Below are positions 1 through 64,000 of a stretch of 64,000 bases of DNA, in pieces. This DNA is from Brachynemurus nebulosus. Its lineage: Eukaryota > Arthropoda > Insecta > Neuroptera > Myrmeleontidae. Under the pieces are notes generated by a model that did no database searches, was not told the DNA's origin, and saw only the letters and a program-made list of their open reading frames with translations. Made by a program: the position numbers and the translations under genes. The stretch is taken from contig JAPWDM010000022.1 of NCBI GenBank assembly GCA_035578155.1, positions 1,488,001 to 1,552,000 of the forward strand, in the 5' to 3' direction. The number at the start of each line of letters is the position of its first letter. The first letter of the stretch is position 1.

Positions 1-605
1 CATAAGCAAAATAATTTTTGAATTTTCCTGAAGGAAGGAAATATTTTCCCGTAATAAAAAGTATCCTAAATGTTGACGCAGGTAATAAGTTATCACTACA
101 CCAGATTTCATAAAAATCCGTTCAATAGTTTTCGCGTAATATGTGCACATGCTCAAAAAGTTTTTTTATTTTCCTGTGGGAATGAGCCACTTTCCCGAAA
201 TAAAAAGTATCTGAGATGCTGACTCAGGCAATAAGTTATCACCACACCAAATTGCATCAAAATCCGTTCAATAGTTTTTGCGTACTGTATGCACATGCTC
301 AACATGGTTTTTCCATTTTCCCGTGGGAATGAGACATTTTCTCGAAGTAGAAAGTAGAAAGTATCTTAGATGTTGATCCGGGTAATAAGTTGTCAGGACA
401 CCAAATTTCATTAAAATTCATCCAGTAGTTTTTGTTTGATGCGTGAACAGACGAACAGACAGACAGACAGACAGACAGACAAAAATTTTAAAAATCGCTG
501 TTTTGATATCTACATCGATAACTATTTACAGTATCTACACAATTTTTAAAAAATATTCTCTATACAGAAACGGTCTCGTTACATTTGTATTATATCTATA
601 GATTA
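1..605 (+). repeat. Interspersed repeat A, copy 1 (three diverged internal units and a GACA run)
   Basis: Three diverged units of about 140-160 bp each carry a phrase like GGTAATAAGTTATCACCACA (near 83, 229 and 383) and a CCCGTGGGAATGAG phrase. A (GACA)n run follows at about 452-482, then a tail ending near TATAGAT at about 600. The same order in the same orientation recurs at 41010-41586, so this is a dispersed repeat family. The layout resembles the 3' end of a non-LTR retrotransposon or a Helitron-like repeat, but no coding part is present and the class is open. The copy runs off the left edge. Confidence 0.75.
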
Positions 606-2569
606 CCTATTAATGGCTCTTTATATAAAATATTAATTTTTTTTTCAAAATAAATCGCCCCCTGTTCTAGGAAATATATATTTTTTAAATTTTTATAAAA
701 TTTCTTATGAAAGTGAGCTTCTTAGACAATTTTATTTTCAAGAAAATGTATTAAAACTTGAACATTTAAATGTTGGCAATTTCTGTATTGTGGCGCTATC
801 AGTTGTCCGCGTGAGTTAACTACTTTTTTTAAAAGTTCGAATAAAATTCCAGTCATTTTAATTTTTAATTGTTCAGGAACTTCAGTATCATAGAAGCAAG
901 CAAAATAATATTACAATTTATTTATGTGGATACATATATGATGGAAAGTTAAGAAAAGAAAATGTTTTTTTGGAAGTTCGTGCTTAAGGTAAAATTGAAA
1001 AAACTTGGAAAATTTAATTAGTAATTAATTTTTTAAAAATATTTTTAGGTTTGGTTGTAAATGAATCTACTGTTGATCTTTTAATATGATACTGAACTAT
1101 TCATTATTTAAAATGAAAAATTGTGTACTTATTAGATGATGAAAATAAAAAATTAGTAGTTTGAAAAACCGGAACAAATTGAAGTATAAAGTCTGTCGGG
1201 ACACCGGAGCTAGAAACGTGACAAATCCGGGAAAACCAAGACGTATGGACACTCTACACGGATTGTGAATGTTATAGACTTTAAGTTTTGATTTTTAAGC
1301 ATATTATGAGTGAAATTGAAAATTAACAACGTGTGAAATTTGACATTTTAGTTAAAGTGCATATAAAATATAATACCTACATGTTTTTATAAAAATGCAA
1401 ATATAAATAAATGTTTTCTGTGTTTTTTTTTATTTTAATTGTTATTAATTATTTGGCTTTTTTAATAATTTAGAATTTTTCTGTCAAATGAATAAATTCT
1501 GAAAATATGAATTTATGACATAATTTCAGTAAAAGTGAAAATGAAATTTTTCACCCACACTTTTGTAGTGCCAATGTACATCACTGGATCCCAATTTTCA
1601 AATGGATAGATAATTTCAGTAGCGTAGAAACTAATTATTAAAAAATTGCAAACCAATTGTGTTTATATGATAATACGTACTTATAAAAAAATGTTTATAT
1701 ACGTGTTCTTCCGAAAATCGTAAATAATTAACTTTCTCTCGATGAAGTTGGATTGACAAACATTTACATTAGGGATGTTATGGATATTCGTAACCGTAAC
1801 TAAAACTACCGATATCCGAAATAATTAAATATCCGAAACCGAAAGCGTATACGAAAATGAAAGTTTATAAGTCTAGCAAGTACTTAACACATTAATATTT
1901 TTTGTATATATCAATATCTAAAAATATTTCAGTCCCTTTTTGACAATCTTGCCAGAAATTAAACACTTTTTTAAATATTTTTATTGTTAAAATCGAAACG
2001 TTATTTTGAAGCCGGTTAAAATTAATATATTTTACATAAAAATGTCAATACAATCACCCGCTAGTTAATTATCGCTAGATTTGATGCTAGAAAATTGAGA
2101 AAAAACAGGTCATATAGATTTTTTTTATTTAGATTTTGTTTGTAATGATTGAATTACAAAATTCAAAAGGATGTTAAAAAATGTGTGTATTCACTATGAG
2201 CTTTTGCCTGTAGTAAATCCAGCTGCTCAAAATCGGTTCCAATATATCAGTGTGTCAGGACGGCATTTGTACATAATTTTAATATTTTCTTTAAGAAATA
2301 GTATTTTTTTTTTAAATACTTGTTTGATTTTTTCAAGGCGAGTACTTTTTACGATGTGTGTTTACCAAATTCTACAAAATAATTAAAAAAAAAAAAACAT
2401 TGTAACCCTACTATTTTGAAATTTTCAAAAAAATATCATGATAATTACCTCATATATGCTTTTTCTGAGTTAATTATTGAAAAATATTCTATTTTCCGAG
2501 ATTTTTAAGGTAAAACGAGCAGATGTATGGTTTTCGTTAAACAAATTTCAGTTCTTTAATACATTTTTG
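606..2569. other. AT-rich non-coding stretch
   Basis: No convincing gene. The open frame at 2171-2386 has low-complexity composition, no family resemblance and no splice context. Confidence 0.6.
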
Positions 2570-3419
2570 GGTGCATTCCTAGTATACGTGCACAAAAAAA
2601 ATTGTGAAAATTTCTAATTTTATATATTAAACATGACCCAAAACGAACGAAAATTAGTATTAAAATTGGCGCTCACATTTAGTTTTCGCAAAATTTAATA
2701 TTAAAAATTTTATTCGTTCATATGTAAAATACGCTTAAAATTGTTTAAAAAACATGCATACACGAAAAGTTTTAAAAATTTCTAGCTTCGTATATTAAAC
2801 ATGAACCAAAACGAATGAAAATTAGTATGAAAATTGGCACTCACCTTTACTTTATAAACATCATTTATTTAATGTTCAAAATTTGATTACTAAAGTGTAC
2901 GAAACACCGGGAAAGCACTTAAAATTTTGTTACATTCATACCCAATCACTTAATTTTAATAACACTATTTAGTTTTAAAAAAGATAATTTTAGCTTTATC
3001 AAACAAATTAATTAAAAAAATAACACAAAATATTAATTAACAACATAAAACCACATAATTAATAGCATAAAACAAATAAAATTTATTTCAGAAAATTTTT
3101 ATTTTAGAGTATCGTAAGACATTTTTCAAAACAAAAAATGTTTATGATGACATGAAGATAGGTGCACGTATATGTGTATTGAGAATGGTATTTAAAGTGA
3201 TAAATTTAGGAAGAAAATATTTTTTACACACACATACAATGTTTTTTAAATAAGTATTTGTTAATTTTAAAATAAAAATAAACTTTACATATCACTTTTG
3301 AACGAAAATTATCCAACTCATGAACTGTCATTTAAAATTTTCAACAATTAAAAGTAACCATTTTTTCCTTAAATTCAAATATTTGACGTCATTGTGACGC
3401 AGTAGAAAACTTAAAAGAA

Positions 3420-3670
3420 AAACGTATTTTAGGTTTGTTCCCTTACGAATAGGAAAGTGAATGTATTAAAAGAGAAAGTCGTTCCTGTACACCAAAATTT
3501 CACAGATCCTACTTTTTCCTTCTAACTGTGAAATTTAAATTTTTAAATTTATAAATAATATTTACGAAAATTATAGTACATAAATTTAAAAGAAATTAGT
3601 GATTTAAGTATTTTAAGTTAGTTTTGTTGTAGTTAGTTTTTGATGTGTAAAATTTAAAACTTCAAAGAGC
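3420..3670 (+). repeat. Direct repeat flanking the 91-bp array, left copy
   Basis: This stretch shares CTACTTTTTCCTTC, then AATTTAAATTTTTAAATTTAT, then a TACGTAAATTT-like run, in the same order and orientation with the stretch at about 5395-5690. The two copies bracket the 91-bp minisatellite. Homologous direct repeats on each side may have formed during duplication of the block. Confidence 0.55.
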
Positions 3671-3714
3671 AACGACTTTGTACAAATGTTGGTTGAGCAG
3701 TAAGGTGCCGCGAT

Positions 3715-3880
3715 TAAATAACTGTGGACAAAATAACTGCGACAAAATAACACTGGACAAAATAACTGAACGACAAAATAACTGCACGACCAAATAACCG
3801 CACGACAAAATAACTGTGGACAAAATAATCGAACGATAAAGTAACTGTACGACAAAATAACCGAACAACAAAATAAACAT
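3715..3880 (+). repeat. Short tandem repeat, about 17 bp unit (AAAATAACTGNACGAC)
   Basis: About ten imperfect copies of an AAAATAACTG(C/T)ACGAC-like unit. Several reading frames stay open across it on the minus strand, but the resulting valine/leucine/phenylalanine-rich proteins are an artefact of the repeat. Confidence 0.8.
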
Positions 3881-4183
3881 CTTTAATTTTATTATTCTTT
3901 TGAGTTAGGGTACATGCGACCGTGATATGATTGTTTTGTTTTGCTTCCAACATATAAAAGATGGTTAAATTGCAACAGACCTTAGATGTTGGAATTTAAA
4001 CTATTGCATTTAAAACCGGACGTTAATGGGTGAAAACTATTGTATTTAAAAAGCTAAGCTTGGGAAACATTAGTTTAAAAGATCAAATAGTGGATGATAT
4101 AAGAACTAGGTAATAATGTTATATGTTAGTTAGGTTAAGATTATAAGTTTTTTTTTTTTTTTTTAAATTTTAGGTCGATGATA

Positions 4184-5295
4184 TAAAAACTAGGTGGTGA
4201 GGTTAGTTAAGGTTAGGTTAGTTTAGTTAGTTTTGACAATATACTTAGACTTTTGTATAAAAACTAATTAGGTTAAGGTTATAGGTGGTGAGGTTAATTA
4301 AGGTTAGGTTAGTTTAGTTAGTTTTGAAAATGTACTTCGACTTTGGTATAAAAACTAATTAGGTTAAGGTTATAGGTGGTGAGGTTAATTATGGTTAGGT
4401 TAGTTTAGCTAGTTTTGAGAATATACTTCGACTTTGATATAAAAACTAATTAGGTTAAGGTTATAGGTGGTGAGGTTAGTTAAGGTTAGGTTAGTTTAGT
4501 TAGTTTTGTCAATATACTTTGAATTTAATATAAAAACTAATTAGGTAAAGGTTATTGGTGGTGAGGCTAGTTAAGGTTAGGTTAGTTTAGTTAGTTTTGA
4601 CAATCTACTTCGACTTTGATATAAAAACTAATTAGGTTAAGGTTATAGGTGGTGAGGTTAGTTGAGGTTAGGTTGGATCAGTTAGTTTTGACAATATACT
4701 TCGACTTTGATATAAAAACAAGTTAGGTTAAGGTTACAGGTGGTGAGGTTAGTTAAGGTTAGGTTAGTTTAGTTAGTTTGATAATATACTTCGACTTTGA
4801 TATAAAAACTAATTAGGTTAAGGTTATAGGTGGTGAGGCTAGTTAAGGTTAGGTTAGTTTAGTTAGTTTTGACAATCTACTTCGACTTTGATATAAAAAC
4901 TAATTAGGTTAAGCTTATAGGTGGTGAGGTTAGTTGAGGTTAGGTTGGTTCAGTTAGTTTTGACAATATACTTCGACTTTGGTATAAAAACTAATTAGGT
5001 TAATGTTATAGGTGGTGAGGTTAGTTAAGGTTAGGTTAGTTTAGTTAGTTTTGGCAATATACTTCGACTTTGGTATAAATGCTAATTAGGCTAAGGTTAC
5101 AGGTGGTGAGGTTAGTTAAGGTTAGGTTAATTTAGTTAGTTTTGACAATATACTTTGACTTTGGTATAAAAACTGATTAGGTTAAGGTTATAGATAGTGA
5201 GGTTAATTAAGGTTAGGTTAGTTTAGTTAGTTTTGAGAATATACTTCGACTTTGGTATAAAAACTAATTAGGTTAAGGTTATAGGTGGTGAGATT
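4184..5295 (+). repeat. 91-bp minisatellite, about 12 copies, TTAGG-rich
   Basis: The phrase ATAGGTGGTGAGGTTA recurs at 91-bp spacing (for example 4284, 4375 and 4466) to about 5292. Each unit holds AGGTTAGGTTAGTTTAGTTAG-like sequence and then ACTTCGACTTTGATATAAAAAC. The first half of each unit resembles the insect telomeric repeat (TTAGG)n in degenerate form. Units differ by only a few bases, so the array has expanded or been homogenised fairly recently. Confidence 0.9.
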
Positions 5296-5394
5296 AGTTA
5301 CTATTTTTATAAGAAAAATTTTTTTTAAAATAGTTTGAAATTTACCGCTTGTTATTGGTTTTATAACTAAATGTCAGGATTATTAGATTTATAA

Positions 5395-5690
5395 AACGGT
5401 TAGTTCCCGGACCAGTAGAAAAGTTAATGTATTAGAAGAAAAAACGCGAAACTCGTTCTTGTACATCGAAATTTCAATTAGTTCACGTTCTTTTCGGTAG
5501 GCAAATATATAAATTAGAAGTGACTTCAGAATTCCTACTTTTTCCTTCCAAGTCTCAAATTTAAATTTTTAAATTTATCAGTTATATTTACAAAAGTGAT
5601 TGTACGTAAATTTAAAAAAAATTAATGATTTTGAATAATTTAAGATTGTATTTGGTGTCTGAAATTTAAAATATCAGAGATTAACCTCTT
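5395..5690 (+). repeat. Direct repeat flanking the 91-bp array, right copy
   Basis: Right-hand partner of 3420-3670 in the same orientation. It carries an insertion of about 30-40 bp (TTAGTTCACG region) relative to the left copy. Confidence 0.55.
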
Positions 5691-6360
5691 TAATTCAATA
5701 AGCAGAAGGAAGCTGTTTATTTATAGCCTATTCACATTATTACATAAGCAGATTAAAAGAAAGTACGGGAACAGACCTAAATATGTATTTAGTGCAGACA
5801 ACTTCAGATGCTTCAGATTGTTTGATTTTTTTTAAAAATAAAAGATATAACAATAAAACGTCCACCTAAAAAAAATTTTATTTTAAATATTAATTTAACT
5901 TTAAATTAATATTTTTTATTTATTTTTATTTGTTTGGTGATATTATGGTTACGGTTTTTTAAAACTAAATAGTGTCATATCGTTAAAATTAAATGATTGT
6001 GAGTTTTGTGTTATATTTAATTGTAGTGCTGGCTTACATTTCAACTAAATCAAATTTTGAATGTTAAATTTTACAAAAATTAAAGGTAAATCGCAATTTT
6101 TATACTAATTTTCATTCGTTTTGGTTCATGTTTAATACACAAAGATAGAAATTTTTAATCCTTTTCGTGTAGATGTTTTGTGAAACGATTTTAAGTGTTT
6201 TTTTTCATATGAACAAATTAAATTTTGAATATTAAATTTTACGAAAACTAAACGTGAGCGCCAATTTTAATACTAATTTTCGTTCGTTTTGGGTCATGTT
6301 TAATATATGAAAATAGAAAGTTTCACAATTTTTCTTGTGCACGTATACTAGGAAATTGCC

Positions 6361-7254
<894 letters not shown>

Positions 7255-7498
7255 TTTAGTGAATATCATTTTCGTATTCTAGGGACCTCAAAACATATTT
7301 CTGATATGGTCCCGGGCTTAGGTCGCACCATGACACCTGGCGTAAAAGCTGAATTTCCAGTTTTGGAAATTCGCTAAAAGGAAGTTCATTTCTTTTTAGT
7401 CGAATTTTTCTTTGAAAAAATTAGACTTATACAGTCTATATGACAAGAACGGCGAGAGGCGAGAGTAGGGGCGCTATCCGTTTTCGGACCCGTAGAAC

Positions 7499-8712
7499 TA
7501 GTGTTGGGTCGAAGCGACTCTTTTATGTGTGCTAGCACACATGACTCCGCACAGTGCAGTGTGCCGCACAGAGCGAGCGACTCTTTCGGAGCACACAGCA
7601 CGCAAAGCACACTCACACACTCACACACTGTGTTATATGTGATTAAGTTTGAAACGAGAGTCACGACTCTTTTAGAGCTCACAGCACACTGTGTTAGTGC
7701 GGTATGTGCTGTCCTGTCGTTTACTTGTCCTTTCCTTTTTCCTTTTAAGTATAATAGTTTTGTAAATACATACTAAATTTAGTCCATATGGTATAACGTA
7801 TAAATTCTAAAAATAAGAAATATGTGTATTGTTAATATAAAAAATTGAATTCAGAAGTGTACATTAAAAAACCAACTATTTTTTGAAATTTGTAAGGTTT
7901 GCAAACATTCATATTAGAGGAAAAATTACGTATTTTAGTAACACTATTTTTTTTTTCAGTTACAAAACTTAACTCGTCACTTTTTCTTAATTTTTTATCC
8001 ATTACATATAAAAATTAATAGTACTTATAAATATAAAAAATAATCAATAAAGAAAGGTAACTAAATAAACACAATTACTCAAAGTAAATTAAATAAATAA
8101 AGTCAGTATTATTTCTGAAAATTCACAAAATTTAAAATAACGAGGCAGCAAATACAAGTAACAGGAATACTCAAAAAAAAATTACAGAATTGATTGGATA
8201 AAAGTAAGTAAGTAAGAATTGGAAGGAATAGGACATTAAATAAATAGAAAAAAATACGTAATATCTGGTATGTAACGTCAGTATCCATCTAAAAGAAACT
8301 GTTAAACAATTAGTTAATACAATACAATAATAGCACTAACAAACAAAATATACTTCTTTACCCTGCGGGGGTAGTTTCCTGTTCTAGTAGTACGTAAAAA
8401 AGTGATATTGTTCAATTCATACGAACATTATAAACTGAAAGGCAATTTGCCAAATGTTAACCCAACAACCCATAAATTACCTAATGCATATTGTATCTTC
8501 ATTTTTGAAAAAGTTGAAATTCTTTTGTTTGTGCAATAATATGCAATATGCAGTTGATCCTTATGTCCAGTATTATATGTACAAATGTGTTCAGTAATGT
8601 GTGGTAATGGCGGACTGTGCTAGTCACTCCTTTTGTAAGAGTCACACAGCACACAGCACACTTAAAAGAGTCCCTCTTTCAGAGTGACTCGCACATGTGC
8701 GATCCAACACTA
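7499..8712. mobile_element. Non-autonomous hAT-type DNA transposon with 8-bp target site duplication
   Basis: The ends are TAGTGTTGGGTCG (left) and its inverted partner CGATCCAACACTA (right). Identical 8-bp direct repeats, CGTAGAAC, abut them at 7491-7498 and 8713-8720. An 8-bp duplication with TAGTGTTGG-type ends is the hallmark of hAT elements. Subterminal copies of GACTCTTTT-like sequence occur near both ends (about 7516, 7577 and 7664, and inverted at about 8632 and 8662), as expected for transposase binding sites. The 1,214-bp interior has no transposase. The related locus at 48520-48645 lacks the insertion and has a single target copy, which confirms the borders. Confidence 0.93.
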
Positions 8713-8743
8713 CGTAGAACACGAGTATGTAGAAAAAATAATG

Positions 8744-8870
<127 letters not shown>

Positions 8871-9187
8871 TTCCCGCTACCTTTTAATATGTGTAGGGCC
8901 CCCCTATGGAAGTTAAGAGCTCAAATTTGGTAAATGGGGCTCATTCCGATGCACAACAATACTATCAAAGTGGGGTCAAAGTTTGGGCAAATTTTGATCC
9001 GACCCAACCTTTAAGATGGTGGTGGGGGGCGGAAAAGCAATAAAATTTTCCAAACCGGCTGGAAATAATGTTTCGGTCAATTATCTACAACATATCCAAA
9101 ATTTAGTTTCCTAGGATGATTTGGAGGGAGTAGGGGGGAAAAAACGATTTTCGCTGGATCTAACACGCCCCCAACCCTCCAGAATTA

Positions 9188-9700
9188 ACGTAGAGGGTTG
9201 AAATTTGGTGTGTTGATATAGTTCATACCTAGGTTGTGCTTTTTGTAGGTTTTAATATTTTACCCCCACCCTCCTCATTTTTGAGCTACAATTTCATGCT
9301 TTTTTGACGTTTTCGAAGTTTGTACCACTCGCACAGGTCACCCGAATAAACCTAGAGGGCTGAAATTTTGTATTCAGATTGAGTTAGTATCAAGGGGGTG
9401 CCTTTTGGGGGTCTCGACTTTTAACCCCTACCCCCACAATTTTTATACCCAAAAGAATATGATTTTTCTTGTTTATTAACAGTTTCGTTCGGGTCAAAAT
9501 CTCCCCAAATAAACCTAGAGGGCTGAAATTTTGTGTACAGGTTACCGCGAGTTACCGGTTACTTTTAACCCTTACCGCGACGATTTTTACGCCAATATTC
9601 CTTTAACTTTTTTGCTTGTTTTCTAACACGTCTAGAGACTCTATAAGGAAACCTAGAGGGCTGTAATTTTGTATGTGTATTCAGTTAGTATCCAGCTAAT
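9188..9700 (+). repeat. Diverged tandem units inside repeat B
   Basis: The phrase AACCTAGAGGGCTGAAATTTTG (or a close variant) starts at about 9188, 9348, 9512 and 9649. Each is followed by a C-rich phrase of the TTTTAACCCCTACCCC type, giving a period of about 137-164 bp. The same series is present in reverse complement in the second copy (about 45430-45970). Confidence 0.75.
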
Positions 9701-10345
9701 ACCTTTTATGGAGTCCACATTACTTTTCCCCCCACTTCTCGCATTTTTACATCGGAATTGAATGCTATTATTAAATGTGTTTTAAATGCATTATTTTTAT
9801 TCTAAATACAAGTAGGTGAATAGTAATTTTAAAAAATTTAAAAAAAAGTGAATTTACTTTTATGACAAATGAAATACATACATATTAAGTAATTTAAAAA
9901 TATTATTAAAGTCACTGTTTATTTATAAATTAGGAATTTTGGATTTTTATTATTTATAAAATAATAATTTTGGATTTTTTTGGAAAGAAAAAATATCTTC
10001 ATAAAAGCTTTTCAGTTTACTATTTAAGTTCCTTTTTTAATATTTAAAAATAAAACACAAAGGCAATTGGCGGATAAGCATGAGTAGGAATGCCCTCGTA
10101 CGAATTGTGTTGGCTTTTTCCCTGCTAACTGCTATCGGCACAAAATTGAAATTTACTGAGATTCAGCCCTAAAAACCTTTTTTTAAAGCCCCGATCAACC
10201 GGATACTCATCATCAGTTTTGAAACCACCAAAATGACAAATCGCTCGTGGACTTTCAATTACATTTCGCTTGTAGACACTCAATACCGAAGATAAAAGGA
10301 AAAATTCGACTTCCGTGATGGGGCTCCGCTGCTCACGGCGTTTTT

Positions 10346-11907
10346 TTTTGATAATAAAAATCATTCTAAGGTATTTTATAAATATTTTAAAATAAATTTT
10401 AAACAAATATTAACCTGCTCATATGTTTTTAATTAAGTTTTCATACTTACATGATGAATATTGCACAGATCAAAATGAGTACTTTGTAACATAAACTGTT
10501 AGGAAACAACTAAAAAATAGTTTTACACACATTTTAAACTTAAAATTTTTTTTTATTTAGTTAATATATTCTAAACTTTTTAAATTGCTGTTCATTAGGC
10601 ACAGAATAGATTACTTTAAATTAAGAATTTATTTTTTTTTCTTATTTAAAATATAGTTTTTTTATTAATTTTAATAAAGTTGAAAAGGTCAGAAACTGGG
10701 CCAAGGTCAATTACCGGGTCTTTTACCTTACCTATTTGAAAATTGTGATACTATTATACACTTCTTCAGTTTAAAAAGTTCACTAACAACATTTTCTTGA
10801 TAACTTTAACTTCCGTTCAAAAAGTAAAACGAAAGGAAGGAAAAGCTGTATAACTTTTTTTTTCTATTTTAAATTGATATTATTTCTCACTTTTTAAATA
10901 TCAAATATTTACTTATTCAAGCATTATACGTCTATAACTCATATTATGTAAATAACCATTATAATAAAACCTATAACTTTCTAGAAACAAAAACAAACGT
11001 GCTCCCACCACTAGACTAGCGAGTATTCAAGATGAAAACTAAGGTAAAGAACGATGGAAGAAATAGCTGATATAGAACATCTAATACATATATTATTATT
11101 TTTAAATAAAAACTTTTGCAAGATTAAAATGTAAATTTTTTATTTTCAATTTGCCATTTTTCCGCCGTTCAAAAAAGAATAAATACATACCTTCCTTCTA
11201 TCGCTTTTCGCTATGTATTATTTAATTTTATTTCAACTTTCAAATATCAAACAATTTCATTTCATTTTCATAATAGCTATGAGTTTCTTTTTTATTTTCC
11301 TTTGTGTAGATTTCTATATTTACTATAAGTAAGTATGCTAAATTTTCTTTATAGAGGTATTATCAAAAATATGTATGAAAGGAATCAATGAATTTAATAT
11401 TTCCAATGTTTTATCTAGTAGCACATTATCCATTATATTATGAAAAAATTTATAATTCAAAGTTACAAGAACCAGATTTTATTTCTCTTTAAAATTAAAA
11501 AAAAAAATAAAAATAAAATCTTTATCGGAAATGTATCAACATTTGAAGCGTGTAAGTTCCAACGGGTCTAAGTGCCAAAATTATTATTTCGAAATATACT
11601 TACATAAAAAACATCGTGAATTAAAAAATAAGAATTTGATGACTGCCGTATTATTTTAATAAGTTGTCAGAATTACATTAAATAATTTTACACAAAAAAT
11701 TAGCAAGTATTCTTAAGAACAAATATGAAAAAAAAATCAAACTCATTACTTATTAGAAGGTGACTAAAGGCTTTATGTATATTACTTGAAAAGGGTCCAT
11801 GTGCAAATAAAAAATGATCAGTTTTATCATTAAAATTACTTTTATCGGGTGTTGTACACAAAACCTTTAGAAACACATACATAATATTCCTTAATCGTGA
11901 CAAAACT
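10346..11907. other. AT-rich non-coding stretch
   Basis: No gene seen. Nothing beyond AT-rich low-complexity sequence. Confidence 0.5.
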
Positions 11908-13736
11908 TTATATTGTCTGAGCTTTTGTTTTCTGTATAATATCCTTATAAGAACCTGAATATTCGACTGGAAGATACTCTAACGTAGCTTCAATATCTTT
12001 GAGTTTTTCTGTAGAAATTTTACTCTTGCATTCAAGTTGCGGTATTTCGAAGTCTCTGATGTCATTTAAATTAACACCCTTTTTTAACACTCGGCAACTG
12101 GTCCAAGGCTCTAAGTTATTGTGACTTTTTCTTGTTAGTACATATTCGGGTTTGTCGGATGATATTTTTATCCAGCATACTGAACTAATGTTAAGGGTTT
12201 TTGTGTTCAAAAACATATCACTAGCTTTCTGAAGATCTTTAAAATCAGTAGCTTCCATGAGATGAACGGTGTTAGGCTTCTCGTGACATGTTTCATTTAT
12301 CATAGTCTTGAGTTGTTCAGGTACAAAAATTTTATTAATGCGTTTTCTTTTTTCTATTTGAGCAAAATCTCTGTCACAGGCTAAATAAGAATGCCTACTT
12401 ACCAAATATTTATGCTCAATTTGATCGAATTTTTTATTTGTTACAAGGTAAATAAGCAAAAACAGTACCATACGGTTTTTATTTTGGCCTACGCAATTGT
12501 CCGACCAAATTGTAAGATTTCTTTTGAAAGAAAAATTTTCCATTTTTAAATTCTTTAGAAGTATACTTCATTGCCTCCTCTGCCTGTAATCGATTGATTC
12601 CAAAGACACATATGTGCAGTATTATTATCCGAAAAATGTATACCTAAGTTGTAGCATGCCAACTGTCTGCTATAAAACATTTGCGAATGTGTCAGTGTTG
12701 GAATATAAGGAACTTGTTGTAAAACTATCGAAATGACTGTGTCATTACTATCTGATTTTTGAGATTTTATATCATCTTCATTCATAACCATTCTAGCGCG
12801 TTCCACTTTCCTATGATGCAGTTCTAACTTCATAGTGTATCTCTTCTTTTCAATAGTGTTTTCTGAGACTTTAATTTTATTTTGATAGAAATCGCAAATG
12901 GAGCAAGTATCTGTCTTAGTTGGTCCAAAACGCAAATCAGGAAATCACTTTTTAAAAACATCCGAAAAGTATTTGTAAGTTGCAATAGTTTCCGGGTATT
13001 TTTTTTTGAACGCAATGTACAGACGGTTTATATTAAGATCTGGACTAAGAAAACTTTTGCTAGATTTTTGACAACTGTAATGGTTTTCTTCTATGGGAAA
13101 TGACTGAATATGAGTACGTATTTGTTCTTGTAATTCCAAAGAAAATTTCCTTGATTTATTTGATTTTCCTCTCTTATCAGTATATACAGTTTCTCCATAT
13201 TTCTGTTTTTCAACTATGAACATTTTTATGCGATAAACCAAATATAGCAGAAAGTGTGTTGCGGCAAACTTGAATGTGTTCCCTACTTCCGTTCGGTACT
13301 GTGTAATAAACTGTACATTGTCGAGAACTTTCAGAAGGATCTTTATAGTTACCATGGCGTCCTCTACGAATTTTTACAACTTGTATCAATCCCAATAAAT
13401 ATGTACCCTGTTTAATGTGATCCCTTATTTTGTAATAATCACGAAATAGCTGGTGTTTATGCTCAACAGATAATTCCTTACATTCGTAATGGCATTTACA
13501 CCTTGTCTTGAAATTTAAAAATAATATACCAGTTAAGTTCAAAAAAAAAAATGTGGTTATGTTGAATTTACCGGTCCCGGTAGTAATTTCGCTTCTCTTA
13601 CGGTGTTATTTCGTGAAACATATTCACATCCACTTAAACGTAATCTTTTTCTTTCATTTTTTGCACTCTCCGTACCTCTAATTCGCCTTTTAACAGATTT
13701 ATTAATTTCAGAACATACATGAATATTAAATTACAA
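11908..13736 (-). pseudogene. Decayed transposable-element-type gene with D-N-x-x-G-Q-N-K-N motif
   Basis: Minus-strand coding remnant read from 13736 down to 11908. Parts in order: a lysine/arginine-rich exon (13736-13572, with LRLSGCEYVSRNN); a 65-bp intron (13571-13507) with GT donor and AG acceptor still intact; a cysteine-containing segment (CKCHYECKELS) and VQVCRNTL; a segment with SPDLNINRLYIAF; GPTKTDTCSICDFY, a likely zinc-binding pair; then WSDNCVGQNKN and a C-terminal region to the stop at 11908. The SDNC-x-GQNKN signature and this order match a large multicopy family in aphids, beetles and Hydra that I take to be transposon-derived with a DDE-like nuclease. Breaks: a frame change at about 13225, an in-frame TGA at 12945-12947, and another frame change at about 12550. 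The family assignment is from memory of the motif and unverified. No start codon is found in the first exon. Confidence 0.7.
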
Positions 13737-16058
13737 AGATGGCGACAAGATTGGCACTTAGATCCTTGTTACTTAGAATGGAATAGTGGACACTATAACC
13801 AGTGACATCTTTTAACGGCAGTTGTAATTGATATATACACTTCTGGTACTTGGACCTTTTATTAGATCATTGGGCTTGGTACATAGAACTATTTTCAATA
13901 AAAATACAATTTTCGTCAAAAATGCACTTAGACCCTCCCGAACATACACGCGTCATTTTATGTTCTGGTTGACATATTTACGAAAATACTTGTACCGAAA
14001 ATTAAAACTATATATTGTTTAATTATCATATGTATTTAGTTACCATATGCTTACTCAAAAATTTTAAAATACATGCTCATATGCGTTCATAGAGATACAT
14101 AGAGAGGCAACTTAAAAAATCGTTTAAAAAGTTAAATAGCCATTAAAGAAAAAGATGACAACAGTCATTTGTACTTCTAAACTATATTTTGTCTTTATCT
14201 AATGAATGGCAAAATATATTTGTTAAAGAAATGCTAATTTTGAGTCAGGAATAAACAAAGATACACAAACCTTTAATGTCTTGTTGTCACACTCTTATCA
14301 ATTGTTTATATTGGAGTTTTTGTTGTCATAGATCCCAGTTGTGTACAACATACTTGCTTCAAAAATAGGTACATAGTTGGCCATCCATGTATATCACTGT
14401 ATGCGTTACTTATTGCTTTTTGCTGTAGGTACTATGTAAAAAAGATGGGAACTTTTAGACTTGAACCTTCCTCAAATTAGAAAACTTCCACTGGTTATAG
14501 CTGTGTAATTGGTACTATATTTCTTAATTCTCAATTATTACGATTTCGTAGTTCTAACAACGAAATTACCCGCACTTGGCCACTTTGTAATAGTCAGTGC
14601 CGGATCGGATACAATTTAAAAGACAGAGTGGTTTTTAAAAAAACTATTGCTGAAATTTTTTAAACTCATATAAATAATAAAAGGTTTAGATAATCATATT
14701 ACATATTAACAAATCAAATACTATTTTTAATATTAAATTAAAGCCAAAAATATTTTAACCTGACAATTATGAAAAATTTTAGCTACTGAACTACGAAATC
14801 CTGACTTAGTCGTGTTTAACATGCACTGGCCGAATTTTTTTTTTTAATATTTTAGACTAAAATAGAACGAAAGATCAACATAGCACCACTTTCTGTCGGT
14901 CTGTCAGTCAGTGCATCACAATAATTGTTTTCGGAAATTGATACGAGTAGATGTAAAAAGTTAAAATTTGGTAGTTACAAAAAATGTTCGCACAATTACG
15001 GATTCTAGTACAAAAACTTAGCTTTTGTTTTCAGGGATTGTCTCCAATGGTTTATTGGAATGTTAAGAAATAAAGCCACAACAATGTATTTTTGGGTACC
15101 AAATAAAAGCTTCTTGAGGCGTTAAATCACTTTGAAATGGTGGGAAAGAAGGTTTGGTAGGAGAAAATCTTAGGGGTTCGCGTCACGACATGCTAATTTT
15201 AACATGAGTGGTATGACGTGTACACCAACGCATTATATGTACTCAACTGTATGATGTGCGCGTAGGACGCTTTTTGGATGAGTAAAATATTGTGAGTTCG
15301 CATCACCAATATGCTGGAATAGCAGTATATATGTATAGGTAGTTGCAAAGTTTCTGAGCGACTAAAGTCCACTTCCAGTTTTACTACAGTACTCCGTTAA
15401 ATAAATGAAAGTAAGGGTCTACACCATTAAAAAAATCGTATTTATAAATACCAAAATATGTTATTATTACTATGTAAGGGTATTTTTCATAAAAAATTTT
15501 CCTGTTAGTATTTAATATTTTAAAATTGGTAGCGTTAAGTCGTTTTGAAACATTAAATTTCTTATCATAGATATTTCTAGTTTTAATTATATTACATATT
15601 TCTTGTAGTTTAGAAACGTTTAATTTTTAGTATTTTATACTTTCTGAACAATTTACTAAATATTGCAAATAATAAAACGGTCTAGAATTTTCTCTTTTAA
15701 AGTCTGTACTTTTCAGTGGTTAATTAATTGAAATGTATTCAATTTTATTGAACTACCTGATACAGTCATAAAACCTGCATAAAACCTACCTTTGTAAATA
15801 TTGCTATTATTATGAATTTTTCAATAAAATCTGTTTATTAGTTTTACAAAATTTGTATGTTTACAAATAAATTTGTAATTTTTAGAATCAGTACTTTTAC
15901 TTAGCTTTGGCTAGTCAAGTGCTTTACCTGCGAGATACAATTTTCGATATTTTAACAACTTTTTTTTTTAACTTATCGTATTCTTGATTATTATTATACT
16001 TTTTTATGCCCTCTATTTTAATCGGGTTTTTATCTATTGATATTTAATTAATTTAAAT
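13737..16058. other. AT-rich non-coding stretch
   Basis: No gene seen. Open frames here are short with no recognisable motifs. Confidence 0.5.
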
Positions 16059-16419
16059 ATGGAAATGAATACGAGTACTAAAAATAAAATGTTAAGTCCA
16101 CAAGCAAAACTTATCATTTTCAATGTGTTAGTGTTTATGAAAAGTGAAAGTGATATTGTGAAAATCCCATTAACTCAAGTTAAAAATTGTATTAGTGCAG
16201 CTACGGGTATATCGCTGGCAACTTTAACTAGAATAGCTAGTGAAGCAAAAAAAAAAAAAAAATGATGGATCGGAAGCTATTTTTGCTGAAAAAGAAAGAA
16301 AAAAACATGTAAAACATAAAACAGATCTGGACAGCTTCGATAAGGGAGTACTTAATAATATTATACAAAATATTTTTTACGACGGAAAAAATTGTTCCCA
16401 TATTGAAAAACATTCATAG
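16059..16419 (+). pseudogene. IS630/Tc1-like transposase, N-terminal fragment, frameshifted
   Basis: An ATG at 16059 opens a 68-codon frame with SPQAKLIIFNVLVF followed by a helix-turn-helix-like stretch (ISAATGISLATLTRI). The frame ends in an A-run at about 16248-16262. In the next frame the protein continues with TDLDSFDKGVLNNIIQNIF to a stop at 16417-16419. The D-(S/N)-FDKG-V phrase after an N-terminal HTH is typical of IS630-like transposases common in aphids and moths. The catalytic DDE domain is absent, so this is a dead 5' fragment. The shift lies in a homopolymer, where assembly error is also possible. Confidence 0.65.
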
Positions 16420-16917
16420 GAAATTTATTTAATTTAAAATTACTTATTTAAGTAGGTACATCATTGTATTACTATATAAATAAGCAAACTATTTCAAAAT
16501 CGATTACTTTTTTTTTACAACGTAGTGTATTTTTATACATTGTATGTATCGTTCAATATTACCTGAGTGAGAGATATAACAACTAATAGGGGGAGTTTAG
16601 ACATGATTACTCTATATCCATCTTTATTGCAAAAGTATTTTATCTTCTTAATATAATAAAATATGTATATTTCTTACTAAAAATACATCTTTCCTTTTTG
16701 TTGGATTTTGATAGCTCAAAAACTCTGCAGCTAGTTATAGCTATATAAACACGACTGGCATTTAACCGATTTTTTATGACGTATTTTGTGTTTTGAAAGT
16801 CGACCAGTCCATATTCATAATTATGTATACTGATATTTCAAAACTCTATACCCCGCTTGTTTTTATTATTTGTACAATTTCTGTAATTCATAGACCAGAA
16901 TAGTAAAAGAGTATATG
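16420..16917. other. Non-coding stretch, left flank of the polymerase element
   Basis: AT-rich; nothing supported. It ends at the TACATA target site. Confidence 0.5.
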
Positions 16918-16923
16918 TACATA

Positions 16924-17920
16924 AGTAGATAGGCTATAAGAGAACGGGAGCACCGTAGAACCTCAATTATCCGGACTACTTTTTTGACCGTGTTAAGAAC
17001 CGTGTAGTTTGGGGTCCTACTGTACCTAGTGCAAAACTTGACCTTTGACCCGGCACGTACCAGGTACATGTATTTAAAATTTGTTGTTGACATTTGACCC
17101 ACACGCGCTCATACTGTTGGCCTTGAAACTCCAAAGACCTGAGTCATCACCAGCAACCAAATTAATTTATGTTAACCCATTATGCGCCATCACAATTTAC
17201 TTATAACAATTTGGTTTTGTGTTAACCCATTACCCGCCAGCACTGACGTAGTTTTTGAATGCAAACCTAACGCATGCGCAGACTGAATTTAAGTACACGA
17301 CGCATGCGCAGACTGAATTTTAGGCCACAATTTGATAGATGGGGCACACTACCGCGTCTAAAATGTGGGGAATACCCTAACTCGGGGGTGGTCCCAAACT
17401 TTTGACACCGTACTGTACTTAAATTTTTGGTACACTACCGTGTCAAAAGTGTGGACCCCCCTGGTCAAAAAGGTATCCGATCACTTTTTGAAACGTACTG
17501 TACGTGCAAACCTTGGCCCCAACACGCGCTTGCCTTAAGTACGTCATCTTAAACGAACTATCACGTCAAAAAATGTGGGGAATACCCTAACTCGGGGGTG
17601 GCCCCAAATTTTTGACGCCGTACTGTACTTAAATTTTTGGTACACTACCGTGTCAAAAGTGCGGGCCCCCCTGACCAAAAAGGTATCCGACCACTTTTTG
17701 AAGCGTACTGTACGTGCAAACCTTGACCCCAACACGCGCTTGCCTTAATTGCGTCATTTTAAACGAAAGGTACATTACCAAGTCAAAAATGTGGGGAATA
17801 CCCTAACCCAAGGGGTGGCCGCTAAATTTTGTGGGGGGCACTGTACCAAGCGCTAGCCGCAATCATGACTTCAGACTCCAGATTTCAGACTCCGGGGTCC
17901 AGACTCCAAATTTCAGACCG
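16924..17920 (+). repeat. Left terminal inverted repeat (997 bp)
   Basis: Reverse complement of 27020-28016 with only a few mismatches near the inner border (for example TTTCAGACCG against ATTTCTGACCG). It contains CGCATGCGCAGACTGAATTT twice (17272 and 17303 regions). It also contains tandem units of about 210 and 216 bp, each starting AAATGTGGGGAATACCC (17361, 17571 and 17787), and many GTACTGTAC palindromes. No reading frame in it looks like a gene. Confidence 0.95.
17361..17830 (+). repeat. Tandem units of 210-216 bp inside the left TIR
   Basis: AAATGTGGGGAATACCCTAA begins at 17361, 17571 and 17787. Each of the first two units continues with GTACTGTACTTAAATTTTTG, the ACACTACCGTGTCAAAAGTG phrase and CCAACACGCGCTTGCCTTAA. 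The third is truncated. The mirror set lies in the right TIR (about 27110-27580). Confidence 0.9.
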
Positions 17921-18692
17921 CTACTGTACTGCCGGAAATTTTGGTGTCAATTGTACTTGAGGTTTTTTTTTGTATATGAGTCAAGTCTTTATAAGATTAA
18001 TTTGTTTATTTAATAAAAACTCGTGACTTTATACGGTTTGTGTTTGTTTATTTAAGATTTTTTAGCTGACTTAGGATGATGTAATTTCATAATATGTTTG
18101 CATCATAGACAGAGGGGAATTTTATTTAAAAGCAAGTCACAACTTGTCAGTTCCAGGAATTTGTTTACATTAATGTCATCGTAAATCATTAATTTAACTA
18201 TGTTTATTTAAGATTTTGCTGACTCATATTCAGATATTTTTTTAATTTGTTTATTTATATGTTTTAATTTAAAAAATGTTTATTTAAGATTTTGACAACA
18301 CAGCAATTTCTTTGTTTGATTTCAAATACGAAATACTTTTCTCGGAATTTTTAATTTATGGCCTGATAATAATCGGGGGTTTTTTCAATTTGTTTATTTA
18401 AGGTTTAATTTTAAAAAATGTTTATTTAAAATTAGTCAGCAATTCTTTTATTACTTTTCAAATGCGAAATAAATTTCTCGGAATTTGACATTTGACCTTC
18501 GGTTATTTGCGTTGTAAAAATTCTGAGCCAGCATTTTTTGTGATTCCCCTCCAGAATTTTTCGAGCAGTTAAAATCGTATAAATTGAGGTCTGCGTGCCC
18601 CCTCAAATCACTTCTTCAGCAAACTTCAAGCAGTTAATATTGTTATTGTTGCAAGAATTTGTATCGAGATTTTTTTAAATTAAAATACAACG
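17921..18692 (+). promoter_or_regulatory. PolB upstream region with TATA box and repeated TGTTTATTTAAG motifs
   Basis: Non-coding stretch between the TIR and the polymerase gene. TGTTTATTTAAGATTT occurs exactly at 18045, 18201 and 18277, with close variants at 18391 (AAGGTTT) and 18419 (AAAATTA) and shorter forms at about 18003 and 18249. A TATA box (TATAAAT) lies at 18578-18584, with an arthropod initiator-like TCACT at 18608-18612 about 32 bases downstream, or TTCAGC at 18615-18620. Translation would start at the ATG at 18693. The repeated motif may bind a regulator of the element, possibly its own C2H2 protein; that is inference. Confidence 0.6.
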
Positions 18693-21600
18693 ATGGCTTC
18701 ATTAAACGACGTGGCAACTAGAATGGTGGAAAATGTACGAAACGCGCTATCATTACTGGAAATGGATACCCGGGATGCAGATGAATTGGAAAAATGGATG
18801 AAATATACAAATACCAACATACGACTAATCAACAAGGCTATACGTGGAGCGGAAAATTTGGGACAACGGAAACACTTCGAGTCATGTGCGGGAAAAATGA
18901 AAGGATTTCGAATCAGAATGAAGGCGCTACGAAAACATGGTAAGTTTTTTCAAATATAAATTTATTTTTTAATGATTTTTTTTATAATTTTGATATATCA
19001 ACATGGTAAGTTTTTTAAATATAAATTTTTTTTTTAATGATTTTTTATAAATTTGATAAATAATTTTTTTTTTATGTTGATTGTTTCAGGTGCTGGCATG
19101 AATCGAAATCAACGTAAAAGATCTGATAGAATTCAATGGGCTGACGTGGAATCCGCATTTGCAAGTCGAATACGAACGGGAGTGGTTACCAACATAACAC
19201 ACATAGAGCCAAAGGACTTTTTAGACGACGCTACATCGATGTTCACTCGGCGAATACAAAATATATTAAAAAAATACTTAACGATAAAAGTCAACACAAC
19301 GTTTTGCGGGTTATTTGTGAAAACTGATGGTGATGAGGATAAATACGACATGAAACATTTCAATACACCGAATATCATAATAGATCGTGGAACAAACTTA
19401 AAACAGTGCTACATGGAACATATACAGGAACCAATTCTAAGAAAATTGAGCGAGTTTACCGAGTCGGGAAGCGGATGGGCTTTATCAAGCATAATCAACC
19501 TAGCCGTGAACGTGAACAAATACACACCTTTCCGTGGATCAAGCTACATCGAATTGCCACAGGAAATAAAACGAAAACAAGCATGTATCAACATTGAAAA
19601 CTTCAACGATGACGCCTGTTTCGCGTGGGCAGTGGTATCGGCACTTTATCCAGCAAAGCGAGGGTGTGTTAACAGAACATCAGCGTATCCACACTACTCA
19701 ACGGTGCTAAATTTAGACGGGATACAGTTTCCAATGACGATCCAACAACTGAGCAAATTCGAGAAACAGAACCCAACAATATCAGTCAACGTGTTTATGT
19801 TAAAGAAACAAAATGGACATTTCGAAACCGTACCTGCTGCGCTAACGAGAGAGAAGAAAGAACATCACATAAACCTTTTAATGATCCAGAACGAGTATTA
19901 CGAGGATGAAGACAACAAACAGGACAACGATCAAGATTTACGCTACCATTTCTGCTGGATTAAGGACTTATCGCGACTCGTGTCAAGACAACTATCAAAT
20001 TGTAATGGAAAAAAATACATCTGCGATCGATGCCTGAATTACTTTTATACGGAAGACAAGCTGATCAAACATACCGAAGACTGCGTCAACATGAACAACT
20101 GTCGGGTGATAATGCCAGAAGGGAAAAGCAAATACATATCGTTCAAGAATTATAGCAACAAAAAACGTGTTCCATTTATAATTTACGCGGACGTCGAATC
20201 ATTCCTGCAACCGGTAACGGAAAACGAAAATCGGAAAAACACTACAACGTATCAACAACATCGGGCATACAGTATCGGTTACTACTTTCACTGCTCCTAC
20301 AACAACCAGTTAAGCTACTATAGATCATACCGCGGGCCGAATTGCGAAAAATGGTTCGCGAAAGAACTGGCAACGTTACGTGAAAATATCTTGGAACCCA
20401 TATATGACAACATAATACCAATGAACGAGTTAACATCAGAGGAACAACAGCAACTTAAACAACGAAGTACCGGGTGCCACATCTGCGAGAAACCATTCAA
20501 ACCTGAGGATATTGTGGTTCGTGATCATAACCACTTCACCGGCGAATACAATGGACCTGCGCACAAGGGATGCAACTTGAATTATAAGGATTTCCATATG
20601 ATTCCTGTTGTATTCCACAACTTGAGTGGTTATGATGCACATTTCGTAATAAAGGATATAGCAACAGCATTCGAGGGACGTGTCGACTTACTACCAATCA
20701 ACAAGGAACGATATATTGCATTCACTAAACATGTTACGGGCAGCGAAATTACATTTAGATTCATCGACTCTTTCCGATTTATGGCATCAAGTTTGGATAA
20801 ATTATCTTCATATCTCAACGAGTTCAACATAGTTAAATCACAATTTCCGGATACCGACTACAAATTACTTACGCGCAAAGGTGTTTTTCCGTACGACTAC
20901 ATATCAGGCTGGGATAAATTGGAAGAAACATGTTTACCATCACGGGAGAAATTCTACAATCGACTCAACGACAACGATATCACCATGGATGATTATACAC
21001 ACGCACAAAAAGTTTGGGATACATTCAAAATACAGACGCTTGGAGAATACTCGGATTTATATATGAAAACGGACATACTATTACTCGCGGATGTTTTCGA
21101 GAATTTTCGGGATACGTGCATGCGCACACACGGATTGGATCCAGCTCATTATTACACGACGCCGGGACTTACGTGGGATGCAGCCTTAAAATATACAAAA
21201 GTAGAGTTAGAACTGATATCTGATGTGGACCAATTATTATTCATTGAACGTGGTATTCGAGGTGGATTGAGCCAGTGTAGTAACCGATACGCGACAGCAA
21301 ACAATAAATATATGAACACCTACGATCCGGACGAGGAATCAAAATACCTGATGTACTATGACGTGAACAACTTATATGGATGGGCAATGTCACAATACTT
21401 ACCAACGGGAAATTTCAAATGGATGGAAAATACTGACATAGATGTTCAACAAATACCCGATGATTCACCTACAGGATACATACTTGAAGTGGATTTGGAA
21501 TACCCGAGAGAACTGCACGATAAACACAACGATTTACCATTATGTCCAGAAAGAATGTGTGCACCCGGTACTAAACAGGAAATGTTATTGGCAACGCTAT

Positions 21601-22571
21601 ACAACAAACAGAAATACGTGATACACTATCGGAACCTGAAACAATGTCTACAACACGGGATGAAATTAAAGAAAATACATAGAGTGCTACAATTCGATCA
21701 ATCACCATGGCTTAAATCCTACATAGATTTAAACACAGCTCTAAGACAAACGGCGGGAAACGAATTCGAGAAAAATCTCTACAAGCTACTCAACAACGCG
21801 GTCTTCGGGAAAACGATGGAAAACGTACGGAAACACTCGATCGTGAAATTGTTAACGAAATGGTATGGACGATATGGTGCGGAAGTTATGATAGCGAAAC
21901 CGAATTTCCACAGCCGCACCATATTTGACGAGAATCTTATCGCAGTCGAACTACGGAAAACGGAAGTGTTTATGAACAAACCAATATATGTCGGGCAAGC
22001 AATTCTGGATATTTCGAAAACATGTGTCTACGATTTTCATTACAACTACATACAGCCAACGTTCGGGAACAACAGCAAATTACTCTACACAGATACAGAT
22101 TCGTTAATTTACGAGATAAAATGCCCAGATATTTACGAAATAATGAAACGAGATATTCAGTACTTTGATACGTCAGATTACAGCGCGGATAATCAATATA
22201 ATATGCCAAGAGTCAATAAGAAAATACCCGGGTTAATGAAGGATGAGCTAAATGGACGAATATTTACAAAATTTGTGGGTTTAAGATCAAAAATGTATAG
22301 TTGTCAAGTGGACGGCGAGGATCACACGAAGAAAGCGAAAGGTGTAAAGAACTCTGTGGTTAAGAAAACGATAACTTTCAACGATTACGTGGACTGTCTA
22401 AAACACAATACAATCATAAACCGACAACAAAACCTGATACAATCGAAAAAACATAACGTGTATAGTGTAACTCAGAACAAGGTGGCGCTCAGCCCGTACG
22501 ATACGAAACGATATATTGTGGAGGGGGAAACGGATACTTTAGCATGGGGACATTACTCGTTAAATTACTGA
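18693..22571 (+). CDS. Family B DNA polymerase (DNA_pol_B_2, viral/organellar type), two exons
   Basis: Replicative polymerase of the element, presumed protein-primed at the TIR ends as in Polintons. Exon 1 is 18693-18939 (82 codons plus 1 base, ATG at 18693), the intron 18940-19089 and exon 2 19090-22571, giving 1,242 residues. The phases agree and no in-frame ATG is needed at exon 2. Approximate residue positions in the spliced protein: a papain/OTU-like candidate domain (about 270-390, NDDACFAWAVVSAL ... HFCWIKDL); a C2H2-type finger (CDRC at 394 to the final Cys at 414); ExoI YADVES (D450, E452); an endonuclease-VII-like zinc site (CHIC 545, DHNHF 561, GCNLNY 576); ExoII SGYDAHF (D598); ExoIII Y-x3-D (D744); motif A YDVNNLYGWAMS (D840); motif B KLLNNAVFGKT (981-991); motif C YTDTDS (1082-1087); C-terminal KKAKGVKNSVV. 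All catalytic acids are present and there is no break. The DxNNLYGWAMSQ form of motif A marks a subgroup common in insects and cnidarians. Confidence 0.92.
18940..19089 (+). other. Spliceosomal intron in the polymerase gene, with duplicated donor
   Basis: Donor CATG|GTAAGT at 18940 and acceptor TTGTTTCAG| at 19089. Removing 150 bp joins phase-1 exons in frame and explains why exon 2 has no sensible start codon. The donor segment AACATGGTAAGTTTTTT is duplicated inside the intron, at about 18935 and again at about 19001, with its following AT-rich stretch. This leaves a second potential donor about 66 bp downstream. Confidence 0.85.
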
Positions 22572-22606
22572 ATATCAACAACGTTAAAATTAGTACGCAA
22601 GTGGAA

Positions 22607-23317
22607 ATGGCATCGTCATCATCGGCTTACTGGAAACGGCTACAAATATTTTCAAGTGAACTGGATAAACTACGTAAACGGATTGATACTTACGAAAAAA
22701 CAATTGATGCTATTGTAAAAATGCAAAATTTGAAATTGTCTGAACCGGAATCAATGGAGTGGGATAAAATGGATGTTTCAATTGGTGAATTTTTCGAACG
22801 TGAACCAATGCTACTGAACGAACTGACTTTGGAAACATTTCTTCAAATCTACAAGTGGATCAGTTTGAATGTGCTGAAAAGTTATGGTGCGAAAATCATA
22901 CAACGCGCCTGGATTTGGTTACCATCCGATTATCGAGCCATGTTTCAAGAATGTGAACCATGTTTTGAACATTATAATCGACCCTGGCAACAAGATCATA
23001 TTGATGGACCACCTGGTTTGAAAATTCGCTGTGAAATGTGCAAGAATGGTGTGAAAATGGAGGAAAACTTTCAACCGCCTGTTGGTGAACCATTGACATT
23101 TACAACACGGATTTCACACGTTGAAGACATATTTCTGACTCATCCTTATTTGTATACAAAAGTCAGAAATTTCGATATGTTATTATACTTAACAAAACAA
23201 CTATTGAAATATGATATTTGGGTGCAACATCTGTATGCATATATGATACCCGAATATGCACAACGAATTTGTCAAGTATGGGATCAGTTACCTGAAAACA
23301 TGAAACAATTACGTTAG
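22607..23317 (+). CDS. Hypothetical protein, 236 aa, coiled-coil N-terminus and CxxC...CxxC zinc-ribbon candidate
   Basis: I do not recognise this family. I chose the ATG at 22607 (MASSSSAYWKRL). An upstream in-frame ATG at 22544 would overlap the end of the polymerase gene. Residues about 9-45 form a charged, likely coiled-coil segment (ELDKLRKRIDTYEKTID). The middle is rich in tryptophan and aromatic residues. Two cysteine pairs, CEPC and CEMC about 28 residues apart (near residues 117 and 148), could bind zinc. The C-terminal third is hydrophobic-aromatic (DMLLYLTKQLL). It lies 35 bases downstream of the polymerase stop in the same direction and is intact. It is followed by an AT-rich stretch with several TTTATTGTAAAAAATATT repeats and AATAAA signals. 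A DNA-binding, terminal-protein or virion role is possible but unproven. Confidence 0.75.
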   Translation: MASSSSAYWKRLQIFSSELDKLRKRIDTYEKTIDAIVKMQNLKLSEPESMEWDKMDVSIGEFFEREPMLLNELTLETFLQIYKWISLNVLKSYGAKIIQRAWIWLPSDYRAMFQECEPCFEHYNRPWQQDHIDGPPGLKIRCEMCKNGVKMEENFQPPVGEPLTFTTRISHVEDIFLTHPYLYTKVRNFDMLLYLTKQLLKYDIWVQHLYAYMIPEYAQRICQVWDQLPENMKQLR

Positions 23318-23669
23318 GGTGTTATTGAATATATAAACAAATCATACAATTTTTAATATTTATTTATTGTAAAAAATATTTCATGTACATTTATTGTAAA
23401 AAAATATTTCATATACAAAACATTTATTGTAAAAAATATTACATATACATTTATTGTGAAAATATTTTGTATTCATACTTATATTTTAAAAATAAAGAAC
23501 AATAATTATTTACATATATGTGTTATTTATTTGAAAAAAAAAAAACCTTTTTATCTTACAGGGTTAAAAAAATATAAAAATAAAATATACACTTCAATGA
23601 GGGATAACTGCTGCTTCTTATACGGTGGTGTTCTTCAAAATTCAGTAAATTCTTAGTGTGGATAATCAA
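23318..23669 (+). repeat. AT-rich 3' region with about 40-bp repeated units
   Basis: TTTATTGTAAAAAATATT recurs about four times between 23360 and 23470. It follows the 236-aa ORF and precedes the convergent minus-strand gene, so it is likely a shared polyadenylation zone for both directions. The small frame at 23456-23656 looks spurious. Confidence 0.5.
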
Positions 23670-24314
23670 TTAATCATCATCATCATCATCATAATCGCTA
23701 GCATCTTCTTTATCAGTTTCATCCAGATAATCACCTAGTGGCTCAATAACATCAGCCTTTTGAAGTTCGCGAAGTATAGAGAATATTTCTCGACCAACAG
23801 TAGTTTCTTTTAAAGCATTTAACTCTTTGATTAAATCTTCTCGATCGTAAACGTTAAACAACAACATATTTTTATTTTCCTCTAAACTTCGAATAATATT
23901 GAGTATTTTTTCACCAGTCTCTGAAGTCTCGTATAAACGTTGTACTTCATCTATTAAAGTATTAGGATTATGCCAGTATTTTATTTTTTTCGATTGTATG
24001 TTAACATTTCTAGACTCTTTCAAGTTGTCTTGCTTAAAATGCTTAGCTAAGGCCCCGTTTTCGACATTTTCATTTGAAGCTATATGACGTTTTAAGCTTA
24101 TTGGATTAACCTGATTGACAATTTTCGCTTCATTTTCCGAGTCAACGTTTCGAACCTCTTTTAACATTATAATATCTAAAGCAGTTCCTAAAAGTTTAGT
24201 TAGTTGTGAAGAGGAGGTTGTTTCATTGCAATTGTTATTAATTGCTGTTAAGTGATTTACTTGCTTACTTTCATTAGACCAACTATCTTTCTCGTTTTCA
24301 GATTGACGACGCAC
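23670..24314 (-). CDS. C-terminal part of C2H2/acidic-tail protein: two tandem helical repeats and a poly-Asp end
   Basis: Open minus-strand frame of about 214 residues ending in a DYDDDDDD tail. Two related copies of one motif are visible: KYWHNPNTLIDEVQRL...EKILNIIRSLEE and YDREDLIKELNAL...REIFSILREL. The W-x(2)-P-N-x-L-(I/V) then I-x-I-I-(R/E)-x-L-(R/E) pattern recalls a small domain I associate with multicopy virus-like insect genes (WDDPNELVDRL type); this is from memory. There is no in-frame ATG at the 5' side (the open frame begins at a GTG). Its 17-base overlap with the C2H2 frame (24298-24654) suggests one gene divided by a one-base shift or a small intron. Antisense to the polymerase and convergent with it. 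A regulator or replication accessory is plausible. Confidence 0.65.
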   Translation of the reverse strand: MRRQSENEKDSWSNESKQVNHLTAINNNCNETTSSSQLTKLLGTALDIIMLKEVRNVDSENEAKIVNQVNPISLKRHIASNENVENGALAKHFKQDNLKESRNVNIQSKKIKYWHNPNTLIDEVQRLYETSETGEKILNIIRSLEENKNMLLFNVYDREDLIKELNALKETTVGREIFSILRELQKADVIEPLGDYLDETDKEDASDYDDDDDD

Positions 24315-24654
24315 GGTTTTCTCCTCTTTTCAAAGAGTTAAATTTGGCTTGAATGGCTTCAGTTGCAGCAGCTATCCTTTTTTGGTCAAACGGATTCAAG
24401 ATTGCTTCAGAGTAATCAATATCATGCTGTAGTTGAGATGTATTTTCATCATCATTATCATCAAACCTAGATATAGAGATATCATCAGGTGTTTTATTAT
24501 TAGCATCATATGGTATGAATTTGCTTGATGAGTTATCATTCTTTCCAATCGTACAATCATTAATATTGCTTAACGAATTATGTTGAGCATTTAAGTGTCT
24601 AGAAAGATTAGACTTTCGCGTAAATGCTTTAGCACAAAAATCACAATTATACAT
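24298..24654 (-). CDS. C2H2 zinc-finger protein, N-terminal part
   Basis: ATG at 24654. Residues 4-25 hold one classical C2H2 finger (CDFCAKAF ... RHLNAQH: C-x2-C-x12-H-x4-H). After a serine/asparagine-rich acidic linker, the segment IAAATEAIQAKFNSLKRG leads to a stop at 24298 in this frame, while the next frame continues the protein (23670-24314). A TATATATAAG box on the minus strand (24733-24724), with initiator-like sequence at 24690-24670, sits upstream of the ATG and supports this start. Likely a nuclear DNA-binding protein of the element. Whether the frame change is real, an intron or decay is open. Confidence 0.7.
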   Translation of the reverse strand: MYNCDFCAKAFTRKSNLSRHLNAQHNSLSNINDCTIGKNDNSSSKFIPYDANNKTPDDISISRFDDNDDENTSQLQHDIDYSEAILNPFDQKRIAAATEAIQAKFNSLKRGENRASSI

Positions 24655-24721
24655 CGTTCAGCGGGAGGTCTGAAGCGTTCGCTAGTAAATGAATAACTGT
24701 TCAAAGATTTATTGCTTCTCT

Positions 24722-24733
24722 ACTTATATATAC
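24722..24733 (-). promoter_or_regulatory. TATA box upstream of the C2H2 gene
   Basis: CTTATATATA on the + strand, read TATATATAAG on the minus strand, about 70 bases upstream of the ATG at 24654. It overlaps the end of the heptad-encoding frame coming from the right. Confidence 0.45.
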
Positions 24734-24756
24734 TTAGCTCATTTGCTTCACCGAGC

Positions 24757-25241
24757 GACTCATTTGACTCCAACGAGTGACTCACATGCTCCCGGAGTGT
24801 CTCATTTTGTTCCCGGAGTGACCCATTGGGCTCCCGGAGTGACTCATTTTGCTCCCAGAGTGACTCATTGGGCTCCCGGAGTGACTCGTTTTGCTCCCGG
24901 AGTGACTCATTTTGCTCCCGGAGTGACTCATTTTGCTCACGGGGTGACTCATTTTGCTCCCGGAGTGACTCATTTTGCTCCCGGAGTGACTCATTTTGCT
25001 CCCGGAGTAACTCATTTCGCTCCCAGAGTGACTCATTTTGCTCCCGGAGTGACTCATTTTGCTCCCGGAGGACTCATTTTGCCCCCGGATTGACTCATTT
25101 TGCTCCCGGAGTGACTCATTTTGCTCCCGGAGTGACTCATTTTGCTCCCGGAGGACTCATTTTGCTCCCGGATTGACTCATTTTGCTCCCGGAGTGACTC
25201 ATTTTGCTCCCGGAGTAACTCATTTTGCTCCCGGAGTAAAT
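24757..25241. repeat. 21-bp minisatellite, about 22 units (ACTCATTTTGCTCCCGGAGTG)
   Basis: About 22 tandem units of 21 bp. Two units are only 20 bp (a missing T at about 25069 and 25153). Because 21 is a multiple of three, several frames stay open. On the minus strand one frame spells leucine heptads (LREQNES)n, another spells SGSKMSH, and the third meets a stop in every unit. The heptad frame is the only one with a structural pattern, that of a coiled coil. Confidence 0.95.
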
Positions 25242-25425
25242 CATACACCTTATCATCCTTAAAGAGCTCATACACCTTATCATGGTTAAAGAGCTCATAC
25301 ACCTTATCATGGTTAAAGAGCTCAGACACCTTATCGTGGTTAAAGAGCTCATACACCTTATCATGGTTAAAGGGCTCATACACATTATCATGGTTAAAGG
25401 GTATAAAATAGTTAAACTTACACAA
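25054..25425 (-). pseudogene. Repeat-encoded coiled-coil protein, probably frameshifted
   Basis: Minus-strand frame from an ATG at 25425. It begins MCKFNYFIP, then about six 9-residue units of FNHDKVYEL type (from the 27-bp repeats), then leucine heptads LREQNEL/LREQNES (from the 21-bp repeats). At the 20-bp unit near 25153 the frame slips to the SGSKMSH reading, and at the second 20-bp unit near 25069 it slips again and stops at 25054. With both missing bases present the heptads would run on to a stop near 24735. So this may be a long coiled-coil gene damaged by two single-base losses, or slippage variation in a fast-evolving repeat. No homologue recognised. Confidence 0.4.
25242..25405. repeat. 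27-bp minisatellite, 6 units
   Basis: Six units of TCATACACCTTATCATGGTTAAAGAGC, the last ones ending AAAGGG. It directly adjoins the 21-bp array and shares its TCAT-rich edge. The unit length keeps frame in every direction. Confidence 0.95.
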
Positions 25426-25515
25426 AATATTGTCAATTTACCGGTGGTTGTCAAAGAGTTAACATCTCTTTCGCTGAAAAAACAATTTCGTGGTATAACA
25501 ATTGTATTTCGAACC

Positions 25516-25692
25516 ATGATAATTTACAATTCAGAGCAGTCCACCACTAGACAACCTAGCAAAGGACTTTCGAAACCTAAGATCATTAAACGTAAAACTT
25601 TTAAGCGACAACACATTTCACCCGAAAATTTAGCATTCCTTAAATCACTAGGTCTTAAAGTGAAAAGAACATGGTACTCAGTAATGTGCTAA
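25516..25692 (+). CDS. Small basic hypothetical protein, 58 aa or more
   Basis: ATG at 25516, stop at 25690-25692. Basic, with KPKIIKRKTFKRQ followed by ISPENLAFLKSLGLKVKR. The frame stays open upstream through the 27-bp repeats to 25282, so the true start may lie further left or in another exon. The ending (N-x-x-FL-x-SLG-x-x-V/L-K) recalls C-termini of structural or DNA-binding proteins in insect virus-like elements, a resemblance from memory only. Same direction as the polymerase and the next ORF. Confidence 0.4.
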   Translation: MIIYNSEQSTTRQPSKGLSKPKIIKRKTFKRQHISPENLAFLKSLGLKVKRTWYSVMC

Positions 25693-25801
25693 ATATTATT
25701 AACAGTTTGTAATTTGATGGTCAACTAGCAATAGCTATTAGTATCCATTTTCGGATACATCCCACAAATTAACTAACTATCCTCACCAATTTTAATTATT
25801 T

Positions 25802-25836
25802 TATATAAAGTTGTGGATTGTGTGAGTAAATTCAGT
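25802..25836 (+). promoter_or_regulatory. TATA box and TCAGT initiator
   Basis: TATATAAAG at 25802-25810 and the arthropod initiator TCAGT at 25832-25836 are spaced 32 bases apart, with an ATG at 25856. Textbook core-promoter geometry, directly before the next ORF. Confidence 0.65.
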
Positions 25837-25855
25837 TCTACGGCGGCGATAAAAA

Positions 25856-26345
25856 ATGGCGTTTCTTGATATACAAGGTTATCAAGGAGCTAACAGCCAA
25901 TTTTATTTTAAAGAAGTTGGTATCGTTGCGGAAAATTCGGATGAAATATTACATCTTATATTCGATGCACCGTTTGATTTCAACGAGTTGCCGAAGAAAT
26001 ATGAACGGGTTGCTGCACGTTGGCTTTGCCGAAATTGGCATGGGATACCTTGGTCGTATGGATTTATTCCGTACAAAAAAAACTTCATACCATATTGAAA
26101 CCTATATTAAAGAAGTTTGATGTCATATACGTCAAGGGCAGTGAAAAAGGAAATGGATTTCAAATTTGTTTGATGACACCGAACACCGGTCGTGGATTTT
26201 GAATTTGGAGGAAATATTTGATGTATCGAAGATTTCCAATCTGCGAGATGAATATTATTCAAGACGTTGTATGCTTCATTCATACAAAATTTGTTCATTA
26301 GAAAATTGTATTCTTTTAAAAAATTTTTATATGAAAAATAAATAG
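25856..26345 (+). pseudogene. Virus-like-element gene of MAFLDIQG type, two frame breaks
   Basis: ATG at 25856 (MAFLDIQGYQGAN). The first frame carries QFYFKEVGIVAENSDEILH, LPKKYERVAARWL and GFIPYKKNF to a stop at 26096-26098. The second frame (about 26100-26168) carries DVIYVKGSEKGNGF. The third (about 26172-26345) carries WILNLEEIFDV and RCMLHSYKICSLENC to a stop at 26343-26345. These segments come in the order of one multicopy insect protein family (short N-terminal DIQGF, central W-x-x-N-x-G-I-x-W-x-x-G-F-x-P-Y, then YVKG-x-EK, then a Cys/His end), seen in many virus-like insect elements; the resemblance is from memory. Two single-base-type breaks make this copy non-functional unless spliced. 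Function in the family unknown to me; the fold may be nuclease-like. Confidence 0.6.
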
Positions 26346-27019
26346 ATTTTAAGTAATATATAGATTTAAGCAATTTAATTTTTTGTATACATATTCTATA
26401 AATAAAATTTAGAAAAAAAAATATGTGCGTTTTATTTAATTATTACCCTGAATTCCCCTATTTTTTACAGGAAGAAGTTACTTTCGTTAATCTATAAAAG
26501 TATTGACAAAAAATCTTATGAAATTTTTTTATTCTAATTGAAAAGCATATTATTTCATGATACACCCTGTATAAGAATACACTCATGCATACATGCATTT
26601 ATACCTGCACCCATGTATACATGCATTTGTATATTATAATTATATTATGTATGTGTGATGTAAGTTTTAAGATGATATTCTATAAATTTTTTACCCCAAA
26701 ACTACTAATTTATAAAAAAATCTAGCAAATCTTAATGCTGGTATAATTTTTATATTAAACAACATAGTTAAATTATAGTATACATATTAAGAAATAATCC
26801 AAGTATTTATTGTACAGTAATATATACGAATTTATTTGCAAACATATTACTTTTTTGCTAATTAAGCAAATATTTTTCCAATGCTGATAAAAGTGATAAA
26901 TTATTTTAGTTAGATTTTGTTGACATAAAGACTACAATCATTTACTAGTATGTATTTATAAAATTAAAATTAAATAGCGATATACAGAGTGTATACATAA
27001 CATATTCTTAATATACAAC
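26346..27019. other. AT-rich non-coding stretch before the right TIR
   Basis: No gene seen. It holds a short CATGCATTTATACC/CATGCATTTGTATA near-duplicate at about 26585-26630. Confidence 0.5.
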
Positions 27020-28016
27020 CGGTCAGAAATCTGGAGTCTGGACCCTGGAGTCTGAAATCTGGAGTCTGAAGTCATGATTGCGGCTAGCGCTTGGTACAGT
27101 GCCCCCCACAAAATTTAGCGGCCACCCCTTGGGTTAGGGTATTCCCCACATTTTTGACTTGGTAATGTACCTTTCGTTTAAAATGACGCAATTAAGGCAA
27201 GCGCGTGTTGGGGTCAAGGTTTGCACGTACAGTACGCTTCAAAAAGTGGTCGGATACCTTTTTGGTCAGGGGGGCCCGCACTTTTGACACGGTAGTGTAC
27301 CAAAAATTTAAGTACAGTACGGCGTCAAAAATTTGGGGCCACCCCCGAGTTAGGGTATTCCCCACATTTTTTGACGTGATAGTTCGTTTAAGATGACGTA
27401 CTTAAGGCAAGCGCGTGTTGGGGCCAAGGTTTGCACGTACAGTACGTTTCAAAAAGTGATCGGATACCTTTTTGACCAGGGGGGTCCACACTTTTGACAC
27501 GGTAGTGTACCAAAAATTTAAGTACAGTACGGTGTCAAAAGTTTGGGACCACCCCCGAGTTAGGGTATTCCCCACATTTTAGACGCGGTAGTGTGCCCCA
27601 TCTATCAAATTGTGGCCTAAAATTCAGTCTGCGCATGCGTCGTGTACTTAAATTCAGTCTGCGCATGCGTTAGGTTTGCATTCAAAAACTACGTCAGTGC
27701 TGGCGGGTAATGGGTTAACACAAAACCAAATTGTTATAAGTAAATTGTGATGGCGCATAATGGGTTAACATAAATTAATTTGGTTGCTGGTGATGACTCA
27801 GGTCTTTGGAGTTTCAAGGCCAACAGTATGAGCGCGTGTGGGTCAAATGTCAACAACAAATTTTAAATACATGTACCTGGTACGTGCCGGGTCAAAGGTC
27901 AAGTTTTGCACTAGGTACAGTAGGACCCCAAACTACACGGTTCTTAACACGGTCAAAAAAGTAGTCCGGATAATTGAGGTTCTACGGTGCTCCCGTTCTC
28001 TTATAGCCTATCTACT
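27020..28016 (-). repeat. Right terminal inverted repeat (997 bp)
   Basis: Mirror of 16924-17920, with the same internal 210/216-bp units and the same GTAGAACCTCAATTATCCGG phrase near its outer end. It ends CTACT|TACATA, the last six bases being the target site duplication. Confidence 0.95.
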
Positions 28017-28115
28017 TACATATTATAGTAAGCGATATATATAGTGTTTATAACACATTGCAAGAAAGGATCAAGTGTGAAATGTCCTTCATTTATGTCA
28101 CTATATTTGAACATA

Positions 28116-31100
28116 CATATATACAAGCTGAGTTTTTCGAGAGTTGACATTTTGATCACAGCCAAACCGTTAATTTAATCGAAAAATTCTTCAAATAAAA
28201 GTTCTAGATATCGACGGGGGCTATAAATCAGGAGCTTTATAGCTCCTATGGTTTTCGAGTTATGATACAAACTTATAGATTCTTAAATGAAACTGTATGT
28301 TAATTTTTCGATAAAACTGATCTAATGCATCAATTAAAAGTATAAATAAAGAAAAAAAATTTTTTAACCAAGTTTATTTTTTGAATTTTTCTTTAATTTA
28401 GTAGTTAAGCGGTAAAAATATGCATACCTATTTGAGGCTACTTCAACCGAGAGTATTTTATTCGGTTAACGTTTTTATTACATCCAAGAAAACAACCTTA
28501 TTCAGTATCATTTTCTGTAATACAAATTGTAGTAATCCAGATTTTGGAGTATAGATGTCGGGCTCTATTTCAAGTTTTAAATATTTTTGCACAATAAAAT
28601 CAAATTACTTTAAAAGATTAGTATTTAAAGTAACATAATTCAAAAAGAATTTGAAATTATTCATTAATTTACTGAAAAACATATTTATTTTTTATTTATT
28701 TATAGAACGGCAGGTGGCAATAAAATAAATGTACATACCCAGTACAAACCAAATTGACATTGGCGTTTCTTAATAGTAGCAAAGTGAGGTTAACCGGCAA
28801 CGAAAATACTATTAATAAGTGTACTCCAATAATGTAAAAATAAATGAAATTCGATAGTATTTTTTTTTATTAAAAATCAAATTAAAAAGAAATTCTTTCA
28901 CAAAAAACTTTTAATTTCCTTTAAAAATACTTGCTACAAAAATATGTTTAGACGCCTATGTATCTGTCAAATAGTGACATTTCAGAAAAATAATTTTTTT
29001 ATTTTTCAATGAATTAAAACTGAAATTTCATTTTCTTATGGTATTTAGTTATCATTTTTATATGATAATTTAATCTACTTAATAATTTTAAGGGCATAGC
29101 CGGGTAAGATAGGGAAAACGGCCCTTGACGCAAAATTGATTGTTTTTATAGGAAATAATACTCCTTAGCCCCAGATACATTCCTGCCAAATTTCAACCCT
29201 CTGAGGCTAATAGTTTATGAATTGACAAACAAACGAAATTACTGAGCCGATTTATTTGAGTTTAATATATATTGTGTACTCACCTTAGGCAAAATAATAA
29301 AAAAAAATTAACGTTATATGCCTTTATTAAACTAATTTTTTTAAATTTTAAAATTTAAGTAAATTTTCTTTGGCACTTACGCGCTGGCGTCACCCACCAT
29401 TTTTTGTTCAATAATATGTCTCTTACTACTCTATAACATATATTTTTACGGAAAAATTTTAGTTGGTAGAACATAGTAACATTTCAATACAAATGCATGT
29501 CATGTTCGGTACTACATATATTACTTATGTATAAAAAGGACCATAAAGTGAAGCATCTGCCTGATTTTTAAAACACAGTAGAACTTTGAGGAGTGCAATA
29601 AAATGTTCTCTTCCCCCCTGAGTTGCAGTTCTCGGAGTTCCTGTGACGGTCTAAAAAAAATTATATTTTGACTTGTTATAAAAAATATGTTTTAACTTAT
29701 TAAAAAATAATTTTCAAGGTTAATTTTACCATGAATCTGAATATTTGAATGAAATCAATAAAATTATCTCAGCATACTTACTAATTAAAATTACATCTAA
29801 CTCAACAAAAATTATAAGTTTTAGAAACTTTATTTAAATAAAGATAATAATAATAACAATAATACGTCTTAAATGTTATATTGTTTTCGTAATAGTAAAC
29901 ATTAACTTAATTGATTGGGAAAAAAACTTCAACAATGTATAGTACTAACAACAGTCCGGCTAAAACTTGTTGTAGTTATAAAAATATATAGGTAAATTAC
30001 ATGTAGGTACATATAACTAACTTTAACAGACCCTCTCACATGATGTTTTTGTTGCACTTCTTAATGAGGTGCAGAAAGTGGAGTTTTTCTGTAATAAAAT
30101 TACCCACGTTCATAACAACGACAAACAAGCTTAGACAATCGTCTAGCTTTATCTGCTGTTTGTCTTCTTTTGTTAACACGATGACGGGTCATGGGGAATT
30201 ATAACGAAATGACCAACTGGTATACTATTTTGACAGCTAATAAACTTTGAATGAAATTGTTGACGTCGTAATACGTGGTGTATGAGCTAATAAAGTTTCA
30301 CTTGACGTTTTACAAAGAAAACAACTCTGAAAAAAGAGGAATCAGTATCTATTTTGTTTTATTAATAAAAAAAGACAAACGGCAGACAACGTTGGACTTG
30401 AGTAAATTTAAACTAGTTTATCGTAGTTATGAACGTATGTAATTGTATTATTTTAGAAATAGGGTAGATATTTTACTTTATAGCCCTTTTTATACATAAG
30501 TAATATATGTAGTACCTAACATGGTATGCATTTGTATTGAAATATTACTATGTTCTACCAACTAAAATTTTTCCATAAAAATATATGTTATAGAGTACTA
30601 AGAGACATATTATTGAACAAAAAATGGTGGGTGTCGCTAACGCGTAAGTGCCAAAAAAAATTTACTTTAAAAATTTTAAAAAAATTAATATAAAAAATGG
30701 ATATAACGTTAATTTTTTTTTTTTATTACTTCACCTAAGGTGGGTACACAATATATATTAAACTCAAATAAATCGGCTCAGTAATTTCGTAAAAAAAAAT
30801 GTTTTTGGAAAATTTTTGTCTGTTTGTGTATTCATAAAATATTAGCCCCAGAGGGTTGAAATTTGGCAAGAATGTATCTGGGGCTATGCAGTATTATTTC
30901 CTATAAGAACAATCAATTTTGCATCAAGAGTCGTTTTCCCTATCTTACCCGGCTATGCCCTTTGCGATAGAAAACGTAATAATCGTTTTATTTTTCGTTA
31001 CTACATTGTTAAAAATGGCAGCCATATTGAGCTAATATCTTTTTAAATTACGTAAAATCCTAATCGTTTGCAAGTACTTGAGTACGAAATTTAAAAGTGT

Positions 31101-31395
31101 CATTTGTAAAACGTAATTACTCAAAAATATTAGACAAAACAATGAAAATTTGAGTGTTACTGGTAATTTTGAACCATAAACAAATTTTTGAAAAACTTTT
31201 AAACATACGTTTCCATTTAAAAAACTATAAGTTTGTATCGTAACTCGAAAACCGTAAGAGCTATAAAGCTCCTGACTATATAGCAATAGGTTGCTCCCGC
31301 CGATATCTACAACTCTTATTTGAAGAATTTTTCGATTAAATCAATTGTTTAGCTGGAATCAAAATGGCAACTCTCGAAAAGCTTACTCTGTATAT
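28116..31395. mobile_element. Long inverted-repeat (foldback-type) element
   Basis: Left arm about 28116-29545, right arm about 30483-31395. Matching phrases in opposite orientation include TTTTCGAGAGTTG, TAGCTCC-TATGG/TATAAAGCTCC, GCATAGCCGGGTAAGATAGG, CCCCAGATACATTC and CACCATTTTTTGTTCAATAA. The arms differ in length because the left one has about 500 bp extra near 28340-29080. The interior has a smaller inverted pair (about 30097-30180 and 30360-30446). No protein is encoded. It begins only about 94 bases from the right target site of the polymerase element. Confidence 0.75.
30180..30310 (+). repeat. Dispersed repeat C, copy 1
   Basis: Shares the phrase pattern TTTTGACAG(C/A)TAATA...GAATTGTTG(A/T)CGTCGTA...GTGTATGAG with 41668-41780 and, inverted, with 59715-59850. 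It sits inside the foldback element. Confidence 0.5.
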
Positions 31396-34080
31396 GAATT
31401 GGGGTTTAATTATAGGTTCAAAGCTACAATAGCATCAGGCTAACCATTATTTGATTGCACTTGCAGAAAAACCATTGAGAATTGAATTCACCGCTTTGTG
31501 CTCGTATCGTACAATATTTGATTTGTGTCCTGTCTAAAGGATTTCGAGTTGACCAGTGTATACCATTCAAATATTAAATATGTACATACATAGTATGTTT
31601 ATATGTACTGTGTCAACAGTTGTAAGGAAAGTCATGCATAGAGTGTTGGGTAAATTTTCTGAACTCTACATAGACATACCGATGGTTAAACTAAAAACTT
31701 CGTAAAATTATTTTTTTAAATTTTTAATTGTTTTCTAGACTTTCACGATAATACTAGGCATCAACCCACAAAACCTTGTAAGCAACAGTCTACATTTACA
31801 GCTTCTGGGGCTTATTAAATGTATAAGACTGTGGTCATGATTACAACAACAACTGAGACTGTGGTCAAAAACTGATGCATTCTTTTCGTCTCCCCTAAAA
31901 TTAAAAAAAAAAATCACTTACAACGTTTTGCACTTTAACTATCGATACTGTTTTGATTACTGGTGATTGAGCAAATAAATAATGATACCTTTTATAAACC
32001 TGCCAATTGGGCAAAAGCTTCTGCACTCAAGAACTTCCAGTGTTTTTTATTTTTAGCTCCCTAGTTCCATTGAACACCTGCATCTGCATTCATATTCTTA
32101 ATCTTTTTAAGGATATTAGGGATATGTATACTAGAATTATAAATAAAAAGTAGGGATTCGGGAAAAAATGCATATTAAAGTCGAAATTTTGGTATGGAAG
32201 TTTAAGTTGAATTGTGTTAAACTGTGTAACAGACAATGTCAAAGATAAACGATTTCTTTAAAAAAAAATGTTTTAATTTTAAAAATACCTGATAATTTTA
32301 GTTAACTAAGTTTGATGGATTAATAGAAGAATATGAATTTAAATTACTCTGAGGTCAAACAAATTCAAATAAAAGTTTTTGTTCCTTTGTTGCAATGAGA
32401 CTAAAACTAATTACTGATTAACTTACCTAATGCTGTATCTTTGGTAAGTCGGTTACAAATTCAATCTCGTATATACAGACGCTTCTATTTCGCTATAGTT
32501 TGCTGTCTAGTTTCTAGTAAACGGAAATGTAAACAATGATAATTGCTTCTCAAACAACATTCCTTCAGGATAATGCATAGGTACATATCAATGGTTATAT
32601 ATGTACATAAATAAATAATCTACGAATGCAGTACTGGTGCCATCCTTTTTGTTCTTATTGCAATAAAATGAGTCTTGCTCGTGTGACATAATGTTTTATT
32701 ACTGTAACATTTTGATTCTAATTCTTAGTGAACAATATACCTACTGAACTATTGTATGTGTGTACATGCAGTTACTTATGTAGTTAAGATTAGCGGATTT
32801 GAGTAGTTTTACAAAAATTTAAAATATATATATTGAAGGTGCAAAATGTACCTACTAAAAAGCTTGGACAGCTACACTAGCTGCCAAAATTATAAAGATC
32901 AATTTTATTTGAGAATATATCTTCCGAATGAAACCTAAATTTTTTGATTAATGGTATATCAATTTGTACCAAAGGTTTAGTCAAGTCCGAGCTAGGTAAG
33001 TTTTCCATCAACGTTATTGGGAAATATTTTAAACAGTCAGTTATAACAAACTGAAAAACAATTTTTAAGCTTCTAATATCAACGTAAATCTAGATCTTGA
33101 TTAAAAGTTGAAAAACTAACTTCTTCTATTTGGTCGAATATAACAACTACATGAAATATATTTCAATTAAGGAAAGTATAATGCTGGAGGTAAAAGGATT
33201 ATAAAACTATCGTAAGGCTTATAATAAAAACCGTTTAACCGGTAAGTTCACTTCCGACAGCTTTCTTTACAAATTTTCAAAGAAATTTTGGAGGCGATTG
33301 AAATTATATGCACAGTTTTTTTAAAGTACTGAGAGAGTAACATCAAATTTTACTTAAACACATACATTATGATATTTCGATATTGTAATATTTCCATTAG
33401 ACAAAATCATTTTAAAGCTTTTCTTTTCATAATAGTTTTAACCATAAATATTAGTTTTGATCTAACGACGTTTTACTTTTAGAAGGGTGAAGATTAATTT
33501 TAAAATTTAATTTCCTTGTACCTTTTATAACTTGCAGTGATCAGATAACATAATTTCTGATATTTGAATGGTTGTGTTGTAATACCCTAAAACTTGCATA
33601 CATCTATTAAAACCCTTTCTTTTTTCTATATAAAAACAAATATTAAGAGTGGTTGGAAAAACATAAGGGTGGCTGGCAAGTTCTTATGTACTTGCGTATA
33701 CCCTGTAGTTCATCAAAACATTTCAGATCCAACTTGTATGCAACGAAAAGAGACTTTATGAGGAAGTAGTTAGTAGTGCGTTGAATAATGTTAAGTATAT
33801 ATTTTACTAACGTTTACTCGCGTCTTCGTCCGTATGGTATTTGTATTATGACATCAAGTTTATATGGACATAGAGTATATTTTCATGATGTCACTATTGA
33901 GGGCTGTTATTTCTATTAAAAATACAAACACATTATCGATAATAACACTAGTTTTCGACTAATAAGTCAGCAGCACAAAATTAATCTTTCTGTTTAAATT
34001 TTTAGATTATTACATAAAAAAGGCTAATAATATTATTAATATTGTAACTACGGTTCTGGTCCATATTTACATAATTAACA
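31396..34080. other. AT-rich non-coding stretch
   Basis: No gene seen on either strand. Only short, compositionally odd open frames. Confidence 0.5.
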
Positions 34081-34260
34081 ATTTTTCTCTTAGGAATTTT
34101 CTTACAGGCATGAAATGTTTTCCCCGAGTAGAAAGTAGCCAGTAATTTTCTCTGTTCTCCAAGCTATCTCTGTGCAAAGTTTAAAGCCGATTGTTTAAGT
34201 AGTTGAGGCGTGAAAGAAAAACAAACAAACTAAATCACTTTCAGAATTATAATATTAGTT
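34081..34260 (+). repeat. Diverged fragment resembling repeat A
   Basis: TTTTCCCCGAGTAGAAAGTA and the following phrases are similar to the repeat A units at 1-605 and 41010-41586, with a weaker match. Confidence 0.35.
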
Positions 34261-34844
34261 GGGTCAGCATTTATAATATTAGTTAATTATTACAGTGTAA
34301 CAACAACACATATGCACCTGCTTAGTTGTTTGTTATTAATTTATTATTTAACTTGAGGATAGACTATAATTTTTTTCTGTTTGTTGCATTACACTGGATC
34401 CGAAATGCTTTGTTGAGCCGCACTGTGTATATGTATACGTATATGTGTAAAAATCTAACATATGACGCAAAATCATTAAGGGGTTCGTTGCATGATGTTT
34501 TTATTGGTATTTTTAATAACGCAACGTGACAGTGATTGAACGGTCGACCACAGAAATAACCACTAGCATTCGTGTTTTCTATTATACTGTTTGCTCCTAT
34601 CAATTTTTCATAAATTATTTCCTATTCAATTCAAACTGACCTTGTATATTTCTAAGGAACTTATCCTCGAATTTATCACTAACGTAATTTACAAACTACA
34701 AATTTCTATTTTTAATTAGCAATATAACTTTACTACAGCTCACATCTATAGTAAGTTTTGTTTCCATTAATATCCTAGTTTGACGTATTTCACAAAATTA
34801 CAATTTCGCTTAATTTTTTATAAGATTTACCAAAAACGATATCC

Positions 34845-35580
34845 ATACATTTGTGTAATTTCCAAACGGTGGCTCCCTTGTTAACTCAAAACAAACTAAC
34901 ACTGAAGCGCCACTAACAATACACGTATTATAGAGTGACAGAAATAATTTCATTTTGGTCCTGTATTTTTCAAATTGCATTACTAAAAAGATTCCAACTG
35001 TTTGTGTTTTGTACATTTTATTTTTGACCTATTTTAGGAATAAGTAGATATTTGTTTTTAAAGTATAAAAAAAAATTGTTTTAGGTTTGCTTCGATTAAA
35101 AATTACAAATTAACCCGTATAGAGTTCGCTTCATAAATTAATATACCTAGCCAAGATTCGTAACCCTTTGGCTCTTAAAAAGTTGTGATATTTCATGTAG
35201 AAGCAAACTCCAAGTAAGTCTTATATCATGGTCAAAGCAAGCCATAAAACTTGGACGTTTGGCGAAACTATGGAAAATAAACAAAGCATCAACACATACC
35301 ATAGTTCCGGAAACGAAAATGAGCCACTTGTGCTAGATATTTACGAAACGAGCAAACATAAGTTTGTGATCTTTAATCAAAATAGGCAAACAATAGTTGC
35401 TCTTTGTAACTTAAAAGCAAATATTTATTATTCCTAAAATAGGCCAAAAAGTAAATTGTACAAAACATAAGTTGAAATCTTTTTAGTGATGCATTTTGAA
35501 CGCAGGATCACTCGATAATACGTGTACACATTAGTTTCGCTTCAGTGTCAGTTTGTTTTAACAAGAGAGTGAGTGACTAA
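34845..35580. mobile_element. Foldback element, arms of about 170-190 bp
   Basis: 34879-35065 and 35405-35575 are inverted copies: AAACAAACTAACACTGAAGCG against CGCTTCAGTGTCAGTTTGTTT, ACACGTATTAT, CTAAAAAGATT, and CCTATTTTAGGAATAA against TTATTCCTAAAATAGGCC. The loop of about 340 bp carries a 69-codon frame with no recognisable features. No target site duplication fixed. Confidence 0.7.
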
Positions 35581-38555
35581 TTCAATGAAATTTGTGTGTT
35601 TATAAAATTTAAAGTAGTGAAGCCATAAGAATGATATACATATGTCTTATTGTAAAGACTGCATTCGATCCTGAAAATGTTAGCTCTCAGGTGTTATCCA
35701 GACAGAAGTTATGAGGGTTCAGAGATAGATTGAATCGCTTCGAGAAAAGATACAGCAGTGCACTGTACATTTGTTTATCCCCGTTTAGACTTTATCCCGT
35801 TTCTAAAATGCTAGTCTACGTAAAAGATAAAAAACACTTCACTACCACTACACTTATATATTTTAATTATCGTTTCCCTAACTGCTGGGAAAGGCGGCGG
35901 CCCCCTTTTGCCGCCGAGTATCGGCGCCCTTGTCTAGACGAGGGCACTATCGCGCCTCTAAATAGTTTTTTTTTTTTTTGACATTTAGTGCAATACTTCT
36001 TTTCTTTATTAGAGTTTTAGTTACACACTTCTAAAAAAGAAAGTGACCGAAACTTTCTTGAAACGAACTCTATGTATCGAAACTATACTTATATATATAA
36101 AAAAAAATATTTACGTTTCTTTCACGGTTCTGAATTGAAATTAGTTGAAACTAATTCGTTTATCAGATATTCTAATGAACTAATTATTCCTAGTATAGTT
36201 TCTTTATTTCATTTTCTTTACCTCGTATATTTGTTGCATGTTCTTCATTCGAAAAAAACATACATAATATATGTACTATACCTACTTTGTTATAATATGA
36301 TTGTTTTTGTTTGAAATAATCAAGTCACTCAGGATTTATTTTTATTATATTTGTAACTTTTTAAATGATATGTATATTTATTTTTAATGGCAAAAGTATT
36401 TAAAATTTAAATAAACATTATAATACACATATGCAATTAAGAAATGGATTAAACTGTTATTTAACCAACTAATAGTCGCAATGAAAAATATAACCCGTGT
36501 GATTGCGTGTCTTATAATAAGCGCGAATAGAATTGTTTTAAGAATTAAAAGTAAATTTTTAAATCAACACAAATTAAACCTAATCTCAAATATATTTAAT
36601 TTTTTTTAAGGAATAAAGGAAGGAATAATAATCAAATAAGGAATAAAATTCACACAATCTTCAATTGAAAAAATTTTTCCTTTATTATGATTTCTTAAAT
36701 TTTTTTACCTATTCCAAGAGTTCATCAGTGGCCATGTAACAAAGTAATAAAAATATTACTTAAATATTATTTTCCAAACTTTTATACAATAAGTCTACAA
36801 TTAACAAAATTGTTGTATAACTGTTAGGTGACAAAACCATATTAGGAAAATGAAAATTTCAAAAAGAAGCTTAATTTTGTGTTTCAGATAAGCCAATGAC
36901 AACGATTATATTTATTCAGATGTACTAGGGATTAGTTTTAATTTGTAATTATTCTTATTTCAAGCCCTGAAAACAACATTCAGTTTTAAATGTTAATGTT
37001 CAAGTAGTTTAAGTTTCCTTTTAAAATAGTGTCGAAATTTAGGAATGAACACATTTATACTCAATCTATATTTTTAGTAGTAAAGCTTACAATTCCTTAT
37101 TTTTTTCTGAACCGATGTAATTTTAGGTTTAGGGACCCAGAAACTTTGCTTTCTTCAAAACTAGGTTAATTTTCTAATTTCTGACCACCCGCTGAAGCTG
37201 TCTGCTGTGCACCGCAAAATATTTTTTTAAGCGCCAACTTTGACACTATATATAAAATGCATCGTCATCGGGAAAAAGGAAAATAATTTTTTTTTTAATA
37301 CCTACTTAACATCCTCATTCCAAATACACTTTTAATATATATTTTCTTTTTTAAACTTGATTTCGACTATAGTAGACATTTAAAAGTTTCTGGGTTTACC
37401 AATGACAACCTAACTCATGAAACATTCTAAACGAATATCTTATTTCCCTCTCTGGACATTCGTAATAACATTTTAACCCTCATATATTAAAAATTGTGTA
37501 TTATTTTATGTCGACTACAGTCGACGTTTGGAACGAGGAGGTTAAAGCAATGCCTGATAATGTGTAAAAATTTTCAGATAGTTTGGACATAAAGTTTCTC
37601 TAGAAAAAATTATTGAAAATGTATCTTTTTTTAGTTTCTAACCCTGAATAACCCCTTAATAAATTTTATTCAATTAGAAAATCTTATTTGTTTAATTATT
37701 TCAGTAACATCTCTGAAGCTTTCGTTACGTTGATGGTTCATTTGAAAACATTAGATACAATTGATACTTTACCTGTACCTATTAAAAATAATACTGTGCA
37801 AATATCCGGCAACAATTACCGCAGGGGCATATATTCATAATTTCCTTGAAATTTTTAGCAACCGCCGACATAATCAATCCCTAATTATTGAGTGGATTAC
37901 GTATATTTAATTAGATCTAATAACACAATTTCTTTTATAATTATTATATTCTCGTTAAAAGAGCCTCAGCAAAACAAATTTGCTTTTTTCTATTATTAGA
38001 AAACCTTTTATTTAAAATGACTCGCCAAACCACCGTTTGTACATAATGATCGATAAGGCACCGACGTCTTGTATATGTAAATTAATGTGAACTGATTTTA
38101 ATCAACACTTCAAAAATTCAACCAATATATTATTTCTGTAAATATTATACTGTTTCCCTCAAAATAATAAACGTGAATTTATACTGGACGAAAAATATTT
38201 TTTTTTACAAGAATTTATTCAACATAAATAAAATAAATTAAATTTTTTGTTGAGAATATTTGAGAAAACAGACTTTGTATGTGGTGGATGAATACTGGAG
38301 TGTAGGCGAAATAACGACGGCGTTTTCCCTGCGGTATATTAAAATTAAAATTGAAAACTCACAAGAAAGTAAAATGTAAACCTCAAATTTTTCATTCTAT
38401 TGTTATTTCAAGAATTTGCTTTTGAATTGTTTTCAGATATTTTATTTTTAATATTATACGTAACTTCTATAGAAATTTCTTCTGTAGTCAAAATCTTACC
38501 CATATATAAGAGTAAGAATCCATAAGTATCTATTTAAATTTTTGTTTGTTTTCAG
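35581..38555. other. Non-coding stretch with one GC-rich island
   Basis: Mostly AT-rich. At 35885-35962 a GC-rich patch (GGCGGCGGCCCCC ... GCCGCCGAGTATCGGCG ... CTTGTCTAGACGAGGGC) can form short hairpins. It is an island in strongly AT-rich DNA and more likely a transposon end than an exon. Nothing else supported. Confidence 0.45.
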
Positions 38556-38728
38556 GTCATTTTCATAATGGAATCTGTTTACCGAATACCGAAACAAAGA
38601 AATTCCGTAGCTAGTCTGGGCGCAAATCCCAGTCGGCGACGATCGACACCAATACCTGTGTTACCACCGCGAATACCAACACCAATGCCCACAATCAACA
38701 CCACAAATAACAACAATCCACAAACCAG
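38556..38728 (+). CDS. Candidate first coding exon of an unidentified host gene
   Basis: The acceptor TTTTTGTTTGTTTTCAG ends at 38555 and the donor CCAG|GTAAGA begins at 38729. Inside, an ATG at 38568 opens a frame with no stop through the donor (53 codons plus 2 bases). The peptide starts MESVYRIPKQRNSVASLG and continues basic (SRRRST), then proline- and asparagine-rich (IPVLPPRIPTPMP, TNNNNPQ). The GC content and codon pattern stand out from the AT-rich surroundings. This looks like a coding exon with a short 5' untranslated part and an upstream non-coding exon elsewhere. The sequence reads as a disordered N-terminus and I cannot name the gene. Later exons are not visible in the window. Confidence 0.6.
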
Positions 38729-38730
38729 GT

Positions 38731-39490
38731 AAGAAGATATTCTTAACAAATGTACATAATATAATATGTATATTTGGAACGACAAAATTGTTATTAACTT
38801 CAAGTTATTCCGTTCATTAAAGTTGTATAAATGTGGTTCATATACCGCTAGCATAAATAATATATTATCACTACCTGAATCTAATATTAACCGGTCAATG
38901 GTCATTGAGACTGTAGGGCGTCAAGTGAAATCTAACTACCACATACCGCTGTACCACGTCAACAATTCAGAGCTACAGTTGTTTATGCATTGATGTATTA
39001 GTTGTCAAAATAGTGCATTAGTTGGTTGTTTCGTCTTAATTCTGTATGGCTGTTAATGTAGCACAGCTTGTTCATTTTAACTTGGCGGGTCACAAAATCG
39101 GCGCAGAAACCTATTCGTGTAAGGGGTGTTGTAGTATTGTGGTAGTATTTGTGTACTTATACTCTGTAGATATGCTGATACACACTAACACATACAGATA
39201 TGCGTGAGGTTCAAAGTCCAGCCGCCAAGTAGAAATGAACAAGCTGTACCTACTTATAAGACTTTTATGAGTATGTACTTTGATTTTATTATCTAATACT
39301 TGTATATTTGAGAAAAATGTTCTCTGATCAGCAAACACATTTAGTACTGAATATCAGGCTTGTCGAGACCGCGACAGTCACGTCTGAAACTGGTCAGTTG
39401 TAAGAATCTGAGTTGTCAGTGGAGTTTGAAAGGAAAAAAAGCATAAAAGTCATATAAAAATTAAAATTTTTTTGGTCGAGATCAATTACA
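38731..39490. other. Non-coding stretch (probable intron)
   Basis: Follows the exon donor at 38729. No further exon found. Confidence 0.4.
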
Positions 39491-39497
39491 GGCATAA

Positions 39498-40128
39498 CTA
39501 AGGTGAACAAACGTCCCATTTTCAACGAGATAGCCCCGTTTTTCGGAAACATGTCTTGGTGCCCCAATTAAACTTCTCAGATGTAATTTTTAACTGCCTT
39601 TAAAATCCTTTACTTGGGTTCTTTCGTCGTAAACACCATGTAATCCTTTAAAGTACATTTGAAAAAAAGTAAGTTAGATTGCTGTAATTTCCAACAACGC
39701 CTTATCATTAGGGTAAGAAGATGTCTAATTGTATTAGTCATATTCTGATAATAAAATGAACTTGTTTATTATTCTGAATAAATTATTACCACTGGTGTAA
39801 GAGGTTTGGCTATGATTTCCTTGATAGTATCATTTTGTTTTTTTATCTTCCTACTCCCAACACAAGTTATTCTATCCAAATTATCGTTTCATTATAAAAG
39901 CTCTCATGCTATAGTGGTGGTGGAATCATCCGCTATCAAATTAATTTTATGGTAAAAAAAAAATTAGCACTGTAAATGACTTTAAAAACACCAATAGATA
40001 AATTTTCAAAAATTTTCCGGGGGGGCACCTTTTCTTGGGGGGGGGGGGGGGTACTCCGCACCCCCCAACCAAACCCCCCGGTAAAGTCGATTGTCCCGTT
40101 TTGACTCTTTACAAATCTGGTCACCTTA
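39498..40128. mobile_element. Possible small TIR element with poly-G tract
   Basis: The left part CTAAGGTGAACAAACGTCCC and the right part, read inverted, CCTAAGGTGACCAGATTTG ... AAAACGGGACAATCG, share an AAGGTGA-(C)CA end and a GTCCCGTTTT phrase. The interior holds a run of about 17 G at 40036-40052 beside C-rich runs. Weak match; no duplication fixed. Confidence 0.35.
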
Positions 40129-41009
40129 GGCATAACCCACATTATAGACAATTCAATTTATGTCCACTGTTTGTAGTTTCAATCAACTTATTGACAAAAG
40201 AATGCGTACATATGTATGTACCTATCCATTATCATTACGTACTTTATGATGTGATTCTGTTTCAAATTGAGACTCAAATGGGTACATATAAGTACGTAAC
40301 GTCATATTTATATTAAATTAAAGTGACTCATATCAAATTTTGTCACAAATAAAACTTATTATTACTTCTACTACCCTTTTTAAATACATTAGATAGTAGA
40401 TCTTGTGAGAAACAGCTATATTACGAGCTTGTCTGATACACAAATTTATGTGAATGAATCATTTTCAGTTAATATAAATCAGAGTATACATAAGTATGAG
40501 TTGCCATTGAGTCTATAACTGTCGCGGGACCTACCTTAACTTTCTACGGCCTGGAATATACCACGTTTCAAATATAAATGAGCATGAATTATCGTTAAAA
40601 AATTAAATAATTTTTATATTCGAAACAAATCAATCTTCTATTCGTTTCCAAAAACAAACTGAAAATTTGAGATTTACGTAAGTGCAAGTGAAAACGGAAA
40701 TTATTTAAATTCATAAGTGATGAATCATGGTTAAATTTAAGTGAAATTGACCATACTTTTTGTAGCATAGTATGTAAAAATAACACATACAGCTCTACGA
40801 CTCTGAATTAACCAGTTTATTTCATTATCTTAATATTAACCTTATTTACTTTATTTCTGATAAATATATTTCAAGTTTTCCATCGAAGTTTTTGCACCAA
40901 AAACTTGAATATTACTTATACTAGCTGTACTTGCGACGTCGTACGCGCGACGCATTGTTATGAAATCAATGAGAGTTATATAAGTGTAATAATCATACAG
41001 AACTAGCAT
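40129..41009. other. AT-rich non-coding stretch
   Basis: No gene seen. Short open frames only, without recognisable motifs. Confidence 0.45.
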
Positions 41010-41586
41010 AGCACAATAGTTTTTGCGTAATGCGTGCATATGGTTAAAATGGTTTTTCTATTTTCCCATGGAAATGGGATATTTTTCCGGAGTAAAAAAT
41101 ATCTTAGATGTTGATCCAGGTAATAAGTTATCACCATATCAAATTTCAACAAAATCTGTTCAATAGTTTTTGCTTAATGTGTGCACATGCTCAAAACGGG
41201 TTTTCTGTTTTCCCGTGGGAATAAGCCATTTTTTCGGAGTAAGAAGTATCTTAGATGTTGACCCAGTTAATAAGTTATCACTACACCAAATTTCATCAAA
41301 TTCTGTTTAATAATTTTTGCATAACATGCTCAAAATGGGTTTTCTGTTTTCCCGTGGGACTGGGGCATTTTTCCGGAGTAAGAAATATCTTAGATGTTGA
41401 CTCAGGTAATAAATTATCGCCATAATAAATTTCAACAAAATCAGACAGACAGACAAACAAAATTTTAAGAATAGCTGTTTTGGTATCTACATCGATAACT
41501 ACTTGTAGTAGCAGTACAATTTTCACAAAATATTCCATGTACAAGAACGGTCTCGTTACAGTTTTATTATATATACCTATAGATAT
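41010..41586 (+). repeat. Interspersed repeat A, copy 2
   Basis: Same orientation and order as 1-605: three TTTTCCCGTGGGA/GTAATAAGTTATC units (near 41110, 41260 and 41400), a short GACA run, then CTACATCGATAACTA and the AACGGTCTCGTTACA tail. Confidence 0.8.
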
Positions 41587-41667
41587 AACACGGTCTTTTA
41601 CTCGTATCTAAGGAAGAATGCAAGGATCGTCTTTGGGGATTGAATTAACACGTAGACGGTCAAAACC

Positions 41668-41780
41668 TGTAATGACAAAATGCTCAACTGATACATTCTT
41701 TTGACAGATAATACACTTTTATGGAATTGTTGTCGTTGTACGACGTTGTGTGTGAGTTAATCAGGTTTTATTGTGTGTGG
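41668..41780 (+). repeat. Dispersed repeat C, copy 2
   Basis: GACAAAATG...TTTTGACAGATAATACAC...ATTGTTGTCGTTGTACGACG...GTGTGTGAGTTA matches 30180-30310. Its terminal GACGTTGTGTGTGAGTTA phrase is present twice in tandem. Confidence 0.5.
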
Positions 41781-41844
41781 ACGTTGTGTGTGAGTTATTC
41801 AGGAAAATATGAATAGGTAGAAATAGGAACGGGACCCTGTGGTG

Positions 41845-42005
41845 TTAATGCCTGCTCTACCCTCTCGGTCGAAGTTCCTCACCGGAGTACGCGCTGAAGT
41901 TGGCCGAGGCCCAGGTGGCTCACGACACGAACCATTAGATTAACCTTCTACATTCTCGTACTCGATCAGCTTCAGGCTTTGCGAGTAGTGTAGAGCAGGC
42001 ATAAC
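41845..42005. repeat. GC-rich inverted repeat (CCTGCTCTAC ... GTAGAGCAGG)
   Basis: GCCTGCTCTAC at about 41850 pairs with GTAGAGCAGGC at about 41990 around a GC-richer centre of 120 bp. A hairpin-ended repeat fragment is likeliest. Confidence 0.4.
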
Positions 42006-42284
42006 GAGTTATATTGGTAATCAACAGATGCATCTCCCAATACATACAATATGTAGATACATTTCTATATATGGTTTAATCTGTACATTGTAAATATTTA
42101 ATAACAACAATACAACACGCATATACAGGTTTGAGTACCTACATACGAATACATTGAAATTTGTTATTTATATATACGTGTAACAAACAAACAAACAAAC
42201 AATAGAGAATATTTTTAATTAATTAAAATTTATTGATTTTACATCGACCATAAATACAAGTGGAAGAATGATAGGTTATTTTTT

Positions 42285-43857
42285 TAAATTAATTATTATT
42301 ATTATTATTATTATTGTTATTTTTTTTTTTTAAATAAAATTGGAGCACTGCTGCCTGTGGATGGCGCGGTCAGCAGTGTCCGGCGGCATCGCCAGCGGAG
42401 GGCATGCGCCGCCATACAAACGATAGTAAATAAAAAACATACACAAAATAGACAGGGACACATAAATGCACTAGACAACGGACAAACACAGACAATAAAA
42501 ACAAACTAACAAGCAAACCTGCCATCCCAGGGTCTAGGGAAATGCTCTGTAAGGACAGGGCGAATAACGCCGAAACCAAGGAAGTGCCCTGCCTCAAATC
42601 GACATTATGAGATCTTTGCAACGCTGAATGGATGAACCCCCCAGCTATGCAGAGCAATTCCACATTCATATATATAATTTTACTCATTTATTTCAAAATT
42701 TTTAATTTTTTCTTTTTTTTCTTTTTCTTCTACAAGTGCCACTGGTGGCCTGAAGTCATTCAGTGGTATAATAAATACAGGCTTAAAAAAGAGAACAAAC
42801 AGCAGTCAGACCAGCTGACTAGGTGCATTCTGTCTGAAAGTATAAAAACGAATTAAAACAATAATACCAGGGGTGTAAAGAGCCTCTCGTGGCATAACAA
42901 AGTTAAAAGAGACGAACACAAAGACACGAATGGTTAAAAAAAAGAAGCAACAACGCAAGACTTAGTTAAAAAAGACAAAACAAGAAAAGTCACAGCTCTG
43001 ATTACATAAGTATCACAGCACAAAGAAACAAATAACTGCCCCGTGGCAAAATCCTGCTCTCCATACTCTCGACAATTCCGAAACGGCTTCGTCAACTCAT
43101 AGGAACTCGTCCGTGTAAGGAATAAATGACGTCCGCTTACTAAGTGAATAACTTACAACCGTTCAGTCAGACGTCGGGGTTCAACTTACACGGGAGACTA
43201 GGCCACATTCGTCTGAGTCGAGGCTACAGAGAACAGGACAGTCCCACGGAGTATCACAGAAATTCCCATTTTATTCCCATCACACCGAGCGGGCGGAAGC
43301 GGCCACATCGACCCCATAGAACGCATCCATGTGAGGAACGACCGACGTTTCTGCTTACTAGGTGAGCATCCTCGAACCGTTCAGACAGATGTCGCTCACA
43401 CAGGAGAACCAGTGCGTCGAGGGCTGCGCTCCTACCTATCAACATGATGAGAACAAAACACGGGTCTTTATCCCAGAAATGCACCACCGGTGTGCACCAA
43501 CCGGTGGATCCAGAGTAAAAAGTTAAAATAAAAACACAGTTACAAGGCTATCACAGATGAGAATTCCACAAACCACAGACGATATCACCTTTTCAACTCC
43601 TCTGAATTCGAGTCACGATTTTGGGCATGCACACACATATGGATACTAAACACATTCGACGCTACAGCCAGACATCAGGGCGAGAATAACAAGCATCTAG
43701 CAGACGATGGTATTTCTCACATACGATGGAAACCTCTGTCGAACCTACGATGTTCATCCTCGTCGAAAATAATACCCGAGCCTCGTTGGCCTCCTCGCCG
43801 AAGCTAACAGTTGTCCGCCGGGCACGACGGGGACGTGAGGTTGGATTTATACCCAGC
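42285..43857 (-). mobile_element. 5'-truncated non-LTR retrotransposon remnant ending in an A-rich/TAA tail
   Basis: Read on the minus strand, this GC-richer block ends with an A-run and (TAA)n (+ strand 42292-42340, ATT repeats), the tail type of I/Jockey-like elements. Its upstream part includes a minus-strand open frame at 43662-43859 (PRRARRTTVSFGEEANEARVL) with protein-like composition but no recognised domain. A diverged tandem pair lies inside (43105-43200 and 43325-43420). No reverse transcriptase motif is seen, so the assignment rests on the tail and composition. Confidence 0.5.
43105..43420 (+). repeat. Diverged tandem pair, period about 218 bp
   Basis: CGTCCGTGTAAGGAATAAATGACGTCCGCTTACTAAGTGA...AACCGTTCAGTCAGACGTC (43108 on) is echoed by ATCCATGTGAGGAACGACCGACG...TGCTTACTAGGTGA...AACCGTTCAGACAGATGTC (43326 on). 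Confidence 0.6.
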
Positions 43858-43980
43858 ATTATTATTATTATTATTACATACGCAGTGGGAGTACCTGGCA
43901 GCTGCTTCGCTTTCTGTTTGCCTGAAAGCTCCTTACTTTATGGAGCTGGTATCCATGATTCTGTATAAATATAGAAGAAA
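43858..43980 (-). mobile_element. Second non-LTR 3'-end fragment with (TAA)n tail
   Basis: On the minus strand a short fragment (CAGCTGCCAGGTACTCCCAC) ends in (TAA)n (+ strand ATT repeats at 43858-43876). It directly abuts the start of the 42285-43857 remnant, so two tails of the same type lie in one orientation. Confidence 0.45.
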
Positions 43981-43984
43981 ATAT

Positions 43985-44218
43985 TTGTTTATTGATGTTT
44001 AGTTTTTGATTTTCTAGTGTATAAAACTTAAAAACACGTTTTTTTTACCCTTAACGTATTGAGAGTCGGTGAACTCGGATCTTTTAATCAAAAGTCGATA
44101 TTTTAACTTTTAAGTGTTACCGAAAATTAAAAAAAAATATTAAAAATTAAGCGTTGCTATCTTGAGAAACTTCTCAACTAACGAAATCTTTTTGATTTTT
44201 TGATTTCGGTGGTGAGTT
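43985..44218 (+). repeat. Direct repeat D, copy 1
   Basis: CTTGAGAAACTTCTCAACTAACGAAATCT...GATTTTTTGATTTCGGTGGTGAGTTATGC (about 44160-44222) recurs in the same orientation at about 48870-48928 with few changes. It lies immediately before the retrotransposon fragment. Confidence 0.65.
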
Positions 44219-44990
44219 ATGCGGTTAACCGAAATGAACATAATAAGGAAATACAAAATGCCACAGGATGGCTCAGTATATATAGGCAACAAAAATCATA
44301 AATACTTCACTAGAAAACAAATTTGTAATAGCAACAGACTCCATCAGCAGTTTATTCTCCTTAAAAAACATATTTACATCCCATCCTATATGCCAAAAAA
44401 ACCAAAACATCTTGAGCGAACTTTAAAACAAAGGAAAGGACATAAAATTTCTCTGGGTACCCTCACATCAAAGTATTAGAGGAAATAAAAATGCTAATAC
44501 ACAAACAAAAATCGCCAGCACAGATGATGATGCGCAACAATACAATAAAATTGCGCACAAAGATCTATTCACAAAGTCAAAGAGAGAATTGCTGAAGCAA
44601 TGGGAAAAACAGTGGAACGAGGGACGAGACAACCATTTAAAACAAATTGAAATAACCGCCAAACCTTGGAAATATTCATACACAGACCGACAGACACAAA
44701 TCATAATGATCAGACTAAGACTTGGACATACAAAACTGACACATAAACACATATACGACAAAGAGCTAAAACCAAACTACAACATCTGCAAAGAAGACAT
44801 TACCATAAAACACATACTAGCGCACTGCCAAAAATACCTGACTCAAAGAAGAAAACATACATCGACACTTGACATAAAAAAATTACTCACACCAGAAAAC
44901 AAAAAGCACAAGGACGTAACAAATTATATAAAAGACATAAAATTCATCATAAACGGACTCCACTGTACTTATCAATAAATAAAATCATAA
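44219..44990 (+). pseudogene. C-terminal remnant of a Jockey/I-type non-LTR retrotransposon ORF2
   Basis: In one frame (44589-44978) the protein reads LKQWEKQWNEGRDN ... PWKYSYTDRQTQIIMIRLRLGHTKLTHKH ... CKEDITIKHILAHC, the region after RNase H in Jockey-like ORF2 proteins, where R-L-R-x-GH-(T/S)-x-LTH and the C-x-x-x-x-T-x-x-H-x-L-x-x-C pattern are typical. Just upstream, in a third frame (about 44440-44520), FLWVPSHQSIRGN shows the end of an RNase H domain. The 44219-44479 frame covers the preceding part. At least one frame change and a missing 5' end make it dead. It ends 20-25 bases before repeat B copy 2. Confidence 0.75.
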
Positions 44991-46205
44991 TCACAATTAA
45001 CAAAAGCGCCGTGAGCAGCGGGGCCCCATCACGGAAGTCGAATTTTTCCCTTCATCTTCGGTATTGAAGGTCTACAAGCGAAATGTGATTGAAAGTCTGC
45101 AAGCGATTTGTCATTTTGGTGGTTTCAAAACTGATGATGAGTGTCCGGCTGATCGGCTTTAAAAAAAGGTTTTAAGTTTTTAAGGGCTGAATCTCGCAGA
45201 ATTATCCAATGCTAGTTACGCGTATTTGAACTATCCTCGACGACTTGTTATAAAAGTACGTTCAATTTTTTCATTTAAATTTTTAAATTGACTATTCGCC
45301 TACTTGTCTTATAGTATAAATATAAAGCATCTTAAACACATTTAACAATACCATTGAATTCCGATGTAAAAATGGGAGAAGTGGGGGAGAAAAGTAATGT
45401 GGGATCCCTAAAGGGCACTAACTGGATACTAACTCAATACATGTGTAAAATTTCAGACCTCTATGTTTACTCAGAGAGTCTCTAGGCGTGTTAGAAAAAT
45501 GGCAAAAAAATTAAGGAAATATTGGCATAAAAATCGTGGGGTTAAGGGTTAAAAGTTGAAACCTCCAAAAAGCAGTGGCTGGCTATTAACTTAAACTGTA
45601 CACAAAATTTCAGCCCTGTAGGTTTATTTGGGGAGATTTTGATCCGAACGAAACTGTTAAAAAACAAGAATAATCATGTTCTTTTTGGTATAAAAGTGGT
45701 GAGGGTAAGGGTTAAAAGTTGAGACCCCCAAAAGGCACCTCCTTGGTACTAACTCAACCCGAATACAAAATTTCAGCCTTCTAGGTTTATTTGGGTGACC
45801 TGTGCGAGTAATACAAACTTCGAAAACGTTAAAAAAGCATGAAATTGTAGCTTAAAAATGGTGGGGGGGGGGGGGTAAAATATTAAAACCTCCAAAGAGC
45901 AGACCCTAGGTATGAACTCTATCAACATACGAAATTTCAACCCTCTAAGTTAATTCTGGGCGACTGTGGGCGCGTAAGATCCAGTAAAAATCATTTTTCC
46001 CCCTCTACTCCCTCCATATCATCCTAGGAAGCTGAATTTTGAATATGTTGTAGGTAATTGACCGAAACATTATTTCCAACCGGTTTCGAAAAGTTTTATT
46101 GTTTTGTTGCCCCCTACCCCCCTAAATATTGGGTCAGATCCAAAATCGGGCCCTACACATATTAAAAGGTAGCGGGAATATGTATATATTAGTTATTATA
46201 TATTT

Positions 46206-46218
46206 ATTATATATTAGT

Positions 46219-46289
<71 letters not shown>

Positions 46290-46290
46290 G
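46206..46290. repeat. (TA)n microsatellite
   Basis: About 70-80 bp of TA. Counterpart of the TA tract internal to repeat B copy 1. Confidence 0.95.
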
Positions 46291-46517
46291 AGTTATTTCC
46301 CTTACATATATATAGGGAAGGGAAATTATAATTATATATATATTTAACTAAAATATTGGTATATTTTATTTCAGTACTTATGACTTTTTTGATGGCAACA
46401 GATTAATTGTGTATTTTGATTATAATATTAATAAACTTAAATTTCAAGTTAGTAGATAGTTGAACTTAAAAATTAAGAGTGTAGTCTTGCAGTACTACAT
46501 AAATAGTAGTCGTCTAA

Positions 46518-48133
46518 CAAGTAAAGGTCCCGAGGCCGGACCTATCGATTTTGATGAAACTTAAATATGTTGTAGAACACTAAAAACTAAGGGACACGTA
46601 TTTTTTTTTATCTGCGGAAAAACGGTTTGAAGGGGTGAAATCGCACTCCAAAAATTGGGGTAAAAATTTAATTTTTTAAATATCTCGAAAACGGTAAGAG
46701 ATAGAGCAAAAGTTTAAATTGACGATATTACTCTTTTTTAAAGAGCTATCTATTGATATGCAATTTGTTCATATTACATCAACAGGGGTGGCTGGGGGTT
46801 AATTTTGCAAAAAGGGGGTGAAAAATAAACAATATAAAAATTTTGTTTACAGATTTGAAATCTACGTCAAAAAATCTAATTGACCTGTTTTTGCTTAATA
46901 TCCTAATATTAAGTCTAGGGGTAGTTAACTAGAGGGTGACTATGTCGAATAATCGTACTATTTGGGTATTTCAAGAAGTTCTTCTTCATGGAAAATAGCT
47001 TAGGACAATTAAAATAACGTAGAAATGAAATTCTCGAATTCAAAATTGAGTTTGAGTAACATTGGAGAGGGGGTGAGTCACCCTCTTAAATTACATACTA
47101 GTTTATATACACTAATTGTTTAATTTAACACACTCATAGTGGGTAAAATAATGTCACAATAAGTGGTTCTGAAGTTGGACTATCATATGTAAGGTCTTTA
47201 TTAGGTTTGTTTTTTAATGGATATTATAGTTTTCCTTATCGAAAATTATCGATACCGAAAATTACATAACCTAACCTAAAATAACGAAACCTAATAAAAG
47301 AACCATTCAGAACCATCTATTGTGACATTATTACCCCCTGTCAGTGTGTTAATTGCAAAAATTAGTGTATGTAAACTAGTATGTAATTCAAGAGGGTGAC
47401 TCACCCCCTCTCCAATGTTGCTTAAAATCAATTTTGAATTCGAGAATTTCATTTTAGTCCAACTTCAGAACCACTTATTGTGACATTATTTTACCCACTA
47501 TCAGTGTGTTAATAGCAAAAATTAGTTTATATAAACTAGTATGTAATTTAAGAGGGTGACTCACCCCCTCTCCAATGTTGCTCAAACTCAATTTTGAATT
47601 CCAGAATTTCATTTCTACGTTATTCTAATTGTCTTAAGCTATTTTCCACGAAGAAAAACTTCTTGAAATACCCAAATTGTACGACTATTCGACATAGTCA
47701 CCCTGTAGTTAACTACCCCTAGACTTAATATTAGGACATTGAGCAAAAATAGGTCAATTAGATTTTTTGACGTAGATTTCAAATCTGTAAACAAAATTTT
47801 TGTATTGTTTATTTTTCACCCCCTTTTTGCAAAATTAACCCCCAAATTTTAACCCCCAACCACCCCTGTTAATGTAATATGAACAAATTGCATATCAATA
47901 GATAGCTCTTTAAAAAAGAGCAATATCGCCAATTTAAACTTTTGCTCTATCTCTTACTGTTTTCGAGATATTTGAAAAATTAAATTTTTACCCCAATTTT
48001 TGAAGGGCGATTTCACCCCTTCAAACCGTTTTTCCGCAGATAAAAAAAAATACGTGTCCCTTAGTTTTTAGTGTTCTACAATATATTTAAGTTTCATCGA
48101 AATCGATAGGTCCGGCCTCGGGACCTTTACTTG
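46518..48133. mobile_element. Foldback MITE, 1.6 kb, with TAA duplication
   Basis: The ends are CAAGTAAAGGTCCCGAGGCC and its exact inverse, GGCCTCGGGACCTTTACTTG. TAA flanks both sides (46515-46517 and 48134-48136). The arms match for about 600 bp (46518-47130 against 47520-48133). The centre carries an extra partial copy of the arm (about 47370-47460, with GAGGGTGACTCACCCCCTCT). A 3-bp TWA duplication is characteristic of PIF/Harbinger elements. No transposase inside. Confidence 0.85.
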
Positions 48134-48437
48134 TAAGTACGTCCGTTTTCATAATGTACTGAGTGATACGGAAAAAACGGAAGAATATAGGAAAATTTTT
48201 TATTAGTTGTAGTTGGCTATGATTCTGTATTTTACATTAATTTTTAATTCTGAACAACTTTTCCCAGTAAAATTTTTGTCAAGTTTCAATAATTAGGGTA
48301 CTTTACTCTTACGCCAATTTCACATTCTTAAGTCCATTCTGTATACAATAGAGTTTGTTCAAATTGTAATGGGTGCATTTTTAATTTAAGAACATGCCAC
48401 CAACTTTTAGTAAGAATAAAATTTTCTGAGAAAATGA

Positions 48438-48442
<5 letters not shown>

Positions 48443-48499
<57 letters not shown>
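48443..48499. repeat. (TA)n microsatellite
   Basis: About 57 bp of TA followed by a TATG-broken part. It lies on the other side of the DNA inserted into repeat B copy 2. Confidence 0.95.
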
Positions 48500-48511
<12 letters not shown>

Positions 48512-48859
48512 CAGACATTTCTTTTTCTATATATTTGTGTTCTGCGGCTACGAAAACGGATAGCGCCCCCTACTCTCGCCTCTCGCCGTTCTTATCGTAT
48601 AGACTGTATAAGTCTAATTTTTTCAGTTGATGAATTCGACTAACAAAACACCCCACATTACTATTCATTCATTCAAACATATTGTACTCTATATACCAAA
48701 ATTATGTAATATATTGTATCATATAACATAAAAACCATACCTTTGTAAATTGTACCGATGGTGCTAACAACTTAGACAGTTGATCCACCTTAATAAAGAA
48801 AAAAAAATTACCTGTTACCAAAACGTTAAAAAATCAATTTTTCAAAGAAATTCTGCGGT

Positions 48860-48935
48860 GTTACCTTGAGAAAGTTCTCAACTAACCAAATCTCTTTGAT
48901 TTTTTGATTTCGGTGGTGAGTTATGCTGTTCACCG
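48860..48935 (+). repeat. Direct repeat D, copy 2
   Basis: Same orientation as 44160-44222 (CTTGAGAAAGTTCTCAACTAACCAAATCTC...GGTGGTGAGTTATGC). It lies just outside repeat B copy 2, as copy 1 lies just outside its other edge. Confidence 0.65.
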
Positions 48936-51130
48936 AAGTGTAACTCTTTCCTGAGGTGTTTGCAAAAATTTGACTCCGCTGGTTCATTTCGGCATATCTT
49001 TCAATGAAATTTTTACAGAGTATTCCTCATATGTCATTCTGTTATGTACCTACTAACTACGCAAATAAATTTATATTAACCTTTTCGTAAAAAAAAAAAA
49101 AAATTCTTGAAAATATACTTGTTTTATAGCGAATTAACCTTACCCTTCCCTTAATGTAAGATTATACAGACAGTTATCTTATTTAAATACTATACCTAAA
49201 CTACTGGAATCAAAGCTAAGCTACTAATTTATTTAAAAGAATAGATTCTATTACGTTTTCTAACCGCCTAGTTTATGGAACCGTTTAGAAAATATTCGTA
49301 ATTAACAATGGTGTTCTGAATTTAATATGTAGATACTAAGTTTTATAATCATAGTTTTAAAGTAATTATTATTACTCTTAAATACTAATTATAGCAGTAT
49401 TCACCTTCCCTCATAAATCAGTTTGAAGAGCGTAGATATTGTCCATTATTTCCTACATATCGTGTGATAAGTGATTACAAATTATCTTCCCGTACACGGA
49501 GAGAAAAATCCTATAATTTTTGTAGAGAAAATTTCAGAAAAATTACCATGCTCCCCTATAATCCGTGCGCGATCGACGACCAAAATACAAAATATGTGCT
49601 AGCATGGTAAAATTTAATGTGGTGCTAACACAACGTTTATCACACTCTTATGCATATATATTATAGTTTAATTCTTGTTGTCGTACTCTTTCATTTGCGC
49701 ATCTGACTCGCGACCTTATGTTGGTTGCACTGTACCTGTAAAAACATGTATACAAAAATGATTGCCAACAATATATTCTAATACATATACTAAAGATAGG
49801 TAAATAACAAAAAGATGAATTAAACGATGACATCGTCCTAAGAGAGTGTAAAAGAAACTGACTACTAGCTGTGCTAGCTGCTTGTAACACAGTCTGATAA
49901 ATCAAGGTGCTTGGTGCGAACTGTCTGACAAAGTTTCTTCCACAGTCCACACCTCTGGTTCGCATGTAACTCGCTGTGTGAGGTACATTTCATTACAGCG
50001 TTCCCAACACAACCAACCTTCTTTCTGTTTTTTTTCTTTCTATTATTAGCATGTTAGCATGGTAATTTTTTTAATAAAAACAATTAAAAATTATTTTTTT
50101 GTCGGTAATGGAACTTTTTACTGTGCTGTTTTACAAATTTTACGGAGATAATATTACGAAAAGAACATTCCATCCTTTAAATTTTTTATGATTAATTATA
50201 ATCTTTATATTTTTACCTTACAGAATTGAATATGTTCGCCTTTTACACGTCGATTGTAGTGCTGAGCACAGTAATTTTTATAGGAATTTTCTCTCTGTGT
50301 AATACTTATATTTCTTAATTGGAATAATAACCTTTATCCTCTAGGTATGTATATAATATACCTAATTGATAATTAATATATTTGAATATATAATGATTCT
50401 GTAATTGTATGTACGACAGAAAATAATAGAAGTATCATTTATATTAGTAGGATTAGACAAGTGAGATTATATATATTTAATACATAGAAATTTTTACCAG
50501 TGTGAATAGATAAAAAATTGGCGTATAAAAAAGCAATACAGAAAAGTTCTATCGGGTTCGTAGTTTTTGTATTTTAAAAAACATCTCTATTGAACTCGAT
50601 ATATTTGTACAAATATATTTATACATTCGGATACGGTATCCACTCATACGGTTATATAATCTCGATTCTTAAAAGATTAAATTTAGTTCGTCAATTTCAT
50701 TGATTTTCTCTTTTTCTTAAAAGTTTCAGTATTCAGTAAGTGTTTCATTTTTCATTTCAACTGTTAATTTAATTTAAAATTTTAGTAGATTTCATTCATC
50801 TATAACGAACTCGGTCTCTGCGGGGAGAACTATATATCACTTATGTTTACGGAATTACATATACAATATGTTTTAGTAAATTGATTCAGGTATAACACAA
50901 CTTCAATTATAATACCGATTTTGGAAATAAAATGATCATAATATACATATCCGACAAAAACAGATATTAGGGAATATCTGTAAAATCTGGTGCTAAAAAT
51001 ATTATGTATTTGTATTTAAGAAAAAAAAATAAAGCTTTAAAAAAATAATTGAAATCCATTACTATTCCAAAAACAGATGTAATTATAATAACTAAGCTTA
51101 CGTACAGATGGTACTTAAAAAAATAATCTA
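48936..51130. other. AT-rich non-coding stretch
   Basis: No supported gene. A minus-strand open frame at 49648-49965 has an AG acceptor-like site before its last 29 codons (about 49735) but no recognisable domain; I leave it unannotated. Confidence 0.4.
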
Positions 51131-51131
51131 A

Positions 51132-51278
51132 AAAAAAATTAATACTAATTTCCGGAATAAAAACTTGTACTTGGCTCAATATTTTTTTTTTGCTTTGTTT
51201 ATTAATATCAAGTAAAATCTTGAGCCAAATATAACAAAAGTTTTTATTCCGGAAATTAGTATTAATTTTTTTGTATAT
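51132..51278. repeat. Inverted repeat (hairpin), arms of about 50 bp
   Basis: AATTAATACTAATTTCCGGAATAAAAACTT at about 51136 pairs with AAGTTTTTATTCCGGAAATTAGTATTAATT at about 51239. The inner parts TTGGCTCAA and TTGAGCCAA also pair. Confidence 0.85.
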
Positions 51279-51280
51279 AT

Positions 51281-52310
51281 TTTAATATCAACAACGTGTT
51301 AAAAAATGGCTCCTAGAAAAAAAAACCTTAATCAGGCTCTGATTACCTATCTATTTTTTTCTTTGTTTTTTTGAATGTAAATTTTTTGGTCAACAAAATA
51401 TTTTTACCTACTTGTTTACGGAATCTTTTGAAAATAATTATACAGTAGTGTCCATAAAAATTTTAACATAATTATTAATGAGACAATTTACGTCATATAT
51501 CAAATAGATCGATTGCGTCAAATCTCATTAAATTATTTGGAATTTAACAAACAGCTGTAATCGATTTTAGTAATTGAAACATCACTGACTTACATCAACA
51601 TTAATCAAATTTTTTAACACATTTAACACAAATTAAAACTACACATCCCCCAAAATGAAGATGGTGTTTAATAGTTAACTGAGTTTTTCTAATGACGAGA
51701 CTGGTGAAATGAAAGTATCTTTTACACTATAAAATTTAGTTTAAGTTAAAAAAATAAAATAAATAAAAAAACATACTTTATTCTAGCATCTTGTAAAAGC
51801 TGAATAAAATCTTAAGTATTTACGAATTATGACACAACAATTAAATTTAAAAGATTTCTAAAATATACAATCGGTTATTATTCACCCGCATACACATACT
51901 TTTAATTTTAATAGTTTGATTTAAAGAAATTATTAATCGCTAAGTTATTTTGGACGCAGTTCTTTTACATATTTAATTCATGCAACACTAGTACAACACC
52001 AGACACATTTATTAATTCACATATACAGAAATGTCGGAGTCTAAACCAGTACCTCTATTGTTAAAAAAAAATCGTTCTTTTCGAAGTGCAAAATGTACTT
52101 TTTTATTATTAATACATAATACCAATCATATCCATACAACTATAAATACATATAAAATAAATAGGTTACTGGTGTTTCCAGAACACATAAATATATCCAG
52201 TTGACAATGACACATCATAAAATATTATGTTTATGTTTCTTAAAAAATAAAGAATGGTCCAAGAGCCCGCCGTATGCAAAACCTATGTATAAAATACATG
52301 AAGGATTTTT
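51281..52310. other. AT-rich non-coding stretch
   Basis: Nothing supported. Confidence 0.45.
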
Positions 52311-52315
52311 TGTAA

Positions 52316-52750
52316 CTAGTACTACTCCAGACCTAAGGAAAGCCTTCTTTAGAATTGCAAAATTTTGCCCGCATGCCATCACTTTCGGTTATGGTTTTGT
52401 TACGCCAGCAAATACATTGATGATATTTACACCAACATGAAGGTTTCGAGGTGTAAAATAAATATATCTTGCGCTTCCAGATCTTAATAATTCGTAACAC
52501 TGCGGCTGCCTTCATTGAAAGTTTTTTCTTCAGTGAAAGCAGCCTCAGTGTTGCGAATTACAAAGGCCTGACAGCCCTCAATATTTTTATTTTGCACCTA
52601 GAAACCTTCATTTTGGTGTAAATATTATCAACGTATTTAATGACATAACAAAACCATAACCGGAAGTGACGTTATATTTTTATCATACGGGCAAAATTTT
52701 GTAAGTCTAAAGAAAGCTCCCTTTAGGTCTGGGGTAATACTAACTACTTA
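52316..52750. mobile_element. Foldback MITE of about 435 bp
   Basis: Arms of about 210 bp around a centre near 52527: AGTACTACTCCAGACCTAAGG against CCTTTAGGTCTGGGGTAATACT, TTACACCAACATGAAGGTTTC against GAAACCTTCATTTTGGTGTAA, and GGCTGCCTTCATTGAAAG against CTTCAGTGAAAGCAGCC. Arms are moderately diverged, so it is not young. Confidence 0.8.
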
Positions 52751-52869
52751 AAAAAAAAGATTGTATCCCAAAGTGTGTCTGTAGTTGTTTATTTAAAAAA
52801 AAAAATGTTTTAACTCACTGGGAACGAAACACGAATGCTAGTACACTTGAAACTTCTGTACACTTGAAC

Positions 52870-53510
52870 CTGCTTTTATACGGTCTTTTTTTGTGCGGTT
52901 TTTTCTTGTGCGATATTTTTATGCGGTTTGTAAAAAATGGCCATTAAAACGCATAATATGAATCAAAATCAAGAGATAGTAAGAAACCTAAACATTTACT
53001 ATAATAACTTTCTTTGATAAAAGTACCTTTTAACGGCTTCTAAACATTTAATCAATACATTGCATAAGAACATACGTTATTGCATCATTTAATTTTTTTA
53101 CAGATGTATGTTTCAAAATTATCATAATATTATAAAAATGAAATAAAATGTTCTTACGTGTAAATTAAGGCTTAATCTTGTTTAAAAAAGCAACATCTAT
53201 TAAAATTTTGAGGTTTTGAGCGTTTTGAGTTGTGTATTTTCGATGAAACTTTTTTTATGCGAGGGATCGGGACCGTATAAAAAAAATTTCATCGAAAATA
53301 CATAACTCAAAACGCTCGAATCTCACAATTTTAATAGATGTTACTTTGAAACTTTTTTTTATGTGGTCCCGATCCACGGCATAAAAAAGTTTTTTTTTTT
53401 TACAATCTGAACCGAACTAGTCTTTTTATAGCTATTTATGACATTTTTGAATATATTTTTTGTGAGTTTTTATGCGGTCCTTATCCATCATACAAAAAAA
53501 GGGTTAGCTG
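52870..53510. repeat. Palindromic block with hairpin of about 65-bp arms
   Basis: ACATCTATTAAAATTTTGAGG...GAGCGTTTTGAGTT...TATTTTCGATGAAA (53192-53260) pairs with TTTCATCGAAAATACATAACTCAAAACGCTC...CACAATTTTAATAGATGT (53280-53345). TTTATGCGGT/TTTATACGGT phrases flank it on both sides (about 52872, 52920 and 53468). A small foldback element is likely. Confidence 0.65.
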
Positions 53511-56398
53511 TATTCTGTACAAAAGATATTTATTAATTATTAGTATTACATCGTTTAAAAAAAGACTTAGCTTAGTTTTGTATTATATTTATGTATTTAT
53601 CAATTTGAATGAATCAATACATAAGGTAAATGACCCAAAGTCAGACAGTGTCCTAAAATCAGACGTTTACATTATTTTACAGAATTAAAAAAAAATTCTG
53701 CTTTTAAAACGTTCGATTTGTATATCAGAGATATCTATGAACATTAGCTAATACTACCTTTTGTGTATTTCGATTTATTTTTAACAAATATTCTACTAAA
53801 ATTAATGATCAATTAGTTATTTTGCGAAATATACAAAATAGTATTGATTTTTATATTAGCAAAACTTGAAAAAGTACATTATTAACTAATATGTGCGTGT
53901 AATAAATAAAGCAATTTTTCAGTAAATTATACTTAAATGCATCTGTATCAATTTTTTTTCCTTTTGCTTTAAGCTAAAACGTTTATAGTCAAAATTATGG
54001 ACAACTGTTGAATTTAATAACACGAAAATAAGTTCAAAAAGGTATTGAATTTAGAGCTAAGTTCTTATGGTAGATGTCGAAATTATGTGCCATCTCAGTA
54101 GTACAAAAATTCTTTATTTTGTGTTTTGTCTTTCTAATTAAGTGATAATTGATCTAAAGTATAAATTTTGGTTTGGCTGTTGACAAAAGACTTTGAGCCT
54201 TTTAAAATTTTGAGAATTTTAAGTAATTCTAGGAGAAAATGTTTAGTTCTTCCTTAAAGTGTCGGAATTTGGGACATTTGCCTTGCTGTATATTTGCTTA
54301 CATACACACATATATACAGTTTTTATTTATAATGGATATGCGTACATATAAATCAGACTATTATGTATGTTTATATGGTATCTCTTATTAAATGTATTTA
54401 CATATGTTGTATTTTATTATTATTGGTACTCTTATTTTGTTGTGCGTCCCAGAGACATAAATTATTATTTAAATGTGTTTTGTTTCAGCTTGTTGTTATA
54501 ATAGAACAAATTTGGTAAAAGAATTTTTCAATAATGATAATTAATGCCGAAGTTTGGAATTCTCTGTTACAGTTTTCCGCTAAAGTTACTCAGTTATGAA
54601 TAAAAATTCACTTTTTAATCTGTGTTATGTACCAACAATTAACAACAACATTTTATAACAGTTAAAGGATAGTTTTTATTTTGGTTTGTTTGAAAATTCA
54701 AGTGTAATTTTTAATGTAATTTGTAGTTAAATTAATACTTGTAATTAAAGTAATGCAACTAAATATTTGTAATTAAAAAAATGCAACAATGATTTATACT
54801 AACACCAGAGTTACGGTTCTTGCAATATTCATAATGTCCTGTGAAATAAAAGCCTACAAAAATATTTCAGACATATTTTAACCAAAATTTATGAAAAATT
54901 ATGTTCGCTTTTTTTGTACTATGCAGTACATATCAATTCAAAGTCAGCAGATGTTGCATATTGTGGTAAAATAAAAAAAAAATTATTTTTATTTTTAAAA
55001 AAAATATTTATTATACAGCGTGCGAATAATTTTAGTTTGATCAGAGGCGTATTTAGAGAAATTTATATTAAACGATGAGCTGGCTGGGATTTGGCAATTT
55101 TACACCGAAATAAATCATCTCTCAAAAGGATGAAAGTTATTTATTTTACACCCTGTATATGACTAGAATAGTGTAATTAAGTATTAACAATCGCCATTAG
55201 ACGTATTTGATGTCAGCAATGCCGAAACAAACAATTTTTACATTATAATAAAATAGTTAAGTAATATGTTCGATAATAACACTAGATTAAAAAGTATGGC
55301 TACAAGACCAATACCAAGACTCAAGTGAGCAAGACTAAGACAAAAGCACGAATAAAGCAAGACTAACTAAATTATTTAAATAATTTGAAAGTATAATATT
55401 AATACTGAAACTTTTTAATAAGTAGGTATATTAAAAATTTTTTTCTTTAAAAATTCGAAGTTAATTAAATATTTGCAATCAAAATAGTGTAATGCTGTCA
55501 TAAATCGGTATAATGCTTTCAACTATCTTCCAAATTTTTTGGTCGAATAGTAAGTGAAATATCGGCGTTTAATAGATTTTACCACTTTAATAATAATAAT
55601 AGATTTTACCACGTTTATAGAAACTCATGCGGGATGAACTGAAGTTTTGAAAATTTTATCGAAATTAGTCGAATAGTTCCGAAGTTGCACGTTGCAAGGT
55701 TTTATGAATACTCAGGTGGACAGAGAGGCAGATACAGAACAAAAAATTTTCTAGGAACCGTAAAGAATGAATATTCTGATTTTGGAATGAAAAAATTCGC
55801 TAATAAGAAAATGCAGGAAAGTGCAAGATTTCTTACCAATACCAATACCAAGCCCAAGACGGCATTTTGCAGGAACGAAACCAAGACTCAAACTGCTCTA
55901 GCAAGACCAAAATTCTTAATGCAAGCACTAGACTTGGCCTTGCATTTGCTTATTACTAGTGCAGATACAGGAGATTGAATTTCAGCAGTAATTAGGCGGC
56001 CTAAGTGGTGAAAGATATGTAGATACAGAGCAAAAATAAATGAAATGCACATTATGTATGTTGCGTACTTAAATAACCTTTAGGTTCATCTATGTTTTAG
56101 GTAAATTTTACGCATTACAAAACAAAATTTCTTGATGTTTAGAAACTTTTTTTTTCTGAATACAAATTGGTTTCACTTATTTTAAAAATATTTTTTTCTT
56201 AACCACAATTTTCTTATATACTTAACCTAACGATAATTCTTCTAGACTAGTGGCTACGTACGTATTCTGAACGTGGTATGAAACTGATATTTCCTTGTCA
56301 ATTAAATGTTAGCATAAAATAGAAGGAGGAATGTTTCGCGTCAAGGAGCTGAACACATTACACATACGTAATAGGTATATATTTTAGGCTTAGACAAT
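53511..56398. other. AT-rich non-coding stretch
   Basis: No gene supported. CCAATACCAAGACTCAAG-type phrases occur near 55305 and 55845 and mark a weak dispersed repeat; the frame at 55685-55978 runs through it. Confidence 0.45.
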
Positions 56399-56818
56399 GA
56401 AAACGCTCATTGAGCGAAAAAATCGAAAGTCAGAATGAACACAAACTTAGTGGTATTTAAATGGAACGTGTCATTTGACAAAGAACAATGTGCCAAATGC
56501 GTTATGGTTTTCCTTAGTGACCACGTCAGGTGGTGCTGAAGATTACAAAAACTGGGAAAAATGGTTCATAGAAACCATCTAAAATAGAAAATGGTTTCCA
56601 AAAACGCATTTGTATTACAAAATAGAAAATAGTCTTGCTGAACATATTTGAAATATAAAATGGAAAATACCTATTTAAAATTGATTATAAAATGCAAAAT
56701 GCTTTTGTTTTACTTTTCTTATAATTCTATAAATTTTTTATCGGTATTTAATGTAAAATCCCCTATACCGGAACGCAATCATATGTCTGAACAGTTTTGA
56801 CCTTTATATATTAATGAA

Positions 56819-56991
56819 GTTAATTAAAATTGACATAGTGTTTGAAAAATTACCAAACTGGATCGGCTGGGACTCGAACCCGGATCTCTTGGTTACCAGC
56901 CAAGCGTTGGCTGGTAACCAAGAGATCCGGGTTCGAGTCCCAGCCGATCCAGTTTGGTAATTTTTCAAACACTATGTCAATTTTAATTAAC
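56819..56991. repeat. Perfect 85-bp-arm palindrome containing a tRNA-Thr-like 3' half
   Basis: 56819-56903 is the exact reverse complement of 56907-56991, with a 3-base spacer GCG. Each arm, read outward, has an anticodon-arm-like stretch TTGG-CTGGTAA-CCAA (7-base loop, U at 33, anticodon GGU, as in threonine tRNA), then a variable region, a B-box GGTTCGAGTCC in a T-arm, and the acceptor-like CCGATCCA. No D-arm or 5' half is present, so this is not a functional tRNA gene. Confidence 0.9.
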
Positions 56992-57269
56992 ATAATGAAT
57001 TGGCCATTTGCCAAAGTACATCGAGTGTTCAAGTATCAGCCAAAGCTGGTCATTGAGTGAACATATGAATATTGGTGTATGTTTAAATACGGATAAAAAT
57101 CCGCCATACACTAATAATGTTTCACAGGCACTCGATAACATTTGAAATTAAAATTAATGAAGTTATTTCTGTAAGAAACCTCTGATAACAAAAATTATTA
57201 TTATTAGACTGGTTATTTTTCCAATTTAAATTCACCTCGCATTTAATGTTTCCATACTTAGTCAAAGAA

Positions 57270-57369
<100 letters not shown>

Positions 57370-57699
57370 ATATTAAACAGTTTTTGCTGGATTTGTCTTT
57401 TTGCTTTCGATCAATGCTTGTTAATAGAAACACATGCCTTATAAATTTCAACATTTTCCAGTCAATTTTTCAAGTTAGCACAATAAAAATATACAAAAAA
57501 ATTTTATTAATCCAATTAATAGATTAGAACAGGTAAATCACCTTTTTATTTTGTTTCAGTATTTTTTACAGACTTGTTTTAGTACTCGTTACAATTATTC
57601 ACCATGTTTTTAATGTATTATAAATATTTAGATATCCATATTGCATTTACTTTTGATTTTGATAGACTTGAGCGTTACTTTATGGTATTCCATTTTAAA

Positions 57700-57778
57700 A
57701 TTAAAAGACAATTTTTACTTGGCTAATACCACTTTGTAATAAAGCGGTATTAGCCAAGTAAAAATTGTCTTTTAATTT
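57700..57778. repeat. Near-perfect palindrome, arms of about 35 bp
   Basis: TTAAAAGACAATTTTTACTTGGCTAATACC pairs with GGTATTAGCCAAGTAAAAATTGTCTTTTAA around a short centre (ACTTTGTAATAAAGC). Confidence 0.9.
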
Positions 57779-59202
57779 ACTTTTGCTTCTAAAACACTTA
57801 GTTCATGCCGAAACATATAATCATTGATAAATCAAATATATTGATTTAAAACTTCAAATTTTTATTATGAAACGAAAATAGTAGCCATCTTAAGTTTAGA
57901 GTGATTTCTAAGTGAACTACTTAAAAATTCACTATGGTTTATGGTTCAGTTAGAAAATACACGATGTTTTTTAAAAGATCACTAGATGGCAAAAGCCCTT
58001 ATTTCATTTTATTATGTAGAATAAGTATTGTACTTATGCTTGACTCAAATCATTATACATATTTATTTACGTCAAAAGATGTCACTGTGTATTTCAACAT
58101 TTTAAGAATTTATTTCTTAATTAAATACCCGTTCGGCGAAGGAGGGTCTGTCTCACGTTTCCCTAATGGTGTTAATATTTTCTGTCCGTTTTTTTTTTTT
58201 TATAGATGTCAACATATGGTAAAAGAAAAACATTAATAAATAAAAATTTTTGGGTTATACTTTTTTAAAAACATATTCATTGGATTAAAAAAAACTTTCT
58301 TTCATGCTTATTAAGAAAGATGGATGTTTAATTTATTTGTCAATTTTTATAAGCCAATTTAATTATACACCTAAAAATGGTGTTCCGGTATAGGGGCTTT
58401 TACGTTATATTAATAAAAAAAGAGTCGAAAAAGTCAAAGGTGCTGAAATTAAATAAGGTCAGCCTTTCAAAAAAATTTATAAAGTTTGCATTATATAAAG
58501 ACGAAATTTAACTCTTGAAATATTGTTAGTCGAAAATTTTGTAAAATTTAATTCAGCCTTGACATAAGCAAACCTTGACTATGCTACGACTGCGACTTCT
58601 AAATTATAAAAATCATCTATTTGAAAATACCAAAACATGTTTTATCGACGTGTCTTAAAAATAATAGCACACAATTTGAATCAAAAAGTTTGACTTGAAA
58701 GAACTGCTCTAGTAGCAAATTTAACTCAAGTGACATTACAACTTGAGTTATGAAAAATTTGAGTCAATTGAATCAATCTGCATTTAACTTAAAATTAATT
58801 AGACTGTGTTCAATTCGAATTTTATGATTAATATAAGTCATAAATGACATACATTAACAGATAAATTTGAGTATACATGCATTTTCATTTTAAAAACAGA
58901 ATGGAAAATGGTTTGACCGAACTTATTTAAAATAGAAAATGCAAAATGCCACTTTGTATTATAAGTAAATATTTAAAATGAAACCATTTTAAATAGTTCC
59001 CAGCCCTGACGAAAACCATGATGCGAATTTCAGATTGTGATTTTTTTGAGTTGGTCACAACACGTGTGGCTGTTTTTAGAAGTACTACAACGCGTACTTC
59101 AGGTTATGGATGATAATAGTGAGAAATTACAACGCTTTGTAGCTGATTTTTTCGTTCAATGAGCGTTTTAGTTCTTTGGACATTACATTTATTATATACA
59201 TT

Positions 59203-59224
59203 ACTCTAGCTTGCTAGAGTAACG
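59203..59224. repeat. Short palindrome TTACTCTAGC-TT-GCTAGAGTAA
   Basis: A 22-base inverted repeat with a 2-base centre, about 30 bp outside the right end of the candidate long-TIR element. Confidence 0.7.
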
Positions 59225-59714
59225 TAGCACGGGGTGTAAATCAGTATAATCAAACCTACATTTTGAATGTTGTCTGTTTCACTATAAATGTACATGTATG
59301 TATCTATACACATATTATATATTCGTAAGTTGTAAGAGGATACCCATATAGATATAAAATATACAGCAAAATAAACCAGTTTACCTGTGTTGCAGATTGT
59401 TATAAAGGTAGCGTAACTAGCATTCTTAACAAGTGGGGCACAACTACAAAAAAACATCCAAAATTTATAAATCTAGAAAATAAAATTGACGTAGGGACTG
59501 GTCCGACATTAATATAAAATCACTTCACTATGTGGGATGTTCTACCGTGCCTGTTAGGCCAGTCCCGTATATATTCTCCCTTTTTTGGAAATATGAAACT
59601 CGGTATTCTTCATTTTGTAAAATTATTTGTAGCTCGATTTCGACTCTTTTTCCTCTGAAAATATTATATGCAGCAGTATGTACAACTAAATAAATTTTTA
59701 GCAGCTCCACAGTC

Positions 59715-59850
59715 ATTGACGTCGTAAGACGCTAAGTGAAACATTTCTAACTCACACACGACGTTGTAAGACGTCAGCAATTCTATATAAAATGTATTAG
59801 CTATTCAAAAAAGTGTACCAGTTGTGCCTTTTGTCATTATAGTTTATAAC
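59715..59850 (-). repeat. Dispersed repeat C, copy 3 (inverted)
   Basis: Read in reverse complement, it matches the TTTTGA-TAGCTAATACA...ACGTCGTGTGTGAGTTA series at 30180-30310 and 41668-41780. Confidence 0.5.
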
Positions 59851-61324
59851 TGTCAAGGTGTTAATTAAATCGTTAAGGTGAGCAGTTATCTTTGTTTTCA
59901 TGCAGTTGCTCAAATACCTATAAAATAACTTAAATAATGGATTACGTCACCTAAGTTCGTTATGTGATCGTTTCATGTATACTAAAGAAATTACCTAAGA
60001 AATAAAACAGCAGTTTGTATTATTCCAATCCCTACGATGCTAAATTTTTCATCCGTGATATGAAATTTTAATGATTTTAGTAAAGAAAAATAAGCAAAAG
60101 TGGTCTTCCAATAGCTGCATAGAATCTACAGTTATCTATCAATTTTCATTCGGTAAAACATTAGCAGTATGTAAATAATTTGATATACCTAACATTGAAT
60201 TTTATTTAACCCCAATTCAGAAAATACTATTATACCTAACGACAAATCGATAACTACTTTTCTCTTATTAGAGTGACATTATCGTATGTAAATTTTTCTC
60301 GTCTCTTTTCTTTCTAAAAAAACATTTTCTAGAACGATCCCCTGCGATTCTATTACGCCAATGAATGCTTGATTTGGAAATTTATAAATAACCAATGTGA
60401 AACTATTTTATTCTTAAAGTAAGTTCGTCTCAATTGTAATTGTATTCATCCAATGATTATAATATATATGGGACCGATTCTGATACACTACACAAGCGCA
60501 TCTTGATTACATTTGTACAGATATCAACATTAAAACTTAAAGCGGTATTAATGATAAGTAGGAAAGTTCTAATGCAAACATTTTTACTCGCAATTCTTTT
60601 ATATCTCATAAAATTCTAGTTTTGAAAATGCCTATTTCATGAGCTACTCAGCGTCAGACGACACTGGATAGAGGTAAAATCCATCGGTCGTGACCAAGAG
60701 ATGAATTTTTTCACTTTTTGGTTTTTATTGTTTCCTATCGTCTCATTGTCCAGTATTGGTATAATTATATAGAACGGGAATGTTCCATATAAATTGGAAC
60801 ACCTTATTATTTAGCTATTATGTAAAAAAAAATAGCAAACAAAAAGAAAACAAAATAAACAATAAAGGATATTTTTAAAGAATTTATCACTCTTGACGCT
60901 TGCTGACACTGATGCGCTCCTTATTTGTTTGCCTCATTTACCGCTCTACAAGCAGCGACAGCTATGGGATTGAGTACAGTTTGGAGATATTTTGATGAAG
61001 TCAAGTTTTAAAATGCCGTAGTGTAATATTCGTGTAAAAATACACCCTCGAAAAGGACAAAAAATTTTCTGAGCAATTAGTACTTTTTTAAAAATCCACA
61101 TTCGCATTCGTACCTGCAGATATTGCTTTTAAAAATTCTGAATCCGTATTCGTATCTGTAGATGTCTTTAAATATATCACATACGCGCGGTACCTAATTC
61201 TGGTCTACACATCATGTTGGAAATATTTTTAACATACTGGTCACCGACAAAAACGTATTCAAAGTTATCAAATGCATGTGGACTGGTCATCGGTCAAATG
61301 TTAGTTAGATATATAAAATGAATA
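59851..61324. other. AT-rich non-coding stretch
   Basis: Nothing supported on either strand. Confidence 0.45.
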
Positions 61325-61326
61325 TA

Positions 61327-62585
61327 CAGCAATCCCCCGAAGAACACGATTAATTGGTTCCGTGTTCTTTGAAACCGTGTAGTTCGAGACCACCAAAAGA
61401 TAGGCATTTTTTATTACAAGTGTGAAAATAAAAAAATATAAAAAAAAAACATTACGTTTAATTTGCAAGTTGTGGGTATTCCAAACATATTGCGACTGTT
61501 AAAACCTACAATACTTTTCGTTATCGAAAATTATCGATAACGGACTACTTATCATAAATTGGTTATAATTGTTTAATTTAAGCTCTATTAGTCCCTCTGA
61601 TTTGGTTACCAATAGAATATTTTCGAAAAAATTAGTTTTCGATACTTTTCGTAAAGTTACGAAAAATATCGAAAACTAATTTTTTCGAAAATATGCTATT
61701 GGTGACTAAATCAATGGAGCTAACAGAGCCTAAAGCAACCAGTTATAACCAGTCGATGATAAGTTACGTGGTATCGATAATTTTCGATAAAGAAAAGTAG
61801 GTTTTGACAGTCTCAATATGTTCGGAATACCCATAACTTGCTTCGCTTAAGCCTTCAAAAATTTCGTTATTTTTTCGCTACGACGCACCGTTTACGAGAT
61901 ATTTACGATCAAAAGTTTACGGAGACGTAAACTTTTGATCGTAAATATTTACGTAGACGTCAACTTTACGTAGTCGTAAACTTACAGTTTACGTAGTCGT
62001 AAACTTACAGTTTACGTAGTCGTAAACTTACAGTTTACGTAGTCGTAAACTTACAGTTTACGTAGACGTCGTAAACTTAAAATTTTCGTCGTATACTTAA
62101 AGTTTACGTACACGTAAACTTTTGATTGTAAATATCTCGTAAACGGTGCGTCGTAGCGAAAAAATAACGAATTTTTTGAAGGCATCAGCGAAGCAAGTTA
62201 TGGGTATTCCGAACATATTGAGACTGTCAAAACCTACTTTTCGTTATCAAAAAATTATCGATGTCGAAAATAACATTTTCAAAATGTAAATTTCTACATA
62301 TTCTTTATCATTTCTATTATAAAATTCTCAAAAATTTTAGTAGTTTTTATTTCCAACATTTTTCTTTTATAATGACAGATTCAATTACCACTATTTTTAT
62401 TCGTGTAAATCGAATCCACATGTGATATACATATTCGTGTACATTGAGGACTGATGTAACTTTATATCAAATGTATAATATGTAGTTAAAATCGTGTTGT
62501 TTGAAACCGTGTAATTCGGGGGAAGGGTACCCGTGTTCTTTGAGACCCGTGTTCTTCGAGTACCCTGTTCTTCGGGGGATGCCTG
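61327..62585. mobile_element. Non-autonomous Tc1/mariner-pogo-type element with TA duplication and nested hairpins
   Basis: The left end is CAGCAATCCCCCGAAGAACA and the right end, inverted, CAGGCATCCCCCGAAGAACA. TA flanks both (61325-61326 and 62586-62587). CAG...CTG ends at TA sites fit Tc1/mariner, pogo/Tigger branch. Within the 1,259 bp there are two overlapping hairpins (61465-61841 centred near 61653, and 61795-62240 centred near 62018). A 23-bp tandem repeat sits in the second centre. No transposase. Confidence 0.85.
61968..62060. repeat. 23-bp tandem repeat, 4 units (TACGTAGTCGTAAACTTACAGTT)
   Basis: GTAGTCGTAAAC starts at 61970, 61993, 62016 and 62039, an exact 23-bp period. Each unit is partly self-complementary (GTAAACTTACAGTTTAC). 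Confidence 0.95.
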
Positions 62586-62587
62586 TA

Positions 62588-63837
62588 ATTCAAGTTGTTT
62601 GCCTAAAATGGCATTAAGTCCAGATTAATATTTTTCCTGCAATACTTTTAGACATTATCAATGAACTGTTGGATTTCTTTTTCACATACTTGTACATTAA
62701 AAAGTCCAATATGTATTCGAAAGCATTCGATTCGTTTTAAGATGTTTGTTTAGTCTATGAATTTTAACAAATATTTATGGTAAATTTCCAAATACGATGT
62801 TCATCTTCTTTTGCTCGTTTTAAATTTAATGTTAATACATACATTACTGGATAGTACAGTTTTTTATATTGAAAAACTGCTGCATCTAATTGCATTTCTC
62901 ATGTTACCGTATGTTTAAACTTGTACTAAAATATATTTTTAAATTTTATGTGACAGTGCGGTGGGGAAATGCATGACACAGAGACCAAAAAATATTCAAA
63001 TTTTATACCCGGTTCATTATGTATCTAACTTTCAAAGAATACTGACTCACACATTGCATATTAGAACTTAAGTAGAATCTGTTTCTTAAATATACACTTC
63101 TAAGTAGAACCGACAGTAATAAGACCACATCATGCCTATAAGAAATTGTGTCGATATGGCCCTGTTATTGCAGAAATCCGATATATACCTATTACCTAAT
63201 AAGTATATTTATTAGTATCAATCTCACTCAATATTATCGAAAATAATTCTAACAGTATGAAAAGCTTTCTGTTCAAATTCTCCTATTATTATCGGATTGA
63301 TTAATATTGGTTAATAAAACTGAATATTTCGCTGATTCAGGTTTCATACAGAATAATGTAAATTTTAATATATTTTTTAGATGCGATTGGGAAAGACCTG
63401 TCATATTTTCATCTACGAATGTGAAATTCCCTTATTAGATCCTGATCTGGCTCTGACAACCAGTGGCTGATGAACTTGTGACTTTATAAAACATTCTTAA
63501 TAATTCACCCCTCCCAATATAAAATTGTTTAAAATATTATAGTTTGCACTACCTGTAGTTATGAATTAGATATACCCAAGATTATGTTGAAAGTACTGCC
63601 GTTATTACTGAATGGACAACTAACAGTTATTCTCGGTTTCTGGTCAAACAATAAAATTGAAATAAGCAACGGAAATGTATGAAAGTAGTAAGAATATTGG
63701 CATTCTAGATCTTTCTTCTCTCCTGCCGATTTTTTGAGCGACCTCGGGAGGAGGTAGCGCTACCGGGGCGGTTCTAGAAACCTCCGGCGGTGGGTGGAGT
63801 AATGTGAACGAAAATTTTTTCTAACCTAATGAAACCC
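62588..63837. other. Mostly non-coding stretch
   Basis: AT-rich until about 63710. Then a GC-rich patch (63730-63800, GGGAGGAGGTAGCGCTACCGG with a small palindrome) of unknown nature. A possible short exon is listed separately. Confidence 0.4.
63381..63470 (+). CDS. Possible short terminal exon (29 codons)
   Basis: TATATTTTTTAG| ends at 63380. The following frame reads MRLGKTCHIFIYECEIPLLD and on to a TGA at 63468-63470, in less AT-rich sequence than its surroundings. It could be a last exon of a host gene on this strand, possibly the same as 38556-38728, but neither link nor homology can be shown. Confidence 0.2.
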   Translation: MRLGKTCHIFIYECEIPLLDPDLALTTSG

Positions 63838-63910
63838 AACGGAATTTGACCTAACCTAACCTAACCTAACTTAACCTAACTTAACCTAACCTAGCCTAGC
63901 CTAGCCTTTT
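63838..63910 (-). repeat. Telomere-like (CCTAA)n interstitial repeat
   Basis: About ten units of CCTAA/CTTAA, ending in CCTAG variants, that is (TTAGG)n on the minus strand, the common insect telomeric repeat in degenerate form. Confidence 0.9.
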
Positions 63911-64000
63911 AAAATCGATTGAGTAATTAATTTTTGGCCTTTTTAGTTCCCGAAAACCTTGACCGATCTCACATAAAATACCTTAGGGGGGTATTCTAGT

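Follow-up and report, generated by a model that had tools for sequence, protein, structure and literature searches.

Structure and ends of the element

The window, the whole stretch of 64,000 nucleotides from Brachynemurus nebulosus that was analysed here, holds an element of 11,093 bp (16,924-28,016) that begins with AG and ends with CT. It is flanked by an exact 6-bp target site duplication, TACATA, at 16,918-16,923 and 28,017-28,022. Inverted-repeat comparison revealed terminal inverted repeats (TIRs) of 997 bp at 16,924-17,920 (plus strand) and 27,020-28,016 (minus strand). The two TIRs agree at 994 of 997 positions; all 3 mismatches lie within the innermost 27 bp, and the outer 970 bp are identical. 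Within the left TIR, positions 17,356-17,830 hold about two tandem units of 210 bp. All coordinates given by the initial annotation of this DNA, together with the TACATA duplication, the AG ends, the 997-bp TIRs, the total length and a spliced family B DNA polymerase (PolB), were found to be exact. That annotation had also described the element as complete and as recently inserted. Completeness holds for the ends and fails for the genes, since a zinc-finger gene and a small gene are each broken across frames. Recent insertion agrees with the TIRs, which show 0 differences over their outer 925 bp, although replication could also keep the TIRs alike.

Genes and other parts of the window copy

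A non-coding stretch at 17,921-18,692 adjoins the left TIR on its inner side; it is 94-95% like the full-length copies described below and gave no Pfam match in six frames. The PolB gene follows on the plus strand, with exon 1 (82 codons plus one base) at 18,693-18,939 and exon 2, open over 1159 codons, at 19,090-22,571. The exons are joined by an intron with GT/AG borders. Exon 1 was assigned by these borders and by its match to homologs: searched alone against 120 fetched homologs, it matched several, the best at 1.5e-11. Exon 2 was assigned by its open reading frame, homologs and Pfam. D774, D1018 and D1020 of the protein are invariant among 17 sequences, and we take them to be polymerase motif residues. 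Judging from the family, the polymerase is presumably protein-primed. It also carries an endonuclease VII-like insert, seen in weak Pfam and PHROG matches, and such a domain has likewise been predicted in Spodoptera Maverick PolBs, according to an excerpt of the source (PMC5803895).

Searching solved structures with PolB returned one match, at chance level, to a zinc-finger protein. Single-protein scans of viral contigs gave no match, an alignment-based scan of these contigs found one distant virus at 36% identity, and phage and plasmid collections had no match.

Downstream of PolB, ORF B (22,607-23,317, plus strand) is 98.7-99.2% identical in five full-length copies, and its frame stays open in every 11-kb and full-length copy checked; homolog searches with it found none. 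A break point follows at 23,561. To its left the window is colinear with the full-length copies, and to its right it carries sequence that, among the copies read, occurs in short forms only. The first gene beyond it, on the minus strand at 23,670-24,657, was identified by Pfam and copy comparison as the C2H2 zinc-finger gene of the short forms. It is open (327-328 codons) in six of the nine copies checked (L033-L036, L040 and L044) and broken in the other three (window, C58s and L047). Its protein shows by Pfam a single C2H2/BED-like finger and no catalytic domain.

A tandem-repeat scan placed a 21-bp array at 24,738-25,244 and a 27-bp array at 25,241-25,399. Beyond these, a capsid-region scrap lies on the plus strand at 25,584-25,697, where 89 of 114 positions match a full-length stretch that ends in the first capsid codons; the score of this match was 103, compared to 31 for the best of 200 shuffles. 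Comparison with the full-length copies further identified a small gene starting KMAFLDIQG (25,853-26,345, plus strand), broken across frames in the window. The small gene is open, with 162 codons, in four of five full-length copies and also in both arms of the short element C84. The five checked copies of the 11-kb type (window, L038, L040, L044 and L047) all have it broken, and in the arms of four PolB-less elements other than C84 it is altered. A homolog search with its first 81 residues found nothing. An AT-rich non-coding stretch at 26,351-27,019, recognised by composition and alignment, leads to the right TIR.

A six-frame Pfam scan of the window element, covering all of it except PolB and the right TIR, found no integrase, ATPase, protease or capsid gene. 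Taken alone, this silence is weak because Pfam also saw no protease in the one long copy examined with it and overlooked the capsid-like ORF of viral contig L001. As a positive control, the same approach did find integrase, ATPase or protease near PolB in contigs L005, L007, L012 and L014, which are filed under bacterial genomes. In tblastn searches with the integrase, ATPase, phospholipase and capsid of the long copies (E up to 1), nothing was matched in the window outside PolB. On both grounds, the possibility that another reading frame of the window conceals a capsid or integrase was rejected. By blastn, these four genes of the long form were also absent from 13 loci of other short copies.

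Full-length Mavericks in the same genome

The 960-Mb assembly that holds the window was searched with the TIR. Scoring the best 40 of 2749 candidates yielded 15 opposed pairs and 10 single ends; among these 40, the pairs fell into sizes of 10.4-11.3 kb (six), 9.4-9.7 kb (four) and 16.7-18.9 kb (five). The ends therefore recur, and further copies with the 11-kb layout and 6-bp duplications were found, as the initial annotation had proposed to check.

The five long copies (L023-L032) have TIRs, PolB and ORF B in common with the window, and their TIRs are 94-97% identical to those of the window. In one long copy, Pfam detected an rve integrase (4e-15) with a weak chromodomain, a Pox_A32 ATPase (8.8e-9), a phospholipase A2 (9.5e-13) and a double-jelly-roll capsid (1.6e-123); a protease was not found in this copy. 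Integrase, packaging ATPase, phospholipase and capsid are present in all five long copies at 98.6-100% identity. Longer copies that carry integrase and capsid genes between the same TIRs (five of five) thus lie in the same genome; the initial annotation had itself named such copies as evidence against its reading. Matches to the integrase query were obtained at 40 of 40 scored loci with about 100% identity (best 40 of 597 candidates), and the capsid query behaved likewise (40 of 40, about 100%; best 40 of 466 candidates). At least 40 integrase and at least 40 capsid loci at this identity indicate a full-length Maverick that was very active recently. Using tblastn, the zinc-finger protein of the short forms found no match in the five long copies, and both the zinc-finger gene and the 21-bp repeats are absent there.

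Between the window and the five long copies, the identity of PolB exon 2 is 97.3-99.5%, and 99.4-99.5% for the three closest. In a quick tree of 127 rows, which includes two full-length PolBs and has no bidnavirus row, the window and these two PolBs cluster at 100% within a large, mostly insect PolB set. The Megastigmus adintovirus lies inside this set, where the nearest neighbours of the window and full-length group are not resolved. A distinct lineage, one of two options offered by the initial annotation, is contradicted by the polymerase on both counts, and a separate PolB lineage was rejected on the grouping with full-length PolBs of the same genome.

The short form is a multiplied family

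As a junction query we used window positions 22,300-24,000 (1701 bp), which span the end of PolB, ORF B and the zinc-finger region. Whole-length matches to this query (two of them short by one base), with 96-100% identity, were obtained at 39 of 40 scored loci, among them the window. The match at the fortieth locus ends at query base 1262, which corresponds to window position 23,561, where full-length and short copies part. These loci are the best 40 of 1301 candidates, so that the scored counts may miss copies. A query with the zinc-finger gene matched at 40 of 40 scored places with 98-100% identity (best 40 of 1026 candidates); two of the matches lie within one element, 31 are 987 bp long, and that of the window is 991 bp. 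Since 39 of 40 scored loci span the one short-form junction, a simple one-off deletion was rejected.

Both ends were read for nine short and five long copies, and each of these 14 is flanked by a perfect 6-bp duplication that differs from all the others. The short form must have moved many times, because each of the nine short copies has its own duplication. Terminal bases and duplication length are the same in the 11-kb and the full-length copies. Complete reading of four 11-kb copies (window, C58, C106 and C129) showed them to be colinear, with arms of 997-998 bp; they are 98.5-100% identical outside the tandem array, compared to 94-96% within it.

Taken with these data, the description of a small, mobile element with Polinton-type ends and PolB, and with neither integrase nor capsid, was borne out. 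The suggestion that it is a deletion form can be kept in part. The element does lack the integrase-to-capsid block, but its layout has multiplied and includes a zinc-finger gene not present in any of the five long copies.

PolB exon 2 is open in nine of nine copies checked (two of these in part). Between full-length groups, a dN/dS of 0.07-0.14 indicates strong constraint. Differences found only in the window PolB are silent in 9 of 15 cases (p 0.0008 against neutrality), although 6 of the 15 are also seen in another full-length group, which makes gene conversion possible; among changes private to the window, five of nine are silent (p 0.02). The neighbour copy C58s has four private changes, all of which alter the protein and none of which is silent. 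One PolB site sets all four 11-kb copies apart from the three closest full-length copies. With silent and altering changes mixed, and some of them possibly due to conversion, PolB could be a passenger in the short forms. For the zinc-finger gene, no constraint was observed among close copies (dN/dS 0.7 to 2.5, from few changes). A diverged homolog in C84 is open with 48% amino-acid identity, and here dN/dS was 0.67-0.71 overall and 0.41-0.42 in the C part.

Origin by replacement and PolB-less relatives

The window was compared with the closest full-length group in steps of 300 bp. From 18.4 to 23.5 kb the identity is 98.7-100%; the following stretch to about 25.4 kb has no counterpart in this group and is common to the PolB-less short forms. 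In the alignment, the block from integrase to capsid is replaced by the C2H2 zinc-finger gene and the tandem repeats, and colinearity with the full-length copies returns at 25,770. The capsid scrap and the regained colinearity indicate that the short form descends from a capsid-bearing ancestor. Its PolB half, as judged by the alignment, was recently common to the full-length copies.

No PolB match was found in five short elements (C122a, C122b, C48, C1c and C84). These elements keep a zinc-finger gene and are nearly palindromic, with arms of about 3.4-4.1 kb for an overall length of 9.4-11.3 kb. Arm extension and near-palindromes are known from defective genomes of linear protein-primed DNA viruses; our literature search on such arm extension returned nothing usable. 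Among the full-length copies, four have arms of 1204-1220 bp and one has arms of 2861 bp. In the full-length copy L031/L032 (G000 C1:174854084-174872972), the left 2.86 kb, with the beginning of PolB, occurs again at the right end. A 10.4-kb copy (G000 C129:10832616-10843015) carries two zinc-finger genes in opposite orientation and is probably a nearly full palindrome. The PolB-less copies L034 and L035, which lie in opposite orientation, are 99.8% alike and have a variant in common in the outermost 27 bp of the TIR, while their 6-bp duplications differ.

A probable satellite lineage of a full-length Maverick

We consider it likely, with a probability of roughly three in four, that the element is one member of a non-autonomous lineage, a satellite of a full-length insect Maverick/Polinton in the same genome, with a PolB of its own and a borrowed integrase. 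Helper dependence is inferred because the integrase is absent from the short form; mobilisation in trans by the integrase of the full-length Maverick would account for its movement. As the alignment shows, a capsid-bearing ancestor lost the integrase-to-capsid block, where the zinc-finger gene and tandem repeats now lie, while its TIRs, ORF B and an open PolB from the protein-primed family were kept. In the proposed cycle, PolB would copy the linear element from its TIRs, and the integrase of a full-length copy would insert the ends of the short form at a new site and duplicate 6 bp there. Transmission inside helper capsids might occur as well. The near-palindromic relatives that lack PolB would depend entirely on proteins supplied in trans for both replication and insertion. 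The zinc-finger protein might bind the DNA of the element and tune its replication or integration; the absence of constraint among close copies and the broken gene in three of nine, the window included, argue against use of this gene.

A more far-reaching version of the satellite model, which we put forward tentatively, is that the short forms are a long-lived parasite line of an animal adintovirus-like virus, standing between a defective genome and a true satellite. Such a line might have kept the polymerase, shed integrase and capsid, used the zinc-finger gene to control or exploit the helper, and thrown off PolB-less palindromic sub-satellites that keep this gene. If so, it may limit the helper and in this way protect the host.

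It seems unlikely that the short forms are virus-like cheaters that are packaged and passed on in helper capsids and interfere, like defective interfering particles or virophages. Near-palindromes are expected as defective products of linear protein-primed replication, and both the PolB-less elements with their 3.4-4.1 kb arms and the long copy with 2.86 kb arms fit this description. The shorter length would also favour short forms, and the helpers are recent. However, transposition in the germ line accounts for the same insertions.

Very unlikely is a self-sufficient new lineage, in which ORF B or the zinc-finger protein provides an unrecognised integration function and the 11-kb form moves alone. 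ORF B, for which homolog searches were empty, is open throughout the 11-kb and full-length copies checked, and the zinc-finger protein is confined to short forms among the copies read. On the other hand, ORF B also occurs in full-length copies that have their own integrase, the zinc-finger protein shows by Pfam one C2H2/BED-like finger and no catalytic domain, and the terminal bases and duplication length do not differ from those of the full-length copies.

Least probable are plain fossils, in which full-length Mavericks suffered deletions once inserted and the short form never spread. The missing integrase-to-capsid block, the retained capsid-start scrap, the broken accessory genes and the insect genomes with only fragmented Mavericks, polymerase or integrase alone, reported in the available part of the source (PMC8504770), would fit, but one junction common to 39 of 40 scored loci (96-100%), found at independently duplicated sites (nine short copies, nine different duplications), already contradicts them, and none of the five full-length copies contains the sequence that took the place of the lost block.

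Comparison with known systems

According to an excerpt, an intact Maverick has TIRs, an integrase and ATPase, protease and capsid genes, in about 17 kb with little variation (PMC8097293). The window element has no integrase, which the five full-length copies have, and none of ATPase, protease or jelly-roll capsid, of which ATPase and double-jelly-roll capsid are found in the five long copies; it measures 11,093 bp, compared to 16.7-18.9 kb for the long copies. These long copies fit the type of a full-length, insect adintovirus-like Maverick/Polinton. With this type the window has in common the TIRs, the AG and CT ends, the 6-bp duplication and a PolB with endonuclease VII-like insert, and it differs in having no phospholipase gene and an added zinc-finger gene that is absent from the long copies read. 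Adintoviruses have been defined, in the accessible part of the source, by a PolB with N-terminal OTU-like domain, a hexon and an rve integrase with chromodomain (PMC11071296); the window has neither hexon nor integrase, whereas its full-length kin have both. Bidnaviruses are marked by a parvovirus-like capsid gene and a PolB of the bidnavirus type; the window is without any Pfam capsid match.

As would be expected of a satellite of a Maverick, the short form has its ends in common with an autonomous-looking element of the same genome and has multiplied as a distinct form. Non-autonomous derivatives of DNA transposons likewise keep the ends, lose the mobility enzyme and multiply beside autonomous copies. 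The window form differs from them by its open replicative polymerase and by a gene that was not found in the full-length copies read. Non-autonomous Polintons have been entered in Repbase. Helper-dependent satellites are alike in being shortened helper derivatives with common ends and palindromic relatives without PolB, and some satellites carry genes of their own. The window form is known from chromosomal copies alone, and its homology to the proposed helper is plain, unlike that of most satellites. Transpovirons and virophages are small partners of larger DNA viruses that bear TIRs or PolB; in the present system, satellite and proposed helper are closely related, and their host is an animal. 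A description of a PolB-bearing Maverick satellite was not found in the titles and abstract beginnings searched.

The origin of most satellites is not known, since they have little sequence in common with their helpers, as stated in an excerpt of PMC8635385. In the present case the origin from a helper can be read stepwise because a single genome contains the helper, a PolB-bearing short form, PolB-less palindromes and a full-length copy whose ends are extended, in insertions with target duplications. This makes it testable whether a Maverick integrase acts in trans and whether cheaters of their own keep Mavericks under control.

Other observations

Contigs L002-L014, which are filed under bacterial or archaeal genomes, contain Maverick-type PolB, some with integrase, ATPase or protease, and are probably eukaryotic contamination of the bins. 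In the window, inverted repeat pairs that are 80-95% alike lie to the right of the element at 29,090-30,962, possibly another old mobile element. A decayed gene with a DUF7869 domain (2.8e-18) is split over several frames on the minus strand at 11,908-13,605. A 91-bp satellite with twelve copies and a strong GC skew occupies 4191-5300, and a similar tandem unit of 146-147 bp occurs at two distant places, 45-434 and 41,014-41,442. At 63,849-63,907, inside the contig, there is a TTAGG-type block, (ACCTA)n on the plus strand, the usual insect telomere repeat.
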